Program-made: the position numbers and the translations under genes
Source: a virus
Strand: one strand, 5' to 3'
IMG/VR virus record: IMGVR_UViG_3300044822_000077
Span: 1-42,469 of that record
DNA: 42,469 nt
The notes under the pieces: generated by a model
What the model saw: the letters and a program-made list of their open reading frames with translations, nothing else
What the model was told of the DNA's origin: nothing
The model's database searches: none
Shown here: positions 1 through 42,469 of the stretch, piece by piece
Position numbering within the stretch: the first letter of the stretch is position 1
Layout of the letters: each line of letters opens with the position of its first letter

Positions 1-127
1 TTGCGCTACTTTACGCTTAAACAACTCAACGATAGCGAAGAATACCTCGCCAGCAGCATCACGGGAGCCAACCGGGTTCCCCCCATGCAGGACACCCAGG
101 ACCTCGACCAGGCGGAAAATAGTCCAT
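1..127. repeat. Left copy of 127-bp end overlap
   Basis: These bases are identical to 42343..42469. The length of exactly 127 bp equals a common maximum de Bruijn k-mer size, so the simplest reading is that a circular assembly was left untrimmed. A real short direct terminal repeat is a less likely alternative. Either way the two ends are contiguous in the molecule or concatemer, because a reading frame continues through the junction. Confidence 0.95.
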
Positions 128-375
128 CTTTCGGCCAGGGCATCCTCGCAGCTCTTGGACTAAACGCGGAATCTCGATTAAAATCGTCACCAAGAACACC
201 AGAGGTCACGAAACGAGATTTTAGCGAGCTTGAGAAAGCTTTGGCGCGCCGTGGAGGTCCACCGCGAGCCGGTGGCCTCACTCCTATTTTAGAAGAGGCG
301 GCGGCATATGGCGGGCGAATCAAGCGGGGCGGTACAGGCGCCGCAGCACTCCGGCGAGCAATCGGGAGCCTTTGA
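1..375 (+). CDS. Hypothetical virion-module protein, 3' part (gene spans contig junction)
   Basis: This is the 3' part of a gene whose ATG lies at 42259. Joined across the 127-bp overlap it encodes about 152 residues. The TTG at position 1 is an internal codon, not a start. The protein is charged, with a Gly/Arg-rich C-terminus. Its C-terminal third contains TKRDFSELEKALAR, which closely resembles the N-terminus of the TerS-like protein encoded at 38119..38565 on the minus strand (TKRDFSALEAKLAR). It overlaps the next gene by 68 bp. Its function is unknown; its place between the capsid and terminase genes suggests a head-assembly or packaging role. Confidence 0.8.
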   Translation: MRYFTLKQLNDSEEYLASSITGANRVPPMQDTQDLDQAENSPSFGQGILAALGLNAESRLKSSPRTPEVTKRDFSELEKALARRGGPPRAGGLTPILEEAAAYGGRIKRGGTGAAALRRAIGSL

Positions 376-1276
376 GCAGGGCGGTGGCGGCGGCACAGGC
401 GGCCAGGGAGTGCGGCGAGACGGGGGCAGCGGGGCTCAGGTCTTTGACTATAAGAAGGCCTTCGAGTCTCAGCGCCGGGAGCTGGGCGAGTCCCGCTCCT
501 CGATGGAAAAGCTGGTCAAGGACTTCCAGGGCTATAAGCAGCAGGTCAATCCCGAGATCGAGACCCTGCGGCGCCTCAAGGATGCGCTGAATCCCCCGGA
601 GCATGAGGCCGATCCTACCCAGGCCGAAATCCGCGAGATGGAGCAGGAGCTGGACTACATCATCGCCCAGGGGATCGAGGCCGACAAGCGCGGCCAGCCG
701 ATGCCGCTCACCATCCACAACGCGGTGCGCCAGATCAAGGCCCAGATCGAGGCCAAGAAGAAGGAAGCCTCCCTCAACACCGAGCTGGAGCAGATGAAGC
801 GCCAGCTTGACGAGCTGCGAAGCCCCGACGCGGCCATCAACCAGACGGCCTTTCAAACCCTCGATCAGACCATCATCCGCGGGGTAGAGCAGCTCTTCGG
901 CAAGGACCAGGGGACCTTTGACTCACGCAAGGCGATGTTCCGCGCGGCCACCGACCTCCTGGTCCCCTACGTGCGCGAGATGATCCAAAAGGCTCCCGGC
1001 GAATGGGAGATGCTCCGCCGGGATCCCCAGGCGCTGGCCGACCTGGCGCAGCGGGCCCTAAAAAAAGTCATTCCTCCCAAGGCCTTACAGGTTCTTGCGC
1101 AGGAGCAGCTCGAAAACACTCCCATGCGGGAAAGCGAACTCTTCCAGGCCTTCGCCGAGGCGCGCTCGATCAGAGACCCGCAAAAACGCCAGGAGATCCA
1201 AGAGCAGATCCGCCAGGAGATCCTGGAACTCCGCTTCCGCCAGGGCAAGCTCGGCAATATCGGTCGCCGCCAATGA
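308..1276 (+). CDS. Acidic coiled-coil protein, candidate scaffolding protein
   Basis: This 322-residue protein has a disordered Gly-rich N-terminus (about residues 1-45), then a long, highly charged, predicted helical and coiled-coil body rich in Glu, Gln, Arg and Lys. It has no cysteines or membrane segments that I can see. The composition and the place directly upstream of terL in the head cluster fit a capsid scaffolding protein, but the capsid gene is about 3 kb upstream rather than immediately downstream as usual. Its stop overlaps the terL start (ATGATG). Scaffold is an inference; another internal head protein is possible. Confidence 0.55.
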   Translation: MAGESSGAVQAPQHSGEQSGAFEQGGGGGTGGQGVRRDGGSGAQVFDYKKAFESQRRELGESRSSMEKLVKDFQGYKQQVNPEIETLRRLKDALNPPEHEADPTQAEIREMEQELDYIIAQGIEADKRGQPMPLTIHNAVRQIKAQIEAKKKEASLNTELEQMKRQLDELRSPDAAINQTAFQTLDQTIIRGVEQLFGKDQGTFDSRKAMFRAATDLLVPYVREMIQKAPGEWEMLRRDPQALADLAQRALKKVIPPKALQVLAQEQLENTPMRESELFQAFAEARSIRDPQKRQEIQEQIRQEILELRFRQGKLGNIGRRQ

Positions 1277-2589
1277 TGGAGGCGCTGGCCGATCTACGCC
1301 CGGCTCAGGCCATGGCTGCAAGCCTCTTCTTTCGGCACAAGAAGCTGATGCTGATGCTGCCCAGGCAGTTCGGCGGCAAGACTGAGCTGGGGGTGAGGCT
1401 GGCGCATGACCTTTGTCGGCGGCCGGCGCCGAGTTCATCGATGTTCGTGGCCAAGAGCACGGGAGCCCGCAAGAAGGCCACGCGCGAGAAGTTTTTGAGG
1501 CTCTTCGACCGTCGCGATTTTGAGGTAAATACCGAGCTGATTTACCTCAAGAAGTCGCCGATGTCGCAGATCTTCATGGCGTCCATCGACAAGGATCCCG
1601 GCAATCAGCGCGGCGGTTCACTGGTCTATCTCCACTGCTCCGAGATGGCTTTCTGGAAGATGGACCTCGGCATGAGCGTCCCGGACTGCTGGCAGGGAGT
1701 GCTGGCGCCCATGATCAACGAGATCGAGGGCTACGCACTCCTCGAATCGACGCCCAACGGCTCCAACGGCTGGCGGGATCTCTGGGACAACGCCAAGTTC
1801 TTCGGCTTCAAGACCTTCAAGCTCTCGCTGGGGCAAATGGTGGAGCTGGGGCTGGTCCCGGAAGAGACTTACCAGCGCATCAAGAGCGAGATGCACCCGC
1901 TCATGTTCGATCAGGAGTACGAGCTGGACTGGGTGACCTTCCAGGGCCTCGTCTATAACGAATTTGACGAACATACGCATGTCGCCGACATCGCGCCCCC
2001 GGAGGACTGGCAGGCCTGTGCCTTAGCCATCGATTGGGGCTTTGATCCCTCGGCCACCTGTATCCTGATGGCTTACCAGAAGGACGGGGTGATCTGCGTC
2101 TTTGACGAGATCTATGCCTTGCGCCAGCGCCTGGAAGAGACCCAACAGTCGATCGAGGCGCGCCAGCTGATGTGGCGGATCGCGCGCTTTGCCGCGGTGG
2201 GCGACCACGAGGAAGACCGCAACGAGGAGCTGACCCGAGGCGGTATCCCCGTGACAAAGGCTGACAAGGTGAACGTACTTGGCAACCGGTTGCAGATCAA
2301 GACGAGGCTTTACCAGAAGAAGATTCTGATCCATCCGCGCTGCCAGTACCTCATCAAAGACCTGAAGTCCGCCACCTGGCACGAGAAGAAAGAAGGCGAC
2401 CTGGACTACTCCAAGTGCTCCTGGGGCCACTATGACGCGGAAGCGGCCCTGCGCTACCTGATCCGAGCCTTTGACGGCTACGAGGAGTGTCCGCCCGTGG
2501 TGAACCCGCACATTGGCATCAACGACGCTGCGGCCCGCGCCTGGGATATGCAGCGCCGCGCCCTACTTGACGACGAGGAGGCAGCCTAG
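1273..2589 (+). CDS. terL: Terminase large subunit
   Basis: This 438-residue protein is the ATP-driven DNA-packaging motor and headful nuclease. The Walker A-like loop is PRQFGGKT (residues 30-37). Walker B is LVYLHCSE (117-124), ending in the catalytic Glu. The coupling motif is ESTPNG (158-163). The C-terminal RNase H-like nuclease has its acidic residues at D254 (AIDWGFDP), D311 (VGDHEED) and D388 (HYDAEAALR). The start is ATG 1273, which overlaps the preceding stop; an in-frame ATG follows at 1276. The open frame extends further upstream, but that stretch is covered by the preceding gene. The length is usual for the family's compact members. Family identity is secure from the full motif set. 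Confidence 0.95.
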   Translation: MMEALADLRPAQAMAASLFFRHKKLMLMLPRQFGGKTELGVRLAHDLCRRPAPSSSMFVAKSTGARKKATREKFLRLFDRRDFEVNTELIYLKKSPMSQIFMASIDKDPGNQRGGSLVYLHCSEMAFWKMDLGMSVPDCWQGVLAPMINEIEGYALLESTPNGSNGWRDLWDNAKFFGFKTFKLSLGQMVELGLVPEETYQRIKSEMHPLMFDQEYELDWVTFQGLVYNEFDEHTHVADIAPPEDWQACALAIDWGFDPSATCILMAYQKDGVICVFDEIYALRQRLEETQQSIEARQLMWRIARFAAVGDHEEDRNEELTRGGIPVTKADKVNVLGNRLQIKTRLYQKKILIHPRCQYLIKDLKSATWHEKKEGDLDYSKCSWGHYDAEAALRYLIRAFDGYEECPPVVNPHIGINDAAARAWDMQRRALLDDEEAA

Positions 2590-2592
2590 ACC

Positions 2593-3249
2593 ATGGCAAA
2601 CACCCGCGGCCAGATCAAGTATGAGGTTCTCACCCGGCTCAACAAGACTTCGGTCACGCAGGGCTTTTACACCGACGAGAAGCTCAACACGGCGCTTCAG
2701 GAGGCGATGGACTACGTCGCCACCGAGATGTTTCTGGCGGACGAAGGCTGGATGCACAAGATCGACTACGTAACCACCGTCGCTAACCAGGTCACCGTGC
2801 CGATCGCTCCGCACTGGAACATGCTGGCCGAGCTGCGCTACCTTGTCGGCACGATCTATACGCCGATTATGTACGACCAGCAGTACGGCGAGGCGCAGTG
2901 GGCCGGGAACAGCGGCGTCATCCAGTATCCGTACCGCTACAAGATTGTCGATAATCAGATCTATTTTCAGCCCCCTCTCGGTGTCGGCGGCACGCAGTTT
3001 CTCCAGGTGGAGTACTTCTCCTACCCGAAGATCCTGCAAAACGACGCCGATACGCTCGACAGCCAGTTTGACCGCTGCATGTACTGGTTTCTCGTTTACG
3101 ACATGGTGAAAAGCCTTCAGGGAGGCCTCAACCAGACGGCCGATGACAGCGACCGCAAGGTGACGCAGTGGTACACGCGTCTTAAAGACATGATTGGCAT
3201 GCGCACCCGGCAAAGCATCCCGATCCGCGACTTTGATGGGTACTTCTGA
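2593..3249 (+). CDS. Head-tail adaptor (connector) protein
   Basis: This 218-residue protein has an N-terminal helical part (residues 1-50), a central beta-rich insertion and a C-terminal helical part around the segment RCMYWFLVYDMVKSLQGG. This is the architecture of adaptor proteins of the P22 gp4 / T7 gp11 type, which sit under the portal ring and join it to the tail. It starts 3 bp after the terL stop, and its TGA overlaps the next ATG, so it is translationally coupled. The assignment rests on fold-like pattern, size and position, not on a catalytic motif. Confidence 0.6.
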   Translation: MANTRGQIKYEVLTRLNKTSVTQGFYTDEKLNTALQEAMDYVATEMFLADEGWMHKIDYVTTVANQVTVPIAPHWNMLAELRYLVGTIYTPIMYDQQYGEAQWAGNSGVIQYPYRYKIVDNQIYFQPPLGVGGTQFLQVEYFSYPKILQNDADTLDSQFDRCMYWFLVYDMVKSLQGGLNQTADDSDRKVTQWYTRLKDMIGMRTRQSIPIRDFDGYF

Positions 3250-3773
3250 TGCAATTTTCCAACCCAAAGGTGACTCTAGGATCCTATGTTAGCTACGCTC
3301 TGTCGCCGTTTCATGTTTGGTTTCGCGAGATGGGTTACCCAGAGCTTGATATCTGCCGCTTCGAAGACGGCGAATGGGCCATCCGCCAGTTTCTTAAGGC
3401 CCCCGTTATCCCCGCCGAGACCCCCTGGCAGTGGGTGCTCACCGGCCTTAAGCATGTCGAACTCAGCCCGTGGGTCTGCCTCAAGTATGCGCAAAACCTC
3501 GACCTTGAACGCAAAGCGTACTGGGCCGAGGTTGACCGGAAGGAAAAGGAGGTAGACGAGGAGCACGCGGCGGCTGACCGGCATGCCCAGGACCTCGCCG
3601 AGCGGCGTTTTCGAGCGGTGAAGAGCAACCGTTTCCTGATGGACAGAGTCGTTAGATATGGACCCGCAGAGATGTCGCTCAAAAGGATTGCGCGGCATAT
3701 CCCCAAACACTTTTTAAGATCGGATCTTCCAAGATGCAGACACTCTACTACATCGCCGGCTCCCCACTCGTGA
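3249..3773 (+). CDS. Hypothetical virion-module protein
   Basis: This 174-residue protein starts at an ATG overlapping the upstream TGA. The N-terminal half is mixed alpha/beta with many aromatics; residues 105-140 are a highly charged helix (Glu/Lys/Arg). The last 13 or so codons overlap the next gene, which starts at 3734, by 40 bp. I do not recognise a family. Its place between the adaptor and the nozzle-like protein suggests a morphogenesis or connector role. Confidence 0.65.
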   Translation: MQFSNPKVTLGSYVSYALSPFHVWFREMGYPELDICRFEDGEWAIRQFLKAPVIPAETPWQWVLTGLKHVELSPWVCLKYAQNLDLERKAYWAEVDRKEKEVDEEHAAADRHAQDLAERRFRAVKSNRFLMDRVVRYGPAEMSLKRIARHIPKHFLRSDLPRCRHSTTSPAPHS

Positions 3774-4396
3774 AAGTCTTCCTGCCCGAGTGGCAGGACG
3801 CCATCGAGCGGGATCCCGATGTCATCTACGATATGAATACGCCCTTTGAATTCGACGTGGACACTGGCTCGCGCTGCATCCATGTGGCTTTCAATAAGCC
3901 GATGACCCCTCCTGGTGGGTCGTTTGCCGAGCAAAAGGACGTGCTCATGGTGCTGACCGGTGGAGAGACGGGCGCCAACTCGCGGGCCACGGACTGGAGC
4001 GGCATCGTGCTCTTTGATCCCAAGGTAGATATGGCCCAGATGCTCGACGCCATGGCGATGATGGACGATTTCATCTCGGAGGATCCCAAGGTCAAAGAGG
4101 CAGCCATCAAAAAGCGCATTGCCGAGCAGCGCGCGGCCGCGGCGAAGATCAAGGAGACCCGCAAGGCAGTGCAGCTGCGCTCGGAGCAGCGGATCCTGCG
4201 CCACATGCGCATGACCCACCACAACCTTATCAAGCAGTGGCAGACCAACGCCGAGCAAAATGTCGGCAAGTACCCGCCGTCGTTCACGGAGCAGCTCGGC
4301 ATGTATGCGCTGCGCACCGAGCTGCAAAAAAAGAGCGAGAAGTCGCGCAAGATCAACGACAAGGTCAACGAGATCATGGCCCACCAGGTGGTGTAA
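3734..4396 (+). CDS. Hypothetical protein with C-terminal coiled coil
   Basis: This is a 220-residue protein. Residues 1-100 look globular (beta-rich, with FEFDVDTGSRCIHVAF). From about residue 115 to the end it is predicted to be almost wholly helical and highly charged, with Ala/Lys/Glu/Gln heptad-like spacing. It is followed 3 bp later by the large nozzle-like gene, so the two are probably co-translated. No family is recognised. It could be a minor virion protein or an assembly chaperone. Confidence 0.65.
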   Translation: MQTLYYIAGSPLVKVFLPEWQDAIERDPDVIYDMNTPFEFDVDTGSRCIHVAFNKPMTPPGGSFAEQKDVLMVLTGGETGANSRATDWSGIVLFDPKVDMAQMLDAMAMMDDFISEDPKVKEAAIKKRIAEQRAAAAKIKETRKAVQLRSEQRILRHMRMTHHNLIKQWQTNAEQNVGKYPPSFTEQLGMYALRTELQKKSEKSRKINDKVNEIMAHQVV

Positions 4397-4399
4397 GCA

Positions 4400-7300
4400 A
4401 TGGCAGGATCGCGCGTCCAAAAGTTCCAAAGCGGCTCGCTCGCCAAGACGATCGACGTTCATTTGCCGGATTTCCAGGAGGATATCCAGTACGACGGGAC
4501 GACGGTCAACGTCACGAGTGGGCTCAACGAGGGAATTGGTCCGCGGTATGGGTTTTCCCCAATCCCGGGACAGATGGACGCCGAGGCAGTGGCGACGGGG
4601 AACTTCGCCGGGCTCCTCAAGGCGGAAACGTCCTGGGTTGGGTCCTCAACCCGTCAGAACATCTATGCCATTATACCGCTGGTGCTTGGCGGCTGCGACT
4701 CGGCCGCCAACCTCGCGAATAAGCAGCTTTACTACGCCGTAGTTTTGGGACATCTAACCTACGCTTTCTCCGGCAAGCTCCTCCTCGACGTGGTCTTTCT
4801 CGGTACCAACTTCACGTCCACCAACGTGATCATGCAGCAAAGCCCATACATCTATTCCGGGCTGGGCTACCCGGGGACGGAAGACTATACCTCGATCCCG
4901 ATCTTCGCCGAGCTGCTGCAGACCAATCTTGCTTATGACCCTTACTACATCACCGCGATCGCCAACCTCGGCACCATCCTCGGCTCGACGACCTTTGTGG
5001 CAGCGACGGCCTTCTCGGTGAGCAATCCCGAGATCGACAATAACTGGGTAGCGGGCGTGACCTCTTACGGCAGCGCCAACGGCGCCACCACCGCGCCGTC
5101 GATCGAGTGCCTCACCCCCTATACCTTTAGCTATCCGTCGCAGTCGCGGACCGCGCAGGCCTTTTTCGGCGTGCCCTCAGACCCCGTCACCGGCAACTTC
5201 ACCACCGGCCAACACACCGTCACGGTCTATGCTCTCACTTCGGTCGGGGCGCAGAATATCGACTATTCCGCGTCATTCCTCGCCTCGACCTCGATCTTTC
5301 AGCCAAACTTTAACTTTGAGCAGATCCTCAACCCTGAGATCAACCTCAGCTCGGTGACTGCCTCAAAGACCACCAGCGGGACGAGCTACGGCAGCACGGT
5401 GGTAGCGCTCATCAATGACCCGCTGCTTAACACCAACGCTTCTTATAAGGGCGTTCTCGTCGCTGCGGGCAAAGCCTTCTGCATCATTGCGCAGGACTGG
5501 CTGAGGTCTTACGGCGGCCGTCTACAGCAGTATGTCGATCTGACCAATGTCTCTTATAACCCGCAGCCTATCAAATCGAGCTATACCGAGAACGGCACCA
5601 CTGTCCCCACCGCCTTTGGCTACTGGCCGACCTTTACGGCCAATACGGCCATGCCGTCAACAGGGACCGTTGCCCTCAATGCCGCAAACAGCGGGATCTT
5701 GCGCGCCAACACGCTCTATGAGTTTTCCTACTCTGTTTACAATAAGCGGCTAAACTTTGAGACCAATGTTGGTCCCGGAGTGCAGTTTCTGACTGGCACG
5801 GCTGATTTCGTATCGATCCAGCTTTACGACAACGCTACGTCCACCTATACGACCCAGCTTCAGTATCTGCTGGAAGCCGGCAACGCTCTCGTCCCTTGGC
5901 CTGGTCAGTTTGAAGTCAATGACATCCCCCCCGCGGCCGGCACCAATAACTATTCCGTCAATCACCTGGAATACCGTTTCTACTACCGTCAAAGCGGCAT
6001 GTCCGAATGGCTCCCGGCGCTCTTCATTGACGCTGCGCAGTGGTGGTTTTACCCGCATTTCGTCAACCTCTCGGCATGTACGGGCGGCATTGGCGGTCTC
6101 CCGGGGGGCCGACCAGGGGGGTACTCAGACTACTCACAGCTGCCGGCGGACTCCTATAACTGCGTGGTGATGTTCAAAAACCGCGCCTTTTGGTCGTCTT
6201 CTTCAAATCTCTGCTTCTCGCGGCAAAACAACATCTTCGCCTATCCGACCGGCAACAGCGCCTCGTGTCCGGCGGGTTCCTACAAGGGCATGATGGTCGC
6301 CACTTACTACGGCCAGGCCCAGCAGCAAGCGCGGCTGGTAGTCTTCACCACCGAAGGCACCTACATCGGTCTTTTCACCGGCAACCCCACCGATATCCCG
6401 GTGCAGGTCTCCGCCACATCGATCGGCTCCTACCCACTCGACGGGTCCGACTTCCAGCTCAACGCCTGGACATCGATCACGGCCTTCTCCTACCGCGCCG
6501 CTGCCAACTGCGAGGGGCTCCTCTACTTCTGGGGACCGCAGGGGGTCTTTGTCGATGACGGGGTGGACCCCATAACCAGAATATCGCCACCACTCGAACC
6601 AGATATTTTCCAATTTTATGATCCCTCCAAGACCGATGATATCCACTGTGTGTACAATAACAACACTAAGGAGATCATATGGTTTTATCCGCCGAAGGTT
6701 GCCGACAACGACTATCCGACCTATGCGCTGATCTTCAACCGCCAGCGCCAGACCTGGCTTTACGCGAAGTATCCGGGCCAAGTGGACGCCAGCCAGGCGC
6801 TCAATATCCGGAGCAGCTTGGTCCCCACGGGTGGCTCGCGCACTGTCGTGTATTCGAGAGAAAGCCCGTCGTCCGTCATTCAACGGGCCTACTTCTACGA
6901 CGAGCGCAACCTGGCGGGCGACATCTTTCCGTCGAAGGAACTGATGATCAAGGCGGTCTCATCGCCGACTTCGTCTACGCGGCAGCTGACTTTGGCGGCC
7001 GGTTATACGGGCTCTGTGATCGATACGATCAGTGTCGGGGATGTCCTAACGCTGCAGCAGACGAACCAATACGCAACGAGCCTGACGGAGCCAAGTGATT
7101 TCACCGCGGTCATCACGGCGATCAACACGGGATCGGGACTGATCACGCTCGAGCTCCCCGAGGGAGCGACCCTCGATAGCTCCTGGACGGCAGCCACCAA
7201 TAACCTATTCTTCCCCGTATACCATGCGGCCGCGGCCTACAATACCGCGCAGAATGCTACTCTCGTGAGCGGGCCAGGCATTAACGGGTTCGCATATCAG

Positions 7301-7660
7301 ATCAGCACTAAATACTGGATTCCGCAGGGTATTACGTTCTGGGGATACTGGCTCTGGTATCATCTCCTCTTTAAGCTCCGTCTTCTTCTTCCGAGCGGCG
7401 CGGCCAACAACGTTACGTTTGCTCATCGTACTCCCGTCTCCAATGTTGGTTATGTTTCCAAGACGTTAACAATAAACAACAATTCTGACAGCAATTTTCA
7501 GGCCTTCGTTCAGCTGCTCCTCGGCAACCAAAATCTTGAGGGCCAGGGCGTCAGGATCCAGCTCTCAGGGATTCAAATTGGGGGTTCCTGGGTGTTACAG
7601 TCGATTAACGGACAATCGGCACCTATTGACGGCGATCAACTCAAGCTCTTTGAGGCATGA
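4400..7660 (+). CDS. Large tail protein, candidate nozzle/hub
   Basis: This 1086-residue beta-rich protein, full of Ser, Thr, Tyr and Asn, is the longest in the genome. The middle part (about residues 585-800) has repeated blade-like segments: MFKNRAFWSS, ARLVVFTTEGTYIGLF, GLLYFWGPQGVFVDDG and ALIFNRQRQTWLYAKYPG. These resemble the beta-propeller or platform domains of short-tail nozzle and hub proteins (T7 gp12 and P22 gp10 types), which extend the tail tube below the adaptor. It sits a few kb after terL and the adaptor in the same coupled series. The family call is by pattern only; a generic virion-associated protein is the alternative. Confidence 0.55.
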   Translation: MAGSRVQKFQSGSLAKTIDVHLPDFQEDIQYDGTTVNVTSGLNEGIGPRYGFSPIPGQMDAEAVATGNFAGLLKAETSWVGSSTRQNIYAIIPLVLGGCDSAANLANKQLYYAVVLGHLTYAFSGKLLLDVVFLGTNFTSTNVIMQQSPYIYSGLGYPGTEDYTSIPIFAELLQTNLAYDPYYITAIANLGTILGSTTFVAATAFSVSNPEIDNNWVAGVTSYGSANGATTAPSIECLTPYTFSYPSQSRTAQAFFGVPSDPVTGNFTTGQHTVTVYALTSVGAQNIDYSASFLASTSIFQPNFNFEQILNPEINLSSVTASKTTSGTSYGSTVVALINDPLLNTNASYKGVLVAAGKAFCIIAQDWLRSYGGRLQQYVDLTNVSYNPQPIKSSYTENGTTVPTAFGYWPTFTANTAMPSTGTVALNAANSGILRANTLYEFSYSVYNKRLNFETNVGPGVQFLTGTADFVSIQLYDNATSTYTTQLQYLLEAGNALVPWPGQFEVNDIPPAAGTNNYSVNHLEYRFYYRQSGMSEWLPALFIDAAQWWFYPHFVNLSACTGGIGGLPGGRPGGYSDYSQLPADSYNCVVMFKNRAFWSSSSNLCFSRQNNIFAYPTGNSASCPAGSYKGMMVATYYGQAQQQARLVVFTTEGTYIGLFTGNPTDIPVQVSATSIGSYPLDGSDFQLNAWTSITAFSYRAAANCEGLLYFWGPQGVFVDDGVDPITRISPPLEPDIFQFYDPSKTDDIHCVYNNNTKEIIWFYPPKVADNDYPTYALIFNRQRQTWLYAKYPGQVDASQALNIRSSLVPTGGSRTVVYSRESPSSVIQRAYFYDERNLAGDIFPSKELMIKAVSSPTSSTRQLTLAAGYTGSVIDTISVGDVLTLQQTNQYATSLTEPSDFTAVITAINTGSGLITLELPEGATLDSSWTAATNNLFFPVYHAAAAYNTAQNATLVSGPGINGFAYQISTKYWIPQGITFWGYWLWYHLLFKLRLLLPSGAANNVTFAHRTPVSNVGYVSKTLTINNNSDSNFQAFVQLLLGNQNLEGQGVRIQLSGIQIGGSWVLQSINGQSAPIDGDQLKLFEA

Positions 7661-7666
7661 AGCGAT

Positions 7667-9115
7667 ATGTCAAGTTATAACCCGTTTAGCGGTAGCAGCG
7701 GCAGCGGTATTGTGAGCGCCTTCTCGCCGACCGGCAGCGGTGCCGGTGGCCCCGCGATCAATAACCTGCCGGGCCTGGGCGGGACCGGAGTAGCCAACGC
7801 TCTCGGCAACTATGGCACGGGAGTCGCTAACGCCCTGGGGTTTGCTAATCAAAAGGGGCAGACTGCCTCGAATAATGAGCAGACGAGCGTCCAGCAGCAG
7901 AATGCGGCGACTCAGGGTGTGGTCAATCAGATGGGCCAAAACGGCCAGCAATACGTCGGTGCTACCGGAGCGGCGACGAATGCCTACAATACCGCCACGA
8001 CTGGAAACACCAACACATATACTACGGCGCTAGCTAATGCGGGAACCCAGCTGACTAATCAGGCCAACGATTCGAAGGCCACCTATACTAATAACGTACT
8101 GCCGAATCTAGAGACGCTCCAGACGCAGGGTATGGGTAACGCTGCCAGCGCAATATCGCTTGCCGAGGCTCAAACCCCAAACAATGCTATCGAGCAGGGC
8201 GTGCAGGGCATGTACAACACCCAGGCTCAGGGCATCCAAAACCAGGGCCTGGCGGACTACGGCGTCCTGGCCGCGCTGGGCTCCCAGGCCACGGCCGGCA
8301 CCATCGGCGAGGCGGGGCTTCCGGTCACCGGGGCGCAGATGGAGACCCTCCAAAATGCCAACCTCGGGCAGGCCTCGCAGGCCTTCGGCAACGCTCAGAA
8401 CACGGCCAACAACCTCAAGGTCCAAGGGCTCCAGGCCGGCATCAACCAGAGCAATTGGGCCTACGGACAGGGGCAGAATGCCATCCAGAGCGCGGCGGGG
8501 CTGACGCAGGATGTCGCCAACGCCGACAACCAAATGAACTCGATCCAAAACCAGTACACCCAGGAGGGGATGGGGGTCGCCAACAACATCTACGGCGCCA
8601 ACCAGAACGCCGCCAACACGTTCTACAACACGGCCAACGCCCAGGCGGGGCTCAACTACGGCATAACCAACCAGGGCTACCAAAACCAGCTTGGCGCCAT
8701 CAACCAGCAGTACGGCTCCCAGCAGAGCATCGACGCGGCACAGACGCAGGCGGCCAACGCCGCTCAGTCCGGGAAGCTGGGGGCCATTGGCGGCCTCCTG
8801 GGCGCGGGCCTTGGCTATACCCTCGGTCAAGGCGGCTCAGCGGCCTCCGCAGCGGCTCCCTTGGCGGGCGAACCAGGCTCACCGCTGGCGGGGCCTCCCT
8901 CCTCGGCGGCGATGGGCGCAGGTGGTGGTGGTGGTGGTGGAGGGGGCGGCAATGGCGGCGTCCAGGGCGCTATGGCCGGCTACCAGATCGGCTCGGGCGT
9001 CTTCCAAGGTGGCTTCGGCCAGCCGGCGGCCTACACCTCTCCCCAGCAGGGCTATAGCGGCTACGGGTCGAGCAACTATGCGCCGCGCTCTTATACGCAG
9101 ATGGGGTACCAATGA
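7667..9115 (+). CDS. Gln/Asn/Ala/Gly-rich candidate DNA-ejection protein
   Basis: This 482-residue protein has no cysteine and is strongly enriched in Asn, Gln, Ala and Gly. Residues 60-360 form a long, regular polar region with many NAQ, NQ and GxxN repeats, likely an extended helical bundle. A glycine-zipper hydrophobic stretch, GAIGGLLGAGLGYTLG, follows at about 372-387, then an Ala/Pro/Gly tail with a poly-Gly run encoded by a GGT tract at 8921..8940. Low-complexity polar helices plus a glycine zipper are typical of short-tailed-phage ejection or internal virion proteins that insert into the host envelope. The stop overlaps the next ATG. Confidence 0.5.
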   Translation: MSSYNPFSGSSGSGIVSAFSPTGSGAGGPAINNLPGLGGTGVANALGNYGTGVANALGFANQKGQTASNNEQTSVQQQNAATQGVVNQMGQNGQQYVGATGAATNAYNTATTGNTNTYTTALANAGTQLTNQANDSKATYTNNVLPNLETLQTQGMGNAASAISLAEAQTPNNAIEQGVQGMYNTQAQGIQNQGLADYGVLAALGSQATAGTIGEAGLPVTGAQMETLQNANLGQASQAFGNAQNTANNLKVQGLQAGINQSNWAYGQGQNAIQSAAGLTQDVANADNQMNSIQNQYTQEGMGVANNIYGANQNAANTFYNTANAQAGLNYGITNQGYQNQLGAINQQYGSQQSIDAAQTQAANAAQSGKLGAIGGLLGAGLGYTLGQGGSAASAAAPLAGEPGSPLAGPPSSAAMGAGGGGGGGGGGNGGVQGAMAGYQIGSGVFQGGFGQPAAYTSPQQGYSGYGSSNYAPRSYTQMGYQ

Positions 9116-9612
9116 ATATCCTCCGGCAGATAGCCGCCTCATTGGCCCAGGGCGTGCAAAGCTCGCTCGTCGGCGCCGGTGACCTCTACACCCAGCAGCT
9201 CACCGATGTTCGCTCGTCGTGGATCTTGCAGCTAGCCGCCTCGGGGCAGTTTTCGAGCGACCTCATCGTGCTTGCCGCCTCGGGGACGGCCACCATTGCG
9301 CTCCCTCAGGGCTACACCGACGACACCCAGCCGCTCTATGTGGCCATTGCCTCGACGGAGACGATCGAGCTGACCTACACGCATACGACCTTGGGTGTCT
9401 CCAAGATGATGATCCAGGCCGGCAATGCCTCGGACCAGCAGGGACTCGTGGCTTTTTGTGGCCCAACCCAGAGTCTCGCGCTGGCCAACCCGCAGACCAG
9501 CTCGGCCGTTGTTGAGTGGTTCCTCTTCCAGGTCCCGCCGCTGACCACCAACACGAGTTGGTTCTTCGGCTCGCAAAGCACCGGCACGCTCGGCTATGGG
9601 GGCACGCAGTGA
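9112..9612 (+). CDS. Small beta-rich virion protein
   Basis: This 166-residue protein starts at an ATG overlapping the upstream TGA. A short helical N-terminus is followed by a beta-sandwich-like core (SDLIVLAASGTATIALPQGY, then paired strands) with no charged clusters. It has no recognised motif. Its stop overlaps the GTG of the next gene, so 7667-10282 reads as one coupled series. It is probably a minor tail or capsid component; function unknown. Confidence 0.6.
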   Translation: MNILRQIAASLAQGVQSSLVGAGDLYTQQLTDVRSSWILQLAASGQFSSDLIVLAASGTATIALPQGYTDDTQPLYVAIASTETIELTYTHTTLGVSKMMIQAGNASDQQGLVAFCGPTQSLALANPQTSSAVVEWFLFQVPPLTTNTSWFFGSQSTGTLGYGGTQ

Positions 9613-10040
9613 CCATCAACTTTACGCAGTTTATCAGCCCCTACTTCGCGGCCTGGTCCGATGTCACCGACGATCCGTCGCTGTCGAAGACCTCGACCAA
9701 ATTCAACTATGAGCTTCGCTATGGCGTCGAGAAGCGGCGCATGGAGGAGATTGCCCTTAATAGCGGCGCCTCCTACCAGCTCCAACTCCAAGGCCTGGCC
9801 CAGGCGGACTGGATCGTACTCATGGTCCAGTGCATCGGCCAAGGGTATGTCCAGACCGCGGGCAAGGACGCCTCCTCGACAGCGATCACTGGCTACCTGC
9901 CCGTCTACGGCGTACAATTCTGGCCAGGAATCGCAATCTTATCGACTTATAACCTCACGGCAGCGCCAACGCTTTATTCGCAAGCGAACGGGACCATATT
10001 CGAGGTCTTTGAGCTGACGTGCCAACAGGATGGAAGCTGA
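9609..10040 (+). CDS. Small beta-rich virion protein
   Basis: This 143-residue protein is read from the GTG at 9609, which overlaps the previous stop. The open frame runs further upstream but that part lies inside the preceding gene. The body is a compact beta-rich domain (YQLQLQGLAQADWIVLMVQ, GYLPVYGVQFWPGIAIL). No family is recognised. Its stop overlaps the ATG of the next gene (TGATG). It is probably structural by context. Confidence 0.6.
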   Translation: MTINFTQFISPYFAAWSDVTDDPSLSKTSTKFNYELRYGVEKRRMEEIALNSGASYQLQLQGLAQADWIVLMVQCIGQGYVQTAGKDASSTAITGYLPVYGVQFWPGIAILSTYNLTAAPTLYSQANGTIFEVFELTCQQDGS

Positions 10041-10282
10041 TGCCTCCAGAGACCTATGTGATCGAAGTCCAGCGCTGGCCTTTGCCATTTTACCAAAAGC
10101 ACGAGGTGCTTTCCCACACCGTCGAGGGGGGCCGGCTCAAAATGGTTTACCCGACGGGCCACATCGTCGAGATCCCCAGGCTAGACCGGCGGCGCCTAAG
10201 GATCTATCCTGAGTATCTAAGACAAGCCGCCAAGATAGCCGAGCCGAGCGGGGACCATGACGAGATCCCGCTCTTGGAGTGA
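10040..10282 (+). CDS. Small hypothetical protein
   Basis: This 80-residue protein starts at the ATG overlapping the previous TGA; an upstream in-frame ATG at 10019 would lie inside the previous gene. It is rich in Pro, Arg and aromatics (IEVQRWPLPFYQKHEV) with an acidic tail. Its 3' end overlaps the next gene by 26 bp. Function unknown. Confidence 0.6.
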   Translation: MPPETYVIEVQRWPLPFYQKHEVLSHTVEGGRLKMVYPTGHIVEIPRLDRRRLRIYPEYLRQAAKIAEPSGDHDEIPLLE

Positions 10283-11681
10283 TCCCGCTGTGGTAGAGCC
10301 CATCTTTAACCGCACGTCTCCTGACTCCCCGCTCACCGCGGAGATCCTCCAGCGAGCTTCCGAGGAGCAGCAGGCGCGGCTGGCGCGGCTGGGAGATATC
10401 ATGGCGCAGGGGGCTGGTGCTCCCTGGACGGCGGTACCGCTGGCGGAGGAATCCTTTCTGGGTGGGCGCGAGCTGGCGCGGCGCGAGGCGATGGAAGACC
10501 AGCGCTCCCAGGCGCTCTCGAAGCAGATGACGGCGCAGGATTTGGCCAATCAGGCACGCGGGCTTTCGATCTCCGAGGAGCAGCAGCGCCAGCATATGCT
10601 TGATTCTCCGCTGTCTGGGGATACCTCTGCCAACGCCAAAACCATGCGCCAACGGCTGGGGGAGGCCGAGGTGGGCGGAGCCGAGGCACAGACGCGGGAG
10701 CGCGCCACCAATGCCAGCTATGCCAAGAGTATCAACGAGGCCAAGCTAAAAGCCGACAGCGAGCTAGCGGCACAGGCGCATGCCAACACCCAATCGATTT
10801 ACAGCACTCTCAAGGATGAGTCGGCACGGCGCGATCTTGACCAGCTGACGACCGCTCTTGTCGGCATCAATGCCAACCTTGATTTTTCCGCCCCCGAGCA
10901 GCAAAAGCAGGCTCAGGATCTCGTCGCCAGCTTTCAGGCGCATCATCCCGGCCTCGATTCCCACTATGCCCAAGGTGTTCTCAACGGCACGGCACAACTG
11001 GCCCAGCAACGCCTAGCGCAGATCCGCGCGGCCAAGGATCAGCTGGAGACCAACTCGCTGCCTTACCAGACGACGGTCCTTCCGGCGCTGGTGGATACCA
11101 ACAAAAAGCTGACGGCGCTGCAAAGTCTCGGCACCCTCATCAATAATTACCGCAACAACGTCGCTTTAAAGACGGGCCAGCAGGGTTACACGATCGATAC
11201 CGGCGTGTCGCAGGCCTTCCTGCACAACTTCGCCAACCAGGCGGACAACTTTGACCCCAATAACCCGAGCAGCGTCGGCACGGCGGCGGTTCAGGGGCTC
11301 AGCATTACCGATCCCAAAAGCGTTCTGCAGAAAATGCAGGATGTTTACGATAGCCTTGCTGAGCAGGCACAGACGCAGTGGAAAGGTCAGCAAACCGGCT
11401 TTGGCGAGCTTGGGCGGCGCCCTGAGATCCGCGGCATTGACCAGCGCTTCCAAGCCTTGCGCACTCCCGGCGGCGCTACCAATCCCAAAAGAGCCATCGG
11501 CCAGGCGCAGGGTGCCCCCTCCCCGGGACAAACTGCCTCGATCATGCAACGGCCACCGATAGGCGGTGGAAATGCCACGGCCTCTCCCTTCGGCGCGCCC
11601 GCCCCCGCAGTGCCTCAGCCCAACCCGCAGCCGCAAGTACCGTACAATCCCGCTTACTTCCCGCAGCAGGGGAACCAATAA
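10257..11681 (+). CDS. Helical Gln/Ala-rich candidate internal virion protein
   Basis: This 474-residue protein is almost wholly predicted helical from residue 25 to about 390, with dense Gln, Ala, Arg and Glu (ILQRASEEQQARLARLGDI and similar). A Pro/Gln/Ala-rich disordered tail follows. There are no cysteines. The composition resembles long helical internal or ejection proteins of short-tailed phages, and the next gene encodes a glycine-zipper protein. The chosen ATG overlaps the upstream gene; an ATG at 10399 is an alternative. The assignment is inference. Confidence 0.5.
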   Translation: MTRSRSWSDPAVVEPIFNRTSPDSPLTAEILQRASEEQQARLARLGDIMAQGAGAPWTAVPLAEESFLGGRELARREAMEDQRSQALSKQMTAQDLANQARGLSISEEQQRQHMLDSPLSGDTSANAKTMRQRLGEAEVGGAEAQTRERATNASYAKSINEAKLKADSELAAQAHANTQSIYSTLKDESARRDLDQLTTALVGINANLDFSAPEQQKQAQDLVASFQAHHPGLDSHYAQGVLNGTAQLAQQRLAQIRAAKDQLETNSLPYQTTVLPALVDTNKKLTALQSLGTLINNYRNNVALKTGQQGYTIDTGVSQAFLHNFANQADNFDPNNPSSVGTAAVQGLSITDPKSVLQKMQDVYDSLAEQAQTQWKGQQTGFGELGRRPEIRGIDQRFQALRTPGGATNPKRAIGQAQGAPSPGQTASIMQRPPIGGGNATASPFGAPAPAVPQPNPQPQVPYNPAYFPQQGNQ

Positions 11682-13412
11682 ATGCCAGTCCTTGATTATA
11701 CAACCGGCGACGGCACCACCTACGATGACGGCGAAGTCATCAACGATATGAAGGCCAAGGGCTTTCCGGTGGTTGGGCAAACGGCAGACGGTCTTAATGC
11801 GGTCGTGCAAAAGCGCAACCCGGCGAAGGGTGAGGAACCCACGTTTCAAATCCCGCTGCAAACTTACCTGCAAAACCAGGGTGAGCAAGTATCCGGCGTC
11901 AAGCCCAAGAATCCCGGCAAGGATTACGTTGATCCATGGCTTTCTACCGGGGTGCAGAAGTTCGATGACCCCGATATGAAGAAGGCCTACATCCAAAACT
12001 CGCTGCATAAAGCTCATGGCATCAAAGATGCGCAGGTGATCGGCTCGGGCAACGAAATGCACGTCTGGGACCCGGACGCCGGCCAGTGGCAGCAGGTTAC
12101 GGAAGAGCCCAAGTGGAATAACAAGACCGGCTGGATGTCGGCGGCGCTGGCGCTTCCGCATCTCGTCGGCATGGCTTCCGGCGGCGCTACTGGTGCCGCC
12201 ATAGGGGCGCCTCTCGGGGCACTTGGCGGCCCTGCTGGGGCGATAGCTGGAGGCCTCGGCGGCGCGGGTGCCGGAGCGGCCCTGGGCTCGGGACTGGGCG
12301 AGGCGCTGACCGAGCGCGGGATGGGGATGCTCGATCCGGCCTTTGACGAGACGCTCGACAAATATCCCGGCAAAACCATCGGCGAGATCGGCTCGGTAGC
12401 TGGCAGAGACGCGCTGGCGGAGATGGGCGGTCAGGGCATCGGCCTTGGGCTTAAGGCGCTCATGCCGGGGGGCGCCAAGGCGATCCAAAGCTTGGCGGAG
12501 GAAGGGCAAAATGTTGTGCCTCCCATGCCGGCCCCACTTAGCAAAACGGCGCAAGCCCTGGGCTCAACCGCCGAGGGGCTTGGCGGTGGCGCACGGGCAG
12601 CGGCGGGTGCCCTGGCACGAAGCCCCGCCGTCACAGAAGCGCTCGGCCAGTTTGTCCCTAGTGTCGGCCAGGTCATCCAGGGCGGTGAGATTGCTCAGGC
12701 GCCTCAGGCCGTCATCCGTGGCATAGGCAACATGGCAGCCAAGGCCGATCAATGGGCGCCGTCTAAGTATCTCCTCGGCGATAGCGCTAAAGGGGTCGGT
12801 GAGTGGGGCCGCGCAGTCACTGAAGAAACCGCACCGGCCAACCTTGCCGACAAGATCAACAAAGCAACGCAAAATGTCGCCGGCAAAATGGGCCGCGTGA
12901 GCGAGGAAAGCCCCGGCAGCGCCAAGAACATCCTCCATAACGTCGCCAACCGGCTGGCCAATAAGACCCAGGCCGAAGAAGCCTGGGCGGCCGACCCTAT
13001 CGAGCAGTCCATGGCCAACTCGCAGACGCAGGTTGACCGCGAGTTTGCCTCGCAGCCGGGGTGGGGCCTCAAGCCCGAGGAAATCAATGACATCGCCAAC
13101 GAATCCCGCGCCTATCAGCAAAAGGCCTATGTTGACCGTTACCTCGCGGACACCGGCGCCGAGCCGAATTGGGGCACGGATGTGGGAAGAGCTGTTGATA
13201 CCGCTGGAAACTTTGGCAGGCAGGCCCGAAACGTTGGTGTGGGTGCCCTGGGACTAGGCCTGCGCGGCATCCAGGGCGCTGGCGCCGCGGCACAGGCGGC
13301 TGGCTTCGGTTTGCGCAATGCCGCGACCCTGGCCGAGCCTTTGGAGCTGCCGGCCTCGCTGCGCTACGGAATTCCGACGCTCGATGACTGGTGGCGGGAA
13401 CGCAATCGGTGA
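11682..13412 (+). CDS. Glycine-zipper candidate ejection/internal virion protein
   Basis: This 576-residue protein starts directly after the upstream TAA. After an N-terminal globular part (1-155) comes a long glycine-zipper hydrophobic block at about 165-210 (GATGAAIGAPLGALGG, AIAGGLGGAGAGAALG), which could span a membrane. Ala-rich amphipathic helices follow, with a second Gly/Ala zone near 515-550. Membrane-inserting zippers with amphipathic helices suit a protein ejected with the DNA to help it cross the envelope. Enzymatic motifs are absent. An alternative is a minor head protein with Ala-rich helices. Confidence 0.5.
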   Translation: MPVLDYTTGDGTTYDDGEVINDMKAKGFPVVGQTADGLNAVVQKRNPAKGEEPTFQIPLQTYLQNQGEQVSGVKPKNPGKDYVDPWLSTGVQKFDDPDMKKAYIQNSLHKAHGIKDAQVIGSGNEMHVWDPDAGQWQQVTEEPKWNNKTGWMSAALALPHLVGMASGGATGAAIGAPLGALGGPAGAIAGGLGGAGAGAALGSGLGEALTERGMGMLDPAFDETLDKYPGKTIGEIGSVAGRDALAEMGGQGIGLGLKALMPGGAKAIQSLAEEGQNVVPPMPAPLSKTAQALGSTAEGLGGGARAAAGALARSPAVTEALGQFVPSVGQVIQGGEIAQAPQAVIRGIGNMAAKADQWAPSKYLLGDSAKGVGEWGRAVTEETAPANLADKINKATQNVAGKMGRVSEESPGSAKNILHNVANRLANKTQAEEAWAADPIEQSMANSQTQVDREFASQPGWGLKPEEINDIANESRAYQQKAYVDRYLADTGAEPNWGTDVGRAVDTAGNFGRQARNVGVGALGLGLRGIQGAGAAAQAAGFGLRNAATLAEPLELPASLRYGIPTLDDWWRERNR

Positions 13413-13445
13413 TAAACTTCCAAGCAAGACACCCAGGAGCATAAA

Positions 13446-13904
13446 ATGTCCTTTCAACTCGTCGGCTTTAAGTCGTTTGGCGTGCGTACATCCGGGGATA
13501 CGCGGCAGCACACCTATCAAAAGGCGCTGTTTGCGATCAATGCCGCCAATACCGACACGGCGCTTGATATCGCCAACGATACCACCGGCTCTCTCGGTAC
13601 CTTCTGGACGGCGGTCACCACCGACTCCACCTACGGCACCCTCGGGTCCCAGGCGCTTACCCAAGTCCAAGCGATCATCAACCAGGTTTATAAACTGATC
13701 TCTATCGCCGGCGACCCCTTTGTCACCTACGTCAAGGTGCTCTCGGGAGCCGCGGGCAATCAGTACACCGCCACCGCGAGCGGCCAGCTGCCGACGATCA
13801 CCTGGGTATCGGGGAGTGCTCCGACCTCTTATGTCGTGGAGCTGACCTGGCTCATCCATGACGGCTTCGAAGCGATCAATAGCGATTTAGGCGCTGCATT
13901 TTAA
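13446..13904 (+). CDS. Small virion protein, paralogue of the next gene
   Basis: This 152-residue protein has a good ribosome site (AGGAG 8 bp before ATG). It shares a clear core with the product of 13929..14624: both have NTDT...GSLGTFWTA followed by a YG(T/S)-containing Thr/Gln-rich helix and a VKV strand. The C-terminal beta part ends in a hydrophobic strand. No named family is recognised. Tandem duplication inside a late operon fits decoration or tail-accessory proteins. Confidence 0.6.
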   Translation: MSFQLVGFKSFGVRTSGDTRQHTYQKALFAINAANTDTALDIANDTTGSLGTFWTAVTTDSTYGTLGSQALTQVQAIINQVYKLISIAGDPFVTYVKVLSGAAGNQYTATASGQLPTITWVSGSAPTSYVVELTWLIHDGFEAINSDLGAAF

Positions 13905-13928
13905 CACCTTTTTTTAGAGGTTTTCTCC

Positions 13929-14624
13929 ATGTCTCAGGCAGTAACACAGGTCCAAGCATTTGGCTTTGAGAAGGACGAGAGCCTCACGTACAGGTTCTCG
14001 CAGCGCCTCATCCTCTGGACGACCGGACTAAACACCGACACCGTCTATGACTTCGGCAACAACGTGGCTGGCTCTCTCGGTACTTTCTGGACCGCGGCGC
14101 TCGCCAACGGCACTTACGGTTCCATTGCCACGACGGCGCTGCAGCTGATCCAAACTATCCAGCCGCTGGCGCAGCAGTTTCTGCAATTTATTGGCCCGGT
14201 GGCGGCGAGCTACGTCAAGGTAGGCGGCGGCTCGGTGCAGTCGCTGACCTCGGCCAACATCGCCTCCAGCGCCACGCCGACCGCGACAGTGACCGGCCTT
14301 TTGGCGACGGATGTGATCCTGAGCGTCACCCAGAGCACGGCCAACACCAACAGCCTGACGCCGATTGCCTTCGGCACCCCGTCGGCGAATGCCTTGCCGC
14401 TCACCTACTCCGGGGCCTGCGGTACTGGCGGCCAGGTGACGGTAACCTTCTTCCGCCCCACCGGCACCGTCACTCCGCAGGGGAGCCAGTACACGCTCGC
14501 GCTGCAGAGCAACCTCAGCCCGAACCTGACCTTTGCCAGCGGCTATGCGCCGACCGCTGGGGTCTTCTATCTCGACTACGACTTGGCGAACGGCACGCAT
14601 CCGGTCTACTACCCGACCCCGTAA
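13929..14624 (+). CDS. Virion protein, longer paralogue with added beta domain
   Basis: This 231-residue protein has a first half that matches the preceding 152-residue protein (NTDTVYDFGNN, GSLGTFWTAAL, YGSIATTALQLIQ). Its second half (about 105-231) adds a Thr/Ser-rich beta domain. The ribosome site is AGAGG before ATG. It is the last gene before the strong terminator at 14659..14687, so it closes a transcription unit. It is probably a decoration or tail-surface protein; function not established. Confidence 0.6.
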   Translation: MSQAVTQVQAFGFEKDESLTYRFSQRLILWTTGLNTDTVYDFGNNVAGSLGTFWTAALANGTYGSIATTALQLIQTIQPLAQQFLQFIGPVAASYVKVGGGSVQSLTSANIASSATPTATVTGLLATDVILSVTQSTANTNSLTPIAFGTPSANALPLTYSGACGTGGQVTVTFFRPTGTVTPQGSQYTLALQSNLSPNLTFASGYAPTAGVFYLDYDLANGTHPVYYPTP

Positions 14625-14658
14625 GGCAGCGGGTGACGGGCGATCTAACAATGCTATT

Positions 14659-14687
14659 GCCCGGAGGTTTCCTCCGGGCTTGTTTTT
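14659..14687 (+). terminator. Strong Rho-independent terminator
   Basis: A perfect 9-bp GC-rich stem (GCCCGGAGG / CCTCCGGGC) closes a TTT loop and is followed by TTGTTTTT. It lies 35 bp after the 13929..14624 stop and directly before the ribosome site of the next gene. It separates the terL-to-ejection series from the portal-to-lysis series. Confidence 0.93.
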
Positions 14688-14698
14688 AAAGGACCCTC

Positions 14699-14992
14699 AT
14701 GCACCCAGCTCAGCAAAAGGCGATCTTGGCCCTCCTCGGCGCCGCAGAGGCGCAAATCCAGGCGGTCAAGAGCATGCTGTTTATCGATGACACCCCGTAC
14801 CAAGGCGCGGGCTCTGTGCCGCCAGCGCCGCGCTCGGCCGAGTTCGAGAAGTCCTACCTGCATGAGCGGGAAGAAAAGGAACTCGACGACCAGGTGGAGG
14901 CCGCGCGCCAGCACAGCGCCGAAGAAGTGAAGCAGCTGCAGGAGTTTTGGGCGCAGGAACGGGCCATCCTCAACGATGAATTGGTGCTCTAA
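14699..14992 (+). CDS. Small helical protein before the portal gene
   Basis: This 97-residue, strongly helical and charged protein (AAEAQIQAVKSMLF; a Glu/Lys/Gln-rich C-terminal coiled coil from about 50) has its AAAGGA ribosome site right after the terminator T-run. It ends 3 bp before the portal ATG, so the two are likely co-translated. It could be a portal-assembly factor; no family is recognised. Confidence 0.6.
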   Translation: MHPAQQKAILALLGAAEAQIQAVKSMLFIDDTPYQGAGSVPPAPRSAEFEKSYLHEREEKELDDQVEAARQHSAEEVKQLQEFWAQERAILNDELVL

Positions 14993-14995
14993 ACT

Positions 14996-17440
14996 ATGGG
15001 CGCACTGGAAGTAGCTAAAGCCGAACAGCTCTGCCCGGACCAGCCGTGGAACGTGCGCAACAACATCGATATGCTCGGTCCCACTATCATGAAGTGGATG
15101 GAGGACCTGGAGCCTTTCTATAAGCGCTGGGCCGAGCAGTGGTTCAATAACTTCCAGTTCATCTACGGCAACCAGGCGGTGCGCTGGTCCCGCAAATATG
15201 GTTATGCCGTTGATGTCGACTATCTCCAGCGTCTGCCGGCAATGAACCAGCGGGCGCAAACTAACCTGGCGCGGGTAGTCGCCGAGTCGCTCTCGTCCAT
15301 GATCTTTGCCAACCTCCCGGAGTGGAACGTCGAGACGGCCGAGAGGTCCTCGATCGCCGGCAAGCGGATGAAGAGGATCATCCAGAAGATCCTCGATGCT
15401 TACATGATCCGCCTTTGCTGCGACATCGAGTTTCAAGCGGCGGCGATGATCTACACGGTCTTCGGCATGTTTGGCGCCCAGATCGATTGGAATCAGACGG
15501 GCGGCAGCCTTATGGAGATCCCGCGCTGGAAGAAGCAACGCGCACCGGTCATGACTGACTTTATGCCGACGCTCGCCATGCAGCCGATCGGGATCCCGAC
15601 GGGCGCTCTCGATGCCAATGGCCAGCCGATGTTTGAGGAGCGCTGGGAACCGGTCCTGGACCAAATGGGCAAGCAGATCGTTGATAAGTTCTTCGCCGGC
15701 GACGTTCGCCTCGACATCCTCACCCCCTTTGAGTACCGGCGCCGCATCGACTCGCGGGGACCGCACAAGAGCAGCGTCTGGCAGCGCACGCTTCTCCTCG
15801 ATTACGATGAATACCTCGACCGCTATGGCTACCTGCCTGGAAGGACCAAATACTTTGAGCGTGTTCAGCCAGTTTACTCGAATCCTGCCGTTTACCGTCT
15901 CGCGGTCCGTCACTTCATGCGGATGCAATATACGACGCCTCCGGGTCTCAACGACCTGTACAACCGTCCACAAAATGTTTATCGCTCAAGTATGTTCCGG
16001 AACAAAGTCCTCGTTGTGGAGCATTACGACGCGCCCCACCCGATCAAATGGCCCCTGGGACGGAAAGTCGTGGTCTGCAATGGCGATGCTACACATGTCA
16101 CGGTTCCGGATTACAACACAGGCAAGATGGGCGGATGGCACCCATTTATTGAGTCACAATGGCTTAATATCCCTCCGTCCCCTATGGCGGCTGGCCCGCT
16201 CAACGACGTGGTGGCGAAAAACCGCGAGCTAAACGTCATCGATAGCCTCTATGCGACCATGATCCGCCGTAACTGCGGAAGTCAGCTCCTTATCAAGACC
16301 GGCTCGGGGATCGACCCGCAGCGGATCACGGGCGAACCGGGGATGACGCACGAGGTCCCGGACCCTTACGGCGCGCGCTGGCTGCACGATGACATGCCGA
16401 TCCCGATGTCGCTCCCGCCCATCCGCCAGTCGATCAAGGAGGACGTCTTCGATGTCTCGGGGGCCGGCGAGGCGCTCCGCGGTGAGCGCTCCCCAGGGGC
16501 GCCCTCAGGCTATGCCCAGCAGATCATCCTGGAGCGCGAGGAGAGCCGCCTCTCGCCGGCACGCAAGAACTTCGAGGCCGGTTGCTCGGGGATCGGCGAA
16601 AAGATATGGTGCTGTCTTAAGACCAAAGTCATCAAGCTCGACGACAACGTCATGGGTTACCTGCAGCGGGCGGCGGCCGGCGAGTTTCAGCCTTCCGATG
16701 TCATGGCGATGCTTGGCGGTAAGGCAGCCTTCGGCGTCGAGATCGTCGTCGAGACCGACTCTATGCATCTCCGCTCGCGGGCGACCCAACAGGCCACGAT
16801 GGCCGACCTGGCGCAGAACAACGCGGCGGTCTCACAGCGTCTGCAGCAAAACCCAGGCGTGCTTGACAATTTCCTGGAATTTTTTGGAGCCGACAAGCTC
16901 CGCGACAAGAGTGCCTCCCACCGCGACCGCGCTCAGCGTGAGAACGAGCAGTATAGCGATCTGCTTCACCTCGGCGGCGAGGCGCTCTCGACGGGTCTGC
17001 CGGTGGTTCTTGAGGAAGATGACGATTCGATCCACATCGATGAGCATACGGACTTCCTGATTCAAAACTCTGACGAGATTACCAGGAATCCGGCGTTCTT
17101 CCAGGTGATTAAGACCCATATCAACCGCCACATCATCCAAATGAACGAGAAGCAGGGCAACGCGGCCCCCGGGACCTCGATCCAGACCCCGGCGCTCATG
17201 GCGCTCGCCCAAAAGCAGCCGCCCCCGACCGTGCAAACCATCTTCCAGACTGCTAGTATGGAGCAACAACAGCAGCAAATGCAGCAGCAGCAGGCCCAAA
17301 AGAAGGGCGGCGGCGCGGGACCAACCCAGGCGCCTCCTCCCGGTCAGCCTGGGCCTTCAAGGCAGATGCCCGGTACGCCGGCGCCGCAGCAGCGGGCCGG
17401 TAAACAGCAGGTAGCTCAAGGGAAGGTAAAACCAAGATGA
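14996..17440 (+). CDS. Portal protein
   Basis: This is an 814-residue protein. The portal dodecamer forms the DNA channel at one capsid vertex and docks the terminase. The N-terminal part (WMEDLEPFYKRWAEQWFNNF), the wing region, and the central GAGEALRGERSPGAPSGYAQ helix-loop followed by a long helix match the pattern of P22-like and other large podovirus portals. The C-terminus (from about 755) is a Gln-rich (QQQQQMQQQQ) then Pro/Gly/Gln-rich tail, probably disordered. The length is typical of large podovirus portals. Unusually, it lies about 12.4 kb from terL and is the second transcription unit of the late block. Its stop overlaps the next ATG. Confidence 0.75.
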   Translation: MGALEVAKAEQLCPDQPWNVRNNIDMLGPTIMKWMEDLEPFYKRWAEQWFNNFQFIYGNQAVRWSRKYGYAVDVDYLQRLPAMNQRAQTNLARVVAESLSSMIFANLPEWNVETAERSSIAGKRMKRIIQKILDAYMIRLCCDIEFQAAAMIYTVFGMFGAQIDWNQTGGSLMEIPRWKKQRAPVMTDFMPTLAMQPIGIPTGALDANGQPMFEERWEPVLDQMGKQIVDKFFAGDVRLDILTPFEYRRRIDSRGPHKSSVWQRTLLLDYDEYLDRYGYLPGRTKYFERVQPVYSNPAVYRLAVRHFMRMQYTTPPGLNDLYNRPQNVYRSSMFRNKVLVVEHYDAPHPIKWPLGRKVVVCNGDATHVTVPDYNTGKMGGWHPFIESQWLNIPPSPMAAGPLNDVVAKNRELNVIDSLYATMIRRNCGSQLLIKTGSGIDPQRITGEPGMTHEVPDPYGARWLHDDMPIPMSLPPIRQSIKEDVFDVSGAGEALRGERSPGAPSGYAQQIILEREESRLSPARKNFEAGCSGIGEKIWCCLKTKVIKLDDNVMGYLQRAAAGEFQPSDVMAMLGGKAAFGVEIVVETDSMHLRSRATQQATMADLAQNNAAVSQRLQQNPGVLDNFLEFFGADKLRDKSASHRDRAQRENEQYSDLLHLGGEALSTGLPVVLEEDDDSIHIDEHTDFLIQNSDEITRNPAFFQVIKTHINRHIIQMNEKQGNAAPGTSIQTPALMALAQKQPPPTVQTIFQTASMEQQQQQMQQQQAQKKGGGAGPTQAPPPGQPGPSRQMPGTPAPQQRAGKQQVAQGKVKPR

Positions 17441-17769
17441 TTACCCGCGACATGGCGCTCCAGTTTCTAAGCCAGATGCCCGATCAGGCGGTGCTGCAGG
17501 CCTTTCACGTGGCCACCGGCGCTTCCCCGCAGATGACTTCGCCGCAGAACCCGATGATGGCGGGGCTCTCCGCGGATGATCCGGCCAACCAAGTCAAAGG
17601 CTGGTCCGAGCTGACCTTCGACCAGGGTCCCGACGACCGTCCGGCGCTTGCCGACAAGGATTACATGATCCAAAAGCTGGCGGCCGACCAGCAGATGCAG
17701 CAACCGCGGATGCAGATGGGCGGGATGCCCACTGACCAGGCCGAAACCGCCTATGGGATGGGCCTATGA
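17437..17769 (+). CDS. Small Met/Gln-rich hypothetical protein
   Basis: This 110-residue protein starts with an ATGA overlap on the portal stop and ends in an ATGA overlap with the next gene. A short N-terminal helix (DMALQFLSQMPDQAVLQAF) precedes a low-complexity Met/Gln/Pro region. Its function is unknown; coupling to the portal gene suggests a role in head assembly. Confidence 0.6.
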   Translation: MITRDMALQFLSQMPDQAVLQAFHVATGASPQMTSPQNPMMAGLSADDPANQVKGWSELTFDQGPDDRPALADKDYMIQKLAADQQMQQPRMQMGGMPTDQAETAYGMGL

Positions 17770-18014
17770 GCAAGGCCATGACAGCGCTTTATGGCGACGG
17801 GCTGAGTAAACAGCTCATGAGCGACCTGCGCGCTGAAAATGGCCTTGGTAACGCGGAGGCCGACCACCCGGAGCCGCTGCCGCCAGCGGGCAACGCCGGG
17901 CGCTACCAGTTTTACCTCCGCAGGAAAAGGCAGTCCGCGATGATCAAGCAGCTACTCAAGGACGGGGGCTACGGCGATCTCGCTAAAATGGTGTCGATAC
18001 GCAAGGAGAGCTAG
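17766..18014 (+). CDS. Small basic hypothetical protein
   Basis: This 82-residue protein is coupled to the previous gene by ATGA. Its C-terminal half is basic and helical (YLRRKRQSAMIKQLLKDGGY). No family is recognised. Confidence 0.6.
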   Translation: MSKAMTALYGDGLSKQLMSDLRAENGLGNAEADHPEPLPPAGNAGRYQFYLRRKRQSAMIKQLLKDGGYGDLAKMVSIRKES

Positions 18015-18017
18015 ACC

Positions 18018-18494
18018 ATGGAAGGTTGGGGCGCAATACCGCTGAATTATGTGGCTGCCACCGGCAACCTCACACAGCTTTACCCAAACTGGATCACCGG
18101 GACGGGTAATGCGCTGCCGGTCCCTCCTGGCGGGACGCTGCTCGCACCCAAGGGCGGCAGGATCGGGCAAATCTCGATCAAAACCGACGGCACCAATGGC
18201 GGCTATGTCGAGCTCTGGGATCTTACCGGGCTCGATGTGCCGGTGGATGTCTCCAGTCTCACTACCATAACTAACACCAACCTTGTTTATCTCCAGGGAC
18301 TAAACAAGGCCAAATTAATGTGGTCACAGAACTTCGCCGCCTCTCCGGCCGACCCCGCGCCGTGGTCCTTGGCCATGGGTTTCATGCGGGGGCTGGCGGC
18401 GCGGTTCGTCGGTAATGCGGGTTCCTGCGCTCTCAACATCATCGCGGAGGGGGGCTATGATCTCCGGCTTGTGGCGTGCGGTTACGCTGGTTAG
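18018..18494 (+). CDS. Hypothetical beta-rich virion protein
   Basis: This 158-residue beta-rich protein lacks a signal peptide, unlike the three genes that follow. It has a Gly/Thr-rich core (GRIGQISIKTDGTNGGYVEL). Its 3' end overlaps the next gene by 38 bp. Its place at the head of the fibre cluster suggests a tail or fibre-attachment protein; this is inference. Confidence 0.6.
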   Translation: MEGWGAIPLNYVAATGNLTQLYPNWITGTGNALPVPPGGTLLAPKGGRIGQISIKTDGTNGGYVELWDLTGLDVPVDVSSLTTITNTNLVYLQGLNKAKLMWSQNFAASPADPAPWSLAMGFMRGLAARFVGNAGSCALNIIAEGGYDLRLVACGYAG

Positions 18495-19170
18495 TGCTCT
18501 TTTCCTGGCCTCCGAGGCAGCAACGGCGCAGAGCGTGCTCACCCCGTGGGCGTCTCTGCCGTCCTATTTCCGCTCGCAGATCAGCAACGACGGCCTCTTT
18601 GTAAAGGGGGTTGGCGTTGATACTTGGTATGCCCTGGAGGTCAACCCTGCTACTGGAGAACTACCCGTTACGGGGTCCTTTACCTTCTCGGGCCTCCTGG
18701 AAGAAGACCATAACTACGGCGTGGTTGGCGCGGATACGCTCCGCACGGCGGCGCAGATCGGGAATGCTACTGGGGCGGCTGATTTCGGCGCCGGCAATTA
18801 CTCGGCACAGACGCTGCGTACCGTTATAGCTTCCAATCAGCCCAGCATAGCGGTAACGCAGGGCGGCAAATCAACGGCAGCCTTGATTTATAATAGCTAC
18901 TCCAGTACTCCCGTCACAACCGGTTCCTACGTACAGCTGGTAGCCTCGACCTCATCGCCTATCACCCAACTGATCATCTTTGATTCGTCGGGGTCCGCCA
19001 TGATCCTCGGGGTTGGCGGTAGCGGCTCGGAGGTGGCTCAGCTCTACGTGCCGCCAGGAGGCAGTACAGCCGGTTTTAGCTTGGCCATCCCATCGGGATC
19101 GCGCATCGCTTATAAAGCGCTCGATGCCAATGCGACATCGGGAGAACTCATCATAACCGGCTTGGATTAA
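18457..19170 (+). CDS. Fibre-type beta protein with Sec signal peptide
   Basis: This is a 237-residue protein. ATG 18457 follows GGAGG at a 6-bp spacing, which decides the start; an in-frame ATG at 18415 lies deeper in the previous gene. The N-terminus has a basic residue, a hydrophobic core (AVTLVSALFLASEA) and an ATA-Q cleavage site at about residue 25, a typical Sec signal peptide. The mature part is Ser/Thr/Gly-rich beta. One segment, LRTAAQIGNATGAADFGAG, is of a type I recall from phage surface proteins, and the C-terminal beta domain is Ser/Gly-rich. A fibre or surface protein is likely, but an exported one is unusual for a virion component. Confidence 0.65.
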   Translation: MISGLWRAVTLVSALFLASEAATAQSVLTPWASLPSYFRSQISNDGLFVKGVGVDTWYALEVNPATGELPVTGSFTFSGLLEEDHNYGVVGADTLRTAAQIGNATGAADFGAGNYSAQTLRTVIASNQPSIAVTQGGKSTAALIYNSYSSTPVTTGSYVQLVASTSSPITQLIIFDSSGSAMILGVGGSGSEVAQLYVPPGGSTAGFSLAIPSGSRIAYKALDANATSGELIITGLD

Positions 19171-19176
19171 CACCCC

Positions 19177-21003
19177 ATGAAGCGCCTCATTGCACTTATT
19201 GTCTGGATGCAGGCCATTGCGGCGCTTGCCGATGCGCCCCTCATTTGGGGTCCCAGTGGCTCGGCTCAGCTTCTCAATAGCGGAAATCTTGTCGCCAAAA
19301 ATGGCAACGTCTACCCGCAAAGCGATAATAGCATCGTCGCTTCAACGGCTATTATCGCCGATGCCTCTGGTTATCTAACTTCAAGCGCTACGACCGCTAC
19401 TCAAATCAGCTACCTTTCGACGACCACCAGCGATGTTCAGGTGCAAATCAATGGGAAAGCCGCAAAAGGCGCGAACAGCGACATCACTAGCTTAAGCGGC
19501 CTAACGACTCCTCTTTCCGTTGGCCAGGGCGGCAGCGGGGCCGCATCTTTCACCGCCAATGACGTCCTACTTGGTAACGGTACCAGTGCTTTTCAAGTTG
19601 TGGCCCCCGGAAGCTCGGGACATGTCCTTACGTCGAATGGGACGACTTGGCAAAGCTCGGCTCCAGCTACAAGTGGGACAGTTACAAGCGTAGGTTTTAG
19701 CGGGGCCGGTGGCATCTTTTCAGTGAGCGGCAGCCCCGTCACGAGCAGCGGCACTATCAGCGAGACCGTGGCCGGGACGAGCGGCGGCATCCCTTACTTT
19801 TCGAGCAGCAGCGCGCTCGGTAGCTCCGCGGCTTTGACAGCAAGCCAGTTGGTTTTGGGCGGAGGCGCGGGCTCGGCTCCTACCTCTCTTGCGGCTGGGT
19901 CTCAATATCAAGTGCTGACAATGGGGGCTAGTAATCCTGGTTATGGCGCGGTGTCGCTTGCGCAAAGCGCGGCCGTCACTGGACAGCTTGGGGTATCGAA
20001 CGGCGGAACGGGTCTTTCCTCTTTGACCGCCAATGGTGTGCTGCTCGGCAACGGCACCGGGACGCCGACCTTTGTCGCGCCAGGGAGCAGCGGGAACGTG
20101 CTGCTCAGCAACGGGACAACCTGGACCAGCGGCACGCTGGCGACAGGACTTACGACGGCCTATGAAGCCAGCACATTTACCGCGGCCGCTGCCTATAACT
20201 ACCTCGTCAACACCACGTCATCGGCCTTCACGGCGACGCTGCCAGCAGGCGCTTCCGGGGCGACGATTCAGTTTGTCGATGACGCATCAACATGGGCGAC
20301 TAACCCGCTGACGATCTGCCCAAACGGCTCTCAGACGATCCAGGGAATCACTGCCGGAAGCTGTCTTGTCGCCAACATCAGCGGCGCTTTCGTGCAAGTT
20401 AGCTGGGACAATACCAACAGCTACTGGACCGTGACGAGCAACGGGTTTTACTATCTCCCAAATGCGACATCGACGTTGGCTGGGCAGGTCAGTACATCAG
20501 CGCAGTCGTTCGCCGGAGAAAAGACATTTACGACAGGCTACAAGGTCAGCAACTTTCAAGCGGTAAGATCTGACGCAAACTTTTCAATTACTGCCTCGAC
20601 ATCTCCGACTCCCACACTATTTAATTGGACCACCACAAATTGGAATAGCAATTCTGACTTCGGAAACAATGCGACGTATGGGGTAACGGCATTCAATTGC
20701 ACAATACCTGGCGTTTATTACTTCACACTTCAGCTTTGGTTTGCCGGTGGTTTACTCACTACAGATACTATTGATATGCAGATCGTCAAAAATGGCTCGC
20801 AAACTCTAAGGAAAGTGACCACAGGCTTTTCTGGAAACGCCCTTGAACTTAGCGGATCAATTATTCTTTCATCAGGTGATGCGGTTTACTCTCAGTTAGC
20901 GATTACCTCAGCATCAGGTAGCCATACCGTAACCGTCTACAACAATGCGACTCAGGTCGGTTTATCTTGGTTCGAAGGATTTTACGAAGGAGCAGGAAGC
21001 TGA
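19177..21003 (+). CDS. Fibre protein with signal peptide, repeats and C1q-like tip
   Basis: This 608-residue protein has an N-terminus (MKRLIALIVWMQAIAALADA) that reads as a Sec signal peptide with an ALA-D cleavage site. The shaft holds two repeats of about 48 residues (about 112-160 and 272-320). Both have a GG(S/T)G...LTANGVLLGNGT-like start, APGSSG in the middle and LSNGTTW at the end, a repeat common in phage fibres. The C-terminal 140 residues show a C1q/TNF-like jelly-roll pattern (CTIPGVYYFTLQLWF, KNGS, SGSIILSSGDAVY, SWFEGFY), a trimeric ligand-binding head. Receptor binding or adhesion is the probable role. The stop overlaps the next ATG. Confidence 0.75.
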   Translation: MKRLIALIVWMQAIAALADAPLIWGPSGSAQLLNSGNLVAKNGNVYPQSDNSIVASTAIIADASGYLTSSATTATQISYLSTTTSDVQVQINGKAAKGANSDITSLSGLTTPLSVGQGGSGAASFTANDVLLGNGTSAFQVVAPGSSGHVLTSNGTTWQSSAPATSGTVTSVGFSGAGGIFSVSGSPVTSSGTISETVAGTSGGIPYFSSSSALGSSAALTASQLVLGGGAGSAPTSLAAGSQYQVLTMGASNPGYGAVSLAQSAAVTGQLGVSNGGTGLSSLTANGVLLGNGTGTPTFVAPGSSGNVLLSNGTTWTSGTLATGLTTAYEASTFTAAAAYNYLVNTTSSAFTATLPAGASGATIQFVDDASTWATNPLTICPNGSQTIQGITAGSCLVANISGAFVQVSWDNTNSYWTVTSNGFYYLPNATSTLAGQVSTSAQSFAGEKTFTTGYKVSNFQAVRSDANFSITASTSPTPTLFNWTTTNWNSNSDFGNNATYGVTAFNCTIPGVYYFTLQLWFAGGLLTTDTIDMQIVKNGSQTLRKVTTGFSGNALELSGSIILSSGDAVYSQLAITSASGSHTVTVYNNATQVGLSWFEGFYEGAGS

Positions 21004-21554
21004 TGCGTACAATAATCTGGATATTATCTCTAGTCTCAACGCTAGCCCTCGGCGCCAACCAAAACCTCTCCAACCGCATCCAGGTCGGCACGGCCAACAT
21101 CGTCGTGCCGGGGACGAGTGCGGGGCTTGTTGCGGCCGCTGGGCTTCCCGGCAATAGTACCGGATCAACCGCTGGGTCTGGGTATGTCGGAGAATTAATC
21201 CAATCGACAGGTAATGGAACAGGCGGGTCCAACGGAACGTCCACGCAACAAGCCTCAATCACACTATCAGCGGGTTCATGGGATGTAACTTCAACGGTAG
21301 TTATCGGTTCAGCGTCTGGCATAACGGCGGCCGTATTTTGTATAAATACCATCAGCGCAAGCGAGTCGGGATGTACGGTCGGCTATGACTTAACATATGT
21401 ATCAGTTCCTGGGACCACATCTAATGCTTCAGGTTCTATCGGTCCTATCCGCAAAACAATTTCTACAAGCACTACGTACTATCTAAATATTCGCACGGTC
21501 GGCGCTGGATCAGTTTCAGAATATTGGAATTTGCGGGCGACTCGCGTTGACTAA
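21003..21554 (+). CDS. Short fibre/receptor-binding type protein with signal peptide
   Basis: This is a 183-residue protein. ATG 21003 overlaps the previous TGA and has AGGAG and GGAAG upstream. The N-terminus MRTIIWILSLVSTLALGANQ is a compact signal peptide. The rest is a Thr/Ser/Gly beta-sandwich with YVGELIQST and a SLSAGSWDVTSTVVI-type strand pair, as in the C-terminal receptor-binding domains of phage tail fibres. This is the third consecutive exported fibre-like product. It could be an adhesin secreted by infected cells instead of a virion part. Confidence 0.65.
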   Translation: MRTIIWILSLVSTLALGANQNLSNRIQVGTANIVVPGTSAGLVAAAGLPGNSTGSTAGSGYVGELIQSTGNGTGGSNGTSTQQASITLSAGSWDVTSTVVIGSASGITAAVFCINTISASESGCTVGYDLTYVSVPGTTSNASGSIGPIRKTISTSTTYYLNIRTVGAGSVSEYWNLRATRVD

Positions 21555-21603
21555 CATGTTGCCTTAACGCCCAATCCCGGGCCTTTGAAATAAGGAGTGT
21601 CCC

Positions 21604-21843
21604 ATGCCTTCAATCCCTCCATTCCTCCTCGGCATCATCAGCCCGCTCATCGAGCAACTGCTCAAGGACGCGGTGACCTCGGCCGACGCCAAGGCGGTCC
21701 TCGTCACGATCCTCCAGCAACTGGAGGCCTTGATCGCCACTGAAGAGGCCAAGGTAACGGGCGTGTTTGCCCCTCTGGCCCAGGACGCGGCCGCGGCCCT
21801 CGACAGCGCCCTCAACGGCGTCATCGCGGCCCTCCAAGCATGA
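21604..21843 (+). CDS. Small helical protein before the endolysin, possible holin-type
   Basis: This 79-residue protein has a strong ribosome site (AAGGAG). The N-terminus is hydrophobic (IPPFLLGIISPLIEQLL); the rest is Ala/Leu/Glu amphipathic helix without basic residues. Its stop overlaps the amidase ATG (ATGA). Position and size are holin-like, but there is no clear transmembrane span, so it may instead be a soluble helical partner. Confidence 0.5.
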   Translation: MPSIPPFLLGIISPLIEQLLKDAVTSADAKAVLVTILQQLEALIATEEAKVTGVFAPLAQDAAAALDSALNGVIAALQA

Positions 21844-22490
21844 TCCACGAGGTCTACATAGTCCCGGCGCTTGGGTACGACGGCGAGCGGTATGACCGGG
21901 GGCACTGCATCGGTACTATGTCGAGCCTCGATGTGATCGATCGCTATGTTGCGGCACTCTATGACGAGCTGGATACAACCGGCGTCCGGGTCAGGAAGGC
22001 GGAGACGCGCAAGAAGCCCGGGGTGCCCTACGGGCAGCGGCACTGCGGCATCTCGCCAAACACGCTTGTCCTGCACTGTGACGCCGGCTGGTCCTACGCC
22101 AAGCATCCGCCCAAGGTGAACCGCTCGCGTGTGCTCCTGGGCATGCCAGAGGCCTCAGAGCTGGGGTGTCTGGTGGGGGAGGCGGTCGTCCATTGGGGGA
22201 AGACCTACTGCTGCTACTTCCACGCGGGGATCACCCCGATCGTCGATGTCGATGACCCGGTAATCGCGGTCGCCGGCACGGTGGGCCTACGCCTGGAGCC
22301 GTTCCAGCTCAATGGTCCCGATGTCGGGGCTTACATGGTGAAGCTGGAGACCCTCGGGCGGGATATTGGCCGGGCGATCGCCGACTACATCCTCACGCGA
22401 GGGCCGGCCGGGCACATGGCGGCTAACTCGGGGGAGTTGGTTCCGCGGCTGGGGATGAAGGGGAGTCCGGCGCTGTCGCGGGTTCGCTGA
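21840..22490 (+). CDS. Endolysin, N-acetylmuramoyl-L-alanine amidase-like (Amidase_3 type)
   Basis: This 216-residue protein would cleave the amide bond between MurNAc and the peptide stem during lysis. Amidase_3 features visible are LVLHCDAGW (metal-binding His, about residue 79), GKTYCCYFHAG, and the C-terminal RLEPFQLNGPDVGAYM with the catalytic-type Glu, followed by a helix resembling IGRAIADYI. The N-terminal His/Glu ligands of the family are less clear (HEVYIVPALGYDGERYDRGH). There is no signal peptide, so a holin is needed. It is the last gene of the late block and overlaps the convergent minus-strand gene by 68 bp. Confidence 0.65.
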   Translation: MIHEVYIVPALGYDGERYDRGHCIGTMSSLDVIDRYVAALYDELDTTGVRVRKAETRKKPGVPYGQRHCGISPNTLVLHCDAGWSYAKHPPKVNRSRVLLGMPEASELGCLVGEAVVHWGKTYCCYFHAGITPIVDVDDPVIAVAGTVGLRLEPFQLNGPDVGAYMVKLETLGRDIGRAIADYILTRGPAGHMAANSGELVPRLGMKGSPALSRVR

Positions 22491-22707
22491 GGTCCAATTC
22501 GTTTAGCTCGTCGCGGAGCTGACCCAACACGCGCCGAAATATTCTCTTTGTCGAATCTTCTAAAAATTTATTCTTGGGAATGAACGTAAGCATGGGAAGG
22601 GAAAGAGGCATCGAATTTATTTTCGCCACCAAGAGTCCTTTCGATGGTTCTCCTTCTCCTCTGTTGTGCCATTCAACAGGTTCAAATTCCAATTTGCGCT
22701 GACTCAT
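22423..22707 (-). CDS. Small hypothetical protein, end of leftward operon
   Basis: This is a 94-residue protein. ATG 22707 has a perfect AGGAGG 4-5 bp away, which decides the start over an upstream in-frame start. The body is MSQRKLEFEPVEW, then a basic helical stretch and a Pro/Ser-rich acidic tail. The tail overlaps the 3' end of the amidase gene on the other strand. No family is recognised. Confidence 0.65.
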   Translation of the reverse strand: MSQRKLEFEPVEWHNRGEGEPSKGLLVAKINSMPLSLPMLTFIPKNKFLEDSTKRIFRRVLGQLRDELNELDLSEPATAPDSPSSPAAEPTPPS

Positions 22708-22746
22708 TTTGCCTCCTGTATGGACCACTGTAACATCGTCGTAATA

Positions 22747-22848
22747 CTAGCCTTTGGCATAGCGGAGCGCCAGCATGTTGCGCTCCCAGTATGCTCCCTC
22801 GGCAAGCTCTTCGGGACTCACACCCTCACGCCATTCATAGATTTTCAC
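22747..22848 (-). CDS. 33-residue small protein
   Basis: A GTG at 22848 with GGAG upstream opens a 33-residue frame (VKIYEWREGVSPEELAEGAY... to TAG at 22747). It begins 17 bp after the glycosyltransferase stop and fills the only gap in this part of the operon. Codons are GC-rich in third position like neighbours. Function unknown. Confidence 0.5.
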   Translation of the reverse strand: MKIYEWREGVSPEELAEGAYWERNMLALRYAKG

Positions 22849-22864
22849 CGAGATTTCTCCAGAT

Positions 22865-23905
22865 TTAGTTCAAAACGAGAAACTCGCGCCAGTACGGCAA
22901 TCCGGCGTCAACATACCGCTTGAGCGCCTTGTACCCATCGGCAGCCGCCTGCGGATCAAACAAAAGCCCGCGCATCCTCCCCGCAAGCGCCGTCGAATCG
23001 TCAGCATTGCACCTCCAATAGTCGGGTACCCACTCGATGGCCTCTCCTACCGCGGAAGGGACCCCCTCGGCTATGCCATCGGCCGTCACGTTGTTGAATG
23101 TCTCAGTAAATGACGGCTGGGCCAGCACATTCATCGCCCCGATCTTGCGCTTAAACTCCGGCCAACTCGCCCAGGGAAACTCCTTAAGCGTGATATTAGG
23201 GAGGCCCTGGGTCCAGGCGACGGCGGTTCGGTAGACGACGTTTCCCGCCCCATCGTGGCGACCACAGTTAATCCAGATCTCCGCATGCACCTTGAGCTGG
23301 TTTGCAAGCTCAATGGCGCCAGCAATTGCGGTACTAAAGTTCTTATAGATTCGCAGGCTGCCAAACGCTCCGATTCTGAGAGTGCCTCCGTTATAGAGAG
23401 GTCGATGGATAGGCTCTTGCCCGTGGATAAAGTACAGATTAGGGAGGTACGTAAGGGGCCGTCCATACATGAACTCCAAGGCCTGGGCGCAGCGGGCGTT
23501 ATTCGATGAGGCGTGGAAGTTGCTAAGCCCCGTCTCAAGGTCGATGGCCTCCCGCACCAGGTTGATGGCTGGCGGCTCTGCCTGGAGGAAGGCGACATTG
23601 CTGTGGCAGTTAAGTGCAAATTCGATGTGCGGGAACTGGCGCGCCAGCTTGGCCAGGAACACGGTGGGGATCCACTGAGCGCAGATGACGACATGGGTCA
23701 CCGGCCGCGGCGAGGTCTCTGCTTTCTCGATAAAGGCGGTCAGGTCATCCGCGCCGAAGATCGGGAGCGCCTCAGCGAAGTAGCCGTTGGCCCGCAGCGT
23801 CTTGGCCGTGTACTGAGCGGTGACGCCCATCCCGATATGGGAGACGTGGCACTCTTTGGAGAAGTTCTTGTAGCAGATCAGCGCATGAACGGCCCTAGTC
23901 GTCAC
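22865..23905 (-). CDS. Glycosyltransferase (GT-B fold, GT4-like)
   Basis: This is a 346-residue protein read from GTG 23905, which has GAGGAC upstream and overlaps the previous stop by only a few bases. A 12-residue longer frame exists upstream. The C-terminal Rossmann half carries LAQPSFTETFNNVTADGIAE and GVPSAVGEAIEW, the sugar-nucleotide-binding and acidic (E-x7-E like) region of GT4 retaining transferases; LRIGAFGSLRIYKN begins that domain. The donor and acceptor are unknown. Phage enzymes of this type modify phage DNA bases, host O-antigen (to block superinfection) or virion proteins. Of these, surface-glycan change is the most economical guess. Confidence 0.75.
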   Translation of the reverse strand: MTTRAVHALICYKNFSKECHVSHIGMGVTAQYTAKTLRANGYFAEALPIFGADDLTAFIEKAETSPRPVTHVVICAQWIPTVFLAKLARQFPHIEFALNCHSNVAFLQAEPPAINLVREAIDLETGLSNFHASSNNARCAQALEFMYGRPLTYLPNLYFIHGQEPIHRPLYNGGTLRIGAFGSLRIYKNFSTAIAGAIELANQLKVHAEIWINCGRHDGAGNVVYRTAVAWTQGLPNITLKEFPWASWPEFKRKIGAMNVLAQPSFTETFNNVTADGIAEGVPSAVGEAIEWVPDYWRCNADDSTALAGRMRGLLFDPQAAADGYKALKRYVDAGLPYWREFLVLN

Positions 23906-24278
23906 TGTCGTTGTCCTCGCGTGGTTGATTGATCCTCGCAATCATCGCACGGAGTTCGTTGTTTTGCGCTTCGATTTTCGTCAATTTTGCGGAAAGGTCG
24001 CCGATGTCGATCATCAAGGCGTCGAACATGTGGCCTACCTGGACCCCATCGGGCCAGCCCTTTAACTTCTTGATCTCGATCATACTGTCACAAAGCCGCA
24101 CGAGAAGATTGGTATGCTCGACGGCTGTCCGGTTCAGCAGGGCCACATCCGCGATAATCTTATCGACTCGTTGCCCCTGGGCTTTCAGTGCTGAATCAAA
24201 ATTGAAATCATGATCACAGGGATTTGCCAGACAATCGACAACCTCAAGGATCTTCTTCAGGTAGGCCTTCTTCTTCAT
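23895..24278 (-). CDS. Helical/coiled-coil hypothetical protein
   Basis: This 127-residue protein is helical throughout. The C-terminus (IDIGDLSAKLTKIEAQNNEL) is a clear leucine-heptad coiled coil with an acidic end. Its ATG overlaps the upstream stop (ATGA). No family is recognised; a small multimerising accessory protein. Confidence 0.65.
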   Translation of the reverse strand: MKKKAYLKKILEVVDCLANPCDHDFNFDSALKAQGQRVDKIIADVALLNRTAVEHTNLLVRLCDSMIEIKKLKGWPDGVQVGHMFDALMIDIGDLSAKLTKIEAQNNELRAMIARINQPREDNDSDD

Positions 24279-24598
24279 CCCGTCGTCCTATTCCGCATCG
24301 CCGCCACCCTCTGTTCATGCTGCTGTTTCCCGCTCGGGACATCCGGCGCCGGCCTCGTCGCCAGCTCAGCCCGGTACTGCGGCAGGAAGACATCGAAGTT
24401 CGCCTGTGCTCGCGCATAGAGCCGGTGCTGGACTGTATCGAAGAGCTTAAGGACTTCCTCCCGGCTCGCCGGCGGTCCGCCCTTGGGCATCACGCTCACG
24501 TCCAGCTCGCGAAGGAACTCGATCCAGATGTTCTTGATCTCCTGGATGCTCACCCATCCGATTGAGGGATCGCTCGACCCTTGTAATGCGCCTTTCAA
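24275..24598 (-). CDS. Hypothetical protein
   Basis: This frame of up to 107 residues opens at TTG 24598 with AGGAG at a good distance. An internal GTG near residue 16 and an ATG near 37 are alternatives. Third-position GC bias supports coding from about residue 16 onward (IQEIKNIWIEFLRELDVS). It overlaps the upstream holin-like gene by 152 bp in another frame. No family is recognised. Confidence 0.55.
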   Translation of the reverse strand: MKGALQGSSDPSIGWVSIQEIKNIWIEFLRELDVSVMPKGGPPASREEVLKLFDTVQHRLYARAQANFDVFLPQYRAELATRPAPDVPSGKQQHEQRVAAMRNRTTG

Positions 24599-24740
24599 GC
24601 TCCGACTCCTGGGCCACTGAGACGGCCAGCGACTGCGAGACAGCCGCCAGCTCGTCCTTGATTTGCATGAGCATATGCACAGCGCCCGCCAAGATGGCGG
24701 GCACGAGCCAGTCCGTTACTTTTTCGTATGTGATTGCCAC
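24447..24740 (-). CDS. Small membrane protein, holin-like
   Basis: This is a 97-residue frame from GTG 24740. A single hydrophobic span (WLVPAILAGAVHMLMQI, residues 11-27) is followed by a charged helix with heptads (LAAVSQSLAVSVAQESELER). This layout is common in phage holins and small spanin-like membrane proteins. From about residue 55 the sequence becomes Gly/Arg/Pro-rich and overlaps the next gene's better-supported frame. That tail may be overprinted or an artefact of a lost stop. Confidence 0.55.
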   Translation of the reverse strand: MAITYEKVTDWLVPAILAGAVHMLMQIKDELAAVSQSLAVSVAQESELERRITRVERSLNRMGEHPGDQEHLDRVPSRAGRERDAQGRTAGEPGGSP

Positions 24741-24749
24741 ATACTAATG

Positions 24750-24905
24750 TTACACGGCCGGGCGGGCACCAGGGAACTTGTCAGCTAGATACTTCACCGT
24801 CCGGGCGGCGTCCTCTGGGCTCGCCTTGGAAAACAGGCGCACCGCTCTCGCTAACAGAAGGGCTTCCGGGACTTGCTGTGGGCGGCGTTGTTTCTTCTCG
24901 GTCAT
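24750..24905 (-). CDS. 51-residue basic small protein
   Basis: ATG 24905 lies 9-10 bp after AGGAG. It opens a 51-residue frame beginning MTEKKQRRPQQVPEALLLAR with a helical core (SPEDAARTVKYLADKF) and ending at TAA 24750. It lies almost wholly inside the 3' part of the upstream gene in another frame, yet its start, length and end spacing (9 bp before the next GTG) fit the operon. Function unknown. Confidence 0.6.
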   Translation of the reverse strand: MTEKKQRRPQQVPEALLLARAVRLFSKASPEDAARTVKYLADKFPGARPAV

Positions 24906-25167
24906 TTTCGACTACTCCTAGCTTAAATCCATAATACGAGGCTCTAACTTGGTTTATCTCGACATTCTGGAGCCTTTTCACAGCAATGTCGATGGCTTTC
25001 TGCGGCGTGTCGCTGACCATCGCGAGGTACGCCCCGAGCGAATCGGTGAGCACCATGGCCAAGATCTTGGGATAGTGCCGATACTTCTTGACGAGCTGCG
25101 CCATAACGACGGCCATATCCATCGCTGCGGTCTCGTGGATCTGGTCTTCATTTTTCTGCTTGCCCAT
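24781..25167 (-). CDS. Hypothetical helical protein
   Basis: This is a 128-residue protein. ATG 25167 with AGGAGG decides the start; the open frame continues upstream without a ribosome site. Residues 10-85 are helical (AMDMAVVMAQLVKKYRHYPK; GAYLAMVSDTPQKAIDIAV); the last 40 residues are disordered and Pro/Gly/Ser-rich where they overlap the 51-residue gene. No family is recognised. Confidence 0.65.
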   Translation of the reverse strand: MGKQKNEDQIHETAAMDMAVVMAQLVKKYRHYPKILAMVLTDSLGAYLAMVSDTPQKAIDIAVKRLQNVEINQVRASYYGFKLGVVENDREETTPPTASPGSPSVSESGAPVFQGEPRGRRPDGEVSS

Positions 25168-25321
25168 GGGGCTCCTCCTTATAGATCCGTGGGCTGACTT
25201 GTCCATCAAAAGCAGACATTAGCTCGTTGACCAATGCACCGATCGAATTGAATGCCTGATCGACCGGAAGGCAGCCGACGACAAATCCTAACGCCGCCGC
25301 CCTTGGCCGCAGTGCTTGCAT
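25148..25321 (-). CDS. Possible 57-residue small protein
   Basis: An ATG at 25321 opens a frame with a hydrophobic centre (LGFVVGCLPVDQAFNSIGAL), ending at TGA 25148, 20 bp inside the next gene. No ribosome site is visible. A 19-codon frame (MNFQLSEFLCKHCGQGRRR) starts just upstream with an ATGA overlap on the Ala-rich gene's stop and runs one base out of phase with it. The two could be parts of one frameshifted gene. Weakly supported. Confidence 0.35.
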   Translation of the reverse strand: MQALRPRAAALGFVVGCLPVDQAFNSIGALVNELMSAFDGQVSPRIYKEEPHGQAEK

Positions 25322-25343
25322 AGAAATTCAGAAAGCTGAAAGT

Positions 25344-26000
25344 TCATGGCTCTTCTCGTTCAATTAACTCGATTAAGTAATTAATTTGCGCCGAGTCAGC
25401 CGCCGAGGCCGCCGAACGAGCCGCCGAGGCCGCCGAATGAACCGCCAAGTCAGCCGCCGAACGAGCCGCCGAGTCAGCCGCCGAACGAGCCGCCCAGTCA
25501 GCCGCCGAAGCCGCCGAGTAAGCCGCCGAGGCCGCCGAACGAGCCGCCGAGTAAGCCGCCGAGGCCGCCGAACGAGCCGCCAAGTAAGCCGCCAAGTCAG
25601 CCGCCGAGTCAGCCGCCGAAGCCGCCGAGTCAGCCGAGTCAGCCGCCGAACGAGCCGCCGAATGAGCCGCCGCAAGTTCCGCCTCTGTTGCCTCGCCTTT
25701 TATAAAACGCTCAGCAACATCACAAGCCACAATACTACGGGGATCAACAGATGTCTGTAGTGCTAGTGCCTGCCGCGCACACCACACCGCAAACAGCCTA
25801 TTTGTTCTGTCAGACAGAAAGTGCTTAGCTACCCAAATCCGATCGCGAGTCGGTACGTTCTCTTGCCGTAAGAAATCCACCACACTGCCCTCATAGTTCT
25901 CGGGCAGCTTCTCGGCCGGGTCATAGCATGGGCCAAGGGCACGGATCTTGTCACAAGTGATTGGCCCAAAGGCGTGGATCAAGGCGGCTTCATCCGTCAT
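25344..26000 (-). CDS. Protein with Ala/Ser-rich helical repeat domain
   Basis: This is a 218-residue protein. The N-terminal 110 residues look globular (RDRIWVAKHFLSDRTNRLFA, then CARQAL...DPRS...AERFIKGEATEAELAAA), resembling small putative immunity-type (Imm5-like) proteins seen in phages and bacteria. Residues 115-205 are nearly pure Ala with Ser, Asp, Arg and Tyr in SAAx units spaced 4-3 and 4-4-3. This heptad/hendecad pattern predicts a long amphipathic helix or coiled coil. Its ATG overlaps the Erf stop, so it is co-translated with Erf. The function is unknown. Confidence 0.7.
   Translation of the reverse strand: MTDEAALIHAFGPITCDKIRALGPCYDPAEKLPENYEGSVVDFLRQENVPTRDRIWVAKHFLSDRTNRLFAVWCARQALALQTSVDPRSIVACDVAERFIKGEATEAELAAAHSAARSAADSADSAASAADSAADLAAYLAARSAASAAYSAARSAASAAYSAASAADWAARSAADSAARSAADLAVHSAASAARSAASAADSAQINYLIELIEREEP
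25391..25672. repeat. Degenerate GCCGCCGAR tandem repeat tract
   Basis: A run of 9- to 12-base units built on GCCGCCGAG, GCCGCCGAA and GCCGAGTCA covers about 280 bp and encodes the Ala/Ser-rich helix on the minus strand. Unit boundaries shift by 3 or 12 bases. The tract could expand or contract by slippage without changing frame. Confidence 0.85.
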
Positions 26001-26683
26001 TGTGCCAGCGCCTCCTTGATGACCGCATCCAGCTCAGTCGCCTGGCGGCCCATCATGCGCCTCTCGATCTCGGGATAGAAGTCCTCGGCGATCGACCGCT
26101 TGCCCAGCTCGTTCTCCAGCCACTTGACCTGATTCGCGGCGCCCGTGTATCCGCGGGGTTGCTGGTGCTGCGCCGGTGGCCTATGCCCTGTGAACGGGGC
26201 ATCGTCGCGGGCCATCCGCTGGGGCGGCTCATGGCTCGCTTCGTTGCCGTCATCGTCATCATCGGCGCTGATCCCGAGGGCAGCACAGAAGCCGTAGCGC
26301 CGGCCATAAGTCACCGCAGAGCCAAGAGACTGCGGGGTGGCGTCGCGGGCTTCTAGCTGGAAGTGCGAGCTGAGCCACTGGCCCGAGGTGTGTAGAAGCA
26401 GGGTCGTTACGATGACCGTCTTGCCGCTTGAGGTCACCGGCTGCATCACGGAGAGGCCACCAAGGTGGGGGCGGGCAGCGGCCCAGCAGGAAGCGAGATC
26501 GGCATAGGAGCTTTTAAAGTGCGGGTTGGTAGCGTCCTTGGCAGCGGCTTTCATCGCTGCCTGGCAGGCCGACAGCGCTGCCGCCAGCTTATCGATCTTT
26601 GGAGAGCCGGAGCAGTGCGGGCCGTAATACACAGCATGAGCCTCATCATAACCTAACAATTTTTCTTCCACGTTCGGGTTCAT
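25997..26683 (-). CDS. erf: Erf-family single-strand annealing protein
   Basis: This is a 228-residue recombination protein of the ERF superfamily, which anneals complementary single strands and can circularise phage genomes. Visible family hallmarks are KDATNPHFKSSYADL (residues 50-64), SSGKTVIVTTLLLHTSG, QSLGSAVTYGRRYGFCAALGI and the acidic DDDDDGNEA. A Pro/Gln-rich linker and a C-terminal helical domain (QVKWLENELGK) follow. It is coupled by ATGA at both ends with the Gp157-like gene and the Ala-rich gene. No exonuclease partner is recognised next to it. Confidence 0.88.
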   Translation of the reverse strand: MNPNVEEKLLGYDEAHAVYYGPHCSGSPKIDKLAAALSACQAAMKAAAKDATNPHFKSSYADLASCWAAARPHLGGLSVMQPVTSSGKTVIVTTLLLHTSGQWLSSHFQLEARDATPQSLGSAVTYGRRYGFCAALGISADDDDDGNEASHEPPQRMARDDAPFTGHRPPAQHQQPRGYTGAANQVKWLENELGKRSIAEDFYPEIERRMMGRQATELDAVIKEALAQ

Positions 26684-27222
26684 TTGGTGGTTTCCTTCAG
26701 TCGTTTTTGGTTAAAGGTTCGTTCGGTATTGAGATAGAAATGCAACGCTTTCGAACGTTTTAGCCGAGCAAACGGCAAATTGACACCATTTTTCAAGTCT
26801 TTCTCGATCTGTTCCTTGTCCCATTCAAAGGAGAGGCGCACATAATTGGGATAAAGGTCATAGTCAAACCTTGTAGGAAGTCCCTCAAGCTCTAAAACCT
26901 CAGCCGCGCTGTTGAGTTGCATACGCCAATCGTTGCCAGGGAGCCTATCGCCGTATTGCTCCAGCAGCGCCTCTTTGATCTGCCCCAGCATCCGCTCGCG
27001 CTCGGCCTTGCACGAGCGGGCTGCCTTTAGAAACGGCTCCGCCTTGGCGCGGAAGTGCTCCTCCATCATCTCCAAATCGTCCTTGATCGCCTTGGCCTCA
27101 TCCACGTTATCGCGCAGGGTGGCCACCAGGGCGGCGACATCGACCTGGATGGTGAGGGCTTCATCGGCTTCAGAGAGAAGGGCTAGGTTCTTGCGCATTT
27201 GCTGAGGTAGTTGGTTGCTCAT
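26680..27222 (-). CDS. Gp157-like helical protein
   Basis: This 180-residue protein starts at the ATG overlapping the upstream TGA. Residues 20-100 are helical and charged (VDEAKAIKDDLEMMEEHFRA; AARSCKAERERMLGQIKEAL); a C-terminal beta part (MQLNSAAEVLELEG...YPNYVRLSFEWD) follows. The pattern of a long helix, then a short basic beta module, next to Erf matches the Gp157 family of siphovirus recombination modules. This is a tentative call. It probably assists recombination or replication. Confidence 0.5.
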   Translation of the reverse strand: MSNQLPQQMRKNLALLSEADEALTIQVDVAALVATLRDNVDEAKAIKDDLEMMEEHFRAKAEPFLKAARSCKAERERMLGQIKEALLEQYGDRLPGNDWRMQLNSAAEVLELEGLPTRFDYDLYPNYVRLSFEWDKEQIEKDLKNGVNLPFARLKRSKALHFYLNTERTFNQKRLKETTK

Positions 27223-27629
27223 TTTAAGTCCCACTTTTCGCACATTTCCACGTGACCAATCCTCGCTTCCTCAGCGTTTTTATAAGCGCAACAGTCAAGC
27301 TCTTTAAAATCTTTAACACGCCACGGGCAACACTTTTCCTCGTCATCATGCGCAGCGCGAACGGGAAACACTATCGTTTCGTATTTGCGATCATGACCTA
27401 TGTCATCAAAGCCAACTTTCCGCAAAAAATCGGCGCGGCGCATATCTCCTTGACCCGTTAAAGTGACTCCGCGTTGTTTCGCCAAAATCTCTCTCACCCC
27501 TTCATCAGGCAATAGCTCGCCAACGGTGCTCACCAGATATTTGCCGACCTTTGTATTCAGGTGGAACCTGCAGTCAAATGCGCAAATAAAATGGCCAGGG
27601 TGCGGCATCCAGATCCAAAGCGATTTCAA
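27219..27629 (-). CDS. Conserved Cys/His-rich phage protein
   Basis: This 136-residue protein is read from TTG 27629, which overlaps the previous stop and has GGGAGG upstream. The open frame is 17 codons longer but that part lies inside the upstream gene. Features are LWIWMPHPGHFICAFDCRFH, VSTVGELLPD, KYETIVFPVRA, EKCCPWRVKDF and GHVEMCEKW. I recall similar proteins as a conserved unnamed family in environmental phages. The Cys pairs could bind metal. Function unknown. Confidence 0.65.
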   Translation of the reverse strand: MKSLWIWMPHPGHFICAFDCRFHLNTKVGKYLVSTVGELLPDEGVREILAKQRGVTLTGQGDMRRADFLRKVGFDDIGHDRKYETIVFPVRAAHDDEEKCCPWRVKDFKELDCCAYKNAEEARIGHVEMCEKWDLK

Positions 27630-27799
27630 TTCACGGCCCTCCCATGTGCGTAAGTCAAATCTTCCGCAGGTATTGCCCACCGAACATTGTGTTTCTCCAT
27701 TACTGCGATAAAATCATCGCGTTTTTGTTTGCTCGGGAAAGAGAACACCTCTCCCTCCGCGCCGACATTGACGGCCACTAGCCAGGTTTCTGTGCTCAT
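27626..27799 (-). CDS. 57-residue small protein
   Basis: ATG 27799 overlaps the M15 peptidase gene's stop by 4 bp. The frame begins MSTETWLVAVNVGAEGEVFS and ends at TGA 27626, overlapping the next TTG start. It fills the gap exactly, with strand-helix-strand character and typical codon use. Function unknown. Confidence 0.65.
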   Translation of the reverse strand: MSTETWLVAVNVGAEGEVFSFPSKQKRDDFIAVMEKHNVRWAIPAEDLTYAHGRAVN

Positions 27800-28185
27800 T
27801 CATCAGCTCCGATAATCAAACGCAGCGGCCCCGGCCTCAGATCCACATGCACATGCCGCGGGCAAACCTCAATAAACCGCACTGCATACCCCGTGGCTCG
27901 CTCTACAATCGCGTACCTCAGCTCTGAAGTAGGCGCCGATATATCAGCCGCGAAACCGTGGACGTGCTGAGAGTCCGCGGCGCCACCGATAGCGGCGTTA
28001 TGCTCCGGGCAGCGGACGCAGGACGTAATCGTAATGCCTTCAACAATGCCGGGATAATCCTGGGCAATCTGTTCATCTAAACTCCTTAAAAGCTTTACAA
28101 GTGTCTCGTCTGGCTGCTGGCGCTTCTCGACCGGCAGCGCCTGGCATTTCGCACAGGGGCACGTGAGGTAGGCGACATTTAGCAT
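27796..28185 (-). CDS. M15-family peptidoglycan peptidase
   Basis: This 129-residue Zn-dependent carboxy- or endopeptidase of the M15A/YcbK type would act on peptidoglycan peptide crosslinks. The motif RCPEHNAAIGG (58-68) is followed by SQHVHGFAADI with ligands H74 and D81, then RHVHVDL with H113. N-terminal CPCAKC may form an additional metal or structural site. There is no signal peptide. Unusually, it lies in the leftward early-type operon, 5 kb from the amidase, which suggests an auxiliary lysin. It overlaps the upstream gene by 7 bp. Confidence 0.8.
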   Translation of the reverse strand: MLNVAYLTCPCAKCQALPVEKRQQPDETLVKLLRSLDEQIAQDYPGIVEGITITSCVRCPEHNAAIGGAADSQHVHGFAADISAPTSELRYAIVERATGYAVRFIEVCPRHVHVDLRPGPLRLIIGADE

Positions 28186-28475
28186 GACTTCATCTCCTTC
28201 CCGTCGCGGTCCAGGTAAAAATCCCGCGGGCGATTATTCGCATGCGTCGGCCAAATGGCAGAAAAATCGACGCCGCAAAAGGCGCAAAATTTCAGCGACG
28301 GGCGCAGATCACCAAACACGAGCCCCTTGCTATAGGTAACGAGCCTCCATCCGTCGGCGTCAATAATAAGCGATAAAATCCCGGAATCGAGGCACCTCAC
28401 CATGCCCAAACATATGGTTTCGCTAGTACAGGGTTCCGTGATGTCGAAGCTAGCAATCTTTTGATACTCCGTCAT
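28179..28475 (-). CDS. Small CxxC protein
   Basis: This 98-residue protein starts at ATG 28475, with an ATGA overlap on the upstream stop. Beta-rich N-terminus, then FCAFCGVDFS, half of a zinc-ribbon-like site, near residue 65. Cysteines are otherwise scattered. No family is recognised. Confidence 0.6.
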   Translation of the reverse strand: MTEYQKIASFDITEPCTSETICLGMVRCLDSGILSLIIDADGWRLVTYSKGLVFGDLRPSLKFCAFCGVDFSAIWPTHANNRPRDFYLDRDGKEMKSC

Positions 28476-28828
28476 GAGACAAGCACCTCGATCGTCATCG
28501 CAAAACGCTTCGGCAACTCGATATCCTTAGTCGCCAGGATCTGCTGCGCGAGCAGCGCTTTCCCTTCCGTCGGATTCTTCGCCAGCATCGCCCGCGCGGC
28601 CTCTTTGTCCGCTGGCGCGGCCGGTATGATCACGACCTTCCGCTGCTTCACTTTGGCGTCTTCCTCGGCGCGCTTGAGCATCATTGAGACGTTTTGCTGC
28701 GACAGCTCGTTGTCCCAGGCGTTGCGATGACCGGCGCGGTTAAGCTCGGCGACGATATCCATGAGTGTTTTCCCTTCCCCGTGTAGGCGCTGAACCTCAG
28801 CGAGGGTTTCTTCTCGCGTAAACTTCAC
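28472..28828 (-). CDS. HTH-containing hypothetical protein
   Basis: This 118-residue protein starts at GTG 28828 with GGAGGA upstream. Residues 5-50 (EGKTLMDIVAELNRAGHRN, then a second helix QQNVSMMLKRA) resemble the helix-turn-helix found at the end of serine recombinases and in small phage regulators. The rest is helical. A DNA-binding or regulatory role in the early operon is plausible but unproven. Confidence 0.6.
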   Translation of the reverse strand: MKFTREETLAEVQRLHGEGKTLMDIVAELNRAGHRNAWDNELSQQNVSMMLKRAEEDAKVKQRKVVIIPAAPADKEAARAMLAKNPTEGKALLAQQILATKDIELPKRFAMTIEVLVS

Positions 28829-29037
28829 TGTGCTTCCTCCAATCTCATTATTTTCTCGGAACCTTGATAAAGGTTGGCGAAGGCCTTGGCAAGCTTAAAT
28901 AAGCGGGCCGAAGATTTTAGCAGCGCATGGGCAGATGGGTCAAATTTGCATAGTTGCTTGACCTGTGCCGATGAGGGGAGCACAGTGACGGGACAGCAAT
29001 CGGAGCACTTACAGGAAGATGATGGCTGGTTAACCAA
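28825..29037 (-). CDS. Possible first gene of leftward operon
   Basis: This is a 70-residue frame from TTG 29037, only 6 bp after the leader hairpin, with a Cys-rich start (CKCSDCC) and a basic helical end (ARLFKLAKAFANLYQ). It has no clear ribosome site, and an internal GTG at about codon 19 is an alternative. Its stop overlaps the next GTG (GTGA), which supports translation of the 3' part. Confidence 0.4.
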   Translation of the reverse strand: MVNQPSSSCKCSDCCPVTVLPSSAQVKQLCKFDPSAHALLKSSARLFKLAKAFANLYQGSEKIMRLEEAQ

Positions 29038-29043
29038 AAATGC

Positions 29044-29074
29044 GAAGACCCCGACGCGCTAAGTCGAGGTCTTC
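29044..29074 (-). terminator. Leader hairpin, candidate attenuator of the leftward operon
   Basis: Read on the minus strand, GAAGACCTCGAC, a 7-base loop and GTCGGGGTCTTC form an 11-of-12-bp stem followed by GCATTTTT. It lies upstream of the first leftward gene and downstream of the presumed leftward promoter, so it can only terminate leader transcription. An attenuator or antitermination target is the natural reading. Confidence 0.65.
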
Positions 29075-29082
29075 AAGAGTCC

Positions 29083-29101
29083 GGAACTCCGCAACAGTTC
29101 C
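29083..29101. promoter_or_regulatory. Inverted repeat, candidate operator
   Basis: GGAACT and AGTTCC are perfect arms around a 7-base spacer (CCGCAAC). It lies in the 118-bp divergent intergenic region between the leftward and rightward early genes, between the proposed leftward promoter and the leader hairpin. Size and symmetry fit a dimeric repressor site. No cognate repressor is identified. Confidence 0.5.
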
Positions 29102-29115
29102 TAATCGATAAGTGC

Positions 29116-29144
29116 ATGTTGCGGTGCCCGGTCTCAAAAGTCAA
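29116..29144 (-). promoter_or_regulatory. Possible leftward early promoter
   Basis: On the minus strand a TTGACT -35 box is followed by a 17-bp spacer and CAACAT as a poor -10. The -35 is 5/6 to consensus and the -10 only 3/6. Transcripts would start near 29109 and cross the inverted repeat and leader hairpin. Weak call. Confidence 0.3.
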
Positions 29145-29155
29145 GGGAACAAACC

Positions 29156-29989
29156 ATGACGAGACCGTTTCTAAAGCTTCCTAGAGCATTCTGCAACTTC
29201 AAAGATCGCACCAATCCCTTCTTTCGCGCCGCCGACAAATTCAGCTTCTACTGCTTCCTCGCCAACGAGGCCAACTGGTGTGACGGCGAAGACGAACTCC
29301 AGGAGGGGGGCACCCTCAAAGCTGGTCAGGTTTTAATCAGCCGACGCGATCTGGCCGACATCCTGAACGTGTCCGAGAAGAAGGTCCGATGCACCCTCGG
29401 GTGGCTCGTTGACCGCGGACTGATCTCGATTTGTGGAAATCACAAGGGCCCAATAAAGGGCCCAATAAAGGGCCCAAAAAAGGGCCCAATTGCGATGGTG
29501 ATAACCATTTGCAATTATTTGGAAATATTCGCTGGCCAAGCAGCCAAGGGCCCAATAAAGGGCCCAATAAAGGGCCCAATAAAGGGCCCTCTCAAGAGAC
29601 CTATTGAGACAGAAAGAGAAGAGGGAGAAGAAGAACGCGCGCGCGCGCGCGAGCCGCATCCCTCCTCCCCCTCCCTTGAACTCATTAAGACCCAGGAGGA
29701 AGCCGTCACTCCTGAGCAGAGGGAGAAGGCCCAGGTCATGCAAGCGATGTGGAACCGGTGTGCTACCAATCTGCGCCCCTGCAATGGGCTCATGCGGAGG
29801 AGGATCATCGAGGCTGCGGCCCGCTTCGACGAGATGCCTGACCTCGACTACTGGGAGCAGATCTTCGAGTGCATCAACGATTCGCCCTTCTGCACGGGAA
29901 AGAAAGGCTGGGTAGCTTCGTTTGATTGGGCTATAAAGCCCGACACTCACATTTATGTTTCCGAAAGTCGCTACGCAGACAAGGCTTGA
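29156..29989 (+). CDS. Replication initiator with wHTH and internal iterons
   Basis: This is a 277-residue protein. Residues 1-95 form a winged-helix domain typical of phage replication initiators (FLKLPRAFCNFKDR; AGQVLISRRDLADILNVSEK with the recognition helix; LVDRGLISI). Residues 97-147 are low complexity: KGPI repeats in two blocks, then an acidic and basic linker. Residues 180-277 are a helical C-terminal domain (QAMWNRCATNLRPCNGLMRR; WEQIFECINDSPFC) resembling helicase-loader or DnaD-like domains. It precedes the DnaB helicase gene by 3 bp, as an O/P-like pair. The repeat-coding DNA is itself likely the origin. Confidence 0.75.
   Translation: MTRPFLKLPRAFCNFKDRTNPFFRAADKFSFYCFLANEANWCDGEDELQEGGTLKAGQVLISRRDLADILNVSEKKVRCTLGWLVDRGLISICGNHKGPIKGPIKGPKKGPIAMVITICNYLEIFAGQAAKGPIKGPIKGPIKGPLKRPIETEREEGEEERARAREPHPSSPSLELIKTQEEAVTPEQREKAQVMQAMWNRCATNLRPCNGLMRRRIIEAAARFDEMPDLDYWEQIFECINDSPFCTGKKGWVASFDWAIKPDTHIYVSESRYADKA
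29444..29491. repeat. Iteron array 1: four 12-bp GGGCCC repeats
   Basis: Four consecutive 12-bp units of the form AAGGGCCCAATA have GGGCCC at 29446, 29458, 29470 and 29482; the last two units vary at their 3' ends. Each centres on a 6-bp palindrome. A 54-bp A/T-rich spacer follows, before array 2. They encode KGPI repeats in the initiator. Probably initiator-binding sites. Confidence 0.85.
29546..29593. repeat. Iteron array 2: four 12-bp GGGCCC repeats
   Basis: Four units with GGGCCC at 29548, 29560, 29572 and 29584, exactly the period of array 1; three are AAGGGCCCAATA and the last ends CTCTC. Together with array 1 this gives eight copies in a 4+4 arrangement, followed 18 bp later by a polypurine tract. 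Confidence 0.85.
29611..29651. other. Polypurine tract plus (CG)8, candidate unwinding region
   Basis: Positions 29611..29635 are 25 uninterrupted purines on the plus strand, directly followed by alternating (CG)8 at 29636..29651. Lambdoid origins have a strand-asymmetric melting region next to their iterons; this tract occupies the same relative place. Alternating CG can form Z-DNA under torsion. Confidence 0.5.
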
Positions 29990-29992
29990 GTC

Positions 29993-31423
29993 ATGACAAC
30001 ATTCGGCCAGCAGATAGGGCACATCTCGCGCCTGACTGAGAAAGAACGTTGTGAATTTGACCTTTTAGGCATGTTGATGAGGCACCAAGGCGGTTACGAG
30101 AAGACGGCCCTGCGTCATGTCATGGAGACGGGCCTCAGACCGGACCACTTTGACCGCGAGAGCCACCGGGCCTTTTACAGGATCATCCTCACCCTCGGCG
30201 ATGAGGGGCGGCCCTTCGACTTTATCGAGGCATACAAACAGCTTCCGCAAGAGAGCTCTGATTGGTGCCAAGAGATGGCCGAGATGATGGAGCACGCGCC
30301 GATTGCCCAGAATGAGATTTATTTCGCCAACAGGATCTTGGCCAAGGTGGTCTCCGAAAAGGCTATCGAGAAGACCCAGAGTCTAAGCCATGCGCTGAAG
30401 CACGAGGTCTTCGATACAGTCCCGGCAGTTCAGGACCGGGTTAGCTCAACCTTGACGGCTGTCGCGGCCATAGAGCCGGTCAAGATGGGTGCCGCGATCA
30501 ATATTGCCGAGGCTACCGAGCGGCTTCTCGATGCCATGACCAAGGCCATGGCGGACGCCGAGAAGGGCAAAGCGATCTTAATCCCCACCGGCCTTGAGGA
30601 CTTTGATGCCCATTACGTCGGACTGAACCGTCAAGGGCTTCATGTTCTGGGTGCCCGGCCTGGGGTGGGCAAGACCACCACCGCGCTCAACATAGCCCTG
30701 TCGGCGGCCGAGCAGGGGTTTGGCGTCCTCTATTTCACCCACGAGATGACCAGCGTCGAGCTGCTCAAGAAGCTGGTGGCCATGCGCGCGCGCATTACCA
30801 CGCAGAAGATGCTCACTGGCGACTTTGACGAGGATGAGACCAATCGCTTCACCAAGGCGATTGAGGACATCCAGTCGCGGGCCTTCTACATGGACGACCG
30901 CAGCATGCCCAACTGGGATCATGTGTCCCACCGTATGAAGATCATGTGCCGCCAGCACCAGATTGATCTTGTGGTCATCGATTACGTCCAACAGCTCATC
31001 CCCGGCGAGACGGGGCAGTTCTTTGGCAACCGCACGGCGGAGCTGACTCACATCACCGGGGCCATCAAACAGCTCAGCCAGGAGTTTCACACGGCCATCC
31101 TGGTGTGTGCCCAGCTCAACCGCAGTGCCGATGACGGCGTAAGCTTGCCCAGGATGAGCATGCTCAAGGACTGCGGCAGCATTGAGCAAGACGCCGATAC
31201 GGTGATGCTCGTTCACCGCGCAGCGGGGACAGATGAGGAAGACCAGCGCGACATGCTGATTGTGGATAAGCATCGCCATGCCGAGGCTAAGATAGCGTTT
31301 TACCTGGATATGCAGCTGGTTTTCGGAAACATCCGCACGTCTGGGTACTCGCGTCTCAGCGAGATCAAAGCAAAGAGCAAGAGCAGCGGAACTCGCGGCG
31401 AGTTTGGCAAGAAAGGTAAGTGA
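29993..31423 (+). CDS. Replicative DNA helicase, DnaB type
   Basis: This is a 476-residue hexameric 5'-3' helicase. The N-terminal DnaB domain is at residues 12-110 (RCEFDLLGMLMRH; LRPDHFDRESHRAFY). A RecA-like motor follows: Walker A GARPGVGKTTT (about 220-230), LYFTHEMTSVELLKK, Walker B IDLVVIDYVQQL with D330, and late motifs AQLNRSADD and LKDCGSIEQDADTV. The C-terminus is Lys/Ser-rich. Length is standard for DnaB. It starts 3 bp after the initiator gene and overlaps the next gene at its stop. Phage-encoded helicase with initiator implies self-directed theta replication; no DNA polymerase is seen, so the host polymerase is used. Confidence 0.92.
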   Translation: MTTFGQQIGHISRLTEKERCEFDLLGMLMRHQGGYEKTALRHVMETGLRPDHFDRESHRAFYRIILTLGDEGRPFDFIEAYKQLPQESSDWCQEMAEMMEHAPIAQNEIYFANRILAKVVSEKAIEKTQSLSHALKHEVFDTVPAVQDRVSSTLTAVAAIEPVKMGAAINIAEATERLLDAMTKAMADAEKGKAILIPTGLEDFDAHYVGLNRQGLHVLGARPGVGKTTTALNIALSAAEQGFGVLYFTHEMTSVELLKKLVAMRARITTQKMLTGDFDEDETNRFTKAIEDIQSRAFYMDDRSMPNWDHVSHRMKIMCRQHQIDLVVIDYVQQLIPGETGQFFGNRTAELTHITGAIKQLSQEFHTAILVCAQLNRSADDGVSLPRMSMLKDCGSIEQDADTVMLVHRAAGTDEEDQRDMLIVDKHRHAEAKIAFYLDMQLVFGNIRTSGYSRLSEIKAKSKSSGTRGEFGKKGK

Positions 31424-31743
31424 TGGCCATCATTGGCGTGCCTTTTGACCAGCATCGCGACTCTCATGCGGAGTGGCTACTGGCCCAGCTCCACAAGTTC
31501 GACCTGGATGGCTTTTATGAGGCCCAAGACATCGCCGACATGCTTCAGGGCAAAGGACGCCTTGAGCTGCCGCCGCTGGTTCGGGAATATAAGCGTAGGA
31601 AATCAGAAATGAAACCGGGCGCCTTCTTGGATTGGGTCAGCCGCTGCAGGGCGGTAAGCGGCCTGGGGGTCGATCCGGAATGGGAGCGAGCTGAGATGGC
31701 GGCGCGTAGGATTGCCTCTGAGAGTGGCAAAAAGGGTCCTTAA
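31423..31743 (+). CDS. Small hypothetical replication-module protein
   Basis: This 106-residue protein starts at ATG 31423, overlapping the helicase stop; a GTG one codon upstream is equally possible. Helical and charged (HAEWLLAQLHKFDLDGFYEA; ELPPLVREYKRRKSEMKPG). Its place after dnaB suggests a helicase partner. No family is recognised. Confidence 0.65.
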   Translation: MAIIGVPFDQHRDSHAEWLLAQLHKFDLDGFYEAQDIADMLQGKGRLELPPLVREYKRRKSEMKPGAFLDWVSRCRAVSGLGVDPEWERAEMAARRIASESGKKGP

Positions 31744-31762
31744 ATCGACGAAAGGGGTCTGG

Positions 31763-31942
31763 ATGATGTCAGCCCTTGACCGGCATGGATCGCTGGTCAT
31801 TTCGACGGAGATAGGACGGGAAGCAGGCCCATTTACCTGCTCGGAATGTGGCAAGGAAGCACGCATGGAAGACGGCGAAATAATCACATTCCTTGGCCTT
31901 CCGCCGCGTCTTGAGTGGTGGAAAAAGGAGCGCTACGCATAA
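31763..31942 (+). CDS. Small zinc-finger-like protein
   Basis: This 59-residue protein starts at ATG 31763 (a second ATG follows directly) after AAAGGGG. It has PFTCSECGKEARM, one CxxC knuckle with no second obvious pair, then LPPRLEWWKKERYA. Function unknown. The 98 bp that follow hold no convincing gene. Confidence 0.6.
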   Translation: MMSALDRHGSLVISTEIGREAGPFTCSECGKEARMEDGEIITFLGLPPRLEWWKKERYA

Positions 31943-32040
31943 TGGACCTACGCAATTGTGGTTGATGGGGCCTGGCAAGCCGCGGAAGATAGGGCGCGGC
32001 TCCAGAACAACAGCAGGAAGTTTTGAAAGGGCGAAAGACG

Positions 32041-32193
32041 ATGATTGGGAAGTTTGTCTTGGTTCGAACTGTGAATGCAGGGGTCCATGTCGGGACATTT
32101 GTAGCATCTGAGTCCGATGAAATCGTTCTCAGCGATGCAGAGACTGTACTGGAGAATGGTCGTCGCGTCGTGCAGCAGGAGGTTCGCAAATGA
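32041..32193 (+). CDS. 50-residue DUF6948-like small protein
   Basis: ATG 32041 has AAGGG upstream. The sequence starts MIGKFVLVRTVNAGVHVGTF and runs to residue 50, with its stop overlapping the next ATG. The VRT.NAGVHVGTF start and E(I/V)VLSDAE segment resemble a small phage domain I know as DUF6948, but this protein lacks the Trp-rich second half. It may be truncated. Confidence 0.6.
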   Translation: MIGKFVLVRTVNAGVHVGTFVASESDEIVLSDAETVLENGRRVVQQEVRK

Positions 32194-32954
32194 AACTCAC
32201 TAAAGAACATATTGGACGTCGTGTGCGCCGGGTTGGTGAATGCCCCACGGAGGGCATCTTGCGTGAAATCGATTATGACAAGGGACGATATTCTCTAGAA
32301 GACGATGAGTGGTGGCTGATGGACGACCCCGAAGTGGGCACTTGGGAGTTGGTGGATGACGAATTGAAATTGCGAGAAGGGCGCCGGTACAAACGCAGAG
32401 ACGGCATTATCATAGGCCCTCTAGTGAGATACACGAGGGATGAATCTATGTTCGAGGACCCCATTCGACACGTCGTTTATATGGAAAACGCCCGCTTCTT
32501 TACTACTTCCGAAAACCCGAGCCCGATTGATTTGATCGCCGAAGTACCGGACGACACCGCCAATATCGCCGAACCTACGCGCCCCGACTGGAGGCAACCC
32601 GGCGCATACGTTCGGCTGAGAGACGGCACCAAGGCCGTCCTCGTATCAGTCACGGAGAGGCACCCATTCACAGGCAACCACGTTGCATACCCGGTGATGG
32701 GTTACGCGCAGGACTCTATACACGCCATGTATTGGGATCTGCAAGGTCGCTGTTTGGCCAAGCAGGAGGACCCCAAAGACATTGTCGGCCGGTGGGTGGA
32801 TTTAATCGAAGTGGACAGCTGGGCAATCATTGACCGTAAGACGCGGGCAATCGTTACCGCTTACAGCTCTGAACAACAGGCTAAATCTGCTATTGGCGGC
32901 AGTACAGCACAATACGCGGCGGTTCATGTAACCGGACGGGAGGACGTGGGATGA
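32190..32954 (+). CDS. Hypothetical beta-repeat protein
   Basis: This 254-residue protein has a perfect AGGAGG site. It holds repeated short beta modules: one centred on GRRYKRRDGIIIGPLVRY and others around GAYVRLRDGTKAVLVS. The C-terminus is a DRKTRAIVTAYSSEQQAKSA beta-alpha unit. Such repeats occur in accessory phage proteins of unknown role. It ends overlapping the next ATG by 4 bp. Confidence 0.65.
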   Translation: MKLTKEHIGRRVRRVGECPTEGILREIDYDKGRYSLEDDEWWLMDDPEVGTWELVDDELKLREGRRYKRRDGIIIGPLVRYTRDESMFEDPIRHVVYMENARFFTTSENPSPIDLIAEVPDDTANIAEPTRPDWRQPGAYVRLRDGTKAVLVSVTERHPFTGNHVAYPVMGYAQDSIHAMYWDLQGRCLAKQEDPKDIVGRWVDLIEVDSWAIIDRKTRAIVTAYSSEQQAKSAIGGSTAQYAAVHVTGREDVG

Positions 32955-33304
32955 CTAGTCCGCATGACATCATAGGAACGGTCCTTGGCGAAAAAACAGA
33001 TCGGTTTGACGTGCTGATGGACCTAGCCGAGTCTACACTTATGGAGGGTAAGACTACGGTCGAAGCCAACCGCCTTGCTCGCGGAGTTATGGCGTTGGCA
33101 GCTTATATCGATGAGCAGCTTTTGCTCGTGAGAAAGCTCGAAGCGGTGGTGGAAGAGGGCCGCAAGTGGCTCGCCGCTGCGGACTATTACAACAAGGTAA
33201 AGGGCAGTGAGGGCCATGTCAGCGTCAAGCTCGCCTATATCAATGAGCGGGAAGATTTCCGCCGGGCAGTCCAAACACTAAGCCAAGGGGGTCAGGGCAA
33301 ATGA
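32951..33304 (+). CDS. Small helical hypothetical protein
   Basis: This 117-residue protein starts with ATGA overlap on the previous stop and is helical throughout (ARGVMALAAYIDEQLLLVRK). It ends overlapping the ATG of the 33301 remnant. No family is recognised. Confidence 0.6.
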   Translation: MTSPHDIIGTVLGEKTDRFDVLMDLAESTLMEGKTTVEANRLARGVMALAAYIDEQLLLVRKLEAVVEEGRKWLAAADYYNKVKGSEGHVSVKLAYINEREDFRRAVQTLSQGGQGK

Positions 33305-33630
33305 AAGCGAAAGAACGGTACTTAGCAGCGCTCCACGCAATGCAGAGCGGGGTTGCCGCCCAGCTTAGCTTCGGTGACTACGACGGGGGATCACCATCAC
33401 CGAAGACCTAGTCAGGGCGGATGGGGATTGTTGCACTCTCGGCGCACTATACAAGCTGCGCGGTCTGGAAGTTGAGCCGGACACCGTACACTAGTGCCCG
33501 ACGAAATTGGTGAGCAGTTGGGGATTACACACCAGATTGTGGCCGAGATTGAATTGAGTGACTGGTTATGGCAAGTGATCACTGCCCATAACCTCGCGTC
33601 AAGCGAAGGATTGGGGAAGAGGCGCCCCAA
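33301..33630 (+). pseudogene. Frameshifted remnant of a CCLGxL-type phage gene
   Basis: Three consecutive frames carry coding-like pieces. MKAKERYLAALHAMQSGVAA to TAG 33411 comes first. A second begins ITITEDLVRADG and continues DCCTLGALYKLRGLEVEP to TAG 33494. A third begins at GTG 33494 (VPDEIGEQLGITHQIVAEIE). One extra G in the GGGGG run at 33385..33389 would join the first two, and a second shift near 33490 would add the third. The pattern matches a common phage family with a DG.CC.LG.L core. It is either decayed or an assembly error. If intact as written, a 36-residue peptide is made. Confidence 0.5.
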
Positions 33631-33702
33631 ACCTTCGGCACGTCACAGCCCATGCGTCCACGGGCACCAGTGCTGGCCTTCTTCGCCTACGAGAGAAAGG
33701 GA

Positions 33703-33725
33703 CCCCGAAGCAAAAAGCTCCGGGG
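33703..33725. other. Stable hairpin of unknown role
   Basis: CCCCGAAGC, an AAAAA loop and GCTCCGGGG form 8 of 9 pairs. It has no T-run on the plus strand. It resembles the leader hairpin at 29044..29074 in having a GACCCCGA left arm, so the two could be related elements flanking the replication module. No gene is seen in 33631..33877. Confidence 0.5.
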
Positions 33726-33812
33726 CCGAGTATGAAACACTACGGGTGTAGTTCTAGCACGGCCTCTCATCCTGGGCTACACTCGTTGATAGGATCCATG
33801 AAGCACCTATGG

Positions 33813-33842
33813 GAGAGACCTATACTAGGCCTCTCTTTTTTT
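33813..33842 (+). terminator. Rho-independent terminator
   Basis: GAGAGACC, a 7-base loop (TATACTA) and GGCCTCTC form a 7-of-8-bp stem followed by seven T. It ends the rightward replication transcript before the membrane-protein and resolvase genes. Confidence 0.85.
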
Positions 33843-33877
33843 GTTAGAGTCTCCTCATCCAATCCATGAGGACGCCC

Positions 33878-34078
33878 ATGCATCTCACTTTGACCCAGCA
33901 GATCATCGTTGCGGTTATCGTGATCGTCTTTGCCATCGACGGCTGGCTCGTCAAGCGCTTTGGCGTCCCGGCAACGATTTCTTACACGCTGCTTCAGTGG
34001 TCGAAGGAGTACCCGGTGCTGGCCTTTGGCATTGGCTTCATCATGGGGCATCTTTTTTGGGAAAACTGTGGGGTGTAA
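33878..34078 (+). CDS. Small membrane protein, two spans
   Basis: This is a 66-residue protein. ATG 33878 with GAGG 6-7 bp upstream is preferred to the ATG at 33866. Spans at about 8-25 (IIVAVIVIVFAIDGWLV) and 45-62 (YPVLAFGIGFIMGHLFW). Holin-like in size. It ends at the resolvase ATG without a gap. Confidence 0.6.
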   Translation: MHLTLTQQIIVAVIVIVFAIDGWLVKRFGVPATISYTLLQWSKEYPVLAFGIGFIMGHLFWENCGV

Positions 34079-34600
34079 ATGATCGTCGCGGGCATCGACC
34101 CAGGCAAAGACGGTGGCTACTGCGTCCTCGATCACGATGGGCGCCTCGTCCTCAAAGAACTCCTCTCGGTCGGCCTCTCAATCCTTGTAGACGGCAAGTA
34201 CTCCAAGCTCCGCCCCGATCACGTCTTCGTCGAAAAGGCCCAGGTGATGAACAAGGACCGCGGCAACGGCGTGACGGTCCGCCCCTCGGCGGTGGCGATG
34301 TTCACCTACGGCCAGGGCTTTGGGGAAATCCTGGGGATACTGCGCACCCTCAAGATCCCGCACACGCTGGTACGCCCGGCCGACTGGTGCCGCGTCATGC
34401 ATATGGGCACTAAAGCAACCACTGTGGATAAACAGCGATCCTTTGAGGCGGCATCCCGGCTCTTCCCCAGCGAGACCTGGATGGTCCAGGGGCGCCGGCT
34501 GCCCCATGACGGCCTTTGCGAGGCGGCACTGATCGCCGAGTTTGGCCGGCGGACCCTCGGGATGGACAAGACGGTGCTTACCGAGGAGATGCCATGGTGA
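34079..34600 (+). CDS. RuvC-like Holliday-junction resolvase
   Basis: This is a 173-residue endonuclease of the RNase H fold. The catalytic acidic residues are D7 in AGIDPGKDGG, E52 in HVFVEKAQ, and D144/E148 in the C-terminal PHDGLCEAALIAEF helix. Debranching of replication or recombination intermediates before packaging is the expected role, fitting with Erf. A GTP-/metal-type alternative is unlikely. Its stop overlaps the next gene (ATGGTGA). Confidence 0.8.
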   Translation: MIVAGIDPGKDGGYCVLDHDGRLVLKELLSVGLSILVDGKYSKLRPDHVFVEKAQVMNKDRGNGVTVRPSAVAMFTYGQGFGEILGILRTLKIPHTLVRPADWCRVMHMGTKATTVDKQRSFEAASRLFPSETWMVQGRRLPHDGLCEAALIAEFGRRTLGMDKTVLTEEMPW

Positions 34601-34857
34601 CTTATAATCGAGTCTGCCCCGGCTGCAGCAAGCGCTGGACGGGTGAAGTCAACAACAGCGACGGCTGGATCGACATCGAGCGCTGCCCGCGCTGCGCCGC
34701 CAAGGGGTCGCGCCGGCTTCAAAACGCCTCCGAGGACAATAAACGCAAGCGGGCATCCCGTTTGAGAATCGCAGCGAGGAAAAGCCAATGCGCCGAGCTA
34801 TCGCAGCACTTGTTTTGTGGGTATCGGCCGCTCTCCCAGCATTTGGGCAGACCGTAG
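34594..34857 (+). CDS. Zinc-ribbon protein
   Basis: This 87-residue protein starts at ATG 34594 with GAGGAG upstream. CPGCSKRW (residues 8-15) and CPRCAAKG (about 31-38) form a four-Cys zinc ribbon followed by a basic helix (RKRASRLRIAARK). The last 23 codons overlap the glycosidase gene's signal peptide region. DNA or RNA binding is possible. Confidence 0.6.
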   Translation: MVTYNRVCPGCSKRWTGEVNNSDGWIDIERCPRCAAKGSRRLQNASEDNKRKRASRLRIAARKSQCAELSQHLFCGYRPLSQHLGRP

Positions 34858-35543
34858 AAAAGGGCGTCGGCATGTGGGCCTTTCCCGGCACCAAGGCCCC
34901 CGAGGTGGGGGCGACCTGGTGGTACAACTGGAAGCCATCCCAGGGCGGCGGAAATGCCCCTGGATTCGTCCCGATGATCTGGGGGGAGCGGGACAACCTG
35001 ACCCTGGTCTTCAAGGCCTTAAAGGGGCCAGGAACGCTCCTGGGCTTCAACGAGCCGGACAACTGCGGCCGCGGCGGGACCTGCCTCTCGGTCCAGCGGG
35101 CCATCCAGATCTGGCCGCGGCTGGAGGGGACTGGCCGGCGCCTCGGTTCGCCGGCGGTGGCCTGGGACTATACCTGGCTCGACAAGTTCCTTGCGGCCGG
35201 CTGCCATGTGGACTTCCTGGCGCTCCACCATTATGAGCTGAGCCTTGAGGACCCGGAGCAGGCGGCAGTCCGCACCGTGGCCTTTCTGGCCGAGAAGCAC
35301 CAGCGGTACAACTTACCAATCTGGTTCACTGAGTTTGGCGCCCTTTGGGACAACAACCAAGACCGCATCTCGCGCTACATCCGCGCGCTAGTGCCCAAAC
35401 TGGAGCAACTCCCCTACCTGGAGCGCTACGCCTGGTTCTCCGACCATGCTTACGGGAGTGCTTGGGCGTCGGCTCTATGGGATAATCAAGGCTCACTAAC
35501 CGAAACGGGGAGGGTCTACGCTTGCCCATCGTGCGAACATTAG
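34788..35543 (+). CDS. Secreted GH128-type glycoside hydrolase
   Basis: This is a 251-residue protein. MRRAIAALVLWVSAALPAFG-Q is a Sec signal peptide (cleavage about residue 20). The mature part follows the glycosyl-hydrolase catalytic core pattern of family GH128: WWYNW (44-48), FVPMIWG, LLGFNEPD with the acid/base E89, LGSPAVAWDY, VDFLALHHYE, PIWFTEFG with the nucleophile E182, and RYAWFSDHAYG. GH128 enzymes known to date are endo-beta-1,3-glucanases. A phage copy with a signal peptide would act outside the inner membrane on exopolysaccharide, capsule or periplasmic glucan. It overlaps the next gene by 22 bp. Confidence 0.78.
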   Translation: MRRAIAALVLWVSAALPAFGQTVEKGVGMWAFPGTKAPEVGATWWYNWKPSQGGGNAPGFVPMIWGERDNLTLVFKALKGPGTLLGFNEPDNCGRGGTCLSVQRAIQIWPRLEGTGRRLGSPAVAWDYTWLDKFLAAGCHVDFLALHHYELSLEDPEQAAVRTVAFLAEKHQRYNLPIWFTEFGALWDNNQDRISRYIRALVPKLEQLPYLERYAWFSDHAYGSAWASALWDNQGSLTETGRVYACPSCEH

Positions 35544-36079
35544 CGTTGTTGATGTGTGTCGTTGCGTGTCAACAGATCAACGTCGCCAAGGCCTTGATCA
35601 GCGACAGTGCGCACTATGTCGTGGACCCTTCCCGCACCCGCAGGCCTGCGGTAGGCGGCACCATGATCTGCACGCTCGGGAAGCTGGAGAAAGGGGCGCA
35701 GCATGTCGTGCTGGCCTTCGATCTCATGCATCAAAACGGCGATGTGACCAAGGGCGACCAGGAGGTGGTCATCCCTGCGGAGTTCCTCACCGGTGCCTTC
35801 CTCGATGACCTGCGCATCCGCGGTAAGCTCTCGCAGCCTCCCTACACGGCCGAGCACATGGGCCAGCATGATGTGACGACCCTCGATGGCATGCTCTTTC
35901 GTAACGCCGACCTGGTGCAGATCACCGGGATCCCCAACGATCCCCGCGGTCACCGCATCGAGGAGCTTGTGGTCGACCTGGCGTTATTCCCTGGTCTCCC
36001 GTGCATCGGCGCGGCTAAGATCGATCTCCGTGGTCAAAGAGAGGGTTCTGAAGTCAGGGTGGGGGCAGACTTTGAGTGA
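35522..36079 (+). CDS. Exported or lipoprotein-like hypothetical protein
   Basis: This is a 185-residue protein from TTG 35522 with GGGAGGG about 8 bp upstream. The N-terminus (VRTLALLMCVVACQQINVAKA) is a signal sequence with a lipobox-like VVAC. The rest is a soluble alpha/beta domain (GTMICTLGKLEKGAQHVVLA). It follows the GH128 gene in an overlapping arrangement, so it may be its partner outside the membrane. No family is recognised. Confidence 0.6.
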   Translation: MPIVRTLALLMCVVACQQINVAKALISDSAHYVVDPSRTRRPAVGGTMICTLGKLEKGAQHVVLAFDLMHQNGDVTKGDQEVVIPAEFLTGAFLDDLRIRGKLSQPPYTAEHMGQHDVTTLDGMLFRNADLVQITGIPNDPRGHRIEELVVDLALFPGLPCIGAAKIDLRGQREGSEVRVGADFE

Positions 36080-36302
36080 CGCGATTATTTTACTGATCCT
36101 TATCGCCAGCGCGGTGGTGACGGGATGTGGTAGCTGCCGGCGAGAGGCCGAGAAGACTTGGCTCGGGCATGCAGAGCACTGCATCGACCATGTGACGTAT
36201 CTTGAGTTTGAAGCGGGCAGCATCGTCAAACGGGATACGCTGGGCGATATTGTGCCATGCGATTTGCCATTGAAGCCTGAGGGTAAGGTGCATGGGTCAT
36301 GA
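36072..36302 (+). CDS. Small lipoprotein
   Basis: This 76-residue protein starts at TTG 36072, overlapping the previous stop. The hydrophobic segment AIILLILIASAVVTGC ends in a lipobox (VTGC). The mature part, VTYLEFEAGSIVKR...VPC, resembles small phage lipoproteins of unknown role. Candidate Rz1-like or surface-exclusion protein, unproven. Confidence 0.6.
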   Translation: MSDAIILLILIASAVVTGCGSCRREAEKTWLGHAEHCIDHVTYLEFEAGSIVKRDTLGDIVPCDLPLKPEGKVHGS

Positions 36303-36466
36303 CAAATGAGTCGATACAAAGAAGAGCATTCCTTCTTCAAAAAATGCTGGACAGGCTGGAAGTAGCGGAACTGGAATGGCATACTGAGGCGCTGCTCACG
36401 CATATGGATTTTCAGTCCGCGATGCTTCAAGAGATAGCGCTGCGCCTGCCGGAACCGAAGCCATGA
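36299..36466 (+). CDS. 55-residue helical protein
   Basis: ATG 36299 overlaps the previous TGA. The frame begins MTNESIQRRAFLLQKML and is a single helical domain with a Met/Glu-rich body, ending at TGA 36466 with an overlap on the next ATG. Function unknown. Confidence 0.55.
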   Translation: MTNESIQRRAFLLQKMLDRLEVAELEWHTEALLTHMDFQSAMLQEIALRLPEPKP

Positions 36467-36546
36467 GCACAGAAAACCTTAAAGAACGTGATCCAATCGA
36501 CCTTGAGCGCTCAGAAACCTACCAAGAAACCTACCAAGAGAGCTAA
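36463..36546 (+). CDS. 27-residue possible peptide
   Basis: ATGA overlap with the previous gene opens a 27-codon frame (MSTENLKERDPIDLERSETY, then YQETYQES-type repeat). The last codons contain a direct AAACCTACCAAG repeat. Coding is uncertain. Confidence 0.35.
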   Translation: MSTENLKERDPIDLERSETYQETYQES

Positions 36547-36818
36547 CGGGCAAGCTTCTGAAAGGCTCCCCGCAAAAAAGTCCGCCAGCGCTAACGTTGA
36601 GCACCGGCTGCGTAACCCGTGGAGGCGCAGGTGGCGTTTTCAATCGAGGTGAGCCCTCTTCGGAGATAAATTACAAGCTTGCAAAGGAGCCAGCTAATAT
36701 CCTAAGTTGACCGCACTAAAGCAAAAGAGAGCCGGCGCTTTTTAGGATTTGCTGCCGACTCCCTTTTTTAACTCCGCAGAAGAACTGCGCTTGGGTGCAG
36801 ATATAAGGCCTCACGGTC
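36547..36818. other. Non-coding region between gene modules
   Basis: No convincing open frame lies in these 272 bp. Direct repeats of CAAGCTT occur at 36552 and near 36693, and small hairpins are present, including the terminator below. It could hold a regulatory RNA or promoter for the second initiator-like gene; no good sigma-70 promoter is seen. Confidence 0.5.
36729..36769 (+). terminator. Probable terminator
   Basis: GAGCCGGC pairs with GCCGACTC (one mismatch) across a 17-base loop that can add two inner GC pairs. CCTTTTTT follows. It separates the exported-protein cluster from the second initiator-like gene. Longer loop and mismatch lower confidence. Confidence 0.5.
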
Positions 36819-36863
36819 ATGCATTGCAAGCCTCTTTTTCTGGGAAATAGGGAAGAGAGTGCC

Positions 36864-37712
36864 ATGTCGATCCGTCTCGTGAGCTCCGAGCCCCGTCATT
36901 CATCAAAGAATACTTTGTCGAACGCCCCGGCAGCTGGTTTTGACCGGTATGCGGGCGGTAGATACCTGACCGCAATCCGCTATATCAGGGACTTAGCCGG
37001 TCCTTCCAAGTCAGTCCTGGCCGTCATCGGCAGCCTGATTAACTTCAATGATTTTAGCGCCGAATGGTTCGTCACTATCGAAAAGCTTGCCGAGTACTCA
37101 GGTTTCGGCACGACCACCGTCAAAGCGGCCGTCGCCGATCTCATCGAGCGGGGCTATATCACCCGGCGCAAGCAGCGCTGGCACGGTCGGAATGGGGCTA
37201 ATGCCTACAGGCTGACCGACCGGGTCTTCGCCAACTTCGAGGAAGCTCACGGCGCTCATGTTGAGAGACCGGAGCCGGCACTCGCGCCCGAAACCGCATC
37301 CCAGCGGTCGGGAGACGACCGCTGGACAGCGAGCCAAAAGCCATCAGCCGACCAAAGCCAGCGGTCGGGAGACGACCGTAACCAGCGGTCGCCTGACGGC
37401 CGAAAACTCCTAAAGGAAGCTCGCAAAGAAAACTTCCCAATTATTACCCCTGAAGAGGAAGCAAAAATAATCGGAGAGACCCTCTACGTGCCGACGGAGG
37501 AGCGGCGGCAGCGCGGCGCCTTTGTCCGACTCGGTCCCGTCCACGCCGTTATGGAGGCGGCGCTGAAGCGCTATGGCATTGAAGCCCTCCGGTGGCTCCG
37601 GGACAAGGCGCTCGAGCAGCGCATGTGCGGAGAAGTGTCCTGGAGTCCCAGGCGTCTCTTTGAGTCGCTCGACAGCTTCCAGGCTGCAGGCATGACGATG
37701 TGCGCACAGTGA
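36864..37712 (+). CDS. Second wHTH replication/regulatory protein with internal repeats
   Basis: This 282-residue protein starts at ATG 36864. Residues 35-125 form a winged helix (SVLAVIGSLINFNDFS; TIEKLAEYSGFGTTTVKAAV with the recognition helix; LIERGYITRRKQRW). A linker at 145-190 carries QRSGDDR repeats, whose DNA is an inverted-repeat set. The C-terminal 90 residues are helical (AVMEAALKRYGIEALRWLRD). The layout mirrors the 29156 initiator (wHTH, repeat linker, helical C-terminus) with different repeats. It may be a second initiator, or a regulator. Confidence 0.65.
   Translation: MSIRLVSSEPRHSSKNTLSNAPAAGFDRYAGGRYLTAIRYIRDLAGPSKSVLAVIGSLINFNDFSAEWFVTIEKLAEYSGFGTTTVKAAVADLIERGYITRRKQRWHGRNGANAYRLTDRVFANFEEAHGAHVERPEPALAPETASQRSGDDRWTASQKPSADQSQRSGDDRNQRSPDGRKLLKEARKENFPIITPEEEAKIIGETLYVPTEERRQRGAFVRLGPVHAVMEAALKRYGIEALRWLRDKALEQRMCGEVSWSPRRLFESLDSFQAAGMTMCAQ
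37302..37391. repeat. CAGCGGTCG repeats inside the second wHTH gene
   Basis: CAGCGGTCG occurs at 37302, 37359 and 37383. The first copy, with CGACCGCTG at 37316..37324, forms a perfect 9-bp inverted repeat around GGAGA. The second has 6 of the partner bases and the third is degenerate. Candidate binding sites for the encoded protein. Confidence 0.7.
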
Positions 37713-37738
37713 ACTTAATAATAATGGGGAGGGAGCTC

Positions 37739-37864
37739 ATGGAGCCGGTGGCGATCAAGATCAGTGCGGCCGACAGGGCGGTCTTAAAATTCATCCACGA
37801 TCAGGAGCCATTCGGCGTCAGGGATGATGGGAGGTTTGGGGATTTGCCGGAGCCGAAGCCGTGA
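37739..37864 (+). CDS. 41-residue hypothetical protein
   Basis: ATG 37739 has GGGAGGGAG upstream. The frame starts MEPVAIKISAADRAVLKFIH and ends PEPKP, overlapping the next GTG by 4 bp. Function unknown. Confidence 0.55.
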   Translation: MEPVAIKISAADRAVLKFIHDQEPFGVRDDGRFGDLPEPKP

Positions 37865-37926
37865 TAGCGGCGCTGATCCTAGCCATCTTCATCGCGGCCC
37901 TCTACTACCTCGGAAAGATCGACTAA
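37861..37926 (+). CDS. 21-residue single-span membrane peptide
   Basis: GTG 37861 overlaps the previous TGA (GTGA). VIAALILAIFIAALYYLGKI plus D is a complete transmembrane helix with a one-charge tail. Translational coupling and position support a real peptide. Similar phage mini-proteins act as holin or toxin-like effectors, but no role is shown. Confidence 0.5.
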   Translation: MIAALILAIFIAALYYLGKID

Positions 37927-37928
37927 AG

Positions 37929-38300
37929 ATGCTCCTGCAACTCAATCCGCCCCTCCCCGTCTCGACGCCCAAAGGAAAAGCGCTGGCCCATGTGCTGATC
38001 GATTACGGGATCGACCATGATCTCATGTGGGTCTGCTTCCAGGAGGAGAGCGGGGAGTGCTGGACGTGGGGCAATGCGAAAGTGCGGGCGGTGGAGAATG
38101 AGACGTTAGGGAGAGCCCTCAGGGATCCGTCTTCTTCACCTTCCAAGGCCCCAGATCAAACAGATCCTGAACCGCCTCAGATACCGCTTGTGCCTTCCGC
38201 TGAGGAGTTTTCCGCCTTTCAAGCATTCTTCGGGCGTCCATGGCAGCCCGTAAGAGGGCCTTCGCCGCATCGAGATCGAGGACCGCTTCCTTCGAAGTAA
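37929..38300 (+). CDS. Conserved small phage protein with run-on C-terminus
   Basis: This is a 123-residue frame from ATG 37929, 2 bp after the peptide's stop. Residues 1-62 (LNPPLPVSTPKGKALAHVLI; MWVCFQEESGECWTW) match a common small phage protein I recall as about 65-85 residues long. From about 65 on the frame runs antisense through 182 bp of the TerS-like gene and becomes Pro/Ser-rich. A lost stop is probable. Confidence 0.6.
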   Translation: MLLQLNPPLPVSTPKGKALAHVLIDYGIDHDLMWVCFQEESGECWTWGNAKVRAVENETLGRALRDPSSSPSKAPDQTDPEPPQIPLVPSAEEFSAFQAFFGRPWQPVRGPSPHRDRGPLPSK

Positions 38301-38565
38301 AAACAGACGGGCCATCCCGCTCTGTGGACATCACCGCGCGGTTTTTCTCGGCGATAGCATCCTTCAAAGCCGCAAGCGCAACCGCCATCGCCTCGTCCGC
38401 AAAGAGCGCGAGCTGATCGCCGCTCGCCTGGTCATCAGGAAGCCGCCGTTTGTCAAGCCACTCCTTGGCCTCCTCAACCGGGATCCCGGCCTCTTCCGCG
38501 GCCAAGCAAAGGGGCTTACCGCGCGCCAGCTTCGCTTCCAGCGCTGAAAAATCTCTCTTAGTCAT
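38119..38565 (-). CDS. TerS-like DNA-binding protein (candidate small terminase)
   Basis: This is a 148-residue protein. N-terminal helix-turn-helix (ARGKPLCLAAEEAGIPVEEA), central helices (AMAVALAALKDAIAEKN) and C-terminal DLDAAKALLRAAMDARRMLE are the usual order of small terminases. It is leftward, unlike terL, and divergent from the capsid gene. Its start MTKRDFSALEAKLAR recurs in the junction-spanning protein. Assignment is tentative; a transcription regulator is the alternative. Confidence 0.5.
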   Translation of the reverse strand: MTKRDFSALEAKLARGKPLCLAAEEAGIPVEEAKEWLDKRRLPDDQASGDQLALFADEAMAVALAALKDAIAEKNRAVMSTERDGPSVFTSKEAVLDLDAAKALLRAAMDARRMLERRKTPQRKAQAVSEAVQDLFDLGPWKVKKTDP

Positions 38566-38640
38566 TTCAGCACGTTAGCGTAAGCAAGCATTTTTTTCCA
38601 TCCCAGCTCTTCACAAATCTCGCGCGCGCGTTCTACCATT

Positions 38641-38669
38641 TTAACACATCGTCCTTTCACACAAATAAT
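38641..38669 (+). promoter_or_regulatory. Sigma-70-type promoter of the capsid gene
   Basis: TTAACA, a 17-bp spacer and AATAAT are each 5/6 to consensus. Predicted start near 38676, 14 bp before the capsid ATG. It is the best promoter I see in the window. The ribosome site before the ATG is only GGGG. Confidence 0.6.
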
Positions 38670-38689
38670 AGAACCACTCGGGGTATTCT

Positions 38690-39973
38690 ATGCCGGGCGC
38701 AAATTATGCTGAGGTCCAAGCATACGGTAACTTGGAACAGCTTTATGATGAAGACCTGACATATCAGGAAAACATCAAAAACAGCTTTTTCAATAAAATC
38801 CGTAAAGCTGGCAAGAGTGACGTTGAATTCGATGGCGCGGCATGGAATGTCGGCGTGACCTTTGTCCTCAACGAAAGCTACGCCGCGATCAACGACGGCG
38901 AGCGTTTGCCCGACCCGGACTATCAAAAAGGCGTCTTCGCTCAGTACAACAGCAAGCTGATGTACTCGCAAATCGAAGCGACCACCTATGCCGCGACCCG
39001 CGGTTACAAGAACGGTCGCCCAACAGGAAAGTATTTAGACGATCTAATCAAAGGAACTTTGTTGACTTTTAACAGCAACAATGACTTTGATGCCTACGGA
39101 AACGGCCGCGGCTATCGCGCCACCATCGCGACGGCCACGGGCGCCGCGACCTCGTTTACGGTCACCTTCTCGACGCGCCTGCGCTCGAACATGGTGCTGG
39201 ACTGGTACGACAGCACGCTGACGACCAAGAAGGGCTCGATCAAGATCTCGAACCAAGGCGTCGATCACATTGCGCGCACGGTTTACATCGACACCACCTA
39301 CGGCACCGGCGCTGTGCCCTCGACGGCCGCGGCCAACGATGTGCTGGTGGTGGCGCGCGCGCTGGATCCCGGTGAGCCGAGCGACGGCCGCTACATGGCC
39401 GGATACCTGCGCCTCGTAGACAACACCGTAGCACTGGGAGGATTATCCCCGAGTTCTTGGGCGCTATGGCAGGCGGTAAACATCAATGCCGGTTTAGCAA
39501 ATCCGAACCAAGAAATTTTGCAGCAAGTTCATGATCAAAGCTACATAGTTTCTGGTTTATATCCTAATATTGGTGTGATCAACCCCTCCTGGAAGCGTGG
39601 CTACCTCTCTGGCTTCCTTGGCCAGCGCCGGTTTACCACGAACTCCTTCGATACTGGCGCCACTCGCCTCTCCTGGTCCGCCGTCAAGATGGGCCAAGAC
39701 GAGAGCAAGATGAAGCCGGTTGAAATGGAATGGATCGAGGATAAAAACCAAAATCCTGCTAACGTTTTTATGTACAACCAATCGGCTTGGATGTTCGCCT
39801 CTGACTACAGCGACACGCCGCACTTGGCCGATGAAGACGGCGCGGAATTCCGCTTCCGCATCGGCTTTGACTCGATGCAAGGGTTCATCCGCTTCTGGGG
39901 CAACACGGTTGTGAAGCAGCGCAACGCGCTCAGCATCATCACCAACTTCAACGTTGCCTCGGGAACGGTCTAA
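38690..39973 (+). CDS. Major capsid protein
   Basis: This is a 427-residue protein with HK97-fold-like character. N-arm (NYAEVQAYGNLEQLYDEDLT), extended E-loop-like strands (DVEFDGAAWNVGVTFVLNES), a spine-helix-like stretch (SQIEATTYAATRGYKNG), beta-rich P/A domains and a C-terminal strand set (RFRIGFDSMQGFIRFWGN). It matches capsids of environmental short-tailed phages. It has its own promoter, as expected for the most abundant protein. Cysteine-free. Followed 3 bp later by a small gene. Confidence 0.8.
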   Translation: MPGANYAEVQAYGNLEQLYDEDLTYQENIKNSFFNKIRKAGKSDVEFDGAAWNVGVTFVLNESYAAINDGERLPDPDYQKGVFAQYNSKLMYSQIEATTYAATRGYKNGRPTGKYLDDLIKGTLLTFNSNNDFDAYGNGRGYRATIATATGAATSFTVTFSTRLRSNMVLDWYDSTLTTKKGSIKISNQGVDHIARTVYIDTTYGTGAVPSTAAANDVLVVARALDPGEPSDGRYMAGYLRLVDNTVALGGLSPSSWALWQAVNINAGLANPNQEILQQVHDQSYIVSGLYPNIGVINPSWKRGYLSGFLGQRRFTTNSFDTGATRLSWSAVKMGQDESKMKPVEMEWIEDKNQNPANVFMYNQSAWMFASDYSDTPHLADEDGAEFRFRIGFDSMQGFIRFWGNTVVKQRNALSIITNFNVASGTV

Positions 39974-39976
39974 GCC

Positions 39977-40354
39977 ATGGCACGACACGGGAAGTACGAC
40001 GCTTTCGACGACGCTGCCCTGATAAGGGCCGCTCGCGAACGCGTACTTTCCGAGCTGGCGGGCCGCGAATCCCGCCGGACTCAGGCCCAGCGCATCATCA
40101 ACAATATCTATGGCGGCGGGGGAGTCGCGGACGGCCTCTCTCCCGGCGCTCTGGGTGGTGGGAACGGTGGTGCTGGGCTTGGGACCAGCGATGCGGGCGA
40201 AGACCCCTACGATTATTTTGTAAACATCAAACGTGAAGACCTACCTGATATCAATCCTCATACCGGCAAGCCCGTGGGCTGGTCTAAAGAAGTGCATCGC
40301 TTTCGCAACAGGCGGGACGATGACGGCGACAAGTCTAAAAAAAAAGCCCGATAA
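39977..40354 (+). CDS. Small hypothetical head-module protein
   Basis: This 125-residue protein has a basic helical N-terminus (ALIRAARERVLSELAGRESR), a Gly-rich middle and a Lys/Arg/Asp tail. The start is 3 bp after the capsid stop. No family is recognised; possible capsid-accessory or minor head protein. Confidence 0.6.
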   Translation: MARHGKYDAFDDAALIRAARERVLSELAGRESRRTQAQRIINNIYGGGGVADGLSPGALGGGNGGAGLGTSDAGEDPYDYFVNIKREDLPDINPHTGKPVGWSKEVHRFRNRRDDDGDKSKKKAR

Positions 40355-40401
40355 AACCTCCCCCCGGCAGTGAAACGCGCAAGGAAACTCGCGAGGAGTT
40401 C

Positions 40402-40590
40402 ATGCGCCATTTCAGGGACGATATCTCGCCTTTAAAGCATGCTGGTGAAGACTGGTTCGCCACCGAAGAATACGCACGGGCCGCAGATATAGAAAATCCT
40501 TATACCAGGGCCGAAGTCGGGAGAGAGGGAGACTACTATCCTCCCCGGGGAGAAGGTGACGCTATCTACCGTAAAAAGCGCAAACGCTAA
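40402..40590 (+). CDS. 62-residue charged hypothetical protein
   Basis: ATG 40402 has GAGGAG upstream. Rich in Arg, Asp, Glu and Tyr (EDWFATEEYARAADIENPY), ending KKRKR. The following genes have similar highly charged, disordered character. Function unknown. Confidence 0.6.
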   Translation: MRHFRDDISPLKHAGEDWFATEEYARAADIENPYTRAEVGREGDYYPPRGEGDAIYRKKRKR

Positions 40591-40605
40591 AAAAGGAGAT
40601 CCCAT

Positions 40606-40824
40606 ATGAAAGAGTGCAATTCCCTAAAGAAGTTCATGGCCAAAAACAAGATGGATTCTTCGAAAATCAAGCTGCACGACGAAGAAGAGGAACGGCACGA
40701 GGGGGGCTATGAACGGGATCTTGAGAGCGAGATCAGCGGCAAAGGCGACCGTTTCATGGAACCCGACGAAGAAGAGCCGAAGGTGGAGCACGGCAAGTCG
40801 CGGGCTAAACGAAGGGAGTGGTAG
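40606..40824 (+). CDS. 72-residue acidic hypothetical protein
   Basis: A consensus AAGGAG precedes ATG. Disordered, alternating Lys/Glu/Asp clusters (LHDEEEERHEGGYERDLESE). It may act in head assembly as an acidic partner. Function unknown. Confidence 0.6.
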   Translation: MKECNSLKKFMAKNKMDSSKIKLHDEEEERHEGGYERDLESEISGKGDRFMEPDEEEPKVEHGKSRAKRREW

Positions 40825-40826
40825 CC

Positions 40827-41333
40827 ATGCGTAAAAACAAAGATCGGTACGAAGAACAAAGCGAAATTTCTCGCGCCGGTAAAATGGGATTTTCAGAGGG
40901 AATTGGTCAAGCTCTTAATAAATATTTAGCAAAACAAAAAATAATTAAAAATCCGAAAATACACGGACTTTTTTCTGAGCCAAACATAGGTCATGGAGCA
41001 GTGGCTGGTGCAGCGGAAGGTGTTGGTGCTCAACTTCTTGGGGATGCGATTTTGGGTCAACCAGAAGAACATTCTTTTAAAGAGGAAGCAAAGAGGGGAG
41101 CCCTGGGCGGTTCTATAACTGGCGCCGTACATGGCCTTATCGACGCCGGAACTCGTGATTATGGTAGTGGCATGGCCAAATACTTGGCGAAAAAATCTGG
41201 AAAGATTTCGCCACGATCTGCTGCCCTAGCTATTTTGGCTGCCGGCACTGGAGTCGGTTCGTTAGGGGGGGCAATAAAAGGCGGATTAAACTCTGGCGTT
41301 TTAAACTACCGTCCCGAAGAAAGGGAAGAATAA
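40827..41333 (+). CDS. Glycine-zipper small protein A
   Basis: This 168-residue protein starts at ATG 40827 after the previous TAG. Residues 55-120 have small-residue zippers (GHGAVAGAAEGVGAQLLGDA; GALGGSITGAVHG). A second zone (AALAILAAGTGVGSLGGAIK) follows. It shares order and motifs with the 41682 protein. A membrane-active or capsid-lining role is possible. AT-richer than its neighbours in its first third. Confidence 0.6.
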   Translation: MRKNKDRYEEQSEISRAGKMGFSEGIGQALNKYLAKQKIIKNPKIHGLFSEPNIGHGAVAGAAEGVGAQLLGDAILGQPEEHSFKEEAKRGALGGSITGAVHGLIDAGTRDYGSGMAKYLAKKSGKISPRSAALAILAAGTGVGSLGGAIKGGLNSGVLNYRPEEREE

Positions 41334-41509
41334 TGGAAGGCGAAACAACCGCGCTTGCCAAATGGGCTCAAAAAAAGGGCTACGGCAAACAGCTTCTTGA
41401 TTGGATTAAGGGCAATCCTGGTAAGACGGCCGCCGGCATTGGCACGGCAGTGGCGGGTCTTGGTTTAGCTCACCACGAGGGCGAAGAAGACGAGGAACAC
41501 AGACGGTGA
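41333..41509 (+). CDS. 58-residue small glycine-zipper protein
   Basis: TAATG overlap with the previous gene. MEGETTALAKWAQKKGYGKQ precedes a Gly/Ala helix (TAAGIGTAVAGLGLA) and an acidic tail. Coupled by GTGA to the next gene. Confidence 0.55.
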   Translation: MEGETTALAKWAQKKGYGKQLLDWIKGNPGKTAAGIGTAVAGLGLAHHEGEEDEEHRR

Positions 41510-41685
41510 AAGCTCTGCAAAAATGGTTCATCAAAAACGGCATGGGCCAAGACGAGCCAGTGAGTGACCTCGACGAACAAAAAAGCGGCAAAGGCCCCGG
41601 CCATGCAAAAGCTTTTGAGCCGTGGGACAGCGACGTTTTGGACGATGATGATGCCTATCAATCCGACGAGAGGCTTCAGCGGTGA
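41506..41685 (+). CDS. 59-residue acidic hypothetical protein
   Basis: GTG 41506 overlaps the previous TGA; its own TGA overlaps the next GTG. KALQKWFIKNGMGQDEP start, then a disordered acidic region (WDSDVLDDDDAYQSDE). Function unknown. Confidence 0.55.
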   Translation: MKALQKWFIKNGMGQDEPVSDLDEQKSGKGPGHAKAFEPWDSDVLDDDDAYQSDERLQR

Positions 41686-42272
41686 ACGATGAAGAGTACA
41701 TGCGGAAAAAAAAGCGTGAGCATGCCTTTCGCCATGCCGGGGAAACCGCCGCATTATGGGGAGGGCTAGCCGGTGCCACAGGACAGCTTATTAACGGCAA
41801 TCGCTCTGTGCCTTCTATCCTGCTGCGCGGTCTTGGCACTGCTGCGGTCACTGGCCCGGCAGTGGCGGAAGGCGAGGCACTCGGCCATGCTGTGCTCGGC
41901 GACCCAAAGGATAACGATCCTACGGGCTATTCAGTGAGGGGTGCGGTCGGGGGCGGTCTCGGCGGCGCGGCACTCGGCGGCGGCGTGGGGTACCTGCTGG
42001 GCTCGGGGCGCCTTAGGGGGCTGGCGAGCCTCCCCTATGCCGGGAAGATCGCCCAGACGGCCAAGGAATTCCTCCCGCTGGACAATATCATCACCGACCG
42101 GCTGCGGAAGTGGGCAGCCAAACCGTCTCACACGAACGGCCTCAAAGCAGCCGCGCTTCTCGGTTTAGGCGGTGGCGCCACGGCCGGCCTTCATGGATTT
42201 TACGAAGGCATGGATCTGGACTTTCTAAATAACCTCAAACATCAACAGGAAGTCCAAGATGATCAATCTTGA
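41682..42272 (+). CDS. Glycine-zipper small protein B
   Basis: This 196-residue protein starts at GTG 41682. Zippers at 28-35 and 85-105 (RGAVGGGLGGAALGGGVGYL), and a third at 158-172 (LLGLGGGATAGLHGFYEG). The GHAVLGDPKDND...RGAVGGGLGG segment parallels the 40827 protein's GDAILGQPEE...RGALGGSITG, so the two are probably paralogues. Overlaps the junction-spanning gene by 14 bp. Confidence 0.6.
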   Translation: MNDEEYMRKKKREHAFRHAGETAALWGGLAGATGQLINGNRSVPSILLRGLGTAAVTGPAVAEGEALGHAVLGDPKDNDPTGYSVRGAVGGGLGGAALGGGVGYLLGSGRLRGLASLPYAGKIAQTAKEFLPLDNIITDRLRKWAAKPSHTNGLKAAALLGLGGGATAGLHGFYEGMDLDFLNNLKHQQEVQDDQS

Positions 42273-42469
42273 CGCTTTGGCTTTGAAAGCTTTCAATCCT
42301 GATCCCGCCAATCAGACGCAAAGAGACATCCAAGATGCTCTTTTGCGCTACTTTACGCTTAAACAACTCAACGATAGCGAAGAATACCTCGCCAGCAGCA
42401 TCACGGGAGCCAACCGGGTTCCCCCCATGCAGGACACCCAGGACCTCGACCAGGCGGAAAATAGTCCAT
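42259..42469 (+). CDS. Hypothetical virion-module protein, 5' part (gene spans contig junction)
   Basis: ATG 42259 begins MINLDALALKAFNPDPANQT. The frame passes the contig end in phase with position 1 and stops at 375, giving about 152 residues. See the entry at 1..375 for the C-terminal part. Confidence 0.8.
   Translation, partial: MINLDALALKAFNPDPANQTQRDIQDALLRYFTLKQLNDSEEYLASSITGANRVPPMQDTQDLDQAENSP
42343..42469. repeat. Right copy of 127-bp end overlap
   Basis: Identical to 1..127. See the left copy. Confidence 0.95.

Follow-up and report, generated by a model that had tools for sequence, protein, structure and literature searches.

Phased GGGCCC iterons inside an O-like initiator gene: a probable phage replication origin

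What are two arrays of one 12-bp unit doing inside the coding sequence of a wHTH protein? The question is raised by IMG/VR virus record IMGVR_UViG_3300044822_000077, the whole of which (42,469 nucleotides) is the window analysed here. An earlier note on this DNA had suggested a lambda-like intragenic origin. On the basis of sequence comparison with relatives and of analogy with characterised origins, the arrays are very probably iterons to which the initiator binds, in a theta-type origin of phage replication located inside the initiator gene itself.

The arrays and the gene that contains them

Eight copies of GGGCCC start at positions 29446, 29458, 29470 and 29482 and at positions 29548, 29560, 29572 and 29584. 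These are two blocks of four at steps of exactly 12 bp, as the earlier note had described, with 66 bp from the last copy of the first block to the first copy of the second. One further copy occurs in the 42,469 bases, where dinucleotide shuffles predict about 23 overall, so the clustering is not a matter of chance. Both arrays were recovered by Tandem Repeats Finder with the unit AAGGGCCCAATA (scores 87 and 88). Array 1 (29444..29491, plus strand) consists of four such 12-bp units, the third ending in AAAA and the fourth in AATT, and encodes KGPIKGPIKGPKKGPI. Array 2 (29546..29593, plus strand) also has four, the last reading AAGGGCCCTCTC; it is followed by a diverged unit, AAGAGACCTATT, identified by reading the sequence (29594..29605, plus strand; peptide KRPI), which is the fifth of this array and the ninth overall. 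The A/T-rich spacer between the arrays (29492..29545, plus strand) had been given as 54 bp, which holds when it is counted between full 12-bp units; measured from one GGGCCC core to the next across it (29488-29547), the length is 60 bp, of which 60% is A+T. Also present as described are a 25-nt all-purine run (29611..29635, plus strand), a candidate for the strand-asymmetric unwinding side and the sole purine run in the window to reach 20 nt, and a (CG)8 tract directly 3' of it (29636..29651, plus strand).

The arrays lie within a gene for an O-like wHTH replication initiator of 277 aa (29156..29989, plus strand; PHROG 345 'replication initiation O-like', E=5.7e-15). Directly downstream is the gene of a DnaB-type replicative helicase (29993..31423, plus strand; Pfam DnaB_C, E=5.1e-56; PHROG 19, E=9e-67), in agreement with the gene context proposed earlier. 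The weak Pfam matches of the initiator are GntR/Crp-like, and the Phage_rep_O domain was absent from its Pfam matches in a search up to E=1. As wHTH proteins are commonly regulators, the arrays might be operators through which the protein regulates transcription of its own gene, with no origin at this place. Such a role is quite improbable: the sites are 290-440 bp into the gene, away from a promoter, the PHROG matches are to replication initiators with a DnaB-type helicase gene next to them, and the probably homologous gene of phage SPP1 holds a proven origin at this place (PMC6316719).

An AlphaFold2 model of the initiator, built on a 29-sequence alignment, shows a confident wHTH (pLDDT of about 90, and above 90 for residues 61-90), followed by strands 90-96 and 113-118, which form the wing. 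Confidence is low at residues 103-107 and 128-157, with pLDDT below 50 for the latter. With these strand limits and this low-confidence region, residues 97-112 of the model, encoded by array 1, fall in the wing loop, and residues 131-146, encoded by array 2, in a disordered linker. A search of PDB folds with the initiator gave weak wHTH matches only (best E=0.01); these, with the solved plasmid-type initiators 4pt7 and 5kbj among them, were set aside as too weak.

The cumulative GC skew of the window, which had been proposed as a check, has its minimum at 28,857, about 600 bp from the array. This agrees with an origin here, but it is weak evidence because the minimum coincides with the switch from leftward to rightward genes. 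The window also contains a second O-like/DnaD-like wHTH gene (36819-37712; PHROG 391, 270 and 678; Pfam HTH_36), the protein of which has no relative among named phages at E<=0.001. Its linker holds three 21-bp repeats (CCAGCGGTCGGGAGACGACCG, exact at 37301 and 37358, with an 81% copy at 37382). There are in this one phage two candidate intragenic origins, and the active one could be in the second gene, the GGGCCC array being a relic or a secondary origin. The PHROG matches of this gene to O-like initiators favour that possibility, as do its repeats, which are partly palindromic like lambda iterons. It is nonetheless unlikely, since the gene is not adjacent to the helicase gene, the skew minimum is not near 37.3 kb, and the units of the GGGCCC array are more numerous and better kept.

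Several other features of the window were observed. On the minus strand, the gene at 25344-26000 contains a 284-bp stretch of 12/21/33-bp repeats that encodes an Ala/Ser-rich tract (SAASAADSAA and similar). The terminase large subunit (1003-2589) is encoded at the left end and the major head protein (38690-39973) at the right end; the head module therefore appears to span the record ends, as would be expected of a circular or permuted genome. A glycosyl hydrolase catalytic-core protein (34788-35543; Pfam PF11790, 1.6e-42) is encoded between the replication and head genes. No near relative of the first 25 kb of the window was identified among named phages.

Phased iterons in the same two loops of related genes

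The same GGGCCC array was found in no other IMG/VR contig scanned. The DNA pattern AAGGGCCCnnnnAAGGGCCC retrieved 75 stretches from IMG/VR, which were rejected as candidates: those read were short hairpin-like pairs or lay in other genes, none with a 4+4 array, and many of the hairpin-like pairs read were terminator-like, followed by T or A/T flanks. An IMG/VR search baited with the neighbouring DnaB gene returned no relative, and direct searches for homologues of the initiator among phages, plasmids and genomes returned distant relatives only. A close relative carrying the iteron of the window was not found in these searches. Each of the first distant relatives carried repeats of its own in the two positions where the window has them.

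Relatives were gathered by peptide alone, using degenerate patterns for ITICNY(D/E)xYQ and MVITICNY and ignoring the repeats. The first set comprises at least 120 distinct initiator genes of the ITICNY type and the second at least 71 more, in which V, T, I or A replaces C in ITICNY. Pooled, these are at least 191 initiator genes (120 + 71), plus the window. Both sets are samples in which relatedness was treated by clustering alone.

Most of the 191 initiator genes among the matches listed have iterons of their own in the same two loops. A 6-mer common to both flanks and present in at least four copies was found in 73% of 120 listed genes plus the window; shuffling of synonymous codons within each gene lowered this to 16% of the 120 genes among the matches listed. 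In the pooled 191 plus the window, 119 genes among the matches listed contain four or more copies of some 7-mer. From one copy to the next, the distance in the matches listed is 11 bp in 153 cases and 12 bp in 104, the other spacings being mainly 22-24 bp; sixteen spacings of 9 bp come from the A/T-rich tails of a few of the genes listed. Toward the 3' end, the gaps in the listed relatives are mostly 11 bp. The distance across the segment between the flanks has its mode at 66 bp among the matches listed, with other clusters near 55, 78, 90 and 101 bp, and a period of ~11.6 bp was fitted to it (Rayleigh p ~2e-11 with the modal group reduced to a single case, among the matches listed). The 66-bp gap of the window is thus the family mode among the matches listed. 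Four units upstream of this segment, as in the window, are the maximum among the matches listed, nearly all of which have 0 to 2. These arrays in relatives, with their 11/12-bp spacing and their place in two loops, support the intragenic-origin reading of the earlier note.

A different account would make the KGPI peptide the selected object, as a flexible or binding repeat, with the DNA repeats following from it. The eight units of the window, all read as AAG GGC CCA ATA in a single frame, would suit such an account, and the earlier note had asked whether relatives keep KGPI with freely varying codons. They do not: the relatives are without KGPI altogether and keep iteron arrays, and a search for KGPI with free codons gave no match in IMG/VR. 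In 99 of the 119 genes among the matches listed, copies of a single DNA word fall in two or three frames and give unrelated peptides. Since one DNA word occupies up to three reading frames, the peptide cannot be the selected object, which on this comparison is the DNA. The units moreover use the rarer codons ATA and CCA, which make up 10% of Ile codons and 15% of Pro codons, respectively, in the other genes of the window. Peptide selection is accordingly very improbable as the source of the repeats, and the suggestion of the earlier note that KGPI is a by-product of DNA-site selection is supported.

Equally hard to credit is an origin of the tandem repeats in neutral replication slippage within disordered loops. 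Units of 12 bp keep the frame and the loops are disordered in the AlphaFold2 model, as slippage would permit, but in the window identical units form two arrays apart from each other, most relatives among the matches listed have independent arrays in these two positions, and phase is maintained across the core. The many 11-bp arrays also argue against it, because slippage alone would give frameshifts.

The iterons of the relatives are all direct repeats and mostly non-palindromic among the matches listed, so the GGGCCC palindrome of the window is probably incidental. Past the last iteron, the tails of the listed relatives are 73% purine and 53% A; beyond array 2 the window is less A/T-rich than its relatives and runs into (CG)8. 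The (CG)8 tract, the GGGCCC core and the four units in the segment coding for the wing are unusual features of the window. On sequence comparison, more than 100 other phage genes have differently spelled putative iterons at the same spot, with a short core common to nearly all.

A conserved core between the arrays

This core is the most surprising part of the locus and is absent from the account of the earlier note. In the window, the core element ATAACCATTTGCAATTA (29501..29517, plus strand) lies where the gene encodes the final strand of the wing (ITICNY), is a member of the conserved ATAACnATnTGTAATTA, and has the codons GTG ATA ACC ATT TGC AAT TAT. The search pattern permitted ATA, ATC or ATT at the first Ile, and yet ATA was found there in 117 of 120 genes among the matches listed. 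Elsewhere in those genes among the matches listed, ATA accounts for 507 of 1566 Ile codons (32%). In the listed genes with GC3 above 0.65, the core codon is ATA in 27/27 cases versus 15% elsewhere. The second Ile of the core is free (66 ATC, 34 ATT and 20 ATA in the 120 genes among the matches listed), as is a control Ile encoded ahead of the wing (ATA in 20/87 among the matches listed). The core Asn is AAT in 90/120 and the core Cys TGT in 100/120 of the genes listed. When the wHTH sequences were clustered at 60% identity, 67 of the 69 clusters among the matches listed were exclusively ATA. The core is therefore probably a DNA site in its own right, kept at synonymous positions across the family.

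Two other explanations of the core were dropped. It was considered as a -10 promoter element, but the base preceding ATAAC is not conserved; an effect of rare codons or pausing was considered for ATA, but A/T-rich genes retain ATA as well. The sole ATC core among the 120 ITICNY genes in the matches listed belongs to locus L174, where the flanking repeats look weaker; for that reason its origin may lie elsewhere.

In the second set, the first core Ile is ATA in 42/71 and ATT in 24/71 of the genes among the matches listed. ATT is found together with AAC, and ATA together with AAT (Fisher p=0.002 among the matches listed, uncorrected for relatedness). In relatives with V for C (e.g. the viral loci L230, L232, L237, L273 and L277), the core often reads TAATTACnATnGTTAAC. 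Tentatively, this could be the usual core in inverted orientation, which the pairing of codons would fit.

Comparison with known origins and a proposed mechanism

The closest characterised system is gene 38 of Bacillus phage SPP1 with its origin oriL, which is closer than lambda. It has been described that oriL is proven to lie within gene 38, that direct repeats together with an A/T-rich region for unwinding make up the SPP1 origins, and that gp38 binds the direct repeats with nanomolar affinity (PMC6316719). The window protein gave no direct match to SPP1 gene 38, which was retrieved using the relative L078 as the query (E=7e-3); the window protein matches L078 at 8e-12. Anatomy and this two-step homology chain, in place of a direct match, speak for membership of the window gene in the SPP1 gene-38 group. 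In common with the window, oriL has a probably related wHTH initiator, an iteron in the wing-coding segment, iterons in the linker and a DnaB-type helicase nearby (G38P initiator, G39P loader and G40P helicase), and it has an A/T-rich tail. SPP1 gene 38 has one GACA-type unit, then the core, with 69 bp across it, and then units at 11-11-11 bp. In both phages, direct repeats spaced at about a helical turn flank the last wing strand (12 bp with 66 bp across in the window, 11 bp with 69 bp in SPP1), and the core Ile codon is ATA (GTG ATA ACC in the window, GTT ATA AAG in SPP1). SPP1 differs in its GACA-type rather than GGGCCC iteron, in having one unit before the core instead of four, and in possessing a separate helicase loader and a second origin, oriR.

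The lambda origin (gene O) and the P22 origin (gene 18) also have intragenic iterons downstream of the DNA-binding domain, with a purine-rich side beyond them, and in P22 the DnaB homologue is the next gene. The comparison with lambda in the earlier note therefore stands as regards iterons in an initiator gene beside a strand-asymmetric region, but gives way to SPP1 as the nearest precedent. The note was correct that the geometry is unlike lambda, whose four iterons measure 18-19 bp and recur every 20-24 bp, in place of 12-bp direct units. Neither lambda nor P22 has an array in the wing loop, and P22 gene 18 lacks both the ITICNY strand and the ATA core. Membership of the lambda O family is not claimed, given the lack of a Phage_rep_O match and the different iteron geometry. 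Staphylococcus phage 80alpha encodes a G38P homologue, ORF20 (26% identical), the deletion of which is not complemented in trans, from which its authors infer an embedded origin (PMC5499656). Origin annotations (rep_origin) lie mid-gene in the initiator genes of P22 and, as putative, 80alpha. Taken as intragenic like that of the window, the 80alpha origin is associated with a different wing, no ITICNY and repeats at ~15 bp. With SPP1, 80alpha, P22 and lambda as precedents, an origin inside the initiator gene is therefore of a known kind.

By analogy, we infer that SPP1 oriL is the model for how the window array works, with the lambda origin as a looser parallel. Judging from homology, the wHTH initiator would bind the directly repeated 12-bp units on either side of the A/T-rich core. 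As the units are about one helical turn apart and phase is kept across the core, the protomers would align on one face of the DNA, and they may wrap the region. The adjacent purine-rich, strand-asymmetric stretch would then open, and the initiator would bring the phage's own DnaB-type helicase, product of the gene directly downstream, to the opened strand. The KGPI repeats would be the spelling of the DNA sites in this frame, in a wing loop and a linker that accept nearly any peptide.

The wider generalisation is held more tentatively, as a possibility somewhat short of even confidence. The locus may represent a very widespread class of tailed-phage origin that is bipartite: fast-changing phased iterons would flank a slowly changing 17-bp core, ATAACnATnTGTAATTA or the inverted-looking TAATTACnATnGTTAAC, embedded in the sequence for the wing strand of the initiator, and this core would be a site shared across the class for some factor. 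As the DNA-contacting wing of the initiator would be encoded by its own sites, iteron sequence and binding surface would change together. In the open-access literature, with most subscription papers outside its scope, no description of the shared core, the two-sided layout or the cross-family 11/12-bp ladder was found.

To our knowledge, the origins of most sequenced phages are unknown. An ITICNY-type wing strand together with an 11/12-bp ladder would allow the likely origin to be located in many phages and prophages at once. A core conserved at synonymous sites raises the direct question of what binds it, and a wing spelled by its own binding sites would offer a concrete system for the joint change of initiator specificity and origin sequence.
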